From: Bacteroidota bacterium
GTDB taxonomy: Bacteria; Bacteroidota; Bacteroidia; Bacteroidales; CAIXZF01
Reading direction: 5' to 3'
Length of the DNA: 64,000 nucleotides
NCBI GenBank assembly: GCA_022709385.1
Contig: JAKLIX010000002.1
Coordinates: 108,535 to 172,534 of the forward strand
Made by a program: the position numbers and the translations under genes. Below are positions 1 to 64,000 of the stretch, piece by piece. How positions within the stretch are numbered: position 1 is the first letter of the stretch; each line of letters opens with the position of its first letter. Under the pieces are notes generated by a model. The model made no database searches. It was not told where the DNA came from and worked only from the letters and a program-made list of their open reading frames with translations.

Positions 1-165
1 CTTCCAGCCCTCACCAATCCTGGTCCCGGACCGCTGACATCATGTCACCGCCGGAAGCTGCTCCGGAGAAAATTTTCAACTCCCAGCGCCTGGCACTGCA
101 AAACATGGAATTGACAAGAGGTTGATTTCCTCAACACCTTTGCAAGAATAAGAAAAAACAGCACC

Positions 166-3100
166 TTACCTGGGTCTGGGCAGGTAGTCGGTATGCAGCA
201 ATTCTTCTGCTTTACCGCTCAGCGGTTTGGTCAGGAATTCCCTGTACAGTTCGATGATTTCCGGATTATCGTGTGATTTTCTGATTTCCAGTCCCATATC
301 CTCGGCATACACCGCCTGGGTACGTTTTTTACGGATTTCGGGACTGGTGGGCATGGGTTGCCCGCCACCTCCGAGGCAGCCTCCCTGGCAGGCCATCACT
401 TCAATAAAATGATAGTTCTTTTTCCCTTCGATTACAGACTGCACTACCCTGTGTGCATTGGACAAGCTGTGGGCCACCACTGTTTTCAGTTCAAATCCTT
501 CCAGGAAGTGCCAATCTTGAAGCACATCCCTGAAAGTCAGCGACATTTCCCTGATCCCGTCCTGACCCCTTAAAGGCACGATGTTGAGGTTTTCATACGG
601 AATCTCTCGTCCGGTAATGGTTTCATAGGCTGTCCGGAGTGCAGCCTCCGCCACCCCGCCGGTAGTTCCGAACAGCATACCGGCACCGGAAGACTTGCCC
701 ATCATCGAATCGAAGGAATCCACAGTCAGGGACTGGAAATCTATTCCCGCCTGCCGGATCATGACTGCTAACTCCCTTGTTGTCAGTACATAGTCAACAT
801 CTTTGAAGCCGTCAGTACGCATTTCAGGGCGGTCGGCTTCAAACTTCTTGGCAGTACAGGGCATGATAGAAACCGAGACGATTTCATTGGGGCGCAAGCC
901 TTTATTTTTGGCATAATAGGATTTACAAAGTGCGCCGAACATTTGTTGCGGCGATTTACAGGAAGAAAGGTGAGAAAGATAGGCCGGATAAGTATGTTCA
1001 ATGAATTTGATCCATGCCGGGCAGCAGGAAGTGAACATGGGCAGGCCGGCTTCCCGTGGACTTTTCTCCTGCATGGATTTGAGCCGCTCAAGCAGTTCTG
1101 CTGTTTCCTCAATGATGACAAGGTCGGCCGAGAAATTGGTATCGAGCACGGCATCAAATCCAAGCTTTTTCAGGGCAGAAACCAGTTTTCCCGTTACTCT
1201 TTTTCCGGGCGGCATTCCGAGTATCTCGCCGAGTGAAACCCTCACGGCCGGCGCTGCCTGTACCACCACATGCTTATGCGGACTGTATATCGCCCGCCAG
1301 ACCTCTTCCACATAGTCCTTCTCCACCAAAGCTCCTGCAGGGCAGCGGGTGACGCATTGCCCGCAGTTGGTGCAGATCACCTTCACCATCGACCGTTCCA
1401 GAAAAGTGGATATCTTCTTTTTTGACCCTCGGTATGCAACTGCCAGGGCTCCCACCGACTGAAGTTCGGTACAGGTTCTGACGCAACGCTGGCAACGGAT
1501 GCATTTGCTGTCGTCCTTCACGATGGCAGGGGAAAGATTGTCGAAAATATAATTCTTGTGCGGAACCAGGTTGATAAACCTATCGTCGCTGGTCTTGAAC
1601 TCCGATGCCAGATCCTGCAGTTCACAATTGCCGTTGATATAACAATTGGTGCAGTCGGATGCATGCTCACTCAGCAACAATTCAATGACATGCTTCCTTA
1701 CAGTTCTGACCTTCAGACTATTCGTGTGAATCACCATTCCCTCCTCGCAGGGAGTGGCACAAGATGCCACAAGGATGTCGCGGTTTTCCTGTTCCACCAC
1801 GCAGATCCTGCAATTGCCCGCCACCTTGAGATCGACGTGGTAACAAAGGGTTGGGACATTGATATTCGCTTTTTTGGCTGCATTTAAAATCGTGGTACCC
1901 TCATCCACTTTCATTGTCACTCCGTCAATCAGCAGGTTTACCTTTTTCTTCTTCTCGATCAGTTCGCCTGCGACCTGCAATTTCCAGGAATCATACATAT
2001 CCTCCACCTCATCCTGAGCCAACTGTATGGTCATACTGACATAATCATACAATTCCTGCCTCAGGTCCAGCAATTCCTTGTCTTCCATCAACTCCGAAAA
2101 AATAAAATTGTATTCCGCCGACAGGGCCCTGGATATCTCGTTGGCGGTAAAGCCGATATCGAACCTGCCGAAAGCAATATCCGACATATAATCCTTCACC
2201 ATATTCCGGTCGCCGGAATGCACGGAAGCCAGGAGCATATGGTAAAAAGTATTGGCAAGATTCTGAAATTCGGGGGGATCAAGTTTCTGGTAATTCTGAA
2301 ACAACTGATTATTATCGGGAGCGAAGATATAAGCGGTGAATTTCTGCAACACCCTTTCTTTCACCATCACCATGTGTTCATAAATCGTCAGGTTGGCGCG
2401 GCGTGCCACATGTTTCATGGCAGCCTCGTTTTTCATGAGCCATTCCTTGGGATGGCTCTTCAGGTTGTTCAGCAGGAAGAGCAGCCGCCGCAACACATGA
2501 TACCTGGGTGTGGGCTCCCATTCGAGGGTTTGACGGGTATAAGAAGCATCCACGTTCAGCTTCAGGTCGATGTATTTCATCATCCAGGGCCTCTCAAAGG
2601 GGTCAGGTCCGATCTTCAACCTGCCAAGGAATGCCCTGACAACAACAGCGGGAGCAGCGATGAGTTTCGGTATAAACCTGGGCTTAACCTCCATGCCAAA
2701 ATAATCCCGGGTGGCAATCTGGAACAGTTCCTTATGAGAGGTGGCCAGGTCGGGGCTGGCGATGTAGATGTCGTATGGTTTGAGGCTGTGGTGCCTGGCC
2801 AGGATGGTGTTCAACAGTTTCACCAGGTCGTTGATGTGGATATAGGTAACGGCCGACTCTCCCTTCCCCCCCAGTATCCTCGAATTCCATTTTCTGGAAA
2901 GCCAGGTATCGAGGAATTTGTACAAAACGGCATATTCGCACCAGTCGCTGAACACTGCTGCAAACCTCACCACCGAACATGAGAAGAACTTTGAATATTC
3001 CTTCACCATCTCCTCGCCTGCTTTCTTGGTACGGGCATAGGAAAAATCAGCGTCAGCGGGGCTTTGCTCGGTAATAAAACGGGTATTCGACCTGAAGTTG

Positions 3101-3483
3101 CTTACCACCAGCGAACTTGCGAAGACGAAATGCCTGATTCCGAGTGTTCGCGACAGTTCCAGTATATTCCGGGTTCCATTCACATTGGTGCGCTGGTATT
3201 CCGGATTATCATCATATTTGAAATCATAGAATGCTGCCAGGTGGATGACATAATCCACCGTTCCGTATTCCTTGATTTGCTTGACGACAGCCGGGATCAT
3301 CGCGGCATTGGAAATATCCCACTGCAGCCAGTGCACGTTCTGGTGGGTCGGAATGTCGGCCTGCTGCCGCGACCGCCTCGCTATAGCGATGATGTTATAG
3401 TGTTCCTTGTTTTGCTCGATGAAGTGCCTGCCCACAAATCCGGAGGCACCGGTCAGGATGATGGTAGCATGTTCTGGTTTCAT
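166..3483 (-). CDS. Fusion: NAD-dependent epimerase-type SDR + helical domain + [FeFe] hydrogenase
   Basis: The protein has 1105 residues in one uninterrupted frame. Residues 1-330 are an extended SDR of the epimerase/dehydratase type, with TGASGFVG (11-18) for NAD(P) and the catalytic YxxxK pair Y149/K153. Residues about 345-505 are all-helical and resemble RsbRD-N-type sensor domains; this part is uncertain. Residues 515-1105 are a complete M3-type [FeFe] hydrogenase: a [2Fe-2S] ferredoxin (C547, C558, C561, C575), the His-ligated cluster motif HASDCTNCYINGNC (607-620), two 4Fe-4S motifs (CIRCQRC, CTNCGQC) and the H-cluster signatures TSCCPAW (818-824), MPCTAKKFE (874-882) and EVMACQGGCLGGGGQP (1028-1043). 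The enzyme should interconvert protons and H2 with ferredoxin-level electrons. No NuoE/F-like diaphorase gene is adjacent. The start lies 3 bases after the upstream membrane gene, so the two are probably co-transcribed. The role of the SDR half is unknown; I do not know this architecture as a characterised enzyme. Confidence 0.9.
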   Translation of the reverse strand: MKPEHATIILTGASGFVGRHFIEQNKEHYNIIAIARRSRQQADIPTHQNVHWLQWDISNAAMIPAVVKQIKEYGTVDYVIHLAAFYDFKYDDNPEYQRTNVNGTRNILELSRTLGIRHFVFASSLVVSNFRSNTRFITEQSPADADFSYARTKKAGEEMVKEYSKFFSCSVVRFAAVFSDWCEYAVLYKFLDTWLSRKWNSRILGGKGESAVTYIHINDLVKLLNTILARHHSLKPYDIYIASPDLATSHKELFQIATRDYFGMEVKPRFIPKLIAAPAVVVRAFLGRLKIGPDPFERPWMMKYIDLKLNVDASYTRQTLEWEPTPRYHVLRRLLFLLNNLKSHPKEWLMKNEAAMKHVARRANLTIYEHMVMVKERVLQKFTAYIFAPDNNQLFQNYQKLDPPEFQNLANTFYHMLLASVHSGDRNMVKDYMSDIAFGRFDIGFTANEISRALSAEYNFIFSELMEDKELLDLRQELYDYVSMTIQLAQDEVEDMYDSWKLQVAGELIEKKKKVNLLIDGVTMKVDEGTTILNAAKKANINVPTLCYHVDLKVAGNCRICVVEQENRDILVASCATPCEEGMVIHTNSLKVRTVRKHVIELLLSEHASDCTNCYINGNCELQDLASEFKTSDDRFINLVPHKNYIFDNLSPAIVKDDSKCIRCQRCVRTCTELQSVGALAVAYRGSKKKISTFLERSMVKVICTNCGQCVTRCPAGALVEKDYVEEVWRAIYSPHKHVVVQAAPAVRVSLGEILGMPPGKRVTGKLVSALKKLGFDAVLDTNFSADLVIIEETAELLERLKSMQEKSPREAGLPMFTSCCPAWIKFIEHTYPAYLSHLSSCKSPQQMFGALCKSYYAKNKGLRPNEIVSVSIMPCTAKKFEADRPEMRTDGFKDVDYVLTTRELAVMIRQAGIDFQSLTVDSFDSMMGKSSGAGMLFGTTGGVAEAALRTAYETITGREIPYENLNIVPLRGQDGIREMSLTFRDVLQDWHFLEGFELKTVVAHSLSNAHRVVQSVIEGKKNYHFIEVMACQGGCLGGGGQPMPTSPEIRKKRTQAVYAEDMGLEIRKSHDNPEIIELYREFLTKPLSGKAEELLHTDYLPRPR

Positions 3484-3486
3484 TGT

Positions 3487-3924
3487 TTACATGGTTGTTT
3501 CGGTAGTCGGGGCAGTTGGTGGATTATTGTTCTTTGATTCTGCATTTTTCATTCTGATATAGAGGGCCCAGATCGCAAGACCCATCATCAAATCCATGAT
3601 CCCTGAGATCAAAACCGACCATATTTGTACCGAGAGTATGAAATATGACAACAGAAAAATTACGCCTATTCCCTTGGCGCAAACAGACAACCACACCAGT
3701 ACCGGCTCTTTGCGATACCGGTAGATGGCCAGTATATAGATGATGACCATAATGAAATGAAACACTCCGCCCTGCTTCTGGAAGAAATTTTGCTCACAAT
3801 AAGGATAGCCGAAAAAACTGATGACAGCAGAAGTCGAAGGGATAAATACCAGGCAGGCTCCCACACACAGTGAATGAAGGGCAACCAGCCACAGGAAGAT
3901 GATAAAAACACGATGTGGAGTCAT
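3487..3924 (-). CDS. Small four-helix membrane protein, unknown
   Basis: This 145-residue protein has about four hydrophobic segments (roughly residues 8-30, 50-68, 75-97 and 100-125) and a short polar, Thr/Pro-rich tail. I recognise no catalytic motif. It lies immediately upstream of the SDR-hydrogenase fusion with a 3-base gap, so it is almost certainly the first gene of that transcript. A membrane partner or anchor for the hydrogenase is possible, but only position supports this. Confidence 0.7.
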   Translation of the reverse strand: MTPHRVFIIFLWLVALHSLCVGACLVFIPSTSAVISFFGYPYCEQNFFQKQGGVFHFIMVIIYILAIYRYRKEPVLVWLSVCAKGIGVIFLLSYFILSVQIWSVLISGIMDLMMGLAIWALYIRMKNAESKNNNPPTAPTTETTM

Positions 3925-4078
3925 AATAAATTAATTATCATTTGATTAATACGATATGTCATTTGAATCTACTCGTAAAATTAAGGATTTTATTGTCCTG
4001 AAAAATGATTTGTTAATAAAATAACAATTGTTGCGGCAAGCATTTATCCTTTCCTTTGTCCTTCCTTTCTAAAAACGT

Positions 4079-5866
4079 ATGCGAAGGTTTACCCTTACCG
4101 AAAAGCTGACCTTTTATTTCCTGATGACAGGGATGTTCAGTATCGCATGCGTAAGCTGGTATTCTTACTGGCGGGGAAAGACAGCCATTATCAACCGCAC
4201 CTATGAACAACTGACTGCAATCAGGGAGATCAAGAAGGAAAGGATACAGCAATATTTTCATGAATCATGGCAACAGCTCGACAAATTTGCCAATCAGACG
4301 GAAATGGAAAGACTGATGTCTGTCTTGGGGAAAAAGGATACAATCGTCTTAAGGGAAGTAATCTCTGATGAAAACAAGAAAACCGGTGAAAGCTTCTTTT
4401 ACCGTTCTCTCTCCGTAACCCCCTCATTCCAGAGTCTTTACATTGCCTGCGAACCGCAACGGTACATCAGGTTTACCCTGAACCCTGAAACGAAACGGAT
4501 ATCGCTTGCAGTGCAGGAGAATAATTACCCTGAAGATGATGCTGCCGCGGCATGCCTGAGAAATGTCCTTTACAGCCGGATTTCCGCGGTGAAATCCTCC
4601 TCCGGAGGAAATCTATTGTTTGCGAAGTCTTACACCGGCAGTCATTCATTGAATTATGCCGGTTTACTCAAGCGAAGCATGGAACCAATCATCCAGCTGA
4701 TGGTTGAGAATAATGCCGAAAAAGGTTGGGGTCTTTCGGGTGAGTCCTACCTGGTGGATGAAAACTATTTGATGCGAACTCCTTCCCGTTTCCTGAAGAC
4801 ATCGGTCTTGCAAACCCGTGTGTTCACCATTGGGTCTCAGTTGGCCGTGGCAGGAAAAACCGGAACGGATGTGATCAGGGATTACCGGGGTATTGAAGTG
4901 CTTAGTGCATACAGTCCACTTGAAATAGAAGGTTTTCACTGGGCAATCCTCGTGGAAATAGACCTGGCTGAGGCCATGGCCCCGGTCAACGCCTTACGCA
5001 ATGAGATCCTGTTGCTGAGTATCCTGATCGCTGCATTGGTATTTATCCTGTCCTTTCTCTTCTCACGAAGTATCAGTAAACCGGTCATGCTCCTGAAACA
5101 AGCCGCAGATCAGATCAGTGAAGGAAACTTTGCGGTGAATCTCAAAGGCGGATATAAGGATGAGTTTGACGACCTGAACAGGGCTTTTAACCAAATGGCT
5201 GATAGGATCAGACAGCAGGCGAGTGCCAGAATTGAGGGCCAGGATGCCGAACGGCAGCGGCTGTCGATGGAACTCCACGACGGGCTGGGTCAGCTGCTGG
5301 TGGCTGCGCATTACAAGCTGGAAGCCGCAGATTGTGGCGGTTCGCCATCCGCACACAGCCAGATTAACGAAACCAAAGTGCTCATTGACAACATTTTGAG
5401 TGAAATCCGGCAGATCTCCAATAACCTGATGCCAGGCGCCCTCAGGGAATTCGGGCTTGTCAGTGCCATGTCATCTTTCTGCAGAGAGATACAGGAGTAT
5501 ACCCCGGTAAGTGTTCACTTTCAGCATGAAGGCGCATTCGATGATCTCCCTGCCGATCAGAACATCTCCGTCTTCAGGGTATTTCAGGAATCCCTGAATA
5601 ACATCATCAAACATGCCGGTTCCGAATCTGCCGACATCCAGATCAGGCGTGAAGGAAATGACATGCAATTGATAATCAGGGATTACGGAAAAGGTATGCC
5701 ACCTGACGCCGGCATCAGAGGCCAGGGTTTGCGGAACATCAGGGAAAGGATACAGGCCATGGGAGGCAGTCTTTCGATCACAAGCCGGGAAAACTTTGGA
5801 ACAGCTTTGAATATCATCATTCCGATTAAAACCAGCACATATGATACGCATCATCCTGGTGGATGA
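4079..5866 (+). CDS. Membrane sensor histidine kinase, NarX/LuxR-pathway type (HisKA_3)
   Basis: The 595-residue kinase has a first membrane helix (about 11-29), a long extracytoplasmic sensor region (30-305, probably Cache-like), a second helix (about 308-328) and a HAMP segment (329-380). The dimerisation/phosphoacceptor motif MELHDGLGQ has its histidine at residue 400, as in HisKA_3 kinases. The ATPase domain has an N box (FQESLNNIIKHA, 502-513), DYGKGM (535-540) and GQGLRNIRERI (548-558). The 3' end overlaps the response regulator gene by 26 bases, which argues for coupled expression. The signal is unknown. The next genes downstream encode an outer-membrane barrel and an ammonium transporter, so a nitrogen- or nutrient-related cue is a guess from context only. 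Confidence 0.92.
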   Translation: MRRFTLTEKLTFYFLMTGMFSIACVSWYSYWRGKTAIINRTYEQLTAIREIKKERIQQYFHESWQQLDKFANQTEMERLMSVLGKKDTIVLREVISDENKKTGESFFYRSLSVTPSFQSLYIACEPQRYIRFTLNPETKRISLAVQENNYPEDDAAAACLRNVLYSRISAVKSSSGGNLLFAKSYTGSHSLNYAGLLKRSMEPIIQLMVENNAEKGWGLSGESYLVDENYLMRTPSRFLKTSVLQTRVFTIGSQLAVAGKTGTDVIRDYRGIEVLSAYSPLEIEGFHWAILVEIDLAEAMAPVNALRNEILLLSILIAALVFILSFLFSRSISKPVMLLKQAADQISEGNFAVNLKGGYKDEFDDLNRAFNQMADRIRQQASARIEGQDAERQRLSMELHDGLGQLLVAAHYKLEAADCGGSPSAHSQINETKVLIDNILSEIRQISNNLMPGALREFGLVSAMSSFCREIQEYTPVSVHFQHEGAFDDLPADQNISVFRVFQESLNNIIKHAGSESADIQIRREGNDMQLIIRDYGKGMPPDAGIRGQGLRNIRERIQAMGGSLSITSRENFGTALNIIIPIKTSTYDTHHPGG

Positions 5867-6482
5867 CCACCAGATCGTCAGGGACGGGATCAGATCCCTG
5901 CTGGAGGGAAATGAACACATCATCATCGCGGGTGAAGCTTCCGGCGGCAGTGAGCTCACTGCCCTGCTTTCCGCTACCGCTGCCGACATCATCCTGCTGG
6001 ATGTTTCCATGCCTGGTGAAAGCGGGATCGATATCTGCAGAAGAATTAAAACGACAAATCCGGAGATCAAAGTCTTGATCCTTTCCATGTACAGCGGGGA
6101 GGAATTCATCGTACAGAGCCTGCTGGCAGGCGCCTCCGGTTACCTGCCAAAAAACACCTCACGGGAAGAACTGCTCAATGCCATCGCCAGGGTTCACCAG
6201 GGAGAAGTGTATATAGGTCATTCATTATCTGAAACATACATCAATTCCTTAATGAGGAAAGCACAAGCGCGACAGGAAGCTGCGGACCTTCTGAGCCGGC
6301 GGGAAACCGAGATTCTCAGACTGTGTGCAGAGGGTCTGACCAATAAAGAAATTGCCGACAGCTTGTATATCAGCACCAGGACCGTCGAATCACACAAGAC
6401 GCATATCATGCAGAAACTTGATCTTAAGACAGTTGCCGACATGATTCGCTTTGCCATAAAAAACAGACTGGTCGACCTGTAA
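5841..6482 (+). CDS. NarL/LuxR-family response regulator
   Basis: The 213-residue protein has a receiver domain (1-120) with the acidic pair D8/D9, phosphoacceptor D54 in LLDVSMPG, and K104. A LuxR-type helix-turn-helix follows (about 150-210, with LSRRETEIL and the recognition region TNKEIADSLYIS). It should bind DNA after phosphorylation by the kinase encoded immediately upstream, whose reading frame it overlaps by 26 bases. Targets are not visible. The outer-membrane barrel and amtB that follow on the same strand are candidates. Confidence 0.94.
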   Translation: MIRIILVDDHQIVRDGIRSLLEGNEHIIIAGEASGGSELTALLSATAADIILLDVSMPGESGIDICRRIKTTNPEIKVLILSMYSGEEFIVQSLLAGASGYLPKNTSREELLNAIARVHQGEVYIGHSLSETYINSLMRKAQARQEAADLLSRRETEILRLCAEGLTNKEIADSLYISTRTVESHKTHIMQKLDLKTVADMIRFAIKNRLVDL

Positions 6483-6570
6483 TTTTCCGTGAATCACGGA
6501 ATTGAATTCCGTTTATCACTGACAGCGTTTGGTTTTGGGCAACATACTTTTGGCCTCAAAACCAAACAAC

Positions 6571-7317
6571 ATGAAAAAGCTTCACCTATTGATTTCAGGC
6601 GGATTGGCCTTCCTGCTTTTTATGCCGGCCTTTGCCCAGAAAAAAGCGAAAACAACGATCGGTGCCGACATCGTCAGTAATTACGTCTGGCGCGGAGTAC
6701 CCGGTTATGCTCCCTTACAGGGCCAGAACCTGCTGGCTCCCAGCATCCAGCCGACTCTGGCATGGACTTACGGTAATCTGGAGATCGGAGCCTGGGGATC
6801 GGGAGATTTTACCGGCACTTACAAGGAAGTGGACCTGTATGCGGGATACACCTTTAAAAGCCTGACGCTGACATTCACGGATTATTACTGGAACCTCGAC
6901 TGGCTGAACAACAATTACTTTGATTATGACGATGAAACCACCAGTCATATTTTTGAGGGAAGTCTTGAATTTGCTCCGGAAAACCTGCCGTTTTCCGTAC
7001 TACTTGCCAGTATGTTCTACGGGGCCGACAAGAAAGCGGAAGACCCCGCAAAAGCCAATATGTCGACCTATGTGGAACTTATTTACCGTTTACCTGCCGG
7101 TGATGATGAACTTGAGCTTAGTTTGGGAATGACGCCATCCGACGGATTCTATGGTGACGGTTACGGCGGCAGGGAGGGTTTTGCCGTGGTAAATGCCGGG
7201 ATAAGCGGTAAACGGAGCTTTAAGATCAACGATAAGCTTGAACTGCCCCTGAAGGCTGCGCTTATCACCAATCCGCAACAGGAAAAGATCTATCTCACCT
7301 TTACGCTGAGCCTGTAA
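6571..7317 (+). CDS. Outer-membrane beta-barrel / putative porin
   Basis: From ATG 6571 the product has 248 residues and opens with a clear signal peptide (MKK, hydrophobic core, cleavage near AFAQ). An in-frame start at 6529 would add 14 residues that spoil the signal, so 6571 is preferred. The mature part alternates polar and aromatic residues (for example SNYVWRG, LYAGYTFKSLTLTFTDYYWN) and ends in strands typical of outer-membrane barrels, finishing TFTLSL. It resembles small TorF-type putative porins. It sits 78 bases upstream of amtB and downstream of a two-component pair, so a role in bringing a nitrogen compound or ammonium across the outer membrane is a reasonable inference. Confidence 0.75.
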   Translation: MKKLHLLISGGLAFLLFMPAFAQKKAKTTIGADIVSNYVWRGVPGYAPLQGQNLLAPSIQPTLAWTYGNLEIGAWGSGDFTGTYKEVDLYAGYTFKSLTLTFTDYYWNLDWLNNNYFDYDDETTSHIFEGSLEFAPENLPFSVLLASMFYGADKKAEDPAKANMSTYVELIYRLPAGDDELELSLGMTPSDGFYGDGYGGREGFAVVNAGISGKRSFKINDKLELPLKAALITNPQQEKIYLTFTLSL

Positions 7318-7395
7318 CACCACCTACCCTGCAGATTACACCCCAGGTTCAGAATCCATCATTCTCTTATTATCAATAACTTAACACAAACATTT

Positions 7396-8613
7396 ATGCT
7401 CGACACAGGTTCAACCGGGTTCATGCTGCTGGCATGCAGCCTGGTCATGCTGATGACGCCCGGACTGGCTTTCTTTTATGGCGGACTGGCCACCAAAAGA
7501 AACATCCTTGGTATCATGATCCAGAGTTTCTTCTCACTTGGGTGGACAACCGTCCTCTGGTTTGCTTTTGGCTATTCCCTTTGCTTCAGCGGCGGGGAAG
7601 GTGCCATCTTCGGTAATTTCGACAAGGCTTTCCTGAACGGGATTGCCATCGACCAGATGTACAGCAACGGGAAAATCCCCGAGATTGTCTTTGTGGCCTA
7701 CCAGATGATGTTCGCCATCATCACCCCTGCGCTCATCACAGGCGCTTTTGTCAACAGGGTTTCCTTCAAATCCTATGTGATCTTCCTCACCCTTTGGCAG
7801 ATCCTTGTTTACTATCCCTTTGTCCATATGGTATGGGGAGGCGGACTGCTGGCACAATGGGGTGTCCTGGATTTTGCAGGTGGCATCGTGGTTCACGCAA
7901 CGGCAGGCTTTGCAGCACTGGCTTCCGTGTTTTATGTGGGTGCCAGGGTTGACAAGAATTCCACCCCGAACAGCATCCCACTGGTCGCAATCGGCAGCGG
8001 ACTGCTGTGGTTCGGCTGGTACGGGTTCAATGCCGGCAGTGAAGTAGCCGTAGACAACATTACCGCCATCGCCTTTCTGAACACGGATGTGGCGGCTTCC
8101 TTCGCAACCATAGCCTGGGTGGTGGTGGAATGGCTGAGAGAACGAAGACCGAAGTTTGTCGGGTTGCTGACCGGATCCATTGCCGGCCTGGCCACGATCA
8201 CACCCTGTGCGGGTTTTGTACCACTCTGGGCTGCTGCATTGATTGGAACAGCAGCCGGTCTGATCTGCTATGCCGCTGTCCAGCTTAAAAACCGGATGAA
8301 GTGGGATGATGCGCTGGATGTCTGGGGTGTCCATGGCGTCGGCGGTGTGCTCGGCACCATACTCCTGGGTGTCTTCGCTTCGACAGCCATCAACCCGGCA
8401 GGCAGCAACGGCCTTATTTTCGGCGGCGGAAGCTTCTTCTTAAAACAGGTCATTGCCGTGGTGATCGCTTCGGCTTACGCCTTCCTCTTTACCTATGTCA
8501 TGATGATCCTGATCAACTTCATTACCCCCGTAAGGGTCAGTGAACTGGAAGAGGCTCAGGGACTGGATACTGCCCTTCACGGCGAAAAAGCTTACGACGA
8601 AGGAGCACTCTGA
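7396..8613 (+). CDS. amtB: Ammonium transporter, Amt/MEP/Rh family
   Basis: The 405-residue protein has about 11 membrane helices and the Amt signatures: the twin pore histidines at H167 (VVHATAGFAA) and H313 (GVHGVGGVLG), the Phe gate in AYQMMFA (F106) and W147 (HMVWGGG) at the ammonium recruitment site. It conducts ammonium/ammonia across the inner membrane. There is no glnK/PII gene next to it, which is unusual because amtB is commonly paired with one. Instead it follows an outer-membrane barrel gene. A strong intrinsic terminator lies just downstream. The organism also appears able to produce ammonium from nitrite (NrfHA, 55.9-58.2 kb). Confidence 0.95.
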   Translation: MLDTGSTGFMLLACSLVMLMTPGLAFFYGGLATKRNILGIMIQSFFSLGWTTVLWFAFGYSLCFSGGEGAIFGNFDKAFLNGIAIDQMYSNGKIPEIVFVAYQMMFAIITPALITGAFVNRVSFKSYVIFLTLWQILVYYPFVHMVWGGGLLAQWGVLDFAGGIVVHATAGFAALASVFYVGARVDKNSTPNSIPLVAIGSGLLWFGWYGFNAGSEVAVDNITAIAFLNTDVAASFATIAWVVVEWLRERRPKFVGLLTGSIAGLATITPCAGFVPLWAAALIGTAAGLICYAAVQLKNRMKWDDALDVWGVHGVGGVLGTILLGVFASTAINPAGSNGLIFGGGSFFLKQVIAVVIASAYAFLFTYVMMILINFITPVRVSELEEAQGLDTALHGEKAYDEGAL

Positions 8614-8636
8614 CAGTTTTCCTCTTGATTGGTTAA

Positions 8637-8680
8637 AATGCAGGATCGACCCTTGGCTGATCCTGCATTTTTTTATTTTT
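8637..8680 (+). terminator. Intrinsic terminator after amtB
   Basis: A perfect 10-bp stem (ATGCAGGATC 8638-8647 with GATCCTGCAT 8659-8668) and an 11-base loop are followed by a T-rich run (TTTTTTATTTTT). This is a classical Rho-independent terminator ending the barrel-amtB transcript. Confidence 0.88.
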
Positions 8681-8756
8681 ATACCCGCAATACATGCAGG
8701 GATGTGCTAGCAGACCTTCCTGGTGTTCAGTTCTCACTTAGGATATATGTTTAATT

Positions 8757-9464
8757 ATGAATGATATACAAGAAATCACCTTCGATATCCAGGTGTTGAA
8801 GAAGGGAGATTTCAGGATCAATGAGCAATTGCGAAGCGAGATGATCCGCACCATCTCACATGCTTACATGCATCCTGATAAAGTGATCGACCGCCGCTTT
8901 GCAAGTTCAGACTGCATCCTTCTGCTAAGAAACAACGGCAAGCTGGCAGGTTTCAGCACCTTTTGCCACACAAAGCTGGAAATGTATGACCGTATCCAGC
9001 CCACAACCTACCTCGGGATTATGGCAGCATCCCCCATGATACAAGGAAAGGGTTTGATTCTCAGGGTAATGGATGCAATGCTTGAGGAAATCAGGACGGA
9101 ATTAGAGGACGAATCAGTAAATGATCATGGAAAAACGCCTGTTTGGTGCACCACATCCTCACCGGCTATCATACGGATTTTCAGGAAATACTTTGTAAAG
9201 GTGAGTCCGGACGAAAATGGGAATATCAGGTCTGAACACCGTATGCTTGAAAAGGCAATGAGAAGCTATCTGTGCGGACGGGAAACAGGCCAGGATGACC
9301 TCCCCCTGGTATTGAGAGAATTTTTACCGGCATCCGCCTATGCTCCGGCAGAAACGGACCGTCTGGAAATCCTTCACCGGCATCATCCGGGCAATCTGAT
9401 CAAACGCCTGGACATTGATCACCAGCGGGGTGACCGCTTGATATTGATCGGGTACCTTCGATAA
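8757..9464 (+). CDS. GNAT-fold N-acyltransferase-like protein
   Basis: The 235-residue cytosolic protein has a GNAT-like core. A strand pair around CILLLRNNGKLAGFST (53-68) is followed by YLGIMAASPMIQGKGLILRV (85-104), where Q96-G97-K98-G99 matches the acetyl-CoA pyrophosphate-binding Q/RxxGxG/A loop at the start of the long helix. The C-terminal third (about 150-235) has no match that I recognise. The substrate is unknown. It is a lone gene after a terminator and is followed by the palindromic repeat array. Confidence 0.6.
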   Translation: MNDIQEITFDIQVLKKGDFRINEQLRSEMIRTISHAYMHPDKVIDRRFASSDCILLLRNNGKLAGFSTFCHTKLEMYDRIQPTTYLGIMAASPMIQGKGLILRVMDAMLEEIRTELEDESVNDHGKTPVWCTTSSPAIIRIFRKYFVKVSPDENGNIRSEHRMLEKAMRSYLCGRETGQDDLPLVLREFLPASAYAPAETDRLEILHRHHPGNLIKRLDIDHQRGDRLILIGYLR

Positions 9465-9474
9465 CCTTCTGAAC

Positions 9475-9554
9475 AGAGACGCGATGAATCGCAAGAGACG
9501 CAATGAATCGCGGGAGACGCGATGAATCGCGGGAGACGCGATGAATCGCGTCTC
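9475..9554. repeat. Palindromic repeat array, locus 1 (four units)
   Basis: Four imperfect 19-21 bp units built on GAGACGCGATGAATCGC lie head to tail; the last closes into a near-perfect palindrome ending GCGTCTC. The same family occurs at 29251-29360 and 57526-57572. It fills the gap between two convergent genes. Confidence 0.9.
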
Positions 9555-9567
9555 AACACAGGGGGGG

Positions 9568-12500
9568 TCAGGGAATAATGATTTTCCGTACAATCCGGAT
9601 GCCGGTACCGCTCAAACGGACGAGGTATGGGGCCGGGTTGAGGTGCGGAAGGGCTATCCGGCAAGGCTGGCATGGATTATCCACGCGGGTGTCGAACACC
9701 AGCCGGCCGTATGCGTCCAGCAACTCAATCCTGATGGCAGAGGTTCCGGCCTTATCGGCCTGAAGCACAAGAAATCCGTCGAGGCAGTGAATGCCGATTT
9801 CTGAAGGCTCGCCCTGATCAATCCCCGTACAGGGATCCACGAAAAACTGCCGCTGGGCGGTATCTGTACAGTTGGTCAGCGGGTCAGTATATGTATATAC
9901 CAGGGTATGCAAGCCATTCCCCGCCATAGCGGGGGTAAACACTCCTGCGCTCACCGCATTGCCAGTGTACTGACCACCTGCCGGCTGACCACCGTTGAGC
10001 ATCACAGGCGACCAGTACTCGCAAAGCATCACAGTTCCACCCGGCCAGCTCACTGCCGGTTTGGCATGTACACTTACCACCCTCAAAGCCGAATCGGCGC
10101 AACCGGTGCTGATATCGGTCTTTTTGTATTTGACCGTAAACGATCCTATCCCGGATGAGGAAGTATAGAAAGATGAATTCATCACGCCCGTACCAGAATA
10201 AGTACCGCCGGCAGGCAAACCACCCGTCAGCGGAAAGGGCGGATCGCCCTGGCAAAGGTGAATGGTATCATCATCCCAGCTGACGACAGGCGCCTGTTTT
10301 ACCTGGAAAACCCTGTAGGTGCTTCCCCCGCAACCCGATACCGAACTGTCGACACTATAGTAAATATAGTGAAACCCCAGACCGGCCGCCGACGGATCAA
10401 ATATCCCGCCGCTTACGCCCGGTCCGCTGTAGGTTCCGCCGGGCGGTGTCGCACCCGCAAGCACAAATGGCGGCACATTATCGCAGATATTCAGATTCCC
10501 GCCCGGCCAGGTCACCGGGGCAGCCGGTAAGACATAAAACCTGACTGGTGTGGAATATGTTTCGAAGTTACATTGGTTGTTCCTGATCCTCAGTTTGTAG
10601 GTATAATTGTTCTGGGTCAGATACACCGGTGTAAAAACCATTTTATTGGTATTAAAGCAACACATCTGGGAAGTGTTGTATGTGAGGGCCGTATTGTTTT
10701 GGTACCAGTTATACGTATACGGGCCGACATTATTCACCACCATGAAGCTATCGACAGCGCCTTCGCAGACCGTGTCATCGGTGCTTTGCCAAAGGACTGA
10801 CGGCATGGAGACCACGCGTATCAAGGCACTGTCACTGTATGCGAATGCGGCCGGACTGCAACCGTCGGTCCGGCAGCGGTACCAGGTACTGTCGAGTGAA
10901 GGCTGGACATTGACGAAGCGCAGGAATCTTCCGTTGGGCACGATAACCCCTGCTTGTGCAAGCACGGGCACATAAGCGCCGTTCTGCCAGACCTCCCACT
11001 GGTACTGTGTTGCGGGGCTGCTGCTGTTGATGCTGATGGAATCCGTAACACCCTGGCAAAGGGTTTTGCCCAACGGCTGCTGGGTGATCTTGGGCCCGAC
11101 GGAAATCGTGCTTACATTGCTGTAAACACGGGGCGAACAGTAATCATGTATATAACAGCGCAGGCGGAAACCGTTCATTCCCGCAGTGATCAATGGAATT
11201 CTCATCTGGGAGTAATACGTGGATGTAGGATAGCCTGAGCTGTAGTTGAAGATTTCATAGTTCTTATCCCAGATGCTGATGTCTTTCCAACCCTGTCCGT
11301 TCATGGAGTCGATCTGCCAGCCTGCATACCAGCTGTACTGGAAATTATATTGAATTGAATTGGTGATCCACAGGTTAATTCTCAGGCTGTCGCCCGGGCA
11401 GGCCGAACGGTTGGGTATTGTACCGAGAATGACCGGGGCTGTCTGGTTGTTATGCACTACCAACAGGACACTATCCTTATTACTGCAGCCGTAAGGACTC
11501 ACAGCCTGCACTTTCAGCCAGTGTGTTCCGGTGGAATCGCCCAGCAGGGTGGCCAGGTTGTTAAATACATTGCTTACGATGTCGGGTGTTGTGATTACGT
11601 AATTGTTTAAAGGATCGCCCATATTGAAATCATAATGATCCCCCTGGCACAGGTGATAGCGCCAGATACCGTAATAGTTATCCTGTTTCGGGAGGGCGAT
11701 GAATGGTTTGGGTCGTGAAAACACGGTAACAGTGTCGGTCACCTTACATGCGTTGTGGGTTGCCGCAACGATATAGTTCGTGCTGACGGGCGGTTTGGCC
11801 CAGGGTGAAGCCAGGGTGTCATTGCTGAGGTAAACATCAGGCAGCCAGCTAAAGCTCGCCGATGGTTCATTGCAGGAAACGACAAGCAGCACACTGTCGC
11901 CCTGGCAGAATTCTACCGACTGGGGAGCCATCAGTGTGAGGCTGTGGTTGGTAAGTGAGACAGTCATTGTATCCGACATGGTACAGCCCTGATAGCTGCC
12001 GTAGAGGATATAGCTTCCCGGCATGGAAGGCTGGAGGGTTGGTGTTTTCGTTCCGTTCAGTGAAAAGCCGAGGTCGGGGAACCAGCCAAAGGCAATATTT
12101 GAAGGGTTGGTGCTGCCGCTGAGCTGGAGATTGGCCCCGCACAGGCCGCTTTTATCAGGTCCGGCCGATACAGTAAAGCTAGTGGTTGGTGCAGGAGTGA
12201 TAAAGCGGACGATAAAGGACTTCAGGTAACTGCTTGTGTTGTTCACCGTAAGCGGATACCATGACTGACTGCCTAAAAAACTGCCGAAAATCAGCTGTGC
12301 CCCGCTATTATCGATGGCAATCCCCTGGGGAAGGTATCCCGTCATGGAAGGACTGTTGTTTCCCCTGGCCCACAACAGGCTGCCATCAGCCGTGAACTGC
12401 GCATTGAATGCATCGAAACTGCCGCCGGTCTGGAGGGAGTATAAGGGGAAACCTCCCACATAGGGCTGGTTGCTGAACAATTCGCCGCATACGGCCACCC

Positions 12501-13626
12501 TGCCGCCATGGTAGGCCACATGATTGGCATACTCACTTGTGCCCTGCCCACCCATCACCTCTATCCATTCGCACTGTCCCAAACTGCTGATGCAGGCCAG
12601 GAATCCGCCATTGTCGGCACTGTAGGCAGTCTGGGGTTCGAGGTATGCCCTTCCTGCAATCTCCCCGCAAAGATACAGCCGGTCGCCCGCCCCGAGCGCC
12701 GCATCAAAGGGATACAAGCGTGTGCCACTGAAAAATTCGCCGGAGATCCGGCCCCAGATACAATGTCCGTCGAGCCCGCTGTACCTGGCATAAAACAGGG
12801 TCATATTGCCGCTTCCGGCCGGTATGGCAAATTGCTCATCGAAATATAAGGCTGAATTGGAGAAGGTAGTAATACCCGTTACAAAAACATTACCCACGCT
12901 GTCGGCGGTCACCGTCCTGGCAGCTTCATCCTGCTCGCTGCCGATGCCGACCAACCATTCCGTACCGCCGGCAGGGTTCAGTTTTAAGAGAAAAGCATCA
13001 TCCGACCAGGAATTCCATCCTCCGCGGTTCTGACAGACAAAGTCGCCAAGCTTAAATGCATTATCCTCATAGGCACCCACCACATATGCATTGCCGTTGA
13101 GATCAACCGTAATGTCAAAGCCTTTACAGTCGGCGCTCATCCAGTCACTCAGACGCTTCCACACCAGGTCGAGATCCGCATTGTATTTCGCTGCAAAAAA
13201 CCGCTGGCGCGAGGCAGTGGGAAGGGTGTCCGGTCCCATAAAGCCTCCGGTGAAATAGCCGGTGATGTAAACGCTGCCGTCCGGACCCACACTGATTTTA
13301 TAAGGATTGGTGTTTCCCGACATGACCACTTTCGCCTTAAGGACGTTGCCGGCAGCATCAAGAACCGCAAGGTAATAAGGATTGGAAAGGGACGGAAGTG
13401 TGATGGTATCCAACACAAGTGGCGCGTTGCCGTAGGAACCGAGTACGACAAAGTTCCCGTCAGGTGTCCTGGCCGCATCGGTGATCATGCAGTGGATCGC
13501 ATTCCCGCCAAGGGTCTTGATCCACTCCGCTTCTACACAATGCTGGGCCCGGACTGATCCGGGTGAAACAAACAGCAGATACACCGCCAGCAAGCATGTG
13601 CCTTTTGATATTAATGATCTTAACAT
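9568..13626 (-). CDS. Giant secreted T9SS cargo protein with propeller-like and Ig/PKD-like repeats
   Basis: From ATG 13626 the product has 1352 residues. An in-frame upstream start (13812) would add 62 residues before the signal peptide and is rejected. After the signal (cleavage near VRAQ), residues about 30-520 hold SBBP-like beta-propeller repeats (motifs such as GPDGSVYITGYF and DLNGNAYVVGAY). Tandem Ig/PKD-like and cell-adhesion-type domains follow (GPDKSGLCGANLQLSG; three related GGTYSGPGVSGG-type repeats late in the protein). The last ~70 residues form a type A Por secretion sorting domain (IELLDAYGRLVF ... YLVRLSGTGIRIVRKIIIP). The protein is predicted to be exported by T9SS and attached to or released from the surface. 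I see no enzymatic domain. Confidence 0.88.
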   Translation of the reverse strand: MLRSLISKGTCLLAVYLLFVSPGSVRAQHCVEAEWIKTLGGNAIHCMITDAARTPDGNFVVLGSYGNAPLVLDTITLPSLSNPYYLAVLDAAGNVLKAKVVMSGNTNPYKISVGPDGSVYITGYFTGGFMGPDTLPTASRQRFFAAKYNADLDLVWKRLSDWMSADCKGFDITVDLNGNAYVVGAYEDNAFKLGDFVCQNRGGWNSWSDDAFLLKLNPAGGTEWLVGIGSEQDEAARTVTADSVGNVFVTGITTFSNSALYFDEQFAIPAGSGNMTLFYARYSGLDGHCIWGRISGEFFSGTRLYPFDAALGAGDRLYLCGEIAGRAYLEPQTAYSADNGGFLACISSLGQCEWIEVMGGQGTSEYANHVAYHGGRVAVCGELFSNQPYVGGFPLYSLQTGGSFDAFNAQFTADGSLLWARGNNSPSMTGYLPQGIAIDNSGAQLIFGSFLGSQSWYPLTVNNTSSYLKSFIVRFITPAPTTSFTVSAGPDKSGLCGANLQLSGSTNPSNIAFGWFPDLGFSLNGTKTPTLQPSMPGSYILYGSYQGCTMSDTMTVSLTNHSLTLMAPQSVEFCQGDSVLLVVSCNEPSASFSWLPDVYLSNDTLASPWAKPPVSTNYIVAATHNACKVTDTVTVFSRPKPFIALPKQDNYYGIWRYHLCQGDHYDFNMGDPLNNYVITTPDIVSNVFNNLATLLGDSTGTHWLKVQAVSPYGCSNKDSVLLVVHNNQTAPVILGTIPNRSACPGDSLRINLWITNSIQYNFQYSWYAGWQIDSMNGQGWKDISIWDKNYEIFNYSSGYPTSTYYSQMRIPLITAGMNGFRLRCYIHDYCSPRVYSNVSTISVGPKITQQPLGKTLCQGVTDSISINSSSPATQYQWEVWQNGAYVPVLAQAGVIVPNGRFLRFVNVQPSLDSTWYRCRTDGCSPAAFAYSDSALIRVVSMPSVLWQSTDDTVCEGAVDSFMVVNNVGPYTYNWYQNNTALTYNTSQMCCFNTNKMVFTPVYLTQNNYTYKLRIRNNQCNFETYSTPVRFYVLPAAPVTWPGGNLNICDNVPPFVLAGATPPGGTYSGPGVSGGIFDPSAAGLGFHYIYYSVDSSVSGCGGSTYRVFQVKQAPVVSWDDDTIHLCQGDPPFPLTGGLPAGGTYSGTGVMNSSFYTSSSGIGSFTVKYKKTDISTGCADSALRVVSVHAKPAVSWPGGTVMLCEYWSPVMLNGGQPAGGQYTGNAVSAGVFTPAMAGNGLHTLVYTYTDPLTNCTDTAQRQFFVDPCTGIDQGEPSEIGIHCLDGFLVLQADKAGTSAIRIELLDAYGRLVFDTRVDNPCQPCRIALPHLNPAPYLVRLSGTGIRIVRKIIIP

Positions 13627-13688
13627 ATTAACATAGAAATAAAAGGGTGAGCCTTCTGCCATGAACCGAAATTGCAGCAAAAGGGCCA

Positions 13689-13696
13689 CAAAATTA
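13689..13696 (-). promoter_or_regulatory. Possible -7 box for the giant T9SS gene
   Basis: The minus strand reads TAATTTTG, matching the Bacteroidota TAnnTTTG consensus, about 63 bases upstream of the start at 13626. No clear -33 TTTG is seen at 19-21 bp spacing. Confidence 0.3.
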
Positions 13697-13824
13697 CAGA
13701 AATCTGAGTTGATTCCCGGAAAAATTACGAGTTTTGCAGTAATCAAGATCAGCCCATTACCGGCCCATTGTCCGTAAACCATTGCAACCCGGGTGATGAT
13801 GAGCGATCGCATCCTTTAGCAAAC

Positions 13825-15201
13825 ATGAGCAGAATCAAACAAGTGCTGCTGATCCTTACCGGAGGTTTCATCCTTTGTTTCTGGGCCTTTTACAACCACT
13901 ACCCCATCACCTTCTGGGATACGGGTGCTTATCTTTACGCCGGTTATCATAATGCCGTACCCCTCGACAGGCCCATCATTTACGGCCTTTTCCTCCGGCA
14001 TGTATCCATGGCCGATTCGCTCTGGCTGGTGGTGCTTGCCCAGGGACTCATCGTTTCCCTCCTGGTCTATTATTACTTCTATTACCTGACTGCCTCACGC
14101 TTCAGGGGAACCTTTTTCCTGTTCTATATTTTCCTGCTTACTTTCCTTACAGGCGCTTCCTTTACGGTCAGCACCCTGATGCCAGACATTTTCACTTCCG
14201 TTGCCCTGTTGTCTCTCGGACTTCTGCTCATGGTCAGACAAATGAAGATCAGAGATTTAATCATCATTTGTTTTCTTTTCGTGCTGGGAATTAGCGTTCA
14301 TAATTCCCATATCATGATCGTGTTCACAGTCCTGTTCGTGATCAGCATCCTATGGCTGTTCAGAAAGTTTCGGCTCAAACTGGAATTTCTAAGCACCAAA
14401 AAGCTCATAATCAGCTGGATACTACTTTTTTGTGCCACGGGCGGGGTTTCACTGACACATCATGCGCTTGGCAAGACCTGGGCAATTTCCAGGGGTACGC
14501 ACATGTTCATGATGGCCCGCCTGGCCGACCTCGGCATCCTGCAGGATTATCTTCAGAAAAACTGCTGGTATAAAGATTACAGGATCTGCGCATACAAGGA
14601 CGAAATCCCCTGGGATTTTCTCTGGGATGCCGAAAAGAGCCCGGTTTACAAAACAGGAGGATGGGAAGCCAACAGACTGGAATACAACGCGATCATACAG
14701 AATATCTTTCGCCAGCCGGAATACACGAAAATCTTTATCAGCAGGTCTTTTGAATCCTCTTTCAAGCTTTTCTTTTCCTTTGACACCGGGGAAATGCCGA
14801 AGCAGTACGAAGGGACCAACACCTTCACGATGATTCAAAAGAAATTCGGCATGCAGGTAAAGGAATATTTCAGTGCCAGACAATGCAATACCGGTATCGA
14901 TTTCACATTCGTCAACAAGCTGCAGCTGCTGCTGTTATCGTTCGGTTTTTTCGCCCTGATATGCCTGCTTTTCTCTGGGATAACGCTTAAACACCGGTTC
15001 CTGATTGCTTTCATACTGGGATCGTTGTATATCAACGCCCTGATATGTGCCGCCTTCTCCGGTGTTTTTGACCGTTATCAAAGCCGGATCGCATGGATGT
15101 TATTGCTGCCTTTAATGTTGATGCTAGCCGATCCTTCTCTGACGGAAACATTTTTCAGAAGAGTCAAGACTTTTTTCATCAAATTACCTGTCCATGAATG
15201 A
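13825..15201 (+). CDS. Multi-pass membrane protein, GT-C glycosyltransferase-like
   Basis: From ATG 13825 the product has 458 residues with about 10 hydrophobic segments; an upstream in-frame ATG (13768) would add a polar leader and is rejected. After the first helix comes an acidic loop, FWDTGAYLYAGY, in the place where GT-C lipid-sugar transferases carry a catalytic Asp. The gene overlaps a family 2 glycosyltransferase gene by 8 bases, so the pair is probably an operon acting on a polyprenyl-phosphate sugar and a surface glycan. The GT-C assignment rests on topology and the Asp loop only. Confidence 0.6.
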   Translation: MSRIKQVLLILTGGFILCFWAFYNHYPITFWDTGAYLYAGYHNAVPLDRPIIYGLFLRHVSMADSLWLVVLAQGLIVSLLVYYYFYYLTASRFRGTFFLFYIFLLTFLTGASFTVSTLMPDIFTSVALLSLGLLLMVRQMKIRDLIIICFLFVLGISVHNSHIMIVFTVLFVISILWLFRKFRLKLEFLSTKKLIISWILLFCATGGVSLTHHALGKTWAISRGTHMFMMARLADLGILQDYLQKNCWYKDYRICAYKDEIPWDFLWDAEKSPVYKTGGWEANRLEYNAIIQNIFRQPEYTKIFISRSFESSFKLFFSFDTGEMPKQYEGTNTFTMIQKKFGMQVKEYFSARQCNTGIDFTFVNKLQLLLLSFGFFALICLLFSGITLKHRFLIAFILGSLYINALICAAFSGVFDRYQSRIAWMLLLPLMLMLADPSLTETFFRRVKTFFIKLPVHE

Positions 15202-16354
15202 AGCATCCCCCGAACTGAGCATCCTGATGCCCTGCCTGAACGAGGAACTGACCCTGGCTACCTGCATCACCAAAGCGAAAACTTACCTCGATACGGCAAA
15301 AGTGAACGGAGAGATCGTGATCGCCGATAACGGCAGTACCGACCGGTCGATTGAGATTGCTGAGTCACTGGGAGCAAGGGTGGTACATGTGGCCGAAAAA
15401 GGTTATGGAAGCGCCTTGCTGAACGGTATCAAAGCCGCCAGAGGAAAATACGTCATCATGGGAGATTCTGACGACAGCTATGATTTCCTCCACCTCGGCC
15501 CTTACGTGGAGAAATTGCGGGAAGGCAACGACCTTGTCATGGGTAACCGTTTCAAAGGGGGCATTGCCAAAGGAGCCATGCCGTTTTTACACCGCTACCT
15601 GGGAAATCCTGTCCTTTCCTTTACCGGCCGTCTCTTTTTCAATATCAGGGTTCGCGATTTTCACTGCGGCCTGCGCGGATTCAACAGGGAACGCATCCTG
15701 AGTACAGGACTCTGCACTACAGGAATGGAATTCGCCTCGGAGATGGTGGTGAAGTCAGCACTTAATGGTCTGAAAATTACCGAAGTGCCTACTACTTTAA
15801 AGAAAGACGGCCGCGACCGCCCTCCTCACCTCAATACCTGGCGCGACGGCTGGCGTCACCTTCGCTTCCTGCTTATTTACAGCCCCCGCTGGCTCTTTTT
15901 TATCCCCGGACTGATATTCCTGCTGGCCGGAAGCCTGCTGAGCCTCCTCCTGATGATCAAACCCATCCACCTGAAAAGCATCGAACTGGATGTCCATACC
16001 CTTTTGTATGCCGGCAGCAGCATCTTCATCGGCTTACAGTTTATCTTTTTCTACGCCATTGCCAAGGTTTACGGAGGTATCCACCATCTGTTGCCCAGGG
16101 ACAGGCATTTTTATTTCTGGACCCGTTTGCTGAGTCTCGAGAAATGCATCCTTGCCGGTGCGATCTTTATCCTTGCCGCACTGATACTCACCATCTGGGT
16201 GCTTTTACACTGGTACCGGACCGGTTTCGGTCACCTCAATCCCTCCGATACCTTCCGGATGGTCATTCCCGCCGTCTTCTCCCTGATCTTTGGCTTACAG
16301 CTGATACAGAACAGCTTCTTTATCAGCATCCTGATGATCAGGACTAAGGACTGA
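15194..16354 (+). CDS. Family 2 glycosyltransferase with C-terminal membrane helices (dolichyl/undecaprenyl-P type)
   Basis: The 386-residue protein has a GT-A domain (about 8-230) with ILMPCLNEE, the nucleotide-binding ADNGSTDRS and the metal-binding acidic stretch GDSDDSYDF. Then come about four membrane helices (230-380). This layout matches polyprenyl-phosphate sugar synthases of the DPM1/GtrB group, which load a sugar from a nucleotide donor onto a lipid carrier. Its start overlaps the preceding membrane protein gene, a pairing that fits a lipid-sugar supplier and a GT-C user. A short hairpin follows the stop. Confidence 0.85.
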   Translation: MNEASPELSILMPCLNEELTLATCITKAKTYLDTAKVNGEIVIADNGSTDRSIEIAESLGARVVHVAEKGYGSALLNGIKAARGKYVIMGDSDDSYDFLHLGPYVEKLREGNDLVMGNRFKGGIAKGAMPFLHRYLGNPVLSFTGRLFFNIRVRDFHCGLRGFNRERILSTGLCTTGMEFASEMVVKSALNGLKITEVPTTLKKDGRDRPPHLNTWRDGWRHLRFLLIYSPRWLFFIPGLIFLLAGSLLSLLLMIKPIHLKSIELDVHTLLYAGSSIFIGLQFIFFYAIAKVYGGIHHLLPRDRHFYFWTRLLSLEKCILAGAIFILAALILTIWVLLHWYRTGFGHLNPSDTFRMVIPAVFSLIFGLQLIQNSFFISILMIRTKD

Positions 16355-16361
16355 GCCGGCA

Positions 16362-16382
16362 GTGCCTGCCACAGGCAGTTTT
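16362..16382 (+). terminator. Weak hairpin with T run
   Basis: A short stem (CTGCC 16366-16370, GGCAG 16374-16378; an alternative pairing is TGCCTG/CAGGCA) is followed by TTTT, 8 bases after the glycosyltransferase stop. It is plausible as a weak terminator. Confidence 0.45.
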
Positions 16383-16458
16383 GACGCCTGAACGGAAACA
16401 ATCTCACACATTTTATCATTTGTTAACAAACAAGCGGTTAATCAGCTTGTTATATAGC

Positions 16459-16466
16459 TACATTTG
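16459..16466 (+). promoter_or_regulatory. Probable -7 box upstream of the EF-G gene
   Basis: TACATTTG matches the Bacteroidota TAnnTTTG element and leaves a leader of about 43 bases to the ATG at 16516. The -33 element is not a good match at 19-21 bp spacing. Confidence 0.4.
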
Positions 16467-16515
16467 CAGCCCGTAAAAAAGTTTACCATTTTTCAGATCA
16501 AGCACATCATTCACC

Positions 16516-18588
16516 ATGCCATTACGCAAACTCAGAAATATAGGGATAGCCGCGCACATTGACGCAGGCAAGACCACGGTTACCGAAAGGATCCTATTTT
16601 TCACCGGCAGCAGCCGGAAGATAGGAGAAGTCCACGACGGCCAGGCCACCATGGACTTCATGAAGCAGGAACAGGAACGCGGCATCACCATTGCTTCCGC
16701 AGCCATTACCTGCCAATGGAATGATTTCCAGATCAATATCATTGACACTCCCGGACATGTCGATTTCACCATAGAGGTGGAACGTTCCCTGCGTGTAATT
16801 GACGGGATGGTGGCGCTGTTCTGTGCCGTGGGAGGGGTGGAGCCCCAGAGCGAGACCGTCTGGAACCAGGCCCACCGCTATAAAGTACCCCGTATTGCCT
16901 TTGTCAATAAGATGGACAGAACAGGCGCAGACTTTCCGGAAGTAGTCAGGCAAATGAATGAGAACCTCGATGCCAATGCAGTACCTTTCCAGTTGCCTCT
17001 CGGTTCTGAGGAGGACTTTCGCGGTATGATAGACCTGGTGGAAGGAAAGGCTTATGAATTCAGGGAATTTGAAAGGCTTGAAGTACCTGTTCCGGCGGAA
17101 TACCAGGAACAGCTGACTGCCGGGAAAGCCCTGATCGTGGAAAAAGTGGCCGAGGTTAACGACAAGGTGATGGAACTTTTTCTGGAAGACCAGGAAGTGC
17201 CGGTGGAACTGCTGAAGAAGGCAGCCCGGGAAGCCACGCTGAAACTGATGATCACCCCGGTATTCTGTGGTGCGGCTTACAAGAACAAAGGCGTACAGTT
17301 GCTGCTGGATGCCGTGACCGACTATCTCCCCTCCCCGCTTGACATTGGCGCTGTCGTGGGAACCGACATCGACGATCCGGAAAAGACCCACAGCCGCTGT
17401 CCGTCGGAGAAATCAGCTTTCTCTGCCCTGGCCTTTAAGCTGATCCATGATCCTTACGTGGGGCAGCAGACTTTCATCCGTATCTATTCGGGAAAGCTGA
17501 GCAGCGGCATGCCCTTGCTGAACACCAAGCGCAACAAGCAGGAACGGACGGGCCGTATCCTCCGTATCCATGCCAAGGACAGGGAAGAGATACAGGAAGC
17601 CGGTCCGGGCGAGATTGTAGCCCTGATCGGGATGAAGTACACCAAGACCGGAGACACCCTTTGCGATGTAAACCACCCTGTGTTACTCGAATCCATCAAT
17701 GTACCGCCCTCGGTCATCGAGCTGAAGGTAAACCCGAAGACCCGCAAAGACCAGGAAAAGCTTGGTGAAGCCCTGCATAAGCTGTCGAATGAAGATCCTT
17801 CCTTTGGCGTCCGTTTCGATGATGAAACCGAGGAAACCATCATTTCCGGTATGGGAGAGCTTCACCTGGAGATCATGGTGGACCGTTTGCTGCACGAGTT
17901 CAACATGGAAGTGAACGTGGGAGAGCCTGCGGTAGCTTACAGGGAAACCATCACCGCCGAAGCCGATGAAGACTACCGCCATGCCAAGCAATCCGGCGGC
18001 AAGGGACAGTTTGCCCAGACCTATATCCGCATCGAACCCAATGAAGACAAAGGGTATGAGTTCGTTGACCGTATCAAGGGCGGGAATATTCCTGCGGAGT
18101 TCATCCCTTCAGTGGACAAAGGAATAAAAAAGACCCTTGACAAAGGGGTACTTGCCGGATTTCCGGTTGTGGATGTGAAAGTGGTGCTGCACGACGGAAA
18201 ATACCACCCGGTGGATTCCTCCGACATGGCCTTTCAGACCTGTGCAAGCATCTGTTTTAAGAATGCTTTCCTGAAAGCGAATCCCATCCTGCTGGAACCT
18301 GTCATGAAGATCGAGGTAAACACCCCGGATGAATACATCGGCGATATTGTCGGCAACCTTAACCGGAGAAGAGGAAAAATTGAGTCTATGCGGCGCCACA
18401 GAAAGGGATCGCAAAAGTTGGTCGGACTGGTACCCCTGAGCGAGATGTTCGGTTATGCCACCGCCCTGAGGAACCTGTCGAGCGGTCGGGCCAACTACTC
18501 CATGGATTTCTTCAAATACCTTCCGGTACCCAAAGCCATCCAGGATGAGGTGCTGAAGAAGGTAAAGAAACAGGAAAGGCAGGGCTGA
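16516..18588 (+). CDS. fusA: Elongation factor G (stand-alone copy)
   Basis: The 690-residue translational GTPase has all G motifs: [10 protein letters not shown] (G1), RGITI (G2), DTPGHVDF (G3), NKMD (G4). The usual EF-G domains II-V follow ([14 protein letters not shown] and the C-terminal RRGKIESM region). EF-G moves tRNA-mRNA through the ribosome after peptide transfer and helps recycling. Switch motifs look canonical, so GTPase activity is expected. It is not in an rpsL-rpsG-tuf setting; its neighbours are a glycosyltransferase and a methyltransferase. It may therefore be a second EF-G paralogue, as many Bacteroidota have more than one, but the other copy would lie outside the window. 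Confidence 0.95.
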
Positions 18589-18598
18589 TTCCCTTTTT

Positions 18599-18652
18599 GG
18601 GCTGAAGCCCGGAAACTCTCCTGCCCCCTGGCCCGTCAGCTGAAGCTGACGG
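18599..18652. repeat. Two adjacent perfect hairpins after fusA
   Basis: GGGCTGAAGCCC (18599-18610) and CCGTCAGC-TGAA-GCTGACGG (18633-18652) are short palindromes 22 bases apart, directly after the EF-G stop and ahead of a convergent gene end. No T run follows. They may act as a bidirectional transcript end or be copies of dispersed palindromes. Confidence 0.6.
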
Positions 18653-18721
18653 CAATGATCAAGATTTCACACTCAAAATCATTCAGCATTACTCAAATTC
18701 GTGCCCGGATTCAAATCCCTG

Positions 18722-19456
18722 TCAGCATGGCTTTTTAATGATCAGAAGGGTAAAATTCAGGGGATGTAAACGGGCCGGTATTTTTATCAGACCGGGAAAG
18801 CTCCCGCCAAGGGGATCTATCCGGCCAGTCAGACGGAGGGGAACAACTTCAAAATCATCGTCAGAGACCCTGAATACCGACTTCACATGCTTTTTGAACA
18901 AGCTGAGGTTATAGAAAAAAATCATAGAAACGCCAAAACGTCCCAGTATCCACAGTGTAAGCTGAAACAGGGATGCCTGAATCCGGTAGGCGGACTTTGA
19001 CAACAGACCCTCTATGATCACCAGGCTGCCGCCAGGGCGGAGTTTTTGAAAGGACGAACGAAGTATGCTGTCCAGGGTGTCGATGGATTCACTTAAGGAA
19101 GCGCCATGAATATGATGAAGAACCAGTTGAAACACAATAATGTCGACAGAAGCATCCGCCACGATATTCATGTTTCTTGCATCACCGACCAGTTTCTCTA
19201 TTCCGGGATCGGTGATACACTTCATCATGGCGGGCGAAATATCCATGGCGATGATCCTGCGGGGAAGCCGTGTATCATAGGAAAATTTACCTCCGTTTCC
19301 CACGTCCAATACATCGCGGCCCTTAACAATCTGATCAAGCCGTTCCTGGATCAGGTCATACATCATGCTCCATGTATCAGCCGCGCTCTGATATTTATCA
19401 GAAATCCCCTCAAAATGCTGATGTTCCCTGGTTTTTTTCATTCCTAAGCAGGACAT
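18722..19456 (-). CDS. Class I SAM-dependent methyltransferase
   Basis: The 244-residue protein has a Rossmann methyltransferase core: motif I VLDVGNGGKF (about 55-64; Asn stands where Cys is usual), motif II acidic end IIAMDISPAMM, then VGDARNMNIVADASVDIIV and the post-motif LVLHHIHG. It resembles methyltransferase-11/UbiE-type enzymes. The C-terminal half is partly hydrophobic (around ASLFQLTLWILGRFGVSMIFF), suggesting membrane proximity or a lipid substrate. An alternative ATG exists at 19441. The substrate is unknown. Confidence 0.82.
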   Translation of the reverse strand: MSCLGMKKTREHQHFEGISDKYQSAADTWSMMYDLIQERLDQIVKGRDVLDVGNGGKFSYDTRLPRRIIAMDISPAMMKCITDPGIEKLVGDARNMNIVADASVDIIVFQLVLHHIHGASLSESIDTLDSILRSSFQKLRPGGSLVIIEGLLSKSAYRIQASLFQLTLWILGRFGVSMIFFYNLSLFKKHVKSVFRVSDDDFEVVPLRLTGRIDPLGGSFPGLIKIPARLHPLNFTLLIIKKPC

Positions 19457-19501
19457 TTTCCTTTTACTTTTTTGCTGCCTGCCGGCTCCGTTCCAATATC
19501 T

Positions 19502-20983
19502 TTAATTATCCATCACGCAGCGGACGGAGAAGCCAAAGCCGGCACCGGTCAGCTGCCGGGCAACCTGGGCGTTGGTGTAATGCAGTTGCCAGTAGAGGGG
19601 GAATCCGCCTTCATTCTTGGAGGATGACCACAGGTAGGCACCGGCATGTAAACCCGTGCCGACGCCATAGTAGAACCTTTGTCCGGCTCCCAGGGCTGAA
19701 AAGCCGCTCTCGTTGGTTGCTCCCGTATTGGGCGACTGCCAGTGGGTTTCACCATATTCCTTCATTTTCCCCCCTGCATCCGTTCCGGTCGGATTGCCAG
19801 GATTGACCATGCAATCCACCGTGGGATCGAGGAAAGTGAAAAGGGTACACCAGTCATCCTGGGAGGGCATATGCCAGCCGGCCGGACAGATCCCCTGGCT
19901 TCCCGGTACATCAGTATATTGCATGGCTTCATTCCACATGTAATATGCCCCGTAAACCGCACAATTGGCCGGGTCATTATTGTAACAATACTTCTCCCTA
20001 ACACCATTGTCAGACGATACAGTGGCCATCGGGATCATGCTTCCCACATTCAGGTTCTCCCGCATCCAGCATTGTGTACCGATCTGAACGGTATTGTATA
20101 TCTGGCCTTCATATTCGAAGGAGGGAAGGCCCGGGCATGGGCCGCCCATACCGGGATCGGTGAAAGAGATGGTGACGGTATCGGATGTACCGGCACACAA
20201 GGTACTTACGGTCCAAACGAGGGTGTAAGTGGTTCCCTGAAGCCCTGTGAACTGGGAGGAGGGATTCGACGGTTCCGCCACCTGGCCGCCTGTTCCGTCA
20301 ATGACAGTCCATTGCCCGTCGCCCGAGAGCGGTACAAGGGCTGCAAGCGTAGTGTAAGTGCTGCCCACATTCTGGTCGGGTCCGGCATCGGCCTGGCTGG
20401 GCATCGGGGTGCATGCAGGCGGCAGGAAGGAAACATCCAGGTCGCCGTAACAAATAGCATGCGCAGTCAGATCAATACTTTCTCCCGTGCCAAGACTAAA
20501 ACCCACTGCCTCGAAAAGCCAGTCTCCTGCCGGAAAGGTTTGTATCAGGCCGGCAAAACGCTGCAGTATCATGAAGGCATCCACGGAGTTGATATATCCG
20601 CTGCCGTTCACGTCGCCGGCTGAAAAGCGCATTCCCTGCAGGTTCACAACGCCAACAAAATGCTGCAAAGCCAGGAGCGCATCGGTGGCATTGATGCCGC
20701 CCGGTTCAAGCGAAGTCTCCATCGTAAGGGTATAGGAGCCTGCATCGGTCTGACAGAAGGAAAACCGGCCCTGGTAATCTGTTACATCCGTGGCTACCAC
20801 CTGTCCTTCCGCTGTCCGGAGTGCCACACTGATCCCGTATACCGGACTTGAAAGTGCATTGAGGTAAACCACCTGCCCGGTGATATTCGGACAATTCTGA
20901 GCACTTAATTCCGTAACTGACAGTAATGCAACAACCACAGCCGGAAAAGTCAGAGCCAAACGGATCAATCGATTGCTTTTCAT
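19502..20983 (-). CDS. Secreted protein: CNA-B-like + dockerin-like module + FISUMP domain
   Basis: The 493-residue protein has a signal peptide (cleavage near ELSAQ), a prealbumin/CNA-B-like domain (about 33-93), and a double dockerin-like calcium-binding stretch: NATDALLALQHFVG (98-111) and GDVNGSGYINSVDAFMILQR (123-142). A conserved FPAGDW (150-155) and CYGD (178-181) follow. After an Ig/PKD-like spacer (200-275) comes a Fibrobacter succinogenes major paralogous (FISUMP) domain (about 285-493; IGTQCWMRENLNVG, CPAGWHMPSQDDW, FSVRCVMDN). Unlike its upstream neighbour it lacks a visible T9SS sorting domain. The N-terminal module is homologous to one in the 1459-residue neighbour, so the two are likely functionally linked surface proteins. 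Confidence 0.85.
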   Translation of the reverse strand: MKSNRLIRLALTFPAVVVALLSVTELSAQNCPNITGQVVYLNALSSPVYGISVALRTAEGQVVATDVTDYQGRFSFCQTDAGSYTLTMETSLEPGGINATDALLALQHFVGVVNLQGMRFSAGDVNGSGYINSVDAFMILQRFAGLIQTFPAGDWLFEAVGFSLGTGESIDLTAHAICYGDLDVSFLPPACTPMPSQADAGPDQNVGSTYTTLAALVPLSGDGQWTVIDGTGGQVAEPSNPSSQFTGLQGTTYTLVWTVSTLCAGTSDTVTISFTDPGMGGPCPGLPSFEYEGQIYNTVQIGTQCWMRENLNVGSMIPMATVSSDNGVREKYCYNNDPANCAVYGAYYMWNEAMQYTDVPGSQGICPAGWHMPSQDDWCTLFTFLDPTVDCMVNPGNPTGTDAGGKMKEYGETHWQSPNTGATNESGFSALGAGQRFYYGVGTGLHAGAYLWSSSKNEGGFPLYWQLHYTNAQVARQLTGAGFGFSVRCVMDN

Positions 20984-21021
20984 AAAAGATGAGTTTTATT
21001 TATTACTAAATCAATTAATTA

Positions 21022-21029
21022 CAAAATTA
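21022..21029 (-). promoter_or_regulatory. Possible -7 box for the FISUMP/dockerin gene
   Basis: The minus strand reads TAATTTTG, 39 bases upstream of the start at 20983. No good -33 element is visible. Confidence 0.3.
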
Positions 21030-21077
21030 CCCTCTGTACTTGCAGGGAAGACAGTTAAAAAACAACCCGTACAGTCC

Positions 21078-24000
21078 TTACTTACCTAGCACCAGGATAC
21101 GGTCGGCCACCATGTTTTCCTTGTTCCCGCTGATGATCAGCCTGAGCTGATAAACACCCGGGGGACCCAGCAGGCGGGGATCAAGCAGCAGGGATTCCTT
21201 CAGCACCTGTCCGATGGTTCTGCTCAGTACACACTGACCGGTTAGGTTGTAGACCAGGATGCTTACCTCCGATATTTCACTAAGGTTCAGGTCAAGATGT
21301 AACCTGTCGCTTGCAGGGTTCGGCCAGAGCAGGAAAGGCAGCACAGATGCTTCGCCGCTGATACGGATTTCAGGGTATTTAAGCAGGACTGACTCCAGGG
21401 GAACTGCGTCGGGTCCGGCTGTTTCACTCCCGGAAAGCACTTCAAAGCCGGCAGGTATATCATCAACACCGGAAGCAATCAGCATGCTGAACAGCTTAGC
21501 GCCCGCGCTGACTGTAAGCGGCTGAATCCGGTACCATGCCATGCTGAGGACTCCTTCATCCAGCCGGAAAAGCGCGGGTTCCCCGTCGGCCATCCTGACA
21601 TCCAGTACTTTGAGTTGTGAGGGACAGGACAGTTTCAGGGAAAGGGCGCCTATTTCGATCTGGCGGCCGGCATAGAAGGAGACCCATGTTTCCTCTCCCT
21701 GATGCAGTTCAATGCTGCCTTCCTGTTCCAGAACCACCTGAGGCTGCATCTTATACGGCGGTTCGTAGGTTCCGTTCACATCGCCGTAACAAAGACCGTA
21801 AAAGTCCAGTACCAGGGGTGTGGTTTCCACCATCAGCAGCTGCGGAACTCCGAATGCCCAGTCACCTGCCGGGAAACCGTTGATATATCCCGCGAATCTT
21901 CTGATGGTGATCAGGGCATCGAGGGAATTCACATAGCCGTTATCGTTCACGTCGGCTACCTCAAAAAGCAGACCGGTCAGGGTGATCATCCCCACATAAT
22001 GCCTGAGGATGATAAGCGCATCTGTGGCATTGACGCCGCCCCAGGGCGTTTGGGAGAAACAATGCAGGCCGTACATACCGGCCTCGACAAAGGGGAAATT
22101 GAAGTTACCGGAAGCATCGGTTGATGCGGAGTCAACAGTAGTGTTATTCTGGTAAAGCACCACTTTTACTGCAGAGAGCGGACCTTTGGATAAGCTGAGA
22201 TAACTGATATTCCCTGAAACCTGGGCCCCCTGCGGAATCACCACATACACAGTGACCGTGTCTGTCCGGACAATTCCCTCATTGTCTGTCACAGTGACCG
22301 AATAGGTGGTGGTCATTGCGGGGGAGGCAACGGGCGCTTTGATATCGGCGGCATTCAGGCCGGTAAGCGGACTCCATGCATAAGTAAAGGGTTCGGTACC
22401 TCCTGCAATGACCACATCGAGCTGGCTGCTTTCGCCGGGATTAATGGTTTGTGGCAGGGCCACGGCATTGATCAGCATGGCGCCCAGCCAGTTGATGTTA
22501 CCATAAGGATCGTTTTCGTAGGTTTCGCCGCTGAAATCACCTGTATAACCCACGAAATTCACCTCGCCGGAAGCGGAAAGCATGGTGACATTGTTCGCGC
22601 TTCCCCAGCTGTTTTCCGGGAAACTGGTATGCTGCGACATCATCTCCTGGTCAGTCAACCGGAGCAGGACTCCACCAGCTTGTCCCTCGCGGAAAGTACA
22701 GTGGCTGAAACCCAGGAAAGGGTTTACGGCCGTAGCGTTGCCCAGGGTGATCCCCTGGCTGTCCATGTATTCGAAGAGGGCATGACGGGTATGGATCTCC
22801 CCAAACTCGGTGGTAAAGTGATAATAGTTCTGCCCGATATGCGTAACGGTGGCTTCATCGCCTGCTTCCCCCATGATCCTGATTACACCGCCGTTCGACC
22901 ACAAACCCTGTGGACCGAGTTTGAGGGTAGCGCCCGTATCCACCTCCAGGGTGGCAGCGGTGGTCAGCAGGGCTACGCCTCCGCCAAAAGCAGCCGTATG
23001 GCCGTTCAGATCGAATTCTCCCAGGTTCACCACCAACAGGCCGAGCGGACAATTCAGGTCGGAATTCAGCCAGACCCTGCCGTCATAAGGATCCGAACTC
23101 CCTTCAGGTATCATTTTTTCCACATGGATTTCGGGCATGCAGCCATTCCCGTTGAAAGCAAAGCTTTGAAAAGCGGGACCGGAAAAAGCAAATATCCCGG
23201 GATTGATCAGTCCGTTCCAGTTGCCGTTGGCATGCACATAGCCGTTACCCCTCAGGAAATGGATCAGACCTGCCTGGCCGTTCTTCCAGGTCCCGGAAAC
23301 CAGATCCAGATTACCCGAAATATCCACACCATCCTGAGGATTAAACTCCCCGGAGGCTTTCTCAATTCTCAGGTTATTAAAAGATTCGTACCCGATGGCT
23401 GACACAAGCGATTGATCGCCACTGCCCCAGAAAATAAAGTCCTTGACCGGCCTGAATCCGCGGTAATAATTCGGAGGCAGGACATTGGCATTGATCCAGT
23501 TACCATACAGATATATTGTATTATCCTGACCGGAATAGGATTGTAGTCCGGCCAGCAGGGATATCACTGCATCCCCGCCTATGTTCAGGCTGGTATTCAG
23601 ACGCAGGTTAAAGGAGCCCTGTTGTACAAGCAAATCATTGAGGATAAGAATATTGCTATTCTGGGTGCAATAAAGCCTGGCCGTATCTGCCAGTGATTTT
23701 TTCACCACCAGATCATAGAATAATTCATCGGTCCAGATATAACTATCCTGCTGCCCGGTAAAAATCACCCTGCCGTTGCCTGGAATAAAAGACGGGCCAA
23801 GGGTGTTTTTGCTCCAGTCTCCCCTGATCTCGATGGTATCCGGTGCGGCACACTGGCCCGAGTTCAGGGTAAAATCACCTTTGATCAGGATATTATCCAT
23901 CATGATGGCCGTATCGGCAGGGCATTTTGCGATGGTCAGGTCGTAAAATGCAAAACCGGGGACCGCATAGATGCGTGAAGGGCCGTCGAAGGTGAACATT

Positions 24001-25457
24001 ACGGTGCCATGGTCAGGATGGAAATCAGGATTATTCCCGAGCAGATCTCCTGAAATCCAGATCTCCCCTCCTGTGATCTGGTAATTGAAATTGCTGAACG
24101 ATCCGCTGAATTCAAAACCATTGGAACGCACATCAAGGATACCGCCCGACATATTGAAACTGCAGTTGTCTGCTCCCGGCCAGTGTACCGTCACGCCCGG
24201 AGCCGTGAGCATCACCGTGCCATTGGTGATCTTCATACTGCCCATAAGATCAAGCCCCCCGCTTGTATTATGCAGGGACAAGCTTCCGGAATAAACTTCC
24301 CAAGAGCCGGGGATGCCATTTCCGATAAAATCCCAAATGGTCACATCCGCATTCATGACCTTCACCGTACCTGCCGTCCATTCGAACTTATCCACGATGA
24401 TGTCCTGATCCGTAAAGCCCAGGAAACCCCCGGGATTATCGAGTATCAGGTGTTGAAAATGACCTCCGTCCACCACTTGTTCCGGATACACGCCGTTGAA
24501 CACCACCTTACTGTTACCATAAATAATGTTGTTGGCCGTATCCACATAATTTAATCCCACAGTCAACACCAACTGGTGCAGGATGATCTGACCGGAATGC
24601 AGCCCAATGCTTTCCCGGATGCAAAGCGTATCGGAATAAATATTCCATATTTCCCAGGTGTGGGTTCCGATATCCACCATCAAGCCATTCAGGAAGCTGC
24701 CGGGCAGCGGCGTGAAATCCGTACCGGGATCTCCCTGAAGGATGATGTCACCATCGTAACAAAAAATATGCGCATCCCAGACGGCAAAGGCACCATGAAT
24801 CCGGAAAGCCGTGTGAGCATAATACTTCACGGTCGTGCCTGTTCCGCTGTTAAAAAAATCATGCAGACGCACATCCGCCGTGGAAGCCTGGCTGAAGTTC
24901 AGGGTGCCAGGTGCCGTGATCGCATTAAAAATGGACTGGAAATAACAATCGTTGTCATGGCTTGTGATCCAGCAATCACTATTTCCCTCGAACTGAACCT
25001 GCCCGGCCGTCAGGTCTACCGCCGCTCCGGCATGGAAAGTCCAGTCACCGCTCATTTTGATAAAGCTGATTGCATCCATCTGTGCAGTGGAACCAGGCAT
25101 CCAGTCAATATCACCGGTGATGATCAGGTTGTCGTAGGAAGTGATGGAAATATGCCCCGATATCTCCGCATCACCATGTACCGACAGATCGTCATCCAGG
25201 GTGAGGGATGCTCCGGAAGCAACACCGAGATCCAGACATGCTGCCGGAAGAGCGGTGATCACCGGGTAATTCACCAGACCTGCAGGAATGACCACATTAT
25301 CACCGGCATCGGGTAGCTGAACAGGATTCCAGTTAGCCGCGGTATGCCAGTCGGAGGAAACATTGCCGGTCCATGTCAGCTCCTGTCCGGGAACAATAAA
25401 AACACAAAGCACCCAAGTCAGCAGGGTGCAGGTAAAAAGGCGTAAACAGGTTTTCAT
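21078..25457 (-). CDS. Giant secreted T9SS protein with dockerin-like and probable cohesin-like modules
   Basis: The 1459-residue protein has a signal peptide (near FIVPGQ) and a long beta-helix-like region (about 25-970) rich in short GDV/GNW-type turns. A PKD/Ig-like segment (about 1000-1075) leads to a CNA-B-like domain (1080-1138), a double dockerin-like stretch (NATDALIILRHYVG, about 1143-1156; DVNDNGYVNSLDALITIRR, about 1169-1187), FPAGDW and CYGDVNG. Residues about 1245-1345 (GALSLKLSCPSQLKVLDV, LSMAWYRIQPLTV, KLFSMLIASG) have the strand pattern of cohesin domains. The end (WPNPASDRLHLDL ... GVYQLRLI) is a type A T9SS sorting domain. The dockerin module is paralogous to that of the downstream FISUMP protein, 94 bases away on the same strand. 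Confidence 0.85.
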   Translation of the reverse strand: MKTCLRLFTCTLLTWVLCVFIVPGQELTWTGNVSSDWHTAANWNPVQLPDAGDNVVIPAGLVNYPVITALPAACLDLGVASGASLTLDDDLSVHGDAEISGHISITSYDNLIITGDIDWMPGSTAQMDAISFIKMSGDWTFHAGAAVDLTAGQVQFEGNSDCWITSHDNDCYFQSIFNAITAPGTLNFSQASTADVRLHDFFNSGTGTTVKYYAHTAFRIHGAFAVWDAHIFCYDGDIILQGDPGTDFTPLPGSFLNGLMVDIGTHTWEIWNIYSDTLCIRESIGLHSGQIILHQLVLTVGLNYVDTANNIIYGNSKVVFNGVYPEQVVDGGHFQHLILDNPGGFLGFTDQDIIVDKFEWTAGTVKVMNADVTIWDFIGNGIPGSWEVYSGSLSLHNTSGGLDLMGSMKITNGTVMLTAPGVTVHWPGADNCSFNMSGGILDVRSNGFEFSGSFSNFNYQITGGEIWISGDLLGNNPDFHPDHGTVMFTFDGPSRIYAVPGFAFYDLTIAKCPADTAIMMDNILIKGDFTLNSGQCAAPDTIEIRGDWSKNTLGPSFIPGNGRVIFTGQQDSYIWTDELFYDLVVKKSLADTARLYCTQNSNILILNDLLVQQGSFNLRLNTSLNIGGDAVISLLAGLQSYSGQDNTIYLYGNWINANVLPPNYYRGFRPVKDFIFWGSGDQSLVSAIGYESFNNLRIEKASGEFNPQDGVDISGNLDLVSGTWKNGQAGLIHFLRGNGYVHANGNWNGLINPGIFAFSGPAFQSFAFNGNGCMPEIHVEKMIPEGSSDPYDGRVWLNSDLNCPLGLLVVNLGEFDLNGHTAAFGGGVALLTTAATLEVDTGATLKLGPQGLWSNGGVIRIMGEAGDEATVTHIGQNYYHFTTEFGEIHTRHALFEYMDSQGITLGNATAVNPFLGFSHCTFREGQAGGVLLRLTDQEMMSQHTSFPENSWGSANNVTMLSASGEVNFVGYTGDFSGETYENDPYGNINWLGAMLINAVALPQTINPGESSQLDVVIAGGTEPFTYAWSPLTGLNAADIKAPVASPAMTTTYSVTVTDNEGIVRTDTVTVYVVIPQGAQVSGNISYLSLSKGPLSAVKVVLYQNNTTVDSASTDASGNFNFPFVEAGMYGLHCFSQTPWGGVNATDALIILRHYVGMITLTGLLFEVADVNDNGYVNSLDALITIRRFAGYINGFPAGDWAFGVPQLLMVETTPLVLDFYGLCYGDVNGTYEPPYKMQPQVVLEQEGSIELHQGEETWVSFYAGRQIEIGALSLKLSCPSQLKVLDVRMADGEPALFRLDEGVLSMAWYRIQPLTVSAGAKLFSMLIASGVDDIPAGFEVLSGSETAGPDAVPLESVLLKYPEIRISGEASVLPFLLWPNPASDRLHLDLNLSEISEVSILVYNLTGQCVLSRTIGQVLKESLLLDPRLLGPPGVYQLRLIISGNKENMVADRILVLGK

Positions 25458-25485
25458 TATTTCAGCATTTAAGTAAATGAATTAT

Positions 25486-25493
25486 CAAATATA
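25486..25493 (-). promoter_or_regulatory. Probable -7 box for the 1459-residue secreted protein
   Basis: The minus strand reads TATATTTG, 29 bases upstream of the start at 25457; TTTT lies at 18 bp spacing as a weak -33 element. Confidence 0.4.
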
Positions 25494-25535
25494 TGATTTA
25501 GATTCAGGCTGAAAAGATACGAACAAAACAGGCTG

Positions 25536-25567
25536 TTGTCAATATTCCGGGTCTATAATTATCTTTG
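25536..25567 (+). promoter_or_regulatory. Bacteroidota-type promoter of the C69 dipeptidase
   Basis: A TTG (25536-25538) is followed after 21 bases by TATCTTTG (25560-25567), matching the -33/-7 layout of Bacteroidota vegetative promoters. The leader to ATG 25590 would be about 15-17 bases. Confidence 0.6.
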
Positions 25568-25589
25568 ATGCCAAAAAAAAATCGCAGAC

Positions 25590-27326
25590 ATGTTCAGAAT
25601 TCCACTACGACCGTCAATACTGGTTTTTACCATCATGTATCTTTCCGGCTGCCCCGTCAGCAAGGCCTGTACCAACCTGATCATCACCAAAAAAGCGAGT
25701 GATAAGGGTTCTGTGATGATCACCTATTCTGCCGACTCCCATACACGTTACGGGAGTTTGTTTTTTTATCCTGCAGCCGACCATCCCGCGGGCAGCATGG
25801 TGGATATCGTACATTACGAAAACGGGAAAATCACGGGACGCATCCCTGAAGTTGCGCACACATTCAGTGTGGTGGGATTCATGAATGAACACCAGGTGGC
25901 CATTGGTGAAACAACATTCGGGGGGCATGACTCCCTGCAGTCGCAGCCGGGTGCCTTTCTTGATTACGGTTCCCTGATGAAGCTGGCGTTGCAGCGTGCG
26001 TCTACAGCCCGCCAGGCCATCCGGGTGATTGCGGAACTGATGGCTGAGTACGGCTATGCTTCCCACGGGGAGTCGCTTTCCGTCAGCGATGCCAATGAAG
26101 CCTGGATCATGGAGATCATCGGGAAAGGGAGATATGAAAAGGGAGCCGTTTGGGTGGCCCTGATGATCCCTGACGGTTACGTAAGCGGTCATGCCAACCA
26201 GGCCAGGATCACTTTTTTTCCGGTACAGAAGGCCAACAAATGGGACGATCCGGCTCAGACCTGCTTTCACAGTCCCGATGTGATCAGTTTTGCAAAGAAA
26301 AACGGATTCTACGGGGGTAATGAAAAAGACTTCAGCTTTTCAGATGTTTATAATCCGGTTGATTTCGGAGGGGCAAGGTTTTGTGATGCCAGGGTATGGT
26401 CTTTTTTCCGCCAGGTGAACCAGGGAGTCAGGGAGAATCCTTATTATACGGAATATGCGCTCGGAAGCATCCGGCATGCAACGAACTTCCCCGACGGCAA
26501 ACCCAATCCCCACGCTTATGCTACCAACCGTCTGCCCTTGTGGGTGAAGCCGGATATTCCCCTGAGTCTGCCGCAGGTATTCGCCTTTATGCGCGACCAT
26601 TATGAAGGAACCCCTTTAAGCATGACAGACGGCCTCGGCGCCGGGCCCTTTGCCCTGCCCTACCGCTGGCGTCCCATGGAGTTCAAAATTGACAGCTTCA
26701 CTTACATCAACGAAAGAGCCATCGCCACCCAACAAACCGGTTATACCTTCGTGGCCCAGTCAAGAAACTATCTTCCCGATCCTGTCGGCGGCATTTTCTG
26801 GTTCGGTGTGGATGACGCCGACGGCTGTGTATTCGCTCCTATGTACTGCGGTATCACTGAAATCCCCGAGGCATACCGCACCGGAAATGGAAGCATGATC
26901 CAATGGTCTGACAATTCTGCCTTCTGGACGTTCAACCTGGTAAATAACTGGGCATATACGCGTTATAACATGATCCATCCCGAGATAGCACAATACCAGA
27001 AAGAGCTTGAGGACAAACATATTGCAGAAAGTGCGGCCACTGACCTGAAAGCGGCAGCATTGTACAAAACCGATCAAGCAGCCGCCCTGTCCCTGATTAC
27101 CGGTTTTTCGGTAGAAACCGGCAATACACTTGTCGCTGCCTGGAAAAGCCTTTTCCACTACCTGTTCATGAAATACATGGATGGAAACAGGAAGAAAAGC
27201 GAGGGCAGACAACTGCTTGACAACGGTAACGGAAGAGGAATCCCTCCCCCGCCCTCGCATCCCGGGTACGGAAAGGAATGGGAGCGGCGGATGGTGGAGA
27301 ATACGGGAGGACGATATAGGAAGTGA
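25590..27326 (+). CDS. Secreted peptidase family C69 (dipeptidase, Ntn-hydrolase)
   Basis: The 578-residue protein has a hydrophobic N-terminal signal ending just before ACTNLIITKKAS. Cys27 would be the N-terminal nucleophile after processing, as in C69/U34 dipeptidases. Other family hallmarks are TYSADSHTRYGSL, VGFMNEHQVAIGETTFGG and the substrate-pocket region SLSVSDANEAWIMEIIGKG. It is expected to cleave dipeptides outside the inner membrane, feeding amino acid fermentation. It has its own promoter and stands alone. The C-terminus is low in complexity (GRGIPPPPSHPG), ending just before an alternating purine-pyrimidine tract. Confidence 0.9.
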   Translation: MFRIPLRPSILVFTIMYLSGCPVSKACTNLIITKKASDKGSVMITYSADSHTRYGSLFFYPAADHPAGSMVDIVHYENGKITGRIPEVAHTFSVVGFMNEHQVAIGETTFGGHDSLQSQPGAFLDYGSLMKLALQRASTARQAIRVIAELMAEYGYASHGESLSVSDANEAWIMEIIGKGRYEKGAVWVALMIPDGYVSGHANQARITFFPVQKANKWDDPAQTCFHSPDVISFAKKNGFYGGNEKDFSFSDVYNPVDFGGARFCDARVWSFFRQVNQGVRENPYYTEYALGSIRHATNFPDGKPNPHAYATNRLPLWVKPDIPLSLPQVFAFMRDHYEGTPLSMTDGLGAGPFALPYRWRPMEFKIDSFTYINERAIATQQTGYTFVAQSRNYLPDPVGGIFWFGVDDADGCVFAPMYCGITEIPEAYRTGNGSMIQWSDNSAFWTFNLVNNWAYTRYNMIHPEIAQYQKELEDKHIAESAATDLKAAALYKTDQAAALSLITGFSVETGNTLVAAWKSLFHYLFMKYMDGNRKKSEGRQLLDNGNGRGIPPPPSHPGYGKEWERRMVENTGGRYRK

Positions 27327-27330
27327 GGCG

Positions 27331-27425
27331 TTTGCACGTGTGCGCGTGTGTACGTTTGCACGTGTGCACGTGTGGACATGTGCACGTGTGGTCGTGTGCG
27401 CGTGTGGACGTGTGCGCGTGTGCAG
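27331..27425. repeat. Alternating purine-pyrimidine GT/CG tract
   Basis: About 95 bases of degenerate CGTGTGCACGTG-type repeats lie between the ends of two convergent genes. Long runs alternate strictly between purine and pyrimidine (for example 27335-27353), a composition prone to Z-DNA. Confidence 0.85.
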
Positions 27426-27434
27426 ATGAAGTGA

Positions 27435-27956
27435 TCAGGGTTTCAGGCAGAAATAACTCAGGAAGGTTCCGGTGCTTTCAATGGTGAAAGCTTCAAATCC
27501 TGCCTCTTTCATTTTATCGATCAGCGGTGCCGGAACAAAGGGCGTGGTTAGTTCCATGATTTCGCCGGGCCGCATCTTTTTTGAAAGCTGCATCACTTCG
27601 CCGAGGGGATGGCCTCCGCTTTCTATCAGCGGCCCGGCATCGAACCGGATGCTGATCCTTGAGGGATTGAACCAGTCCGGGTTGCCATCGTAGGCAAGAT
27701 CTGCTGTATCCCCTGCAAAACGATCCTTCCCTGCAGCCTGTCTGAGGGTATTCACCAGTACTTCCACCTTCAAACCGCCGATTGCCGCCGCTTGCTGAAG
27801 CGAAGCCACTTTGGCCAGGGTCTTGCGCAGGACAGGATTCTTCAGCCGGGCAAAGGCCGGAGAAAGCCCTGTCAATACCGGTTCCAAACCGGGATAATGT
27901 TCCAGGAGCTCTCCGATCCTGGTTTTTGGAGTGATCTCTATGTTTTCGGATTGCAT
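27435..27956 (-). CDS. DUF1858 + DUF2249-like (TusA-fold) protein
   Basis: The 173-residue cytosolic protein has an N-terminal DUF1858-type domain (about 5-65; IGELLEHYPGLEPVLTG, then SPAFARLKNPVLRKTLAKVASLQ split over two helices). A C-terminal domain (about 98-170; VMQLSKKMRPGEIMELTT, PAPLIDKMKEAGFEAFTIES) resembles DUF2249/TusA-like folds. Proteins of this kind often accompany hemerythrin/DUF438 proteins in anaerobes and are suspected to act in nitric oxide or redox responses, but no reaction is established. It is the last gene of the cupin-DUF438 run, 42 bases after the DUF438 gene. Confidence 0.75.
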   Translation of the reverse strand: MQSENIEITPKTRIGELLEHYPGLEPVLTGLSPAFARLKNPVLRKTLAKVASLQQAAAIGGLKVEVLVNTLRQAAGKDRFAGDTADLAYDGNPDWFNPSRISIRFDAGPLIESGGHPLGEVMQLSKKMRPGEIMELTTPFVPAPLIDKMKEAGFEAFTIESTGTFLSYFCLKP

Positions 27957-27998
27957 CGGATAATGAATTAAACTACTGATATTCTGAAGTTTATATGA

Positions 27999-29234
27999 TC
28001 ATGTCCTGGGCGCATAGGAGAGCAGGCGTTGCTCACCTTCCAGTGCGCGGTAAGGGGTCAGATCCTGGCTGAACTCAAGGGTGCCAAGGTATTGACCGTC
28101 TTTGTCCCTCAGGGCAAAGTATTCAATAAAGATGAATTTCCCGTGCAGCTGTATCCAGAAAGGAGCGCTGTTCTCCTTACCGCTTTTAAAATCGTTAAGT
28201 ATCTGATCCACCACATTTACGCTGGAAGGCGGGTGACATAACCTGACGTCTCTTCCGAGAATCGCCCGGTTCCGGGGAAAGATCCTGTCGGGTCCCATGG
28301 AGAAAAAGCGGACTTTGTCGTCCTTGTCCACAAAGGTGATGTCGATCGGAAGGGTATTGAATACCGCGGTGAGCTCATCGAGGCGGAAATTTCCGCTGGG
28401 CATCTGAATAAACCCCTGCGGAAGCTCATATTCCTCATCGGCTTGCAGGCCTTCAGGCTTCCAATCCACGGCCGGATCGTAGAGGCAGTAACCGAACTCA
28501 ATGGTCTGATTGTAAACCTGGTACCAGTCGAGATCGGAAAGTTTATCCATGCACATGGGAAAGAGAATCTCGTTCTCCTTCATGATCATATCACCGATGG
28601 CCTGCAAAGCGGGTTTGAGAGCGAAGTCCACCACGCCCTGCAGGTCTTCCCTGCCGAGTTCACCTTCCACGGTCAGGGCTTCAAGGGCTGTTTTCATGTA
28701 TTCCCTTGTCTCGTCATGCTTACCCCACATGACCTTGGGCGGACCGGTAATACCGTATTTCTCAAGGAAAGGGAATACCAGGTATTCCTTCCTTTTGTAA
28801 TGCTTGTCCACATCCATCAGGGCATTGAAGATCCGGCGCAAACCAAGGCGAAACTCAGCCGTATCGGTTTCCGAAAGCCCGGTCAGGCTGGCGAACATGG
28901 CTTCTGCCTTGCTGATCTCAGCCTGAAGCGCTTCATTCTCTTTGAGGAAGGTGTCGACAGGATGGCCTTCGGGAACCGCTTTGGCTCCCGACTGGTCTAT
29001 GTGACCGTCAAGCACCATGGTGTGGATATCGCAGAATTGTAGTACCTCTTCGGCAGGCAAGCCTTCATTGATCAGCTCCTGTTCCACTTCCACCACTTCG
29101 TCGTAAGGGATGGAAGCCAGGATCTGTACCAGGCGGTTGCGCACCAGGTCGGGCGCTTCGCCGGCGTGAAGCTGCAGGATCATGTGTTTGAGCAGCTCCT
29201 TGCGTTTTTCGCTGTTGTTGAGTAGTTCTGACAT
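27999..29234 (-). CDS. DUF438 - hemerythrin (HHE) - PAS sensor-like protein
   Basis: The 411-residue protein has a DUF438 domain (about 5-75), a hemerythrin-like four-helix domain (about 85-240, with candidate iron ligands in DVDKHYKRKEYLVFPFLEKYG and WGKHDETREYM) and a C-terminal PAS domain (about 290-405; DITFVDKDDKVRFFS, GRDVRLCHPP). A di-iron hemerythrin domain can bind O2 or NO, and the PAS domain suggests a sensor or signalling role; no output domain is present. The gene lies between a cupin gene and the DUF1858 gene on the same strand. A tandem palindromic repeat array sits between it and the cupin gene. Confidence 0.85.
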   Translation of the reverse strand: MSELLNNSEKRKELLKHMILQLHAGEAPDLVRNRLVQILASIPYDEVVEVEQELINEGLPAEEVLQFCDIHTMVLDGHIDQSGAKAVPEGHPVDTFLKENEALQAEISKAEAMFASLTGLSETDTAEFRLGLRRIFNALMDVDKHYKRKEYLVFPFLEKYGITGPPKVMWGKHDETREYMKTALEALTVEGELGREDLQGVVDFALKPALQAIGDMIMKENEILFPMCMDKLSDLDWYQVYNQTIEFGYCLYDPAVDWKPEGLQADEEYELPQGFIQMPSGNFRLDELTAVFNTLPIDITFVDKDDKVRFFSMGPDRIFPRNRAILGRDVRLCHPPSSVNVVDQILNDFKSGKENSAPFWIQLHGKFIFIEYFALRDKDGQYLGTLEFSQDLTPYRALEGEQRLLSYAPRT

Positions 29235-29250
29235 TGTTTTTTTTTTGAAA

Positions 29251-29360
29251 GGGAGACGCGATGAATCGCGTCTTTACTGGAGGGGCGATGAATCGCGTCT
29301 TTACTGGGGGGGCGATGAATCGCGTCTTTACTGGGGGGAGAGAGACGCGATGAATCGTGG
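29251..29360. repeat. Palindromic repeat array, locus 2 (27-bp tandem units)
   Basis: One GAGACGCGATGAATCGCGTCT unit (given as positions 29253-29273) is followed by two 27-bp units carrying CGATGAATCGCGTC plus TTTACTGGGGGG spacers, then a degenerate copy at 29341-29360. ATG of the core recurs at 29261, 29288, 29315 and 29350. It splits the cupin-DUF438 transcript. Confidence 0.9.
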
Positions 29361-29375
29361 CTGTGCTGAGGCGGA

Positions 29376-29708
29376 TCAGGCTTCGCGGATCATGGTGAGC
29401 AACATCTTGAAGCGGGCTGTCGCATTCACGGCGTGGGGAATGCCGGCCGGCATGATGATACTTTCACCCGCCTGCAGGCTGTGTGGCTGGCCGGCTATCA
29501 CCACCTCCCCGCTGCCTTCAATCACCTGCACCATAGCATCAAAAGGCGCCGTATGTTCACTGAGCCGCTGCCCCTGATCGAAAGAGAACAGACTGACGTT
29601 GCCTGTCTTCTTGTCCAGAACCCGCTTGCTCACGATACCGTTTTCAGAGTAATCAACCAATTCGTTGAATTTCATTACTTTAGCTTTTTCAAAGAGATTT
29701 GTTTCCAT
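29376..29708 (-). CDS. Small cupin-domain protein
   Basis: The 110-residue protein is a single cupin barrel (about 38-107). Motif 1 is represented by LSEHTAPFDAMVQVIEGSGEVVI split over two strands (H52, E64) and motif 2 by AGESIIMPAGIPHAV (H92), enough for metal binding. It could be a metal-dependent sensor or enzyme; the substrate is unknown. It heads the cupin - DUF438 - DUF1858 gene run, with a TATATTTG element upstream. Small cupins of this type are often neighbours of hemerythrin-type genes in anaerobes. Confidence 0.85.
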   Translation of the reverse strand: METNLFEKAKVMKFNELVDYSENGIVSKRVLDKKTGNVSLFSFDQGQRLSEHTAPFDAMVQVIEGSGEVVIAGQPHSLQAGESIIMPAGIPHAVNATARFKMLLTMIREA

Positions 29709-29747
29709 ATTATTACTGATTGTGATATTGCTTATTTAGAATCGTTA

Positions 29748-29755
29748 CAAATATA
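29748..29755 (-). promoter_or_regulatory. Probable -7 box of the cupin-DUF438-DUF1858 run
   Basis: The minus strand reads TATATTTG, 40 bases upstream of the cupin start. No TTTG appears at the expected -33 spacing, which could fit an activated promoter. Confidence 0.4.
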
Positions 29756-29926
29756 AAACAACATTTAGGTATTTTGGTTCTTAAATGTCTATAATTTTTC
29801 GCAAAAAATGTGAAGATCTGCCTTCGCTAATTCATTACTGCGACAACCGATCACAAGTTCAGTAAGCCTGTGAAAAGGAAATAAGCCAGTTCTTCACCGG
29901 CTTTGGTTTACGCCTGCTAAACAGGC

Positions 29927-30631
29927 TCAGGGTGTAGAAAGCGCCACCGGGATCACTTTTCCGTTGAAGAAGCGATGTCCTGTCCGGGCGAATTGTGCGA
30001 TAAAGGAAGCCATTTGTGCGGCGGTAAGCGGCGCCTGATAGCCGGGGAATGCTTCTGAGAGCATCTCTGTTTGCACTGCACCGAGTGCAAGCGCATTGAC
30101 AGCAATACCACTCTCTTTCATTTCCAGTGCAAGACATTCGGTAAGGACGGCAACGGCAGCCTTAGAGGCGCTGTAAACCGACAGGCCGGGAAACTTCACA
30201 CTCCCCTGTACCCCGCCCATGCTGCTGATATTCAGGATATGACTCCCCTCGCCCAGCAATGGGAACAAGGCCTGGGTTGTTTCGAGGACGGCCCGCACAT
30301 TGGTATGAAAAACACGGTCGAAGTCCTCCCGGCTAATGTCATACCATGGCTTGTTAAGAAGGAATCCGGCATTGTTGATCACCACATCCAGCCGGTTGGT
30401 GTGAAGCGCCGTAAACTCTTCTAACTGCTGCAAATCACCTGCAAGCAGATCGAAAGTGAAGGGAAAGATTCCGGCAAACGGCAGGGTGTTTCCTCTTTCG
30501 TGCCCGAGCCAGTGGTGTATGGCGGCCGTATTTCTGGAAACCGCGATGATGTTGTTTCCGCTCTCCTGTGCAAAAAGCTTCACAAGCTCCAGTCCTATCC
30601 CTTTGCCTGCGCCTGTTATCAGAATATTCAT
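29927..30631 (-). CDS. Short-chain dehydrogenase/reductase
   Basis: From ATG 30631 the product has 234 residues. A longer in-frame reading from 30829 overlaps hydF and adds 66 polar residues without domain character, so it is rejected. The Rossmann motif is TGAGKGIG (6-13), then NNAGFL, the catalytic serine in NISSMGG and YSASK. It is a classical NAD(P)-dependent oxidoreductase of unknown substrate. It begins 23 bases after hydF ends, so it is probably the last gene of the ftcD-aspA-hydF run. Confidence 0.88.
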   Translation of the reverse strand: MNILITGAGKGIGLELVKLFAQESGNNIIAVSRNTAAIHHWLGHERGNTLPFAGIFPFTFDLLAGDLQQLEEFTALHTNRLDVVINNAGFLLNKPWYDISREDFDRVFHTNVRAVLETTQALFPLLGEGSHILNISSMGGVQGSVKFPGLSVYSASKAAVAVLTECLALEMKESGIAVNALALGAVQTEMLSEAFPGYQAPLTAAQMASFIAQFARTGHRFFNGKVIPVALSTP

Positions 30632-30654
30632 AACACCTGCATTTACGGGTATAA

Positions 30655-31887
30655 TCAAAGATAATCCGGTTGTGGCGGTTGTTCTCCGGTGAAGGGTGCG
30701 ATGGCCCTGTGATAAATCCCGTGCATGTATGCGATGGCCATGCCGTAATTGGTCACGGGTATTCCCAGCTTCACAGCCTGACGGATGCGGTTCATAAGCT
30801 GTTTGCGCGTGATCATGCATCCGCCGCACTGTACCACCAGGGCATAAGCAGCAAGATCGCCTGGAAGTTCCGACAATCCGGCAACCACATCGAAATGCAG
30901 TTTCTTTCCGGTGAAATTGCTCATCCAGCGCGGGATCTTCACCCTGCCGATATCATCGCATGAAACATGATGGGTGCAGGATTCGAGGATCAGCACCTTA
31001 TCGCCGTCATTCAGGCGGGAGATTGCCGGGGTTCCTTTCAGGTAATTTGAGAAATCGCCTTTCTGGCGGGCAAGGACGATACTGAAGCTGGTGAGCGGGA
31101 TCTCGCGGGGTATGCTGGCATCGGCCTTGGGAAACACCTGGCTGTCGGTGATCACCAGGGCCGGCCTGGGCTGCATTTTGCGGAAAAAGGCATCTACTTC
31201 CCTTTCCTTGCACACCACGGCGATTCCGTCATGATCGAGCACATCCCTGATCACCTGCACCTGGGGAAGGATCATCCTGCCTTCCGGTGCTTCGATGTCG
31301 ATGGGAGTGATCAGCAAGACCACATCGCCGTAGCGGATCAGATCGCCTACCAATTGTCCCGGAGTGTAGGCGGATTCCGGGATCAGTTCCTTCATGAGGG
31401 CCACGATGGGGGCGGTATCGGCGGCCGTGCGTGAAGAAAAGTCCAGCACCCTGGTATGGTATGTCTCTTCGAGGGAATCCCTGAACCCGGGATCGAGGGG
31501 GAGCAGGTCGCTTTTATGATGAATGACAAAGAAAGGGGTGTCAGATTCCCGGAATTTCCGGACCAGGTCTTCTTCTTCCCGGCCGAAGGTATTTGCACTG
31601 ACCAGCAACAGGGCCAGGTCGATGATCTTCAGGGTTTCCAGGCTTTTCTGTATCCGTTTTGCACCCAGCTCCCCGCTGTCGTCGATGCCGGCGGTGTCAA
31701 CCAATACCACGGCTCCGATACCGGGAATTTCCATCGACTTTTTCACCGGATCGGTGGTAGTGCCCGGAACATCGCTCACGATGGCAATATCCTGCCCTGC
31801 CAGCCGGTTGATCAACGAGCTTTTACCCAGGTTTCTCCTGCCGAAGATCCCGATGTGTGGTTTTATTTCCCTACCCTTGCCTGCCAT
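30655..31887 (-). CDS. hydF: [FeFe]-hydrogenase maturation GTPase HydF
   Basis: The 410-residue protein has an N-terminal GTPase domain (P-loop GRRNLGKSS, switch PGTTTDP, DTAG) and a C-terminal cluster-binding domain with three cysteines at about 304 (ESCTHH), 354 and 357 (CGGC). These match the C-x50-CxxC spacing of HydF. HydF is the scaffold on which the diiron subcluster made by HydE/HydG is assembled and handed to apo-hydrogenase. ATG 31887 is preferred over GTG one codon upstream. It sits 18 bases after the aspartase-like gene. HydE and HydG are not in the window. The likely client in view is the SDR-hydrogenase fusion at 0.2-3.5 kb. Confidence 0.94.
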   Translation of the reverse strand: MAGKGREIKPHIGIFGRRNLGKSSLINRLAGQDIAIVSDVPGTTTDPVKKSMEIPGIGAVVLVDTAGIDDSGELGAKRIQKSLETLKIIDLALLLVSANTFGREEEDLVRKFRESDTPFFVIHHKSDLLPLDPGFRDSLEETYHTRVLDFSSRTAADTAPIVALMKELIPESAYTPGQLVGDLIRYGDVVLLITPIDIEAPEGRMILPQVQVIRDVLDHDGIAVVCKEREVDAFFRKMQPRPALVITDSQVFPKADASIPREIPLTSFSIVLARQKGDFSNYLKGTPAISRLNDGDKVLILESCTHHVSCDDIGRVKIPRWMSNFTGKKLHFDVVAGLSELPGDLAAYALVVQCGGCMITRKQLMNRIRQAVKLGIPVTNYGMAIAYMHGIYHRAIAPFTGEQPPQPDYL

Positions 31888-31905
31888 CACCTGTATTGAT
31901 TTGAA

Positions 31906-33357
31906 TTATTGCATGTCATCCAGCGTATAGCCCAGTTTCAGCAGTTTGTCGGCCTGCAGCATGTGTTTCAGCTTCGCATCATCCAAAAAACCATATTTGT
32001 TGTTGCAGGAGAATACATCCAGGTTTTCTTCCTTCATTTTCATGGCCAGGCTGGCAGCCTGGTGATAGCCGATAAGCGGTATCAGGGCGGTAGTGACGGA
32101 CGGACTGGCGTACAGCCTTTGTATGGCCGCATTCGCATGCACCGCAATATTCATCAGCATATGATCATGCATCGTATTACATGCCGATATCAGCAATTTA
32201 AGACTGTCGAGCAGGGCATGTCCGGCCAGTGGAAGGTAGGCATTGAGTTCAAGGCATCCCTGTCCGGCGAGAGAAGTGATAAGGACATCATTGGCATAGA
32301 CCTGGTGAGCGACACTGATGACATATTCAGGGATTACCGGGTTCACTTTTCCCGGCATGATGGTGGATCCCATTTGCCTGGGCGGCAGCGAAATCTCTTT
32401 GGGCCGGATGATATCGGAAGCAAGGAGGCGCAGGTCGGCAGTCATTTTTTCGAGGTTCACCGCATGGGCTTTGAGGGTGGCATGAACTTCCACCAAAGCA
32501 TCCAGGTTGCAGGTCACATCCTGCATATTTTCACTGCGGCCGAGGGGAAGGCTGGTCAGTTTACGGAGTTCCTGCACCACATCCATAATGAAAAAGCGCG
32601 GGACAGAGAGGCCGCTTCCCACTGCCCCGCCGCCGAGGTTCACCAGCTTCAGCCTTTCAAGACATTTGGAAACCCGCCACCAGTCGCGTGACAGGGCTTC
32701 GCTGTATGTACTGAACAGCCTGCCGTAACTGTTGGGAACCGCTTCCTGCATCTGGGTGAATGCGATCCTTAAGTCGTGATGATGAGCAGTTTCGAGGGTT
32801 TCGACTCTTTGTCTCAAGCCGTTGATGGCTGATTCCAGGGAATTGAGCAGGTTCATGGCCGCCACACGCAGTGCGGTGGGAACCACATCATTGGTCGACT
32901 GGAAGATGTTGGCGGTTTCTACCGGATCCACCAGGGTGTATGTCCCTGGCGGATGGCCGAGTTGTTGCAGGGCAAGATTGCTGATGATCTCATTGACATT
33001 CATATTGATGCTGGTACCGGCCCCCCCGCTGATGGCCGGAACGATGAAATGCCCGAAATGTAATCCTTCTGCCACCATGCCGGAAGCAATGATGAGGGCT
33101 TCAAGCACATCGGGCGGAATACCCTTTAGTTGCGGCTTATCCTCACCCTGGCGTTGCTTCAGGGCTTCCGCATAATTCCGGTACGACGCATAGCAGGCTT
33201 GTTTGACCACACCCATTGCCATGTACCATTCAGGATGAAAAAGGCTGCTGCCGGGAAAATTCTCCTTCGCCCTCAGGGCATGGATTCCGTACAAGGCCTC
33301 AGCAGGGATCTGCCGCTCGCCGAGGAAGTCTTTCTCCGTCCTGTATGCCAGGGTCAT
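31906..33357 (-). CDS. aspA: Aspartate ammonia-lyase-like enzyme (fumarase/aspartase superfamily)
   Basis: The 483-residue enzyme has superfamily signatures GGAGTSINMNVNEIISN (111-127), QSTNDVVPTALR (153-164), TQMQEAVP (201-208) and GSTIMPGKVNP (330-340, usual form GSSIMPGKVNP; the catalytic first serine is kept as S331). This fits aspartase, converting aspartate to fumarate and ammonia. It lies between ftcD (3-base gap) and hydF. Aspartase-like genes are recurrent companions of hydE/F/G in Bacteroidota and others. A role tied to hydrogenase maturation rather than plain catabolism is therefore possible, and the substitutions in the signatures support checking that. Confidence 0.85.
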   Translation of the reverse strand: MTLAYRTEKDFLGERQIPAEALYGIHALRAKENFPGSSLFHPEWYMAMGVVKQACYASYRNYAEALKQRQGEDKPQLKGIPPDVLEALIIASGMVAEGLHFGHFIVPAISGGAGTSINMNVNEIISNLALQQLGHPPGTYTLVDPVETANIFQSTNDVVPTALRVAAMNLLNSLESAINGLRQRVETLETAHHHDLRIAFTQMQEAVPNSYGRLFSTYSEALSRDWWRVSKCLERLKLVNLGGGAVGSGLSVPRFFIMDVVQELRKLTSLPLGRSENMQDVTCNLDALVEVHATLKAHAVNLEKMTADLRLLASDIIRPKEISLPPRQMGSTIMPGKVNPVIPEYVISVAHQVYANDVLITSLAGQGCLELNAYLPLAGHALLDSLKLLISACNTMHDHMLMNIAVHANAAIQRLYASPSVTTALIPLIGYHQAASLAMKMKEENLDVFSCNNKYGFLDDAKLKHMLQADKLLKLGYTLDDMQ

Positions 33358-33360
33358 CCG

Positions 33361-35049
33361 TCAGGTTTTGATTTTTGTGTTGACAATGGTCAGGATTTCC
33401 GCTTCCGCCAGGATTGCTTTTCTTTCAATTTCCGTTCCTTCTTCCAGCATTTGATGTACAAAAGCTTTATCCTCTAATCCGGGGGCATTGATTTTCACAT
33501 TCAAAAAGGCACCCATCACGGCCGAGCGGGCGGCAAGTGCTCCCACTCCCGCATCTGATACGGAATTGGGGTTGCCGCTTTCAGCCATCGCCCTGATGAT
33601 CTCCATGCTGTCGAAGGCCCGTTTCATGACCCTGAACGGAATCTCTATCGCATAACGGGTTGCATCCTGAACAGCCTGTTTGCGGGCAGCTTTCTCTTCT
33701 TCAGTCCCTTTGGGGAGTCCGAAAGCATCCATGATGCGGTTAAACGCACGGGTATCCTCATCTATCAGCCACAGCAACTCGTCCTTGATGTGTTGTCCTT
33801 TCTCCGCCCATTCCGAAAATTCCTCCCAGCGATCGTCCCAGCCCGCCTTATGAGAGGAAAGGTTGGCGACCATGGTGGCCAGGGATACGCCCATGGCGCC
33901 CATGGCTGCGGAAACCGATCCGCCCCCGGGTGCGGGAGATTCGGATGCCGTTTCATTGGCAAAACCTTCGATGGTCAGGTTCACCAGTTTCTTCTCTTCA
34001 GGGTTCTCCAACAGGTATTCGATGATTTTTTCCCTGGGACTGAATGGTTTGAGATCGTCCAGACCAAGCGATTTCACCGCGATTTTAATGATCTCCTCCT
34101 CCGAAACACCCACCGATCGTTTCTGTTTGCGAAGGAAATACTTGCCGGCATCAATCATGGCACTTTTCGGAATAAGGCCGACCAGTTCCGACCCGGTCAC
34201 CCGCAGGCCCCGTTCAAGTGCTTTGTTGCAGGCTTCCTCAAAAGCGACATGTACCGGTGTGATGCTGATATTGGTAAGATTGACCGAGACCTGGGCGATT
34301 CCATATTCTTCGATGAACCAGCCGATGGCTTTACAGGCTTTCAGGGCGCCGGGAATCCAGATCTCGTTTCCGTTCTCGTCTTTTTTTATTTTGCCGGTAA
34401 TAGGATTCCCTTCCCTCACCGGTCGACCCTTCTCCCTTATATCGAAGGCAATGGCATTGGCCCTGCGAACGGATGTGGTGTTCAGGTTCACGTTATAAGC
34501 GACCAGGAAGTCGCGGGCTCCGATGGCGATGGCACCGGCCGTGGGGTTAAAAACGGCAGGTCCGAAATCCGGTTTCCAGTGCGGATCCTTCAGTTTTTCC
34601 GGCAGCCCTTCGTATTCTCCTGAGCGGCAGTTGGCCAGGTTGCGGCGTTCCTCGGTAAAAGCGGCATTTTCATAACAATAGACCGGGATGCCGAGCTCCT
34701 TACCAACGCGTTCTGCCAGGCGACGTGCCCAGGCGGCCGTTTCTTCCATGCCGATCCCGGCCACCGGCACAAGCGGACATACGTCCGTAGCGCCGAAACG
34801 CGGATGTTCACCCTTGTGATTTCTCATATCGATCACTTCCGAGGCCTTGCGGATAGCCCTGAATGCAGCTTCAATCACTGCTTCCGGTGTACCGACAAAT
34901 GTCACCACGGTACGGTTGGTGGCTTTACCCGGATCTACGTCAAGCAAACGGACGCCTTCCAGGGTTTCAACCTGGTCTGTGATCTGCCTGATCACCGCCA
35001 TATCGCGCCCTTCGCTGAAATTAGGCACGCATTCAATGAGTTGGTTCAT
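33361..35049 (-). CDS. ftcD: Bifunctional glutamate formimidoyltransferase / formimidoyl-THF cyclodeaminase
   Basis: The 562-residue protein has an N-terminal formiminotransferase domain (about 1-300; ECVPNFSEGRD, and GEHPRFGATD with catalytic H82 as in FTCD). The C-terminal cyclodeaminase domain (about 355-562) contains SESPAPGGGSVSAAMGAMG. It moves the formimino group of formiminoglutamate to THF and deaminates it to methenyl-THF, the last stage of histidine breakdown. No hutH/U/I genes are adjacent. The gene is first in a tight minus-strand run with the aspartase-like gene and hydF, an odd pairing of one-carbon metabolism with hydrogenase maturation. Confidence 0.94.
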   Translation of the reverse strand: MNQLIECVPNFSEGRDMAVIRQITDQVETLEGVRLLDVDPGKATNRTVVTFVGTPEAVIEAAFRAIRKASEVIDMRNHKGEHPRFGATDVCPLVPVAGIGMEETAAWARRLAERVGKELGIPVYCYENAAFTEERRNLANCRSGEYEGLPEKLKDPHWKPDFGPAVFNPTAGAIAIGARDFLVAYNVNLNTTSVRRANAIAFDIREKGRPVREGNPITGKIKKDENGNEIWIPGALKACKAIGWFIEEYGIAQVSVNLTNISITPVHVAFEEACNKALERGLRVTGSELVGLIPKSAMIDAGKYFLRKQKRSVGVSEEEIIKIAVKSLGLDDLKPFSPREKIIEYLLENPEEKKLVNLTIEGFANETASESPAPGGGSVSAAMGAMGVSLATMVANLSSHKAGWDDRWEEFSEWAEKGQHIKDELLWLIDEDTRAFNRIMDAFGLPKGTEEEKAARKQAVQDATRYAIEIPFRVMKRAFDSMEIIRAMAESGNPNSVSDAGVGALAARSAVMGAFLNVKINAPGLEDKAFVHQMLEEGTEIERKAILAEAEILTIVNTKIKT

Positions 35050-35071
35050 GAGTTACCCTTGTTTGAGGCGG

Positions 35072-35079
35072 CAAAGGTA
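35072..35079 (-). promoter_or_regulatory. Possible -7 box for ftcD
   Basis: The minus strand reads TACCTTTG, a good TAnnTTTG match 23 bases upstream of the ftcD start. No clear -33 element is seen. Confidence 0.38.
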
Positions 35080-35197
35080 ATAAAAAGCAGGTGAAGGATA
35101 CAGCTGGATGACTGGTCGAGATGATTGGGCGTTTAAACGATCAGTCATTATCACCAAGGATTATTCTGTCTAAATTGCATCCATATTCCAGCCCGAC

Positions 35198-37690
35198 ATG
35201 CGTAAAGGACAGTATATATTACTGATAATGACGATATTCCTGTCAGGTCCCCTGTTGCCGCAGCAGCAGGTCATTCCGGAACCTGCCAGCAAGACGGTCC
35301 ATGCTGCAAGAACGGAGCGTGCACCAAGGATTGATGGTCTGTTGACGGATACCTGCTGGCAGCTTGCTTCCGTGGCAGGCGATTTCGTAGAATATTCCCC
35401 CCGAAACGGCGGTATACCCCCATTCCGGACGGAAGTCCGATTCCTTTACAACGATGAAGCGCTGTTTGTGGGAGTGATGATGTACGATCCCTTTCCCGAC
35501 AGCATCGACCGGGAGCTCGGACGGCGCGATGAACTCGAATCCCTGAACAGTGACCGCTTCTCGGTAGATATCATCCCGTATAACGACGGATTGAATATGT
35601 ACGAGTTCAAAGTGGGCCCCTCCGGAGTCCAGAATGATGTCAAATACACGGCCATCGGACAGGATCCCTTCTGGGATGCCGTGTGGGAATGCAGAACAAG
35701 CATCGTTGACAGCGGATGGATTGCTGAGTTCAGGATTCCCTTTTCTGCACTGCGGTTTCCTTCAACACCCATGCAGACATGGGGGATCAACATGTGGCGA
35801 AATGTCAACCGTCGGAATGAATGGTCGACCTGGTGTTATGTGGACAACAAAACAGATAATATTTTCCGCTATTACGGAGAAATCACGGATATTAAGGATA
35901 TCCGTCCACCCTTCAGGTTGTCATTATACCCCTATGCTGCCACTTATGCAGAGAAAAATCCCGGCCAGAAGAAGTGGTCCTACCTTGCAAAGGGAGGACT
36001 TGACCTGAAAATGGGCCTCAGCGACAGCTATACGCTGGATATGGTGCTGGTACCGGACTTCGGACAGGTACAGTCCGATGAGGAAATCCTGAATCTGAGT
36101 CCTTTCGAAGTACAATATGATGAGAAAAGGCAATTCTTTACCGAAGGAACAGAATTATTCAATAAATGTAACATATTCTATTCCAGAAGAATAGGAATGA
36201 ATCCCCTGGGATTTTCCGGTGTTTATCAACAACTTGAGAAAAATGAAGTGGTGGTCGAGAATCCGGAAGAAACGCGCCTGATCAATGCCACCAAGCTATC
36301 GGGCAGGGGCAAGGACGGGCTGGGTCTGGGCTTGTTCAACGCCATGACGGCAGACACCCGGGCAGAGGTGAAAGATACCATTACCGGCAAGGAAAGGAAG
36401 ATCCTCACCCAGCCTTTCACGAATTACAACGTACTTGTTTTAGACCAGAACCTTCCGAACAATTCTTACCTGAGTCTGATCAACACCAACCTGAGCATTC
36501 CGTCGGAAAAATACGCCGCCAATGTCAGCGGGGTGGAGAGCCGGCTTTACAACAAACGGAATACCCTTGAATGGATCGGACAGGTGGTGCTGAGCCAGAA
36601 ATACAGCAGGCAGACCGATCCTTCATTCGGCCACCGGATGTTTTTCTATATCGGCAAACCATCCGGCAAGTACCAATATTATATTTACCGGGATCAAACC
36701 GACCGGAATTACGACCCGAACGACCTTGGCTATCTCAGTCACAACAACATGGTGTACAACAAGATTCAGTTCATCAGGCTGATCGCCAATCCCACCAGGA
36801 CCTTTATCAACTCGAAAAGCCAGATAGCCGCGGGATACAACAACCGTTATCACGACAATCGTTTCAGTGATCTGTTCATAGATGTCACCAATTCCACCAC
36901 CTGGAATTCTTATTGGTATACCTACATTTCCGTCAGAAGCCATCCTTCAGGATTCAATGATTTTTACGAACCCAGGCTAAGCGGAGCCTGGTACCATGCT
37001 CCAGTTTCTCACTCTTTTGTTTGGCAGGTCAGCAGTGATACCCGCAAGCGGTTTCAAGGCGTGTTTAGTGTAAATATGAAGTATTCCCCTGCCAATCATA
37101 ATGATGTGATCCAGCTGGTGTTTGATCCCAGGTTCAGGGTAAGCGACAGGCTTAGCATCAGCCTGAGCAGTATGGTCGACAGGGAAGTGAATAATTACGG
37201 CTGGACCGGAACACTGAGTGAAGAACCGGGAGACAAGCCATCGGTCATCTTTGCCAGGAGAGACGTCAGTACAGTAAGCAACAGCCTGCTGGTGAAAGTG
37301 ATCTTCAACCCGCTTTCATCCATTTCCTGTAAACTCCGGCATTACTGGTCGAAAGCTGTCAACCTGGATTATCATTTTCTGAAGAATGACGGAAGTCTGA
37401 CACCCTTTCAGTACGACAGTCCGGATATCAATTTCAGGATCTTCACCCTGGATCTGCAGTACACCTGGAATTTTGCACCTGGCAGTGAACTGAGCATTGT
37501 ATGGAAGAATTCCATGAGGTCGGAAGGCAGCGTGGCTGACGATTATTACTGGGATAGCCTTGAAAACACCTTCCGCCTGCCCCAGGCAAACAGCATCTCG
37601 CTGAAAGCGATCTACTATCTTGATTACAACACGCTTAAACCGGCAAGGAAAAAGGCGGGATTTTCAGCAGGCTCAGAACCCAAGGAATGA
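35198..37690 (+). CDS. DUF5916 outer-membrane protein with CBM9-like N-terminus
   Basis: The 830-residue protein has a signal peptide (near LLPQQ). A CBM9-like beta-sandwich (about 35-235; APRIDGLLTDTCWQLA, VRFLYNDEALFVGVMMYD, FRIPFSALRFP) is followed by a long beta-strand region (about 245-820) typical of DUF5916 proteins and ending in barrel-like strands. The phrase LVPDFGQVQSDEEILNLS (about 283-300) and EKRQFFTEGTELF are family hallmarks. It is probably an outer-membrane barrel with a periplasmic or surface sandwich domain; function and ligand are unknown. Its last 56 bases overlap the 3' end of the convergent YfhO-like gene. Confidence 0.85.
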   Translation: MRKGQYILLIMTIFLSGPLLPQQQVIPEPASKTVHAARTERAPRIDGLLTDTCWQLASVAGDFVEYSPRNGGIPPFRTEVRFLYNDEALFVGVMMYDPFPDSIDRELGRRDELESLNSDRFSVDIIPYNDGLNMYEFKVGPSGVQNDVKYTAIGQDPFWDAVWECRTSIVDSGWIAEFRIPFSALRFPSTPMQTWGINMWRNVNRRNEWSTWCYVDNKTDNIFRYYGEITDIKDIRPPFRLSLYPYAATYAEKNPGQKKWSYLAKGGLDLKMGLSDSYTLDMVLVPDFGQVQSDEEILNLSPFEVQYDEKRQFFTEGTELFNKCNIFYSRRIGMNPLGFSGVYQQLEKNEVVVENPEETRLINATKLSGRGKDGLGLGLFNAMTADTRAEVKDTITGKERKILTQPFTNYNVLVLDQNLPNNSYLSLINTNLSIPSEKYAANVSGVESRLYNKRNTLEWIGQVVLSQKYSRQTDPSFGHRMFFYIGKPSGKYQYYIYRDQTDRNYDPNDLGYLSHNNMVYNKIQFIRLIANPTRTFINSKSQIAAGYNNRYHDNRFSDLFIDVTNSTTWNSYWYTYISVRSHPSGFNDFYEPRLSGAWYHAPVSHSFVWQVSSDTRKRFQGVFSVNMKYSPANHNDVIQLVFDPRFRVSDRLSISLSSMVDREVNNYGWTGTLSEEPGDKPSVIFARRDVSTVSNSLLVKVIFNPLSSISCKLRHYWSKAVNLDYHFLKNDGSLTPFQYDSPDINFRIFTLDLQYTWNFAPGSELSIVWKNSMRSEGSVADDYYWDSLENTFRLPQANSISLKAIYYLDYNTLKPARKKAGFSAGSEPKE

Positions 37691-39719
37691 GCAAGGCAAG
37701 GGTCAAAAGGAAGATCACTACGACCGAGACCACCCAGGACCAGACAACCATGGCAGGATCATAGCTGAACTCCACAAGACTTTTGCCTGCCGTTACTGGC
37801 ACCGAAAGAAAAGTGCCCTCGTACAACACTGTCTGAACCGCCTGATGATTGACCCTGATATGCCAGCCGGGATAATCATTCTGAAGCAGACAAAGGGTAT
37901 CGGTCATTGCTGATGTTACTTCAATGATCCATTGATCAGGTTTAAAGCTGAGTCCGACTGGTTGATTAACAGGTTGTTTTTTAAGAAAATACGGCGGGTG
38001 AAGGATAATCCGGGCAAAGGCATCAGGCCGTTCAAAGACCAGGTCTTCAAAACTTTTCAGTGCAAAGGGATTATATCCTTCATAGCCAATCTGCTTGTAA
38101 AAACAATTCAGGTTAATCCACAGATCTTTGTAACTTTTGAAGGCATCACGGTTCATATTCACCGGATGAAAGCCGGGCGTGGGAAAACCTTCCGGGAAAT
38201 TTTCCGTCTGACGGTTGATGTCGGACAGGCTGGTTTTTTCCGTATAAACGGTATAGGGTCCGTTCAGGTTGGCTGCGAGACTGAGATCTGCCATGGTAAA
38301 AAACAACAGGAATGTTCCAAAATTGATCTTCCTTTTCAGGCTAAAGGCAAGGACAAGCCCCAGGAGGCCGAGTGTAATTATTAACACACTGTTTATTAAC
38401 AAATTATCTGAGACAGTGGCACCATTGGCTGCAGAAAAAAGATGCTTCCCGAAGACGACGGTCATTGCCTGGTCGTGTTTCAGCAACACCACGGCGAAAG
38501 TGATGCATATCAATATAAAAAAACCAATAAGAAAGCGGAGAAATTTCCTTCCCGGGTTCAGATCACCCTTCATGAAATGGTCGAGTGCATACCCTGCCCC
38601 CACCAGGAAACCCAGGATCACAAAGATCCTGAATATGGCTGGCATTCGGAAGTAGTTCATCAGGGGAAAAAAATGGTACTGAAAGCTGCGGACGGGCAGA
38701 TATTCACCCATGGCTGAAACCAGTGAAAAGAAAGCAAAGCCCAGGAAGATCCATTTCAGGGCATGATCTTTTCTGGTCAGCGAAAAAAGGAATAATGCAA
38801 AAGGGATCAGTCCGATATAGGCATTGGTCATCGAAAGATCTGTGTTAAACCATGCAGGTTCAGCGACTGCCGCCAGCGGGAAAATAAATGAGATGGCGCT
38901 TTGCGGCGAGAATGGACACACCAGTGCCTGCTGCAGGCTGGTTCCGCCACCCCTTGTGATATAGGGGAGGGACTGGAAGAACGATACCAGAAATGGCAAT
39001 GCCAGAAGAAGTGTGACTGCGCCGGCGACCGATATCAGAAGAAGCAAACGAAACACTGCTTTTCTTCCTGATTTCATGTATAAACTGATTCCGTAATAAA
39101 CCAACAGGATCAGGAGGAAATAGGAAAGGATAATCGTAAATCCCGGGTATCCGCCGGTCAGGGAAAGCCAGAAAAAAATTGTAAGAGGGATCATATGCTT
39201 ACAGCGGCGGGTTTCGGCAAGCCTGATAAAGCCGGCAATGATAAACGGCAGCCAGGCCGCGCTGATCAGAAAGGGCAGATGCTGGGCATTCCCCACGAAA
39301 AAACCGGAAGAAGCGTAGGCCACACCAAGGAGGGTTCCGCTGAGATTACTCAGTTGAAGCCTGTATGCAAGCCAACGCATTCCGAATCCTGCCAGAATAA
39401 TATGAGCAAGAAACTCGAAGGAAAGGGTATAAAAGTCATAGCCGGCAAAGGTTCCGATAATCCATGCCGGTAAGTACCAGGCTCCGCTCTGGGGATCGGC
39501 ATGGATGGGATAACCCAGGTGCTGGTAAGGATTCCAGAGCGGTAATTGCCCATGCTGCAGACAATCGCCGATAAAATACCTCCAGGGAAGTGCCGTGGTA
39601 ACGATATCATACACCAGGGGATGCTGACCTATGGTCACGGGAAGAAAGGCCAATAAGGGTGTAAGTATCAGAATAACAAACGATCCGATATTTCCAAGCC
39701 TGTTTTTATCATGTAACAT
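37635..39719 (-). CDS. YfhO-like multi-pass membrane protein
   Basis: The 694-residue protein has about 12-14 membrane helices. A periplasmic loop near the N-terminus (HPLVYDIVTTALPWRYF, GQLPLWNPYQHLGYP, QSGAWYLPAWI) is the hallmark of YfhO-type GT-C-like proteins, and a soluble beta-rich C-terminal portion (about 480-640) precedes a final helix pair. YfhO proteins are linked to glycosylation of lipoteichoic or other envelope polymers in Firmicutes; the substrate here is unknown. A CAAAAATA/TATTTTTG element ends only 5 bases before the start codon, so the leader may be almost absent. Confidence 0.82.
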   Translation of the reverse strand: MLHDKNRLGNIGSFVILILTPLLAFLPVTIGQHPLVYDIVTTALPWRYFIGDCLQHGQLPLWNPYQHLGYPIHADPQSGAWYLPAWIIGTFAGYDFYTLSFEFLAHIILAGFGMRWLAYRLQLSNLSGTLLGVAYASSGFFVGNAQHLPFLISAAWLPFIIAGFIRLAETRRCKHMIPLTIFFWLSLTGGYPGFTIILSYFLLILLVYYGISLYMKSGRKAVFRLLLLISVAGAVTLLLALPFLVSFFQSLPYITRGGGTSLQQALVCPFSPQSAISFIFPLAAVAEPAWFNTDLSMTNAYIGLIPFALFLFSLTRKDHALKWIFLGFAFFSLVSAMGEYLPVRSFQYHFFPLMNYFRMPAIFRIFVILGFLVGAGYALDHFMKGDLNPGRKFLRFLIGFFILICITFAVVLLKHDQAMTVVFGKHLFSAANGATVSDNLLINSVLIITLGLLGLVLAFSLKRKINFGTFLLFFTMADLSLAANLNGPYTVYTEKTSLSDINRQTENFPEGFPTPGFHPVNMNRDAFKSYKDLWINLNCFYKQIGYEGYNPFALKSFEDLVFERPDAFARIILHPPYFLKKQPVNQPVGLSFKPDQWIIEVTSAMTDTLCLLQNDYPGWHIRVNHQAVQTVLYEGTFLSVPVTAGKSLVEFSYDPAMVVWSWVVSVVVIFLLTLALLIPWVLSLLKIPPFSLPV

Positions 39720-39983
39720 GAAGCAAAAATACTGATCTTTGCATACCTGGTGTCACAGGCCTTATGTTATAAAAGCTGCAAGGGACCTGCTGCGCCACCG
39801 GTGGCGATTGAAACACACATCGCATTCCTGTGTTCTTTCGGTAAAGAACAAAGCATCCTGATGTTGCAAAAACAAGGACTTTCTTAAATCAAGGGTCTGA
39901 ATATCAGTCATAAGACAACTTAATATGCATAAAACCCGCTTTCGTATTATTTTTTTGAATACGAATCAACTTATAAATATTTC

Positions 39984-39991
39984 TACATTTG
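39984..39991 (+). promoter_or_regulatory. Probable -7 box of the dsrC-dsrMK-like operon
   Basis: TACATTTG matches TAnnTTTG and ends 19 bases before the ATG at 40011. The only nearby TTTG (39954-39957) is 26 bases upstream, longer than the usual 19-21, so regulation by an activator is possible. The rest of the gap 39720-40010 shows a CCACCGGTGG palindrome but no gene. Confidence 0.45.
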
Positions 39992-40010
39992 CACCAACCA
40001 AATTCCGGGT

Positions 40011-40250
40011 ATGGCAGAGAACATCTGTACCAATCTGAGGACTTGTCCCCTGGTTAACAAACCCCTCCTTCCGGAAGAGCCGGAAAGAAGGGAAGTTTAT
40101 CTTCAAACCTACTGTTTTCCCGCCAACAACAAATATCTTGAATGCCGCAGGTACATTTTTAAGTTGAAATACGGCTTTTGTCCCGATTTCCTGATGCCTG
40201 ACTCAGTGATGTGCGAGGATGAGGTACTGGACCGCTATGAGGAGATGTAA
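40011..40250 (+). CDS. Small cysteine-rich protein, unknown
   Basis: The 79-residue cytosolic protein has six cysteines (6, 12, 35, 45, 57, 68) and no other recognisable domain. The segment YCFPANNKYLECRRY (34-48) has the YC-x9-C-RY pattern that recurs in small redox- or metal-linked Bacteroidota proteins, so a metal or Fe-S site is possible. It is the first gene of the DsrC-DsrMK-like-cysteine desulfurase run, 59 bases upstream of dsrC. Its position suggests a sulfur- or electron-handling part of that module. I cannot name a family with confidence. Confidence 0.7.
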   Translation: MAENICTNLRTCPLVNKPLLPEEPERREVYLQTYCFPANNKYLECRRYIFKLKYGFCPDFLMPDSVMCEDEVLDRYEEM

Positions 40251-40309
40251 GCTCAAAGAAACCAATAACTTATACTACTAATTAGGCGATACTCACAAAC
40301 ACGAACCAC

Positions 40310-40627
40310 ATGGCACAAATTGAAATTGAAGGACATGTTTTTGAAGTGGACGGAGATGGATTTCTGACAGATCCATCGCTTTGGAACGACGAGGTGGCCA
40401 GGCTGATTGCAAAGTTTGACGGCATTGAGGAGATGAACGACAAGCACTGGGCAATCGTCAGGCTCATCCGCAGCAATTTTGAAGAGAAAGGCATGGCTCC
40501 GATGATCCGGACGATATGTCAACATACCGGATTGAAGCTCAGAGAGATATATGAGTTATTCCCACTTGGTCCGGCCAGGGGGGCCTGCCGGGTAGCCGGA
40601 CTTCCCAAACCCGACGGTTGTGTTTAA
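40310..40627 (+). CDS. dsrC: DsrC/TusE-family sulfur carrier with both redox cysteines
   Basis: The 105-residue protein starts MAQIEIEGHVFEVDGDGFL and ends with the flexible arm. Both conserved cysteines are present: C93 (GACRVAG) and the penultimate C104 (DGCV), ten residues apart between them. This is the arrangement of true DsrC, which carries sulfur as an intramolecular trisulfide, rather than of TusE, which keeps only the last cysteine. In sulfite reducers, DsrC trisulfide made by DsrAB is reduced by the DsrMKJOP membrane complex. Here DsrM-like and DsrK-like genes follow at once, but no dsrAB is in view. Confidence 0.93.
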   Translation: MAQIEIEGHVFEVDGDGFLTDPSLWNDEVARLIAKFDGIEEMNDKHWAIVRLIRSNFEEKGMAPMIRTICQHTGLKLREIYELFPLGPARGACRVAGLPKPDGCV

Positions 40628-40638
40628 GCCATAATCCG

Positions 40639-41277
40639 ATGCATTGGTATCACTGGGTATCACTGGCCTGCCTTTGTGCAGGCATGGCGGGACTGGCTTA
40701 TCAACTGTTGCGGATTGTACGTTCCGGTTTACCGGCAGACCACAGCCAGGCAGCCGGCAAGCAAAGACCGGCCATCCGCTATGCCATGACCGGGGCGATG
40801 AATCCCGTAAAAAAGGAATCTGCCTTCCGGCACTGGCCGACCTATATTGCAGGGGTTGTTTATCATCTGGGCACCTTTCTGGCCATTGGACTGTATTTCA
40901 TTATCCTCGCGGGTATTGAAACAGGGCGGGTTGCCGCATTCGTGCTGGCCGGGGCATTGTTGTTGTCATCACTTGCAGGCTTTGGTATCCTGTTAAAAAG
41001 GATGATCAAACCGGCCTTACGACACCTCAGCATAGCCGACGATTACATTTCAAATCTTCTGGTCAGCCTGTTCCAGCTATGCACCGGCCTGATGCTTGCC
41101 GGAGCAGGGATAGAATTCATTTATTACATGATTGTCAGTATCTTATGTGTATATTTACCTTTGGGAAAGCTGCGTCACTGTATCCTGTTTTTCGCCGCCC
41201 GTTATCATCTGGCGCGGTTTTACGGGCATCGCGGGGTTTGGCCTCCCAGATCGGCTGCAATGACAGGCAATGATTGA
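40639..41277 (+). CDS. DsrM/NarI-like membrane cytochrome b subunit
   Basis: From ATG 40639 the protein has 212 residues; an upstream TTG (40618) inside dsrC is less likely. It has about five membrane helices and histidines placed for heme b (YHLGTFLAIG, and LRHCILFF ahead of the final basic segment ARYHLARFYGHRGVWPP). That C-terminal pattern is typical of DsrM/HmeC and NarI-type quinol-oxidising cytochromes. It would pass electrons between the quinone pool and the DsrK-like protein, whose gene it overlaps by 8 bases. No DsrJ, DsrO or DsrP genes are adjacent, so this is a minimal MK-type complex. Confidence 0.82.
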   Translation: MHWYHWVSLACLCAGMAGLAYQLLRIVRSGLPADHSQAAGKQRPAIRYAMTGAMNPVKKESAFRHWPTYIAGVVYHLGTFLAIGLYFIILAGIETGRVAAFVLAGALLLSSLAGFGILLKRMIKPALRHLSIADDYISNLLVSLFQLCTGLMLAGAGIEFIYYMIVSILCVYLPLGKLRHCILFFAARYHLARFYGHRGVWPPRSAAMTGND

Positions 41278-42568
41278 GATTTCAGAAAAACAGAAGGACA
41301 GGATGCTGCAAGTGCTGGCATCGAAACTCGACAGCCACCTGCTGACCAGTCTGAACGCATGCGTACGTTGCGGACTTTGTGCAGAAAGTTGTGTTTATTA
41401 CCAGGCAAGCGGTGATGAGCGGATGATCCCGGCCAGGAAGGTTGAACTGCTGGGTTCCATCTACAAATACTATTATCGTCCACAGGCCAGGCTGCTGCCG
41501 GTCATCAGCGGAGCAAGGGCAATCAACGGCAGGACTGTCACCGAGATGATAGACCTGTTCTTTGGTGCCTGCACCGGCTGCGGCCGTTGTGAACCACATT
41601 GCTCCATCGGTGTTGCCATTGCCCATGTCAATGCCGTAGGAAGGGCCATGCTCTCAGAAGCCGGGCTTACGCCTGCCAGCCTGCAGTCCACGGTGAATGC
41701 AGCTCTCGAAACCGGGAACAACATGGCCATCCCCACGGATGAGTTTGTGGATACCATACGCTGGATGGAGGAAGAAATGCAGGATGAGATCAGCGACACC
41801 AGGGCCAGGATACCACTCGACGAAACTGATGTGAATGTCCTCTACACCCTGAATCCGAGGGAACCGAAATTCTTTCCCCTGTCCATCTCGGCCATGGCGA
41901 AAGTCTTTTATGCCGCAGGGGAGTCCTGGACGTTGTCCACCCGCATGTATGATGTCACCAATTATGCATTTTTCTCTAATCATGCTGCTGAAAGCCGGCT
42001 GATTGCGGAAAGACTCAGAGATGAAGTGTTCCACCTGCGTGCCAAAACCCTCGTCCTTGCCGAATGCGGACACGGTTCGAGGGCTTTCCGCTGGGAAGCG
42101 CCCAATTATCTCGGGCATGCACTGCCATTCGAAACCCTGACATCGGTCGAACTCATCCACCGCTACATCACACAAAAAAGGATCAGGCTCGACGGTAAAC
42201 GGCTGAAAGAAAGGATCACCCTGCATGATCCCTGCAACCTGGTGCGGTCGGGCGGCATTATTCAGGAACAAAGAGACATCATCCACCGCATCGCCGAAGA
42301 CTTCGAGGAGATGACGCCGCACGGTGCCGATAACCTTTGCTGCGGCGGAGGCGGTGGCCAGCTCGCCATGAGCGAATACAACGAAAGGAGGTTGAAGATC
42401 GGTGAATTGAAAGCAGATCAGATCCGCAAGACCGGGGCATCCATCGTCATTACTCCCTGTCATAACTGTGTCGACCAGCTTTCACAACTGAATTTCACCT
42501 ACAAGTTGGGAGTTCGTATCATGACCCTGGCCGAGTTGGTGGCGGATGCCCTGATATTTGACCAATAA
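41270..42568 (+). CDS. DsrK/HdrD-like Fe-S protein with non-cubane cluster site
   Basis: The 432-residue protein has two ferredoxin-type motifs, CVRCGLCAESC (31-41) and CTGCGRCEPHC (101-111). CCG domains follow: a first with LAECGHGSRAF, and a second reading C-x34-CC-x38-CxxC (DPCNLVRSGG ... NLCCGGGGGQ ... TPCHNC). Such CCG sites hold the non-cubane 4Fe-4S cluster that cleaves heterodisulfides in HdrB/HdrD and is proposed to reduce the DsrC trisulfide in DsrK. The start overlaps the membrane subunit gene by 8 bases and dsrC lies just upstream. A DsrC-disulfide:quinone oxidoreductase is therefore the most natural reading. Glycolate-oxidase-type GlpC/LldE homology is the alternative. Confidence 0.88.
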   Translation: MIEISEKQKDRMLQVLASKLDSHLLTSLNACVRCGLCAESCVYYQASGDERMIPARKVELLGSIYKYYYRPQARLLPVISGARAINGRTVTEMIDLFFGACTGCGRCEPHCSIGVAIAHVNAVGRAMLSEAGLTPASLQSTVNAALETGNNMAIPTDEFVDTIRWMEEEMQDEISDTRARIPLDETDVNVLYTLNPREPKFFPLSISAMAKVFYAAGESWTLSTRMYDVTNYAFFSNHAAESRLIAERLRDEVFHLRAKTLVLAECGHGSRAFRWEAPNYLGHALPFETLTSVELIHRYITQKRIRLDGKRLKERITLHDPCNLVRSGGIIQEQRDIIHRIAEDFEEMTPHGADNLCCGGGGGQLAMSEYNERRLKIGELKADQIRKTGASIVITPCHNCVDQLSQLNFTYKLGVRIMTLAELVADALIFDQ

Positions 42569-42589
42569 AAAACGCTAAAACAACAGATT

Positions 42590-43789
42590 ATGAGTGAGAT
42601 GATCTATCTCGACAATTCAGCCACCACCTTTCCGAAGCCGGAAGAGGTTTATACTTATATGGACAGTTTTTACCGCAAACACGGGGTGAATCCCGGACGA
42701 TCGGGCTTTGATGCAGCCATTGAGACAGAGGAAGTAGTCTTCAACACCAGGAAAATGCTTGCGGATCTTTTCAACGGCGACGGTGATGTGAACAGGCTTA
42801 CCTTCAGTTACAATGCCAGCGACTCCCTGAACATGATCATCCAGGGGCTCAGCAGGAGGGGAGATCATGTGATCACCACCATGCTGGAGCACAACTCAGT
42901 GCTCAGGCCGTTGTATCACCTCTCAAGTGAAGGCCATATCGAGGTCGACCATATCCCTTTCGACAAGGCCGGTTATGTGGATCCCGGCGATATCCGCAAG
43001 GCCATCCGGAAAAATACCAGGATGGTGGTGGTCAATCACTGTTCCAATGTGATCGGCACCATACAGCCCGTATCCGAGATCGGCAGGATATGCAAGGAAC
43101 AGGGTGTTTACCTGGTGGTAGACGGCAGCCAGAGTGCCGGAGCCGTTCCGGTGGACATGCGCACGATGGACATCGACGTCTTTGTTTTCACCGGTCATAA
43201 ATGCCTGATGGGTCCTACCGGCATTGGTGGTTCCTATGTCATGGAGGATGTACCTGTCCGCTATACCCGTTTCGGAGGCACCGGGGTTCGTTCGGCTCAA
43301 CAGACTCATCTTGAGGAATTTCCTTACCGCCTGGAATGCGGTACCCTGAACCTGGTAGGCGTGGCCGGACTGAATGCAGGCGTTCGCTGGATCAATGAAC
43401 ATGGTATTGAGAACCTGCACCACAAGGAAATGGACCTGTGGGACAAACTCAGGGCAGGCCTGAGCAAAATTGAAGGAGTGGTGATCTATTGCTGTGAAAG
43501 CAGGCAAAACCACAATCCCGTGATCAGTTTCAATATCACCGGCATGGATTCGGGCGATGTGGGCACGATCCTGGATGTGGATTACAACATCGCCTGCCGC
43601 ACGGGCCTGCAGTGTGCTCCAAAGGTACATGAAGGAATCGGGACAGATAAAATACACGGAACGGTAAGGTTGAGTATCGGTCCGTTCAATACCCCGGAAC
43701 ACATCGATGCCGCCATTGAGGCCGTGTCTGAAATTGCAGAAATAGCCAGGAAAACACCAGCTCCTAAAATGCAGGTGGCTGGTTTGTAG
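42590..43789 (+). CDS. Class V aminotransferase, cysteine desulfurase family
   Basis: The 399-residue PLP enzyme begins [16 protein letters not shown]. Active-site residues are H101 (EHNSV), D178 and Q181 (DGSQSAGA), and Schiff-base K204 (TGHKCLMGP). The flexible cysteine loop [14 protein letters not shown] has C336 and C342. It resembles SufS/CsdA-like cysteine desulfurases of the stand-alone family that take sulfur from cysteine as a persulfide. It starts 21 bases after the DsrK-like gene and is the last gene of the run, so it could supply sulfur to DsrC or to the cysteine-rich protein. No SufE/SufU or scaffold gene is adjacent. Confidence 0.88.
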
Positions 43790-43800
43790 TCCCCCTATAT

Positions 43801-43905
43801 CCTCATTCTCATTCTCATTCTCATTCTCATTCTCATTCTGATTCTCACTCTCATACTCCTTCTCATCCTCATTCTCATCCTCATTCCCATCCTCATTCTC
43901 ACTCC
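43801..43905. repeat. Degenerate TCATTC hexamer repeat
   Basis: About 105 bases of TCATTC-type hexamers are nearly perfect at the 5' end and decay into TCATCC/TCACTC variants. They fill the gap after the cysteine desulfurase gene. The remainder of the gap up to 44015 holds nothing I recognise. Confidence 0.9.
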
Positions 43906-44015
43906 ATGCTCAAAACCTTCAAGATAAAGTCCATCCCCACCGACTCCTGCTCTCCCTGTTTCCATTCAGGCTCTCATGCTATCCCAGCTCCAATCCCCCA
44001 ATAAATTTTCCGGCC

Positions 44016-44381
44016 ATGTTCGACTTCCAGAACCTCGAAGTTTACAAAAAGGCTAAGGCATTTCATGTTTTATGCAGGGAGTTTCTTTCCACTCACAGGC
44101 AGGAAGCGTATATTAAAGATCAGTTAAGCCGTGCTTCCTTCAGTATTCCATTAAATATTGCCGAGGGATCGGGAAAGTTTTCAAAAGCGGACCGCAGGAA
44201 ATATTTTGTAACAGCAAGAGGCTCCGTATTCGAGTGTATTGCCATCATCGACATCCTCGCCGGTTTTGGAAAAGTTACAGAAGAGGAACTTGAAATATTA
44301 ACAAGAACAGCAGATGAACTGTCCAGGATGCTTTATACAATGATCAGAAACCTTACTGACAGGAAACAAAGCGAAGTTTGA
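44016..44381 (+). CDS. Four-helix-bundle protein (23S rRNA IVS / Avd-like family)
   Basis: The 121-residue protein starts FDFQNLEVYKKAKAF and contains QLSRASFSIPLNIAEGSGK, the signatures of the TIGR02436-type four-helix-bundle family first noticed as ORFs in 23S rRNA intervening sequences. The family is common as single genes in Bacteroidota and is structurally related to Avd of diversity-generating retroelements. No reverse transcriptase, template repeat or rRNA is nearby. The function is unknown. A 25-bp tandem repeat follows directly. Confidence 0.9.
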   Translation: MFDFQNLEVYKKAKAFHVLCREFLSTHRQEAYIKDQLSRASFSIPLNIAEGSGKFSKADRRKYFVTARGSVFECIAIIDILAGFGKVTEEELEILTRTADELSRMLYTMIRNLTDRKQSEV

Positions 44382-44420
44382 TGCACAGCAGGTCCTGCCT
44401 TATCCGACAGCGGAAGTATC

Positions 44421-44665
44421 AGGACACAGAGCGGAGAATCAGAAACAGGAACAGAGCGGAGAATGAGAAACGGACACAGAGCGGAGAATCAGAAACAGGA
44501 ACAGAGCGGAGAATGAGAAACGGACACAGAGCGGAGAATCAGAAACAGGAACAGAGCGGAGGATCAGAAACGGACACAGAGCGGAGAATGAGAAACAGAA
44601 ACAGAGCGGAGGATCAGAAACGGACACAGAGCGGAGAATGAGAAACAGGAACAGAGCGGAGAATC
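44421..44665. repeat. 25-bp tandem repeat array (about ten units)
   Basis: About ten head-to-tail copies of a 25-bp unit (core CAGAGCGGAGAATCAGAAAC) occur with two alternating variants (AATCAG..AGGAA and AATGAG..GGACA). It spans from near the end of the four-helix-bundle gene to the stop of the convergent hydrolase gene. An open frame through it (44378-44641) only reflects a repeat without stops and is not called a gene. Confidence 0.93.
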
Positions 44666-45739
44666 TCATTGCCCCATACCGGGCAGGTAAGCGGCCTTTT
44701 CCATGTCCTTCAGGGAATTCAGTGCTTTGGGCGGTTTGAGGTATTTTGCAAGAAAGGCATAGATTTTCAACCTGAGTTCCCTTGCCGTCCTGGTATCGAT
44801 ACGATCGAAGGAATGCCCTCCCGGGTAGTCCTTAAATATTTCATAATCAAACTTTTTCCCTTCGGCTTTCAGTGATTTGATCAGGTGCTCCACCTCCAGC
44901 ACATTCACATCATCATCATTGGTATTGGTATGGATGAGCAGGGGCGTTTTCAGTTTATGCGCATTCCAGGCCGGAGAGCGGCGTTTGTACTCCTCCACAT
45001 CCTCTCCCGCAGTCTTGCCAAGATGATAGTCCGCAGAAAACAGCGCCCGGTAATCATCCTCATGATAACCCATACGCGCGATCAGGTCGGATACCGGTAC
45101 TCCGGCAAAAGCCACCCGGTAGTTATCAGGATTGTTAAAGACCTCGAGCAGTGCGATCATGCCTCCGTGACTCCAACCAAGGATCCCTACCCTGTCCTTA
45201 TCCGTAAAGCTATAATTATCAAGCATATATTCTCTTGAGGCTCCTGCATCTTCCACCTCCCTGCCCCCGTAATCGATGGCTTCGTAAAAAGCTTTTCCAT
45301 AGCCGTTGCTGCCCCGGTACTCCGGTGCCACCACGATATATTGCTGTGCCATCAACTCGCGGAGGATATGTGTGTAATACGTGTCAAAATTACCGTGGAC
45401 ACCTCCATGAGGAAATACCAGCAACGGATACTTCCCGTTCAGGTCGATGCCGCGCGGGATAAACACATATGCCCAGAACTTCAGGGGATTGTTCACCCCC
45501 ATGGCCGTAGGATTCCTCTGCTTTACCCTGGGCGGACCGTAAATAAACACCTTGTCAATCAATGCCACATCCCCGACTCTGTGATACCACAACACATCAT
45601 CGACCTTCTTTTCCAGCTGGTCGAATTGATGTTGCTGCTGTGTTATTTTTTGTGAAATTCTTTCATATACGGAATCCACATTTTGGGCAAATAATCCGCA
45701 ATTGATTATAAGCACATTGAAAATCAATAACTTTCTCAT
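44666..45739 (-). CDS. Exported S9-type alpha/beta hydrolase (prolyl oligopeptidase-like)
   Basis: From ATG 45739 the product has 357 residues with a signal peptide (near GLFAQ). An upstream ATG (45754) would leave only about 8 bases after the predicted promoter, so 45739 is preferred. The catalytic triad is visible: GWSHGG (Ser), NTNDDDVN (Asp) and PGGHSF (His), with the oxyanion region PHGGVHGNFD. It is expected to cleave short peptides or esters in the periplasm. The last codons abut the 25-bp tandem repeat. Confidence 0.88.
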   Translation of the reverse strand: MRKLLIFNVLIINCGLFAQNVDSVYERISQKITQQQHQFDQLEKKVDDVLWYHRVGDVALIDKVFIYGPPRVKQRNPTAMGVNNPLKFWAYVFIPRGIDLNGKYPLLVFPHGGVHGNFDTYYTHILRELMAQQYIVVAPEYRGSNGYGKAFYEAIDYGGREVEDAGASREYMLDNYSFTDKDRVGILGWSHGGMIALLEVFNNPDNYRVAFAGVPVSDLIARMGYHEDDYRALFSADYHLGKTAGEDVEEYKRRSPAWNAHKLKTPLLIHTNTNDDDVNVLEVEHLIKSLKAEGKKFDYEIFKDYPGGHSFDRIDTRTARELRLKIYAFLAKYLKPPKALNSLKDMEKAAYLPGMGQ

Positions 45740-45768
45740 GACCTTGCACTTCATTTGATCAATAAAAA

Positions 45769-45799
45769 CAAAGATAGGGTAAGTTCAATTCAAAAAAAA
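45769..45799 (-). promoter_or_regulatory. Promoter of the S9-type hydrolase
   Basis: On the minus strand TTTT (45796-45799) - 19 bases - TATCTTTG (45769-45776) fits the Bacteroidota layout with a weak -33 element. The predicted leader to 45739 is about 23 bases. Confidence 0.5.
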
Positions 45800-45814
45800 C
45801 GTTTATCTTACGGT

Positions 45815-47644
45815 ATGAAAACACAAATTCAGCAAGCACTGAAGGGAGCTGCAAACCTGCAAAAGCTGGTGACGGGTTTATGGGAGACCGACAGGGAACT
45901 TTTCCGCATCCTGCGTGACGCAGGGAATACAGCCCAGGCCAGGGAAAACACCTTCACCTACCTGAATACACTGGAAAGGGCATATTTCAACATTTACGCT
46001 GAATCGAAGCTGAAGACACTTCATATTCTGGATCGTAACCTGGCCAAAGAATGTATCCGGGTGATGAAGAACGTTATCCGCACAGAAAATGAGCTTCTCA
46101 GCGGATTCTCTGCACTGAAAACGCTACGGCGGCTGGCCGGAGGCGATACGGACACCCTGCAACGGATATCTCCCGGATTTATCCTGGAGTTCTATCACCT
46201 GATTCTTGGAATCCGCGGGGAAGCGGCTATCCACAGGCTTCAGACAGAGCTGGGTGAAAGCGGGGAAGACAGGGAAACGGCCCTGCTGCGATCTGATCAT
46301 CTGGATGTATACTCAGGGATGATTGAAAATAAAGCGTCCTATTACCGGTCATTCTGGAATGAAACAAGGCAAGTCCTGAGGGAACAGTTCAAAGAAAAGA
46401 TCCGTAAGCATCTGGGAGGCAGTGTGTCTGACTGGAACGATCCTTTCTGGCAAGTCCGGCATGTCATCCGTGACCGCAAACAACTGGAATCGCTGGTGAC
46501 ACTATCGGAAGATGAACAGGAAGGCCTTCGGCTGGCTGAAAAGCATCATATTGATTTTCAAATAACTCCATATTACCTTTCGCTTTTCAATCCGGAAGGA
46601 AGAGATGAAAGCGACAGGGTTGTCAGGGCACAGGTACTTCCCTCGGCTACCTATTGCAGGAATGTGAAACTGAATCGTGAGACCGGCTGCGATATGGATT
46701 TCATGGGAGAAAAATCCACCAGTCCGGTAGATGGTATTACCCGGCGCTATGCCCAGATTCTCATCCTGAAGCCATACGATTCCTGTCCGCAGATCTGTGT
46801 TTATTGCCAGCGGAACTGGGAGATCAAAGGTCTGGATGAAGCAAAGACTACGCCGGCCAGGATTGAAAAGGCCATCCGGTGGATTGCCGATACGCCGGCA
46901 ATCACGGAAGTGCTGGTCACAGGCGGCGATCCACTTACTTTACCGAACGGATACCTCGGCAGGATCATCGGCAAACTGGCAGACATTCCGCATATTGAGA
47001 GGATACGGATAGGCACCAGGACTCCGGTTACCATGCCCTGCCGTATTGACGACGGTTTCCTTGCCATCCTTGAAAAACATCATGTCCCGGGCAGAAGAGA
47101 GATGGTGGTGATCACCCATTTTCAGCATGCCTTCGAGATCACGCCCGAGGTGACGGAAGCCGTCAGCAGGATCAGAAAACTGGGTGTGGGCGTCTATAAC
47201 CAGCAGGTGTTTACCTACTACAACAGCAGGCGATTTGAAACCGCTTTCTTAAGAAAAATACTGAAAATTAACGGAATAGACCCATATTACAGTTTCAACA
47301 CCAAAGGAAAAGCCGAAACCGTTGATTTCAGGGTACCCATTGCGAGGATAGAACAGGAAAGGAAGGAAGAGGCCAGAATACTGCCGGGGATCGTAAGGAC
47401 CGATGAACCGGTATTCAATGTGCCGAGGCTTGGCAAGTCTCACCTGAGGGCCTGGCAGGATCATGAACCCATTATGATCATGCCCGACGGTTCCAGGGTA
47501 TACCGCTTTTACCCCTGGGAATCGATGATCGCCCGGACTGAGGACTATCTTTATACCGACATCAGCATTACGAATTACCTGCAGCGTTTGGCCAGAGACG
47601 GCGAAGATCCTGCGGATTACGCATCCATCTGGTATTATTTTTAA
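45815..47644 (+). CDS. KamA-family radical SAM protein (lysine 2,3-aminomutase-like), long form
   Basis: From ATG 45815 the product has 609 residues; an upstream in-frame ATG (45755) adds a basic leader and is rejected. The N-terminal ~220 residues are helical and unlike standard aminomutases. The radical SAM cysteines are C324, C328 and C331 in SCPQICVYCQRNWE, with CxxxCxxC kept but the flanking residues different from the usual CSxYCRHCTR. VTGGDPLTLPNGYL and RIRIGTRTPVTMPCRI match the KamA barrel. NVPRLGKSHLRAW may hold the PLP lysine in place of the usual glycine-rich site. It is probably a PLP- and SAM-dependent aminomutase or a relative; the substrate is unknown. Confidence 0.82.
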   Translation: MKTQIQQALKGAANLQKLVTGLWETDRELFRILRDAGNTAQARENTFTYLNTLERAYFNIYAESKLKTLHILDRNLAKECIRVMKNVIRTENELLSGFSALKTLRRLAGGDTDTLQRISPGFILEFYHLILGIRGEAAIHRLQTELGESGEDRETALLRSDHLDVYSGMIENKASYYRSFWNETRQVLREQFKEKIRKHLGGSVSDWNDPFWQVRHVIRDRKQLESLVTLSEDEQEGLRLAEKHHIDFQITPYYLSLFNPEGRDESDRVVRAQVLPSATYCRNVKLNRETGCDMDFMGEKSTSPVDGITRRYAQILILKPYDSCPQICVYCQRNWEIKGLDEAKTTPARIEKAIRWIADTPAITEVLVTGGDPLTLPNGYLGRIIGKLADIPHIERIRIGTRTPVTMPCRIDDGFLAILEKHHVPGRREMVVITHFQHAFEITPEVTEAVSRIRKLGVGVYNQQVFTYYNSRRFETAFLRKILKINGIDPYYSFNTKGKAETVDFRVPIARIEQERKEEARILPGIVRTDEPVFNVPRLGKSHLRAWQDHEPIMIMPDGSRVYRFYPWESMIARTEDYLYTDISITNYLQRLARDGEDPADYASIWYYF

Positions 47645-47672
47645 TTTTACAGTCACTATTATCCGATAAGCT

Positions 47673-48722
47673 ATGGAATTATTCAGCGGGCCGCCCTCGC
47701 TCTACACAACATCCATACTGGCAGTTTGCACGGGGTTTATCCTGGGAGTTCTGCTTGAGAAAACCCTGCTTAAACGACTGATTCACATCACCGGACGGAC
47801 AAAATGGAAAAGCGACGATCTTGTGTTGCACAATATGAAGGGACTTATCTGGCCCCTGCTCGGTCTGGCCGGCCTGTACACCGGTTTGAAGACCCTGCCT
47901 GATCTTCCGGAACGTACCAGCCAATGGTGCGACAAAGGCATCACTTTGGCCGTGATCCTGATCATTACCATATACATTAACCGGATACTCAGCGAGATCG
48001 TTATTACACAAACCTTCAGGGAAGACCGCCAGGGAAAACCTTCCATCCTTGTCAACCTGGTAAGGACGATCATCTTTGCCGTGGGCATTATGGTCGGGTT
48101 GCAGTCCCTTGGAGTATCCATACAGCCTTTGCTCACTGCCCTGGGGATCACCGGACTGGCCGTAGCCCTTGCCCTGCAGAGCACTCTTTCCAATTTCTTC
48201 TCCGGCCTGCATATCATCGCTTCGAAACGGATCAGGCCAGGTGATTATGTCAGGCTTGAAAACGACCTTGAAGGCTATGTTAACGACATCAACTGGAGAA
48301 GCACCACCCTGCAACAGCTTTCCAACAACCTGGTCATTATTCCAAACAATAAACTTGCCGATGCCATCGTCATCAACACTTACATGCCCGGCCTGCAATC
48401 CTCGGTGAGCATTGAGACAGGGGTCAGCTATGACAGTGATCTGGAACATGTGGAGCGCATTGCCATCGAGACTGCACGGGAGATCATCCGCACCATAGAC
48501 AGTTGCCAGAAGGATTTTGAACCCCTGCTGCGATTTCATACCTTCGGCGATTCAAGTATCGATTTCACAGTGTTCCTCAGAGTGAATGACTTTCCCGACC
48601 AGTATTACGTCAAATCGGAATACATCAAGTTATTGCACCGGAGATTCAAAGAAGAAGGAATTGAAATCCCCTTCCCCATCCGAACCCTGATCAATAAACC
48701 GCCGGATACCCGGGATGAATAA
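47673..48722 (+). CDS. MscS-family mechanosensitive ion channel
   Basis: The 349-residue protein has about four to five membrane helices. The pore-lining TM3 is visible in LLTALGITGLAVALALQSTLSNFFSGLHI split over about 160-190, followed by the beta-domain motif RIRPGDYVRLENDLEGYVNDINWRST. It should open under membrane tension to release solutes during osmotic downshift. It lies 28 bases after the KamA-like gene and 11 bases before the AlkD-like gene, so the three may be co-transcribed. Confidence 0.92.
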   Translation: MELFSGPPSLYTTSILAVCTGFILGVLLEKTLLKRLIHITGRTKWKSDDLVLHNMKGLIWPLLGLAGLYTGLKTLPDLPERTSQWCDKGITLAVILIITIYINRILSEIVITQTFREDRQGKPSILVNLVRTIIFAVGIMVGLQSLGVSIQPLLTALGITGLAVALALQSTLSNFFSGLHIIASKRIRPGDYVRLENDLEGYVNDINWRSTTLQQLSNNLVIIPNNKLADAIVINTYMPGLQSSVSIETGVSYDSDLEHVERIAIETAREIIRTIDSCQKDFEPLLRFHTFGDSSIDFTVFLRVNDFPDQYYVKSEYIKLLHRRFKEEGIEIPFPIRTLINKPPDTRDE

Positions 48723-48733
48723 TAAATAAACCC

Positions 48734-49444
48734 ATGAACCACCAGGCGCTATTTCATGAAATTGCCGGTTTTTGCGAAGCCAACCGGAACCCGGAACTGG
48801 TTGAGAAATACAGCCGGTATTTTAAGGAGGGCTATGACGCCTATGGCCTTCAGAAAGGACTGCTTGAGGCAAAGATCCAGGAAATCATCGAAAGGGAGCA
48901 GGCGAAACTCTCTGATTATCTTCCACTTTGTGAGCTTCTTATTCCAGAATCCAAATATGAGCTGCCTTCGGCGGCCATCTGGTTTTTCATCAAACTGAAA
49001 CAGCAATATACAAGGGATAGTTTCCTTGCGATCGAATCCTGGTTTGACTCAGGCATCAACAACTGGGCCCATTGCGATGCGGTTTGTATGGAACTGATCA
49101 AACTTCACCTGAGAAAAAAGATCATCAGTATGGAGGACCTGGCTCACTGGCGGCTTTCCTCCCGCCCGTTCAAAAGAAGGGCATCGCTGGTTTCCATGAT
49201 CTATGCCATGAATGACGCTTACCCGGCAGATTCTGTGCTGGCTTTCACCGATCCGCTGATGCAGGACAAAGAAAGAGTGGTTCAGCAGGGTGCCGGCTGG
49301 CTGCTGAGGGAGACCTGGAAAAAGCATCCTTCCCTCACGGAAGCATTCCTTTTCCGCTGGAAGAACACGGCGCCGAGACTCATTATCCAATATGCCACTG
49401 AGAAAATGAGCAAGGAGGAAAAACAGCGGTTCAGAAAAGACTGA
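48734..49444 (+). CDS. AlkD-like DNA glycosylase (HEAT-like repeats)
   Basis: The 236-residue all-helical protein matches DNA alkylation repair enzymes. NNWAHCDAV places W111 and D115 with the same spacing as the catalytic-site Trp/Asp pair of AlkD. RPFKRRASLVSMIYA and VQQGAGWLLRETWKKHP are further family segments. AlkD removes bulky or charged alkyl purines without base flipping. The gene sits between the channel gene and a membrane protein gene on the same strand. Confidence 0.88.
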   Translation: MNHQALFHEIAGFCEANRNPELVEKYSRYFKEGYDAYGLQKGLLEAKIQEIIEREQAKLSDYLPLCELLIPESKYELPSAAIWFFIKLKQQYTRDSFLAIESWFDSGINNWAHCDAVCMELIKLHLRKKIISMEDLAHWRLSSRPFKRRASLVSMIYAMNDAYPADSVLAFTDPLMQDKERVVQQGAGWLLRETWKKHPSLTEAFLFRWKNTAPRLIIQYATEKMSKEEKQRFRKD

Positions 49445-49460
49445 AAAGCTTGCACCAACC

Positions 49461-50756
49461 ATGATGCATTCCGGCCGCAGGTACCTTCTACGCTTCTCCG
49501 CCGTCCTGCTTCTTTGCGGGGGCGGACTGTTTATCAGTTATTTGGTGAAGGGTGATTTTTCGAAAATGATGTGGTCCGACACGGATGGTTATCACCAGTA
49601 CCTGACCGCCGTATTTATCCACCATGACATCAAAAACCAGCCTTATGCCTATTACCTGCCGGACGGAACGCCCTTTAACCGCTATCATTACGGAGTTGCG
49701 CTGATGCAACTGCCGGTGTATGCCGCAGGATTCCTTTACGCCAAACTCAGCGGAACACCCCTCACCGGCCAATCCGCCCTGAACGGCCTCATTGTCACCA
49801 TCAGCAGCATCATCTGGGTAATGATCGGGCTGATCCTGCTGTTCAGATCCCTGAAACGTCACTTTGCTGCAGCCACCGCCCGGATCACTGTTCTGCTGCT
49901 TTTCCTGGGGACCAACTTATTCTATTATACCCTGATGGAACCCGGCCTGTCACATTCCGTCTCCTTCTTTCTGATCAGCTGGCTGGTATACCGTACCCCT
50001 ATATTCCTGAACAGGCCGGATACAAAGAATACCCTGCTCTGTGCCATCCCGCTGGGACTCTCGATCCTGGTTAGACCAACCCATCTGGTGGCTTCACTGG
50101 TTGTTGTGCTTTACGGGGTCGGAAGTTTCCGCGACCTTGTTGCCAGACTCCAGCTTCTTACAGGCAACTGGCGAACCCCGCTCCTCTTCACTGTACCCGT
50201 TTTGCTGCTCTACCTCCCGCAATGCTGGTACTGGCACATCACCACCGGAAAGTGGCTGGTATATGCTTACAATTATTCCTATACTGACAATGAGACTTTC
50301 CGTTACCTGAGCAGTCCGAAACTCTGGAAAGTAATGAGCGGCGTGGAAAGCGGATGGCTGATATACAGTCCTCTGATGTTCCTGAGCATCGCCGGCATGC
50401 TGCTGGCTTTTATCCGCAAGGCCGTGTTTCGCTGGTCAGTGCTGATCCCCTTCCTGCTGGTCTGGTACCTGAACGCGAGCTGGTGGTTGTACACCTTTGC
50501 CTGCGGATTTGGTTACCGTATCCTGGTGGATTACTATGCACTGCTTGCGCTGACGTTTGGACTGAGTGTCCAATGGTTCAGGGAAATCCGGTACATGAGA
50601 GTGGCTGGGCTTCTTGCTGCGGCGCTATTGGTTTTTATAAATATCAGGATGTCATTGTTTTACCAGGCATCACCCTGTTGGATGGCCCCGAACTGGGAAT
50701 GGAAAGACCTGGCCATGGTGTTGCGGATGATTTTTGGGATGTCATCCTGGCATTGA
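49461..50756 (+). CDS. GT-C-like multi-pass membrane protein
   Basis: The 431-residue protein has about 10-11 membrane helices. After the first helix the loop MMWSDTDGYHQYL carries acidic residues in the position of GT-C catalytic aspartates, and GTPFNRYHYGVALMQLP follows, as in many uncharacterised Bacteroidota glycosyltransferase-39-like proteins. It probably transfers a sugar from a polyprenyl carrier, but this rests on topology. Its last residues, GMSSWH, are encoded inside a long inverted repeat that also encodes the end of the convergent gene. Confidence 0.62.
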   Translation: MMHSGRRYLLRFSAVLLLCGGGLFISYLVKGDFSKMMWSDTDGYHQYLTAVFIHHDIKNQPYAYYLPDGTPFNRYHYGVALMQLPVYAAGFLYAKLSGTPLTGQSALNGLIVTISSIIWVMIGLILLFRSLKRHFAAATARITVLLLFLGTNLFYYTLMEPGLSHSVSFFLISWLVYRTPIFLNRPDTKNTLLCAIPLGLSILVRPTHLVASLVVVLYGVGSFRDLVARLQLLTGNWRTPLLFTVPVLLLYLPQCWYWHITTGKWLVYAYNYSYTDNETFRYLSSPKLWKVMSGVESGWLIYSPLMFLSIAGMLLAFIRKAVFRWSVLIPFLLVWYLNASWWLYTFACGFGYRILVDYYALLALTFGLSVQWFREIRYMRVAGLLAAALLVFINIRMSLFYQASPCWMAPNWEWKDLAMVLRMIFGMSSWH

Positions 50757-50783
50757 TTTAGATCAACGCCAGGATGACATCCC
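50736..50783. terminator. Near-perfect 22-bp inverted repeat shared by two convergent gene ends
   Basis: Arms 50736-50757 and 50762-50783 pair at 21 of 22 positions (one A/C mismatch at 50752/50767) around a 4-base TTAG loop. Both stop codons lie in the arms. No T run follows on either strand, so it is a strong hairpin and a likely bidirectional transcript end rather than a classical intrinsic terminator. Confidence 0.75.
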
Positions 50784-53726
50784 AATCAGGGCTTCATACA
50801 GTACTTCGACCGGATGATAAGCCTTCCGGCCGGTTCCATCATGGATCTGATGACGACAGCTGGTGCCCGGGGCTGCAATCAGCACATGCTCCGGGGTGTT
50901 ACGGATTGCGGGGAATAAAACCAGCTCCCCGACCTTCATCGACAGTTCGTAATGTTCTTTCTCATACCCAAATGATCCGGCCATACCGCAACAACCCGAA
51001 CGGATTTCCTCAACCCTGTAATTAACGGGTATCTCAAGCATTTTCCTGGTTGGAAGGTTGGACACCAGTGCTTTCTGCTGGCAGTGCCCGTGCAGTTTAA
51101 TGGTCACATTATTTGAAGTAAAATCCTCCTGCCTGATCTCCCCTTTTTCAAACTGGGCGGCCAGGAATTCATCCACCAGCAGGCAATGCTTTGAAAGCGC
51201 TTCCGCATCCGTGGCAAGCTCCCTGTTCACCAGCTCAGGATATTCATCGCGAAAGGTCAGAATACCGGAGGGTTCAATCCCGAGTAAAGGTGCGGAGGCA
51301 GTAATCAGGGGACTCAACAGCCTTACATTTTCTTCGGCCAGAAGCCTGGCTTTTTTCAGTAAGCCCTTGGAAATAAAGGCTCTGCCACTTTCCACATGTG
51401 CAGGGATCACCACTTCATAGCCGAGTTTCTGCAACAGCAGCACCGTTTTAATCCCGATCTCCACATCATTGTAATTGGTAAATTCATCACAAAAGAGGTA
51501 CACACGGCCGTTGGGGAACAATCTTTCGCCGCTCTTTGCCATTTGCATGTCCATCCAGTGTTTCAGTGTGAAGCGGTACAGCCGGGGTATGCTTCTTTTG
51601 GGTGCAAAACCGGCGAGCTTTTTCCAGAAGGCCGAAAGAACCACATTGCCAACCAACAGGTTATAAAAAGCAGGGAAAAGAGAACCAATCCGGTTAATGG
51701 CCGTGATATGGGCGATCATCCGGGTACGCAGGGGTACTCCGTGGGCATCGTGGTAATGCTGGAGAAATTCAGCCTTGTATTTAGCCATATCCACATTGGA
51801 AGGGCATTCCGACTTACATCCCTTGCAGGAGAGGCAGAGATCGAGCACTTCCTTAATCTCGCGGTGATCAAAGGGATTGGTCTTTGGGGAATGGGTCAGG
51901 AATTCACGTAACAGATTGGCCCTGGCTCTGGTGGTATTACTTTCATCGCGCGTGGCCATATAACTCGGACACATGGTTCCGCCAATAAGCTCGCTTTTCC
52001 TGCAGTCGCCCGATCCGTTGCACTGTTCCACCGCCCTGAGGATGCCCCTTGTGCCTGAGTAATCGAAATAGGTGGGGATATCCCTCACCTGCTGACCCGG
52101 TTCATATCGCAGGAAACGATCCATGGGCGGGGTGGCAGTAATCTTTCCCGGATTGAAAATACCTTCAGGATCCCAGGTTTGTTTCATTCTCAGCAGAAGG
52201 GAATAATTTTCTTCACCGATCATGTAAGGAACGAACTCACCTCTGAGCCGTCCGTCACCATGTTCGCCACTCAGAGAGCCTCTGAATTTCTTCACAAGGG
52301 CTGCAATCTCCGTAGCAAGGATGCGGAAAAGGGCCACGTCCTTTTCCTTTTTCAAATCCAGTACGGGCTTCAGGTGGAGTTCCCCTGTGGCGATATGCGC
52401 ATAGTAAACACAATCAAGCCCGTGTTTTTCGAGTATCACCTTGAATTCCTGCATATAGGCAGGCAGATCTTCCGGTCTGACGGCGGTGTCTTCTATCAGT
52501 GTCACCGGTTTGGCGTCGCCGGGCACATTGGAGAGCAGTCCCAGACCAGCTTTTCGCAATGCCCATACCTTGTTCATGTCGCTCCCGGTGATCACGGGAA
52601 AATGATAACCGTAGCCGGCTTCACGCATCGCCAATTCCAGTTGCCTGCATGCCTCGTCAATCTCCTCCACGCTGTGGCGCTCGAATTCTACGATCAGGAT
52701 GGCTTCAGGCTCCCCTTCAATGAAAAAACGGTTCTTCCGCTGTTCAATGTTGTCCCTGGTGCAATCAATGATGATCCTGTCAATCAGTTCGATGGAGGAG
52801 GGTTGGTGCTGCAGGGCTACCAGGTTACCGCGGAACGCATCTTCAAGCGTCTTGCAATGAATGCAGACAAGCGCTTTTTCTGCCGGAGGAAGCGGTACCA
52901 GGTTGAGGGTGATTTCGGTCATGAACATCAATGTCCCCTCAGAACCTGCAATCAGCTTGCAAAAATTAAAGTCAGGCGCTTTGATGCCATCATCATCCTC
53001 CTGAAAAACAACACTATCCAACAACAGGTCTATGGCATAGCCGGTATTGCGCCGTTTAATGGAAGGCAGCGGAAAACCTTTACGGATATTGTCCCGGTTG
53101 ACAGGATCGGACAGGATACCCTTGATATTTCTGTATATTTCCCCTTCAAGGCCTGTCAGGGTGCATTTTTCCTCAAATTGTATGTTATTGAGCGCTTTAA
53201 ACGAGACAAGGCTTCCGTCGCTCAGAAAACCCTTTACCTCAAGCGTATGATCCCGGGTGCTGCCATAGACGAGAGAGTGTGCGCCGCAGGAATTATTGCC
53301 GACCATGCCGCCGACCATACATCGGTTTGAAGTGCTCGTTTCAGGACCGAAAAACAAGCCCTTCGGTTCAAGTATCTTGTTCAGCTCATCGAGGACCACA
53401 CCCGGCTGAACCCGGACCCAATGCGCTTCTTCATTGATCTCCAGTATTTTGGTCATATACCTGGACACATCCACAATGATACCCCGGCCCACCACCTGGC
53501 CGGCCAGGGAGGTTCCGGCTGTACGCGGAATCAAAGGCAGATGCTCCTCACGGGCAAAACCGATAAGCCGGCTGATATCCTGCTCATCCTTTGGTCTAGC
53601 CACGGCCAGGGGCTTCTCGCGATACACCGATGCATCGGTGGCATACATCAGAAGGGTGGCGTCGTCCCATGAAAGATCACCACTGAGGGCGGACTGCAGT
53701 TTCCTGAGTTTGAGGTGAAGATCCAT
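50763..53726 (-). CDS. FAD-linked and Fe-S D-2-hydroxyacid dehydrogenase (YdiJ-like)
   Basis: The 987-residue fusion has an N-terminal FAD-binding type 4 (PCMH) domain (about 40-260; PRTAGTSLAGQVVG, GMVGNNSCGAHSLVYGSTRD) and a FAD-oxidase C domain (about 260-530; SGEHGDGRLRGEF). Fe-S motifs follow (CNGSGDC and CLSCKGCKSECP, about 570-660), then a CCG-type segment near the end (HGHCQQKAL, SGCCGMAGSFGYEKEHY). The layout matches E. coli YdiJ, a D-2-hydroxyglutarate dehydrogenase-type enzyme. The preceding gene encodes a DUF1338/HglS protein that would make D-2-hydroxyglutarate, so this enzyme could oxidise it to 2-oxoglutarate. D-lactate is an alternative substrate. Confidence 0.9.
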   Translation of the reverse strand: MDLHLKLRKLQSALSGDLSWDDATLLMYATDASVYREKPLAVARPKDEQDISRLIGFAREEHLPLIPRTAGTSLAGQVVGRGIIVDVSRYMTKILEINEEAHWVRVQPGVVLDELNKILEPKGLFFGPETSTSNRCMVGGMVGNNSCGAHSLVYGSTRDHTLEVKGFLSDGSLVSFKALNNIQFEEKCTLTGLEGEIYRNIKGILSDPVNRDNIRKGFPLPSIKRRNTGYAIDLLLDSVVFQEDDDGIKAPDFNFCKLIAGSEGTLMFMTEITLNLVPLPPAEKALVCIHCKTLEDAFRGNLVALQHQPSSIELIDRIIIDCTRDNIEQRKNRFFIEGEPEAILIVEFERHSVEEIDEACRQLELAMREAGYGYHFPVITGSDMNKVWALRKAGLGLLSNVPGDAKPVTLIEDTAVRPEDLPAYMQEFKVILEKHGLDCVYYAHIATGELHLKPVLDLKKEKDVALFRILATEIAALVKKFRGSLSGEHGDGRLRGEFVPYMIGEENYSLLLRMKQTWDPEGIFNPGKITATPPMDRFLRYEPGQQVRDIPTYFDYSGTRGILRAVEQCNGSGDCRKSELIGGTMCPSYMATRDESNTTRARANLLREFLTHSPKTNPFDHREIKEVLDLCLSCKGCKSECPSNVDMAKYKAEFLQHYHDAHGVPLRTRMIAHITAINRIGSLFPAFYNLLVGNVVLSAFWKKLAGFAPKRSIPRLYRFTLKHWMDMQMAKSGERLFPNGRVYLFCDEFTNYNDVEIGIKTVLLLQKLGYEVVIPAHVESGRAFISKGLLKKARLLAEENVRLLSPLITASAPLLGIEPSGILTFRDEYPELVNRELATDAEALSKHCLLVDEFLAAQFEKGEIRQEDFTSNNVTIKLHGHCQQKALVSNLPTRKMLEIPVNYRVEEIRSGCCGMAGSFGYEKEHYELSMKVGELVLFPAIRNTPEHVLIAAPGTSCRHQIHDGTGRKAYHPVEVLYEALIGMSSWR

Positions 53727-53940
53727 TGCTTATATAGTGATTTTTTGCTTACTGAGGTGCGCATCCGGCCATGTCCCGGGTTTATCCCTGACGGCAACTT
53801 GATACAAATACCGGATTAAACCTGATTCTGCCTGTAAAAATAACAGGAATATCGATTGAAGCATAACAGCCGGGAACAGCGCCTGCCTTTGACACTCTTC
53901 CCGGCAAGCCAAGGTAATCAGCAGAAGAAGGGTGAAAGCC

Positions 53941-54741
53941 CTATTTATTATCTGTCGATTCGAAGATCTTGTCGGCCGATTTCGCGATAAAGCCGGAGTA
54001 AAGCTTACCGTCAGTATCGGGATAGCGCCTGGCAAACTCGTAGTAACAGGCCGGGACTTCATAGTCGCCTTCGACAAAGGAAATCAGCTGCCTGCCGGCC
54101 ATGGTACTCGACTGTTCCAGCAGTTCCGCCGGTGTTCCCTTGATCTCCCCGCCGCTGTCATTCAGTGTAAATCCGTGATCTTTTAAAAAGCTGTTCACCT
54201 GTTCCAGGCTCGACAGTTTTTGTAAATGATTAACACTTACTGTGAAATGGTTGGCGCAGAAACCCCAGACGTAGAGCCATGCGGCATATTCCGACTCCTC
54301 CCGGAGCTTCTGGTAAACCTGATACGAAAGGCTGCCCCACTGCCTGCCTGAGTAAATGAGTTCAGGAGACTGCAACAGTCCCTCCGGAATGGCGTTTACA
54401 AGGGCTTGTACAGTTTGCTGCAGAAACGGACTGAAGTCCCTGCTAACCAACTGCGAAATGAAAACCCGCGGTGCATCCTTCATCGAAGGATGTTCATAGT
54501 GCTTTGCAAAAAGATGCTTCGACTCAAACACATATTCCCCTTTCTCCACATAGCCTGAAGCCAGGAACGGCCGGGCAAGGACATCCACACCGATACGCGG
54601 ATCGTCGAAGGTCCTGAAGGCGATATGATCGTTCACCACGGATTCACCGTGGGCCGTGAAGGCTTCATAAACCTTCCGGACATGCGGATTCTGACTGGTA
54701 TATCCGGCCCACAGCCGGTCGAAAATGACTTGTGCTTCCAT
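53941..54741 (-). CDS. DUF1338 protein, 2-oxoadipate dioxygenase/decarboxylase (HglS/YdcJ) type
   Basis: The 266-residue protein carries the HglS metal and substrate residues by pattern: H39 and R43 (VNDHIAFRTF, same four-residue spacing as H70/R74 of the Pseudomonas enzyme), H165 (ANHFTVSVNH) and a candidate third ligand E235 (CYYEFARRY). HglS is an iron enzyme converting 2-oxoadipate and O2 to D-2-hydroxyglutarate and CO2 in lysine breakdown. The next gene on the strand (214 bases on) is a YdiJ-like dehydrogenase that could use the product. It is shorter than the Pseudomonas enzyme. O2 dependence is striking beside [FeFe] hydrogenase genes. Confidence 0.85.
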   Translation of the reverse strand: MEAQVIFDRLWAGYTSQNPHVRKVYEAFTAHGESVVNDHIAFRTFDDPRIGVDVLARPFLASGYVEKGEYVFESKHLFAKHYEHPSMKDAPRVFISQLVSRDFSPFLQQTVQALVNAIPEGLLQSPELIYSGRQWGSLSYQVYQKLREESEYAAWLYVWGFCANHFTVSVNHLQKLSSLEQVNSFLKDHGFTLNDSGGEIKGTPAELLEQSSTMAGRQLISFVEGDYEVPACYYEFARRYPDTDGKLYSGFIAKSADKIFESTDNK

Positions 54742-54794
54742 AGAAAGATGATATGTTTCCTTAAAAACAGAAAAGAACCGGAATTGTTCGCCTT

Positions 54795-55775
54795 TCAGAA
54801 CAAACCGCTTATAAACTCATCAAGGTTTACCCGGGTGAAATACAGACCAATATCCACATCACGCAGCCTGTCCCTCACCGCCTGTGCTTCATGCCTGCAA
54901 CCCAGCAGCATGGATTCTATCTCTTCGGGTTCCCGTGTATTGAAAAAGTCGCCGAAAATCTTGATCCCGTCGATGATCCCGTTCACCACATTCAGGTCAA
55001 ACTCAATTTTTCCCCCGGCAGTCTTGACAAAACGCTGCAGATTATATTTGGGAGAATAACCGAAATTCCACTCCCAGGTGCTGTACTTGCCGTCACAGAG
55101 CTTTTGTATCCCGGCAAGATCAGCCTCAGTCAGAGCATATGGCCTGGCATCGGGGTACATTTCCATGATGTGGCTCATGATCAAGTCTTTAAATGTCATG
55201 ATATCCAGGGGATCATGCAGGTGTCCGCTGATATTGGTCACCCTGCTCCTGACCGATTTCACGGCTTTGTCGGTGAATTTCAGGGGATCCACATTCAGGG
55301 CGGAAGACAAATCCGTCATCACCGATGAAAACAACAAAGTACCATGGTGGAGGATGCGATTGTGGTACACATGTTCTGCATTCCCTGAAAACTTCAGGCC
55401 ATTGATGGTCAAATCATTCCTCCCTTCAAAGCGGGCATCCACCCCAAGTTTGCGGAGTACATCCAGGATTGGCTGGGTATACTTGTGAAAGTCAACCAAT
55501 TGATTGGACTCCCCGGTAACAATGAAGGTGAAATTGAGGTTACCCAGGTCGTGAAAGACGGTACCACCGCCGGACAAACGTCTGACCACCTTGATGTTGT
55601 TCTGCCTGACGAAGTCCAGGTTGATCTCGGCAAGGGCATTCTGATGCTTGCCCACGATGATGGAAGGTTCATTTCTCCACAGGGTGAAGAAATCTTCTTT
55701 GAATTCTTTCAGCAGATATTCTTCGGTGGCAAGATTGAAATAGGCGTCATTAGAGGGATAATATACGCAAAGCAT
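54795..55775 (-). CDS. lplA: Lipoate-protein ligase A
   Basis: From ATG 55775 the product has 326 residues. The in-frame ATG at 55808 lies upstream of the TATATTTG element and is rejected. The catalytic domain has NLATEEYLL, the lipoate/ATP motif VVRRLSGGGTVFHDLGNLNF and the lysine in LKFSGNAEH; an accessory C-terminal domain follows (about 245-326). It attaches lipoate to E2 subunits and the glycine-cleavage H protein. It sits between nrfA and the DUF1338 gene on the same strand, probably with its own promoter. Confidence 0.93.
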   Translation of the reverse strand: MLCVYYPSNDAYFNLATEEYLLKEFKEDFFTLWRNEPSIIVGKHQNALAEINLDFVRQNNIKVVRRLSGGGTVFHDLGNLNFTFIVTGESNQLVDFHKYTQPILDVLRKLGVDARFEGRNDLTINGLKFSGNAEHVYHNRILHHGTLLFSSVMTDLSSALNVDPLKFTDKAVKSVRSRVTNISGHLHDPLDIMTFKDLIMSHIMEMYPDARPYALTEADLAGIQKLCDGKYSTWEWNFGYSPKYNLQRFVKTAGGKIEFDLNVVNGIIDGIKIFGDFFNTREPEEIESMLLGCRHEAQAVRDRLRDVDIGLYFTRVNLDEFISGLF

Positions 55776-55788
55776 GGCTTTTTTCCCG

Positions 55789-55796
55789 CAAATATA
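55789..55796 (-). promoter_or_regulatory. Probable -7 box of lplA
   Basis: The minus strand reads TATATTTG, 14 bases upstream of the preferred start 55775. No -33 TTTG is seen at the right spacing. It separates lplA from nrfA transcriptionally, at least in part. Confidence 0.42.
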
Positions 55797-55870
55797 CCGA
55801 AAGAACAAAGGAATGCGAAAAATGTGCCTCCGGAGTCATCGGTATACTGAAGGGGTAAGAATTCAGCCTG

Positions 55871-57370
55871 CTATTTCTTTCCGTAAGATGCTTCTCTTTT
55901 CTCAGCCTCAGCAAGCCATTGCTTCACCACATCCTGCAGAAAGACCACTTTCTCCGCCCTGAGTTTGGGCATGTCCAGTCCGATCACCTGCTGCGCTTTT
56001 TCCTTGGTCGAAACATCGGGAAGTGTCAATGGCTGGGCGATCCCGTGAGCCGACAGGACTCTTGCAAGCAGTATTCTGGCATCCTGGGCTTTGTCAACCG
56101 AAGTGCCGAGGATCCTGAGGAGTTCCACCGGCGCATGAAAGGAATTGCCGTGACCTGCGGCAGCGTAATCCCAACGCCACTGGGCATGACGGATGAGTTT
56201 AAGGACGGGTGCCATTTCGGATTCTGTCGCGCCGGCCTCCCAGGCGGCTTTGGCTTCCAGATGGGCTGCCACAAGGGCCTGCTCTGCCTTGTCCCTGATC
56301 TCCTTTACTTTAAGCTGGCGGTCGTACACATTTTTTCTCAGATCCTGCTCGCTTTCGCGGTGGCAAACCTGACAGGAGGCGTTGATATTCCCCAGGGGGC
56401 TGTGAATGTGATGATTGGTGAATTTCTTCCCCCCTTCACTCTGGTAAGGCATGTGACAATCAGCGCAGGCAACCCCCCTTTCGGCATGAATACCTTTCAT
56501 ATAAACTTCATAATCAGGATGTTGTGCTTTAAGCATGGGCGTCTTGCTCAGCGCATGTACCCAATCGGTAAACTCATATTCGTCGTAATAAGCTTCCATG
56601 TCCTCCACGGCAAAGCCTTTATCCCAGGGGAAGGTCAGGTATTTACCCTCCCCTTTGAAATAATATTCCACGTGGCATTGTGCACATACCAGGCTTCTCA
56701 TTTCCTGGTGACTGGCCTTACTGATATCCTTTCCCTGCCTTTCGAAGGCTTCAACCAGGGCCGGGCGGCTGATGCGCAGGTTCATCGTTCTGGCATCATG
56801 ACAATCGGCACAACCGATCGGATTGACAATTTCCGCACCCAGTGATGCCCATTTGCGTTTATAGAATGCTTCGGGGCTACCCAGTTGTTGCATCATCCTG
56901 GGCACATCCGGACTCTTACAGCTCCAGCAGGTGGCCGGTTGCGGGCCGTCGTCAGGCCCCTTGGGGGCGCCTGTGCGCAGGGTGTTTCTGGCATCTTCCA
57001 CGGCATAGAAATGTCCCCTGGGCTGGTTGTAATCCTTACTGAATGCGTATCCTGCCCACAAAATCACCATCCTTGGATTGTCGGCAAGTGCATCAGTCTT
57101 GCGCGAAGAATTAAACATGCTCTGAAACGAAGTGTCGGCAGTTTTATAATAGCTTTGGAACTCGCTGGGGTAGTTTTCTCCCCATACGGCATTCCGGGGT
57201 TCAAACTGGTCAACCTCCGTCACCGGCTTGTATGCGTAAACTGCTTCCGCACGCCTTTCGATTACGGAGGAAGCGAGCAAGCCCGCAAAAAAAACTACGA
57301 TCACGCTTACCAGAAAGATGACCCAGCCAAGCCAGGGTTTTTCTTTGATTTGTGTACTGATGGGTTTCAT
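55871..57370 (-). CDS. nrfA: Ammonia-forming cytochrome c nitrite reductase, catalytic subunit
   Basis: The 499-residue protein has an N-terminal membrane anchor or uncleaved signal (about 14-34) and five heme c sites: the active-site CWSCK (148-152, lysine-ligated) and CADCH (187-191), CAQCH (229-233), CADCH (302-306), CQVCH (333-337). Active-site residues in the family pattern KAQHPDYEVYMKGIH and NHHIHSPLGN are present. It reduces nitrite to ammonium with six electrons in the periplasm (respiratory ammonification). It follows nrfH on the same strand across a 189-base gap that contains a hairpin and a palindromic repeat. Confidence 0.97.
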   Translation of the reverse strand: MKPISTQIKEKPWLGWVIFLVSVIVVFFAGLLASSVIERRAEAVYAYKPVTEVDQFEPRNAVWGENYPSEFQSYYKTADTSFQSMFNSSRKTDALADNPRMVILWAGYAFSKDYNQPRGHFYAVEDARNTLRTGAPKGPDDGPQPATCWSCKSPDVPRMMQQLGSPEAFYKRKWASLGAEIVNPIGCADCHDARTMNLRISRPALVEAFERQGKDISKASHQEMRSLVCAQCHVEYYFKGEGKYLTFPWDKGFAVEDMEAYYDEYEFTDWVHALSKTPMLKAQHPDYEVYMKGIHAERGVACADCHMPYQSEGGKKFTNHHIHSPLGNINASCQVCHRESEQDLRKNVYDRQLKVKEIRDKAEQALVAAHLEAKAAWEAGATESEMAPVLKLIRHAQWRWDYAAAGHGNSFHAPVELLRILGTSVDKAQDARILLARVLSAHGIAQPLTLPDVSTKEKAQQVIGLDMPKLRAEKVVFLQDVVKQWLAEAEKREASYGKK

Positions 57371-57406
57371 TTGATAATAATTTAGATTTTAATGGTCAGA
57401 TGCCTG

Positions 57407-57423
57407 TCCCGCTTCATGCGGGA
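57407..57423 (-). other. Short hairpin ahead of nrfA
   Basis: TCCCGC-TTCAT-GCGGGA forms a 6-bp stem 37 bases upstream of the nrfA start inside the nrfH-nrfA gap. It could tune mRNA stability between the two genes. Confidence 0.4.
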
Positions 57424-57525
57424 GAATGTCCAGGTGTATTATCATTTTCGGTCGGTGTCTGCCAAACATGGACATTTCATTTGGTATTTGGGGTAATTGG
57501 TTATTCTGATTATTGAACCGTTTGT

Positions 57526-57572
57526 GGGACGCGATTAATCATATTTTGAGGAGACGCGATTAATCGCGTCTC
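57526..57572. repeat. Palindromic repeat, locus 3
   Basis: A partial copy (GGGACGCGATTAATC, 57526-57540) and a perfect 22-bp palindrome (57551-57572, arms GAGACGCGATT / AATCGCGTCTC) lie in the nrfH-nrfA gap. The palindrome overlaps the end of nrfH. This variant has TTAA at the centre where loci 1 and 2 have TGAA. Confidence 0.92.
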
Positions 57573-58156
57573 TCCGGGGATGGAAATATTTGTATCACCG
57601 GGCTGGCCGGCAGGGGTACACGGGCGTAAGGTACACTGGACAGGCTGTTCACCCGGCCGTGGGGCACTTCACGATGACATTCCCAGCAGAGCCGTTCCTG
57701 GTCGACCACTTCACACACCTTTCGCATGCTCATGGATACCGCATCGTTGGTCACCTGCTTTTCATGGCAGCGGATACAATTCATCTGAATAACACCAATG
57801 CTGGCCTCCTTGGCAAAGATCACCTGGGGTTCTGCCCTCAAAGTGAAAATCGTTGCATGCCTTAAGCCGTCTTTAGCCTTAAAAAGATACTTGTTGAAAA
57901 GATTGTCGTGAGGCACATGACAATCGTTGCAAACGGCCACTTCGCGATGTGAACTGTGAAACCAGGTTGCATACTGTGGCCCCATGATGTGGCAGTTGGT
58001 GCAAGTGGCAGGATCATCCGAAAGATAAGAAGGTGCCCTGGAAATGATAAACACATATATCCCGAATCCGGTCAGCACACCAAGCAGAATGATCACCGGC
58101 AAATGCCAGCGGTCTGGTGGCCTGAGTATATAAAGCCATCTGGGGATCCTGATCAT
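57560..58156 (-). CDS. nrfH: NrfH-type tetraheme quinol dehydrogenase
   Basis: From ATG 58156 the product has 198 residues. A longer in-frame reading to 58237 would run through the promoter and is rejected. One membrane helix (about 19-39) anchors a periplasmic domain with four heme c sites: CTNCH (52-56), CNDCH (76-80), CIRCH (127-131) and CWECH (157-161). NrfH takes electrons from menaquinol and delivers them to NrfA, encoded next. The last four codons (ERRD) and the TAA stop are formed by the palindromic repeat at 57551-57572, so the natural C-terminus has probably been replaced or trimmed. Confidence 0.95.
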   Translation of the reverse strand: MIRIPRWLYILRPPDRWHLPVIILLGVLTGFGIYVFIISRAPSYLSDDPATCTNCHIMGPQYATWFHSSHREVAVCNDCHVPHDNLFNKYLFKAKDGLRHATIFTLRAEPQVIFAKEASIGVIQMNCIRCHEKQVTNDAVSMSMRKVCEVVDQERLCWECHREVPHGRVNSLSSVPYARVPLPASPVIQIFPSPERRD

Positions 58157-58195
58157 AAATAAATAAATTAAGGTATTCTGGTACTTCTTTCTTTG

Positions 58196-58226
58196 CAAAT
58201 ATAAGCCCCTTTTGTAAATCTGCAAA
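58196..58226 (-). promoter_or_regulatory. nrfH: Consensus Bacteroidota promoter of nrfHA
   Basis: The minus strand reads TTTG (58223-58226), exactly 19 bases, then TATATTTG (58196-58203): a perfect match to the TTTG-N19-TAnnTTTG consensus. Transcription would begin near 58189, leaving a leader of about 33 bases to ATG 58156. Confidence 0.82.
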
Positions 58227-58292
58227 CAATAGCACAATTCTTCCCTAAATTAATGCTTCCTTCCTAATTTTATCTGCTCAAAATATCTAATC

Positions 58293-59306
58293 ATGCCTGA
58301 AAGAATCATACGCAGCCTTTGTTATTTCGCCGCTGTCCCGGGCGAGCGCGAATATGACCGGCTGCAGCAGCTTGCCGGCCGGCTCAGAAATGCAGGCTGG
58401 CTGATCCAGACCTTACGTGTTGCCGGACACTCCTGTCCGGTCGAAACCTTAGCCCTGCGCTTCGGTAAGTCTGAATTACTTGCCGGTACCGGATCCTTCG
58501 ACAGGGATACAATAAAAGACCAATATGCAGACTTCATGGAAGCTGAGAATATCTCCATGAATCTTGAAATATCTGACAGGGTCACATCGGAAGACGTGGA
58601 TCTGTTGTTCCGGATGATTGACGAGAAAGCTGACCGGAGTTTCCTTTTCTCCTATACGTTCTGTAATGCAAAACATTCCCCCTTCTTCCCGGCAGCACAC
58701 GCTGAACGGAGCGGATTCAGCATCGGCCTGCAGCCCACCAACCTGGCAGAAGATTGCAACAGCCTGCATACCTGGCTTTTCAGAATGAAGGAAGCATGGA
58801 CGGAACTGCTGCATCTGTTTGAAGAAGAAAAAGATTTTATTGGTATTGACTCATCCGTAGCACCCATGTACAACGGGCATGGCAGCCTGGTCCATATGAT
58901 CAGACGGATCTGCGGTGATTTTTCGACGGCCGTTACCTCTGATGTATTTGTGAATATCTCCCGCTTTATCAGGGAAGAAAATCCCCGGCCGGCCGGTTTA
59001 AACGGGATCATGTTTCCCTGCCTCGAGGATTTTGAGCTGGCAGATGAATACGAACTGGGTCATTTCAGCATAGAAAGAAACATTTTCCTCTCGCTGCATT
59101 CCGGCCTGGGTATAGACACCTACCCGATTGGCTTGGATGAAAAGCCGGATAGGGTCAGGCAGATCCTGAACCTGTTACTTGCCCTTGCCAGGAAATACCA
59201 GAAACCACTCTCTGCCAGATTCATCTCCGATGGAATGTCAAAAACCGGAGAAAGGAGCAATTTCCGGAATCAATATCTTAAAGATGTGATTATAAGACAC
59301 TTGTAA
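58293..59306 (+). CDS. DUF711 family protein
   Basis: The 337-residue cytosolic protein matches DUF711 by its conserved core FIGIDSSVAPMYNGHGSLVHMI split about 190-210, SDVFVNISRFIREE, and the C-terminal LHSGLGIDTYPIG and KPLSARF segments. No enzymatic activity is established for this family; known members have folds related to glycyl-radical enzymes but lack radical chemistry as far as I know. The next gene starts 8 bases downstream, and the run continues to an NRPS, so a biosynthetic role is possible by position. Confidence 0.75.
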   Translation: MPERIIRSLCYFAAVPGEREYDRLQQLAGRLRNAGWLIQTLRVAGHSCPVETLALRFGKSELLAGTGSFDRDTIKDQYADFMEAENISMNLEISDRVTSEDVDLLFRMIDEKADRSFLFSYTFCNAKHSPFFPAAHAERSGFSIGLQPTNLAEDCNSLHTWLFRMKEAWTELLHLFEEEKDFIGIDSSVAPMYNGHGSLVHMIRRICGDFSTAVTSDVFVNISRFIREENPRPAGLNGIMFPCLEDFELADEYELGHFSIERNIFLSLHSGLGIDTYPIGLDEKPDRVRQILNLLLALARKYQKPLSARFISDGMSKTGERSNFRNQYLKDVIIRHL

Positions 59307-59314
59307 TATACTTC

Positions 59315-60481
59315 ATGAAAGAACATTTTACCCTCGATCCCGGCATTTACTTTCTCAATCACGGCTCTTTCGGCGCCTGTCCGGCTTCCATTCAGTCCCG
59401 GCAACAGGAATACAGAAATATGCTTGAAAAAGAACCGGTCCGTTTTATGATCCGGGATCTGGAAGAGATGATCGTGCAGGTCAAAGCCGCACTGGCCGCT
59501 TTTCTGGGAACCGATGCCGGCAGTCTTGTCCTCTTGCCCAATGTGACACATGGGGTGAACACGGTGCTGAAATCAATCCCATGGAAGCCCGGCGACGAGA
59601 TTGTAACGACCAATCATATTTACGGTGCCTGCCGCGTACTGCTGCAGTACCTGTCGGCCAGCGCCGGTATTACATTCAGGGAGGCCAGGGTGCCTTTTCC
59701 TCTGAAAGAAAAAGCACAAATAACTGAAAGCATCCTCGCTGAGTTCACACCCCGTACGCGCCTGGTCTTCGTTGACCACGTAACTTCCCCCACGGCGCTG
59801 ATCTTTCCGGTGGATGAGATCGTTGAAGAATGTAACAGACGCGGGATCGACTGCCTGGTAGACGGAGCCCACGCTCCCGGCGCCCTGCCGCTGAACCTGG
59901 ACAGTCTCGGGGCATCATGGTATACAGGCAATTGCCACAAATGGATGGGTGTGCCGAAAAGCGCAGCTTTCCTTTATGCCAGACCCGACCGCCGTGATAT
60001 CCTGCAGCCCCTTGCCCACAGTCATTTTTCCTCCCCGGACCGCTCATTTGCAGCGCGTTTCCACTGGGCCGGCACGCTTGATCCGACTCCGGCACTGTGT
60101 ATTCCGGATGCCATCCGTTGGGGAGCATCGCTGCCTGAGGGAGGCTGGGAAGCCATCCGGCATCACAACCACTCACTCGCATGCACAGCCCGGAAAATAA
60201 TCTGCGAACAACTTGGCATACCCCTGCCCTGTCCGGACACTATGCTCACCTCCATGGCTGCCATCCCGGTCGGATTCACGGAAAAAATCGTCAGTTCCGG
60301 TCTACACAGCTTCGACACCCTGCAGGAAACACTGTTCCGTGAGTATCATATCGAAATTCCTGTCTATCCCTGGCATGAAAAGGGAATCCGCATCCTGAGG
60401 CTTTCTGCACAAATCTATAATGATCTTTCTCAATATGAATACCTTGCCCGCATCCTTAAAAAAGTGCTTACACGTATTTAG
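59315..60481 (+). CDS. Class V aminotransferase, isopenicillin-N-epimerase-like
   Basis: The 388-residue PLP enzyme has FLNHGSFGACP at the N-terminus, the cofactor-binding DGAHAPGALPL (D183, H186) and Schiff-base K209 in GNCHKWMGVPK. These are the signatures of the isopenicillin N epimerase / CefD-like branch, which includes epimerases, lyases and desulfurases. It is 8 bases downstream of DUF711 and 33 bases upstream of an exporter gene followed by an NRPS. An amino acid epimerase or tailoring enzyme for the peptide is an attractive but unproven idea. Confidence 0.87.
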   Translation: MKEHFTLDPGIYFLNHGSFGACPASIQSRQQEYRNMLEKEPVRFMIRDLEEMIVQVKAALAAFLGTDAGSLVLLPNVTHGVNTVLKSIPWKPGDEIVTTNHIYGACRVLLQYLSASAGITFREARVPFPLKEKAQITESILAEFTPRTRLVFVDHVTSPTALIFPVDEIVEECNRRGIDCLVDGAHAPGALPLNLDSLGASWYTGNCHKWMGVPKSAAFLYARPDRRDILQPLAHSHFSSPDRSFAARFHWAGTLDPTPALCIPDAIRWGASLPEGGWEAIRHHNHSLACTARKIICEQLGIPLPCPDTMLTSMAAIPVGFTEKIVSSGLHSFDTLQETLFREYHIEIPVYPWHEKGIRILRLSAQIYNDLSQYEYLARILKKVLTRI

Positions 60482-60514
60482 AAATTATCTATCTTTTCAG
60501 CTTCAAAAACGCCA

Positions 60515-61930
60515 ATGACAATGAAAACCCAACGAAGGCAGATCCTGACCATCGTCACGATTGCCCTTGCCATTTTCATGACCAACCTTGACACCAGCAT
60601 TGTCAATATCGCCCTGCCAACCTTCGTAAAAACCTTCAACGCCGACACCGGCGTGGTCTCCCGTGTGGTGCTGGTCTACCTCCTGGCCATGGTAAGCCTC
60701 TTGCTTGTGTTCGGCCGTATCAGCGACCGTATCGGGGCAGTCAGGGTATTTGCCTGGGGTTACGGGGTCTTTTCCCTGGCATCACTGCTGTGTGCGCTGT
60801 CTCCGACAATTGGCTGGCTGATCGCTTTCCGTTTTCTCCAGGGAGTGGGCAGCGCCATGCTGCTGGCCAGCTGGGGTGCCATCACCGTACAATACCTGCC
60901 CCCTGAGATCAGGGGAAGGGCTTTTGGGATGATCACCGTTTTTGGCGGGGTCGGAATGGCGATCGGGGCACCCGTGGGCGGCTTTCTCATCCGCTGGCTT
61001 TCCTGGGAATGGATCTTTCTGGTGAATATTCCGCCCGGCCTCGCTGCCCTGCTTTTAATCAGGCTTATCCTCAATGATAAAAAACCATCCAGTGAAGGAT
61101 CCTCCAGATTCGACCTCAGCGGTGCCATCCTGAGCATTGCCGGCATTTTCTGCCTCTTCCTGCTGCTGAACACCGGGCAGGATCTCGGTTGGCTATCATG
61201 GGAAACACTGGTCATGGGACTGGTTGCCATTGCCCTGCTGGGAGGATTCTGGTACAGGGAAACCCATTGCGACAGTCCCCTGCTGAATCTGAAAATCTTT
61301 TCCAAAAAGCAACTGCTGGCCGGATATGCTACAACCCTCGCGGTGCTCATGATCATGATGGGTTTCAACTTCCTCTTCCCCTTCTTCTTCGACTTCGTCC
61401 GCAAACTGCAACCGCAGCAAACAGGCCTCCTCCTGATGACCTTCCCCCTGATATCCATCCTGCTGAGTCCCGTTTCAGGGTATCTGTGCGATAAAGGCAG
61501 CCCCAGGAATGTCAGCCTGACCGCCCTGGCCTGCATCATCCTCTCCGCTGTCATGTTTGCCACTTTCGGAATCGAAACCTCATACCTGTTTGTGATCTTT
61601 ACCTTTATCGTGTTCGGCAGCGGACTGGCTCTCTTCTTTACGGCCAATACCGCCCTGGTTATGAGCCATTCCACAGCCGCCACCGCCGGTACCTTTTCCG
61701 CCCTCCTGGCCGCGATAACCTACCTGGGCTCTGCCCTGGGTATCAACTTCTTCGAACTGATCTTCTCCCTGGGCTTTCCTGGTACGGGGGCAAAAGACCA
61801 GCTCGCAAACCTGCCAGCTGAGATGCTTACCAGGGGATTCCTGAACGCCTCCTTCTTCGGAATCGCCCTCTCACTGGCAGGCCTTTTCCTGGTAATGATT
61901 TCCAGAGAACTTAAAAAAACGAATTCCTAA
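60515..61930 (+). CDS. MFS exporter, DHA2 (14-TM, EmrB/QacA-type)
   Basis: The 471-residue protein has 14 predicted membrane helices. NLDTSIVNIALPTF in helix 1 carries the DHA2 motif D1, GRISDRIGAVRVF is motif A, and LQGVGSAMLLASWGA is in the motif B/C region. It exports drugs or secondary metabolites by proton antiport. It is followed after 11 bases by an NRPS gene, so it is probably the exporter of the peptide product. A second ATG two codons in is equally possible. Confidence 0.93.
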   Translation: MTMKTQRRQILTIVTIALAIFMTNLDTSIVNIALPTFVKTFNADTGVVSRVVLVYLLAMVSLLLVFGRISDRIGAVRVFAWGYGVFSLASLLCALSPTIGWLIAFRFLQGVGSAMLLASWGAITVQYLPPEIRGRAFGMITVFGGVGMAIGAPVGGFLIRWLSWEWIFLVNIPPGLAALLLIRLILNDKKPSSEGSSRFDLSGAILSIAGIFCLFLLLNTGQDLGWLSWETLVMGLVAIALLGGFWYRETHCDSPLLNLKIFSKKQLLAGYATTLAVLMIMMGFNFLFPFFFDFVRKLQPQQTGLLLMTFPLISILLSPVSGYLCDKGSPRNVSLTALACIILSAVMFATFGIETSYLFVIFTFIVFGSGLALFFTANTALVMSHSTAATAGTFSALLAAITYLGSALGINFFELIFSLGFPGTGAKDQLANLPAEMLTRGFLNASFFGIALSLAGLFLVMISRELKKTNS

Positions 61931-61941
61931 ACCAAACTCAT

Positions 61942-64000
61942 ATGAATCTCACAAACATCCCCGGCTACCCGCTCAGTCACGCCCAGAAACGGATCTGGTA
62001 CACTGAGATGATCCACCTGAACACAGCTTTTGCCAACCTTCCGTTTAAAGTCATATGCGAAGGCAGCATCGACTTCAGCCTCCTCACCACGGCCATCCGC
62101 CATGTGATAAAGACCAATGAAGGCCTCAGAATACAACTTCGGGAAAAGGAAGTGAACGGCATGACGGAAATCGAACAATACGTCTGCATAGACGTGCCGG
62201 AACAGTTTCCGGAATTCGATTTTTCCGGCCCGGGCGGCGCTGCGCGACTCAGTGAATGGCTCGGCCGCCAAAGCAGGCTGCCCTTCACACTCACCGGAAA
62301 TCCCCTCTTTTATTTCGCCCTGCTGCGATATTCCGATACCGAATGGGGATATTTCCTCAATATCCATCACCTGATCGCCGACGGCTGGACTGTCAACCTG
62401 ATTACCAAGGCTATCCAGGATAATTATCAAAAATTGCTGCGCCAGGAACCGCTGACGGAAGAAAGATATCCCTCCTTTATCGACAGCCTTCAGGATGAGG
62501 AAAACTATCTTCAGTCCGATGCCTGTGCAAAAGACCGCGAATTCTGGTTCTCCGACCTCCTGCCCATGCCTGAGGAAATCGTACTTCCATTCAGTAAAAA
62601 CAGAAGCGACAACATCCGGGCGAAAACCTGCAGTCTGACCTTCTCTTCCTCAGTCAGACAAAAGATGCATGCCTACTGCGAATCAACCCACAGCTCTGTT
62701 TTCAAACTCGTTCTCTCTGCCCTGGCTGTCTATGTAAACCGCATCACCGGACTTGACGATGTGGTGATCTCCACGGTGAACCATGGCCGCGATAAACCGG
62801 AACATAAGCTAATGACAGGCATGTTCGTGAGTACTTTCCCGGTCAGAATCAGCCTCGGTAAGGATCTCCCCTTCGAAAGCCTCGTAAGCAGCGCCGGTGA
62901 AAAACTCAACAAGCTGGTGAGGAATCATTCGCGCTACCCGGCTGACCGCCTGATCAGCGAACTGAGAGAGAAAACAGGAAGCGATCCTTCCTGGATCATG
63001 AACCTGATGCTCGTGGGTCACCCCAATCTCAGCAGCGATTCACTGAAGCTGGAATACATCTTCCCCGCTTATGAGCCTTCCCCCCTCGCCATCCATATCA
63101 ACCCCTCAGGCAAAGATGCGCTGGGAGAACTGGAACTGCTGTTCAACTACCAGGTAGACTTGTTCGACGAAGCCGACATCGTCAGCATCTTCAAAACGAT
63201 AGAAACTATCCTCGACGACGGCCTCTCCCGCCCGGAACAAATCCTCAGCCATCTCAGGCTTGTTTCTGAACATGAGTACGACCTGATCATGAATCAGTTC
63301 AACAATACCGCGGTGGATTTTCCGAAACCCCTCTTCCTGAAAGATCTTTTTGAAGCACAGGTGGAAAGAAGCCCGGATAAACCAGCGGTGGTTTACCAAG
63401 ATATTGTATTAACATACAGAGAGTTAAACAATAAAGCCAATCAGTTGGCGGCTAAGCTCAGGCAACTCGGCGGGAAACCGGATGCCGTGGTGGGTATCCT
63501 GGCTGAACGATCGCATGCCATGATCGTTGCCCTGATGGCCACGGTCAAAGCGGGCTGTGCTTACGTCCCCATCGATGCCGCCTACCCGGCCGAACGCATC
63601 CAATATATGCTGGAAAACAGCCAGGCCTTCGTGCTGCTGTCGAATCCGCAACTCGTTGAGAAAACAGGCTATACAGGCCCCTTTGTGGATATTGAAGATG
63701 AGGCCGTTTACCGGGGCGATGAAGGCAATCCGGTAACCATCAACAGTCCCCACGACCTCTTGTATATCATTTATACCTCCGGTTCAACGGGAACACCCAA
63801 AGGCGTTATGATAGAACAATGGTCGGTTACCCATTTCGTCCTCTGGCATATCAGCCTGAACGGACTGAATGAACATGACAGGGTCAGCAAGTTCGCCTCC
63901 TTTGGTTTCGATGTGTCGGTGATCGAGATGTATCCCACCCTGATCACCGGGGCTACCCTGCATATCATCGGGGATGACATCCGTCTGTCACTTTTCCAGT
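61942..64000 (+). CDS. Non-ribosomal peptide synthetase, 5' part (C-A-...), cut by window edge
   Basis: The frame opens at ATG 61942 and runs past base 64000; 686 codons are visible. Residues about 8-440 are a condensation domain with the active-site motif HHLIADG (in NIHHLIADGW) and the start signature YPLSHAQKRIWY. Residues from about 470 are an adenylation domain: LTYRELNNKANQLA, the A3 core YTSGSTGTPKGVM (about residue 611 on) and FASFGFDVSVIEMY. Beginning with a condensation domain suggests either an acylated (lipopeptide) start or an upstream partner; none is encoded just upstream. The exporter gene ends 11 bases before the start codon. Confidence 0.93.
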   Translation, partial: MNLTNIPGYPLSHAQKRIWYTEMIHLNTAFANLPFKVICEGSIDFSLLTTAIRHVIKTNEGLRIQLREKEVNGMTEIEQYVCIDVPEQFPEFDFSGPGGAARLSEWLGRQSRLPFTLTGNPLFYFALLRYSDTEWGYFLNIHHLIADGWTVNLITKAIQDNYQKLLRQEPLTEERYPSFIDSLQDEENYLQSDACAKDREFWFSDLLPMPEEIVLPFSKNRSDNIRAKTCSLTFSSSVRQKMHAYCESTHSSVFKLVLSALAVYVNRITGLDDVVISTVNHGRDKPEHKLMTGMFVSTFPVRISLGKDLPFESLVSSAGEKLNKLVRNHSRYPADRLISELREKTGSDPSWIMNLMLVGHPNLSSDSLKLEYIFPAYEPSPLAIHINPSGKDALGELELLFNYQVDLFDEADIVSIFKTIETILDDGLSRPEQILSHLRLVSEHEYDLIMNQFNNTAVDFPKPLFLKDLFEAQVERSPDKPAVVYQDIVLTYRELNNKANQLAAKLRQLGGKPDAVVGILAERSHAMIVALMATVKAGCAYVPIDAAYPAERIQYMLENSQAFVLLSNPQLVEKTGYTGPFVDIEDEAVYRGDEGNPVTINSPHDLLYIIYTSGSTGTPKGVMIEQWSVTHFVLWHISLNGLNEHDRVSKFASFGFDVSVIEMYPTLITGATLHIIGDDIRLSLFQ

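Follow-up and report, generated by a model that had tools for sequence, protein, structure and literature searches.

What could a DsrC protein that retains both redox cysteines be doing in a bacterium in which the usual partner of such a protein, the sulfite reductase DsrAB, is missing? This question is raised by a compact cluster of five genes on the forward strand at positions 40011-43789 of the window (the whole stretch of 64,000 nucleotides that was analysed). The first-pass annotation had placed a gene for a cysteine-rich protein before dsrC, M and K and a cysteine desulfurase gene after them, with redox cysteines C93 and C104 in DsrC and an overlap of 8 bases between the genes of the cytochrome b and the CCG iron-sulfur protein; the gene order was confirmed (Table 1), as were the cysteines, in the translation, and the overlap, at 41270-41277.

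Table 1. Features of the cluster and of the sequence ahead of it (positions of the window).
Feature	Position	Strand	Description
Promoter -7 candidate TACATTTG	39984..39991	+	matches TAnnTTTG; about 20 bases 5' of the first gene
Small Cys-rich protein gene	40011..40250	+	79 aa; Cys 6, 12, 35, 45, 57, 68; first gene of the cluster
dsrC	40310..40627	+	two-cysteine DsrC, 105 aa; Cys 70, 93, 104; Cys93 and Cys104 within ...GACRVAGLPKPDGCV
Cytochrome b (M subunit), probably NarI-type	40639..41277	+	212 aa; 5 predicted TM helices
K subunit, CCG iron-sulfur protein	41270..42568	+	two 4Fe-4S ferredoxin motifs and one CCG motif
Cysteine desulfurase family protein	42590..43789	+	399 aa; active-site Cys342 (RTGLQCA), Lys204 (TGHK)

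The Bacteroidetes -7 promoter consensus is TAnnTTTG, a motif with 10 matches on the forward strand of the whole window. The match TACATTTG, ahead of which a good -33 box is absent, is weak evidence of a promoter. For the M subunit, the ATG at 40639 is preferred as start, the TTG at 40618 given in the list of open reading frames being less likely.

Both profiles of the TusE/DsrC/DsvC family match the DsrC above their cut-offs, PF04358 at 2.7e-33 and 115.1 bits (cut-off 24.9) and TIGR03342 at 96 bits (cut-off 53.5), and the DsrC proteins in PDB, 2xsj and 2v4j, match it at 1.3e-29 and 4.4e-28, respectively. Its penultimate C104 is invariant and C93 sits 11 residues before it, as in dissimilatory two-cysteine DsrC; Cys70, Cys93 and Cys104 are 100% conserved across the related loci, with both redox cysteines present in 70 of 70. 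In the tree, the protein stands with the Desulfovibrio (PDB) and Chlorobi DsrC (support 99/97), apart from the 25 one-cysteine DsrC/TusE proteins of the phylum, all of them non-module and non-Chlorobi. By sequence comparison, the module DsrC is thereby assigned to the true dissimilatory DsrC, not to the one-cysteine TusE-like proteins of Bacteroidota. Other Bacteroidota DsrC proteins were considered as module members and rejected, as the 20 fetched loci lack M and K and encode a one-cysteine DsrC.

The second redox cysteine has been reported only alongside DsrAB, with few exceptions (PMC3397948). The host genome is 97% complete, and no siroheme sulfite reductase (PF01077) was found in the whole of it, nor in 49 of the 50 other module-bearing genomes, among them isolates of Butyricimonas and a Bacteroidales genome that is complete. 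As DsrAB, AsrC and CysI all contain PF01077, the suggestion that dsrAB might lie elsewhere in the host was rejected, the Dsr pathway of sulfite reduction or sulfur oxidation is not complete there, and the claim of a module without DsrAB now holds at genome scale. The first-pass annotation had proposed a genome-wide check for dsrAB, asrABC and tusBCD; the PF01077 search gave no protein and the PF02635 search a single weak match. TusA and DsrE2 were not found in the host either, and on these profiles the partners of a TusE relay (TusA and TusBCD) are not in place. With TusA and DsrE2 missing, the adjoining desulfurase would be the obvious sulfur donor.

The gene set of this locus is not a matter of chance, since the cysteines are conserved and the gene order is kept across related loci. 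The order dsrC-M-K-desulfurase was found in all 66 testable loci when the search was seeded on DsrC and, independently, in 18 of 20 loci when it was seeded on K, the exceptions being one locus with C-M-K and no desulfurase and one with K alone. Most loci consist of the four core genes only. Among 295 sampled genomes of the order, K is present in 31 (22 of 183 genera), and the carriers are many gut and sediment Bacteroidales, including Butyricimonas; a search of a plasmid collection for K relatives gave a single distant match (29.7%). DsrJ, DsrO and DsrP, which the first-pass annotation had noted as absent from the locus, are not among the recurrent neighbours of related loci either. No published description of the dsrC-M-K-desulfurase operon was found by literature search, although a mention in major reviews is possible.

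Of the five-gene order proposed earlier, four genes are kept in nearly all loci and the fifth is not. Judged by motif, 37 of 79 loci encode the small Cys-rich protein upstream of dsrC, and members of its family occur alone elsewhere, so it is no constant part of the module. C6, C12, C35, C45 and C57 are 100% conserved in 33 sequences, and the structure model is confident and helical; no Pfam or NCBIfam family was found for the protein, and neither a PDB sequence search nor comparison of the model with PDB and BFVD gave a significant match.

The K subunit carries the ferredoxin cysteines C31, C34, C37, C41 and C101, C104, C107, C111 and a CCG motif at C322, C357-C358, C397 and C400 (CX34CCX38CXXC), conserved in related loci at 99-100% and 96-97%, respectively, and PF02754 matches it at 2.4e-12. 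Its placement was judged by profile scores, which reach 286.5 bits for HmcF, 265.5 for TmcB and 227.6 for DsrK, full length, all below the equivalog cut-offs (750, 735 and 400 bits, the last for NF045796); 24 of 24 members match this superfamily. LdhH, GlpC and GlcF give partial matches of 64.9, 55.5 and 45.2 bits, so that the lactate/glycolate oxidase identity, which the first-pass annotation had named as one of two findings that would overturn its reading, was rejected for M and K. The M subunit fails the DsrM cut-off and scores higher with HmcE (4e-7, also below cut-off). In its structure model (pLDDT 87), NarI accounts for the top eight PDB matches, with Z 11.0 and an rmsd of 5.8 over 161, which for helical bundles still lies in the range that calls for caution; EtfD also matches (Z 9.8). 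By the profile scores the pair falls within the HmcEF/TmcBC/DsrMK group, K resembling HmcF more than DsrK. Because K scores better with HmcF and TmcB than with DsrK, and misses the DsrK cut-off, the earlier term "DsrMK-like" stands for the common architecture only.

The desulfurase is matched by PF00266 (1.5e-86) and by TIGR01977 (431.7 bits, cut-off 377), its active-site cysteine is present (C342, conserved at 99% in related loci), and SufS-type desulfurases in PDB match down to 6.6e-60 with the active cysteine aligned. As SufD-SufS-SufE-SufT are encoded at another locus of the host, the module enzyme is not its sole desulfurase for Fe-S assembly.

We put at about even the chance that the operon encodes a thiol/disulfide circuit in which DsrC is linked to quinone and served by a dedicated sulfur donor. 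The desulfurase would strip sulfur from L-cysteine, leaving alanine and a persulfide on Cys342, and this sulfur would pass to Cys104 of DsrC; Cys93 would then attack the Cys104 persulfide, with H2S leaving and a Cys93-Cys104 disulfide remaining, which the CCG cluster of K would reduce with electrons drawn from menaquinol via the haem(s) of M. The net reaction would be cysteine + MQH2 -> alanine + H2S + MQ, by which reducing equivalents would be disposed of into cysteine sulfur. A precedent for the proposed transfer is the DsrC of A. vinosum, whose penultimate cysteine is persulfurated by incubation with IscS and cysteine, or with sulfide alone (PMC3397948). Also in favour of the circuit are the kept gene order, the lack of siroheme reductases, TusA and DsrE2, the two invariant redox cysteines and the tree position of DsrC, the full CCG motif of K, the NarI-like model and conserved histidines of M, the second desulfurase locus of the host, and the extended clusters described below. 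The DsrC trisulfide invoked earlier would be unnecessary, because a desulfurase persulfide passed onto reduced DsrC should yield the disulfide and H2S. Several observations count against the circuit: K is HmcF-like rather than DsrK-like, which makes reduction of DsrC by it putative; two of the four haem-ligand histidines of M are not invariant (His76 in 77 of 77, His180 in 76, His65 in 67 and His190 in 63); the desulfurase is missing from one locus, and M and DsrC too from another; SQR in some extended clusters allows an oxidative role there; and the substrate of the TIGR01977 family, a relative of the selenocysteine lyase SclA, is unproven.

The same parts could also work oxidatively, or serve as a redox buffer, with DsrC thiols oxidised, menaquinone reduced, and sulfane sulfur coming from sulfide (SQR, TusA, DsrE2) or from the desulfurase. 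In 7-9 extended clusters DsrE2, TusA, FlpD and HdrA2 flank the core, and type III SQR in some of them allows an oxidative role there; in sulfur oxidisers, DsrMK(JOP) turns persulfidated DsrC into the trisulfide (PMC13293266). However, the trisulfide would require DsrAB, which is missing here, the host has neither TusA nor DsrE2, and the four genes stand alone in most loci, so we consider this reading unlikely. For the circuit we prefer, the presence of TusA and DsrE2 in the extended relatives hints that this DsrC can also be supplied from other sources of persulfide.

It seems quite improbable that the module is a biosynthetic sulfur relay (for tRNA thiolation, Fe-S or cofactor sulfur), in which the desulfurase would load DsrC and M/K would hold it reduced. 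The desulfurase does adjoin a TusE-family protein, the Tus relay starts at IscS and ends at TusE (PMC3397948), and C-M-K lies near sufBCD in one locus; but the second cysteine, invariant in the module, is missing in TusE-type proteins, including the 25 of the phylum, the host has its own SUF locus and no TusA, and the patchy presence (31/295) is unlike a housekeeping role. Similarly low is our estimate for an electron-transfer module like Hmc/Tmc with a physiological partner other than DsrC, in which case DsrC and desulfurase would be co-transcribed for other reasons: the ranking of the M and K scores speaks for it, while DsrC ahead of M in 66 of 66 testable loci, and a two-cysteine DsrC that needs a reductase, speak against it. 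Very improbable is a selenium version, with the desulfurase as selenocysteine lyase and selenium handled by the circuit. In its favour, TIGR01977 and SclA are the nearest NCBIfam models and the host encodes selD beside a SelU-like protein; against it, SclA scores 316.1 bits with a cut-off of 525, selD is on another contig, and the extended loci pair the core with sulfur carriers, not selenium genes.

Returning to the circuit, a whole Bacteroidales clade breaks the published DsrAB-only rule for the second redox cysteine (PMC3397948), and its dsrC shares one operon with a putative sulfur donor and an electron partner that is conserved. It is possible, though somewhat doubtful, that Bacteroidales including gut Butyricimonas possess an undescribed anaerobic respiration or electron sink without sulfite reductase, in which a dedicated desulfurase would load DsrC, cysteine sulfur would leave as H2S, and an HmcEF-like complex would re-reduce DsrC from menaquinol. 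If so, cysteine would be turned into H2S without sulfite, by a route coupled to the quinone pool, with a bearing on gut H2S from organisms that dsrAB/asr surveys miss as sulfidogens; the role of DsrC outside sulfite metabolism could then be studied in a system that is small and genetically simple, and neither dsrC nor DsrMK-like genes should be taken as a marker of sulfite reduction.

Among known systems, the minimal reductive Dsr pathway DsrABCMK likewise joins a two-cysteine DsrC to a haem cytochrome b and a CCG Fe-S subunit, and DsrMK without JOP is known (PMC10504309); the module differs in having a desulfurase in the operon instead of DsrAB or any siroheme reductase, and in M and K below the DsrM and DsrK cut-offs. 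Among profiles, M and K match HmcEF/TmcBC of Desulfovibrio best, at scores far under the equivalog cut-offs, whereas neither multihaem cytochromes nor other Hmc/Tmc subunits are recurrent neighbours of the related loci, the module being linked to DsrC and a desulfurase. The IscS-TusABCDE relay also passes sulfur from a cysteine desulfurase to a TusE/DsrC-family protein (putative in the module), unlike which the module has an invariant second redox cysteine, a quinone-type membrane partner and a host without TusA. EtfD-type membrane reductases (PDB 9ojn) match in both the probably NarI-like membrane part and the CCG/ferredoxin part, although EtfD is a single fused protein with ETF as partner and the module has two subunits with DsrC. 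Finally, the TIGR01977/SclA family shares with the desulfurase its active-site cysteine and a score above the TIGR01977 cut-off, while the module enzyme falls below that of SclA and has DsrC-M-K as its genomic partner.

The cluster of dsrC, a NarI-type cytochrome b gene (M), a CCG iron-sulfur protein gene (K) and a cysteine desulfurase gene without DsrAB, as described in the first-pass annotation, is confirmed by the gene coordinates and by the search of the host genome for PF01077, the siroheme domain common to DsrAB, AsrC and CysI. The five genes lie head-to-tail, and the coordinates bear out the Cys-rich protein gene before dsrC-M-K, the desulfurase gene after it and the overlap of the M and K genes; the redox cysteines of DsrC had also been placed correctly, at 93 and 104. 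A 694-aa membrane protein (- strand) is found upstream, and a 121-aa ORF followed by a - strand ORF downstream, and the flanking genes on both sides are not recurrent among the neighbours of related loci. Short simple repeats (TCATTC-like unit runs, 43800-43900) are located just 3' of the desulfurase gene, with a repetitive ORF further downstream (44378-44641), and a second, distinct class-V aminotransferase-like gene is present in the window at approx. 59345-60226 (host contig C12:167879-168760).

Genes of the cluster and their positions in the window
Product	Position	Strand	Remark
Small Cys-rich protein, 79 aa	40011-40250	+	First gene of five
DsrC	40310-40627	+	Second gene
Cytochrome b (M)	40639-41277	+	Start taken as ATG at 40639
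CCG iron-sulfur protein (K)	41270-42568	+	8-base overlap with cytochrome gene
Cysteine desulfurase	42590-43789	+	Last gene

The operon is conserved and widespread. Scanning of the DsrC sequence against bacterial and archaeal genomes yielded 80 loci, nearly all of which carry Bacteroidales/Bacteroidetes labels (the taxonomy is MAG-based, and the few loci labelled Ignavibacteria or Alphaproteobacteria may be misbinned), and the order dsrC, M, K, desulfurase was present in 66 of 66 loci with enough 3' DNA, spanning 3.2-3.7 kb. Against DsrC-seeding bias, the K protein was used as a query on 295 genomes of the order, where it was found in 31 genomes and 22 of 183 genera, with the complete four-gene order in 18 of the 20 loci fetched. 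Since this order is kept, and no outside gene recurs in more than 14 related loci except that of the small Cys protein, the core consists of four genes, and the cluster forms a unit. One K-seeded locus (L138, 4043-6390) has dsrC-M-K with no adjacent desulfurase, a short distance upstream of sufB-sufC-sufD on the same strand, and in one other (L139, 4010-5299) the K-like protein is solitary, with DsrC and M not nearby. In locus L063 (8966-9976), the match to the K gene is split in two and covers a shorter length overall, so that the gene appears to be broken or truncated in the MAG concerned.

The small Cys protein had been counted as part of the cluster, and although it precedes dsrC here, it does so in only about half of the loci (37/79 by motif). 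Its wider unnamed Bacteroidota family, with members in loci L140-L154, was present in 55 of 295 genomes sampled from the order; the top-scoring copies (86-120 bits) are, where checked, directly upstream of dsrC, and others stand alone, some near chemotaxis or peroxiredoxin genes. Among the stand-alone copies, the one in L152 adjoins CheA/CheB-like and response-regulator genes, the one in L151 a chemoreceptor-like gene, and those in L145 and L146 peroxiredoxin/thioredoxin genes. Fold and family searches with this protein gave no match, and a role in metal binding or redox sensing is conjecture.

K contains two ferredoxin motifs and one CCG motif, which are 96-100% conserved. Judged solely by profile scores, it is related to HmcF (286.5 bits), TmcB (265.5) and DsrK (227.6), each matched by 24/24 K members tested, in contrast to 45-68 bits for TfrB, LdhH, GlpC and GlcF, and it reaches no equivalog cut-off among the families scored. 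The proposed DsrM/K-like identity thus holds insofar as K is not of the lactate/glycolate type, but K scores below the DsrK cut-off and highest with HmcF; a sequence search with K also matches EtfD. For M, no Pfam family was found and HmcE gave a weak match (4e-7), while its predicted structure has five helices (pLDDT 87), with NarI (Z 11.0) and EtfD (Z 9.8) as best structural matches. NarI holds two haems liganded by four His. Since His76 (77/77) and His180 (76/77) of M are near-invariant, and most sequences also have His65 and His190, one haem is well supported and a second is probable.

The desulfurase scores 431.7 bits with TIGR01977 (cut-off 377) and under the cut-off of the selenocysteine lyase SclA, and aligns at full length to SufS-type enzymes, its active Cys (in RTGLQCA) being 99% conserved. 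The host has a separate SufD-SufS-SufE-SufT locus (SufD, SufE and SufT assigned by visual inspection of the sequence). Outside the window, selD adjoins a SelU-like (tRNA 2-selenouridine synthase) gene (C1:302292-303212), which makes a selenium trait probable in the host.

PF01077 gave no match in the host genome (97% complete) in a search that was positive in 11 of 14 control genomes, and it was absent from 49 of 50 other module-bearing genomes, among them the complete genome of one Bacteroidales member (L002) and genomes of Butyricimonas (L046, L066), which upholds the claim that DsrAB is missing. The sole match, 71 bits in the L004 genome, a MAG (G347 C24:883-1374), may be genuine or a binning error. 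TusA and DsrE2 were not found in the host genome, where the DsrE family gave one weak match.

DsrC is stated to be reduced by DsrK-type subunits (PMC8076601), and in A. vinosum DsrC the penultimate Cys was persulfurated when the protein was incubated either with sulfide or with IscS and cysteine (PMC3397948). In the host genome, the desulfurase encoded next to dsrC-M-K is the foremost candidate for supplying persulfide. Going past these two precedents, we infer that the desulfurase would load Cys104 with persulfide, that Cys93 would attack it by ordinary thiol chemistry, giving H2S and a disulfide, and that M/K would reduce this disulfide with electrons from menaquinol. The trisulfide of the first-pass annotation is unnecessary for this, since its formation would call for sulfur in a more oxidised state or for an oxidising step, and DsrAB, the enzyme known to consume it, is absent; the earlier reading is supported in part and refined. 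The direction of the DsrC/M/K circuit could also be reversed. A minority of the loci (e.g., L016, L028, L036, L038, L059, L061 and L077) encode DsrE2, TusA, FlpD (MvhD), HdrA2 and a further class-V aminotransferase alongside the core; some of these loci also have a type III sulfide:quinone oxidoreductase together with a DUF1641 protein and a DsrC with one Cys. Such neighbours tie the core to sulfane-sulfur traffic and electron transfer, and this gene content, including the oxidoreductase, also makes it conceivable that the core has an oxidative role in these organisms.

The operon is a new combination of known parts, apparently undescribed in the literature searched, although reviews beyond it could mention it. 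Cys70, Cys93 and Cys104 are kept in 70/70 aligned module DsrC proteins, with an almost invariant C-terminal arm, and this Cys pattern is direct evidence. When analysed in a tree together with four PDB sequences and 30 further DsrC, taken from the phylum or from the same loci, the module proteins fall into a single group (support 100/94), nested in a clade with Desulfovibrio and Chlorobi dissimilatory DsrC (99/97), a deep placement that is moderate evidence in view of the 105-column alignment and some long branches. All 25 non-module, non-Chlorobi DsrC have a single C-terminal Cys, as TusE does, whereas module DsrC keeps two. The second Cys was stated to be restricted to organisms with DsrAB, with Methylococcaceae, Marinobacter and Lawsonia as exceptions (Stockdreher et al. 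2012, PMC3397948), and the module represents a large additional exception to this statement.
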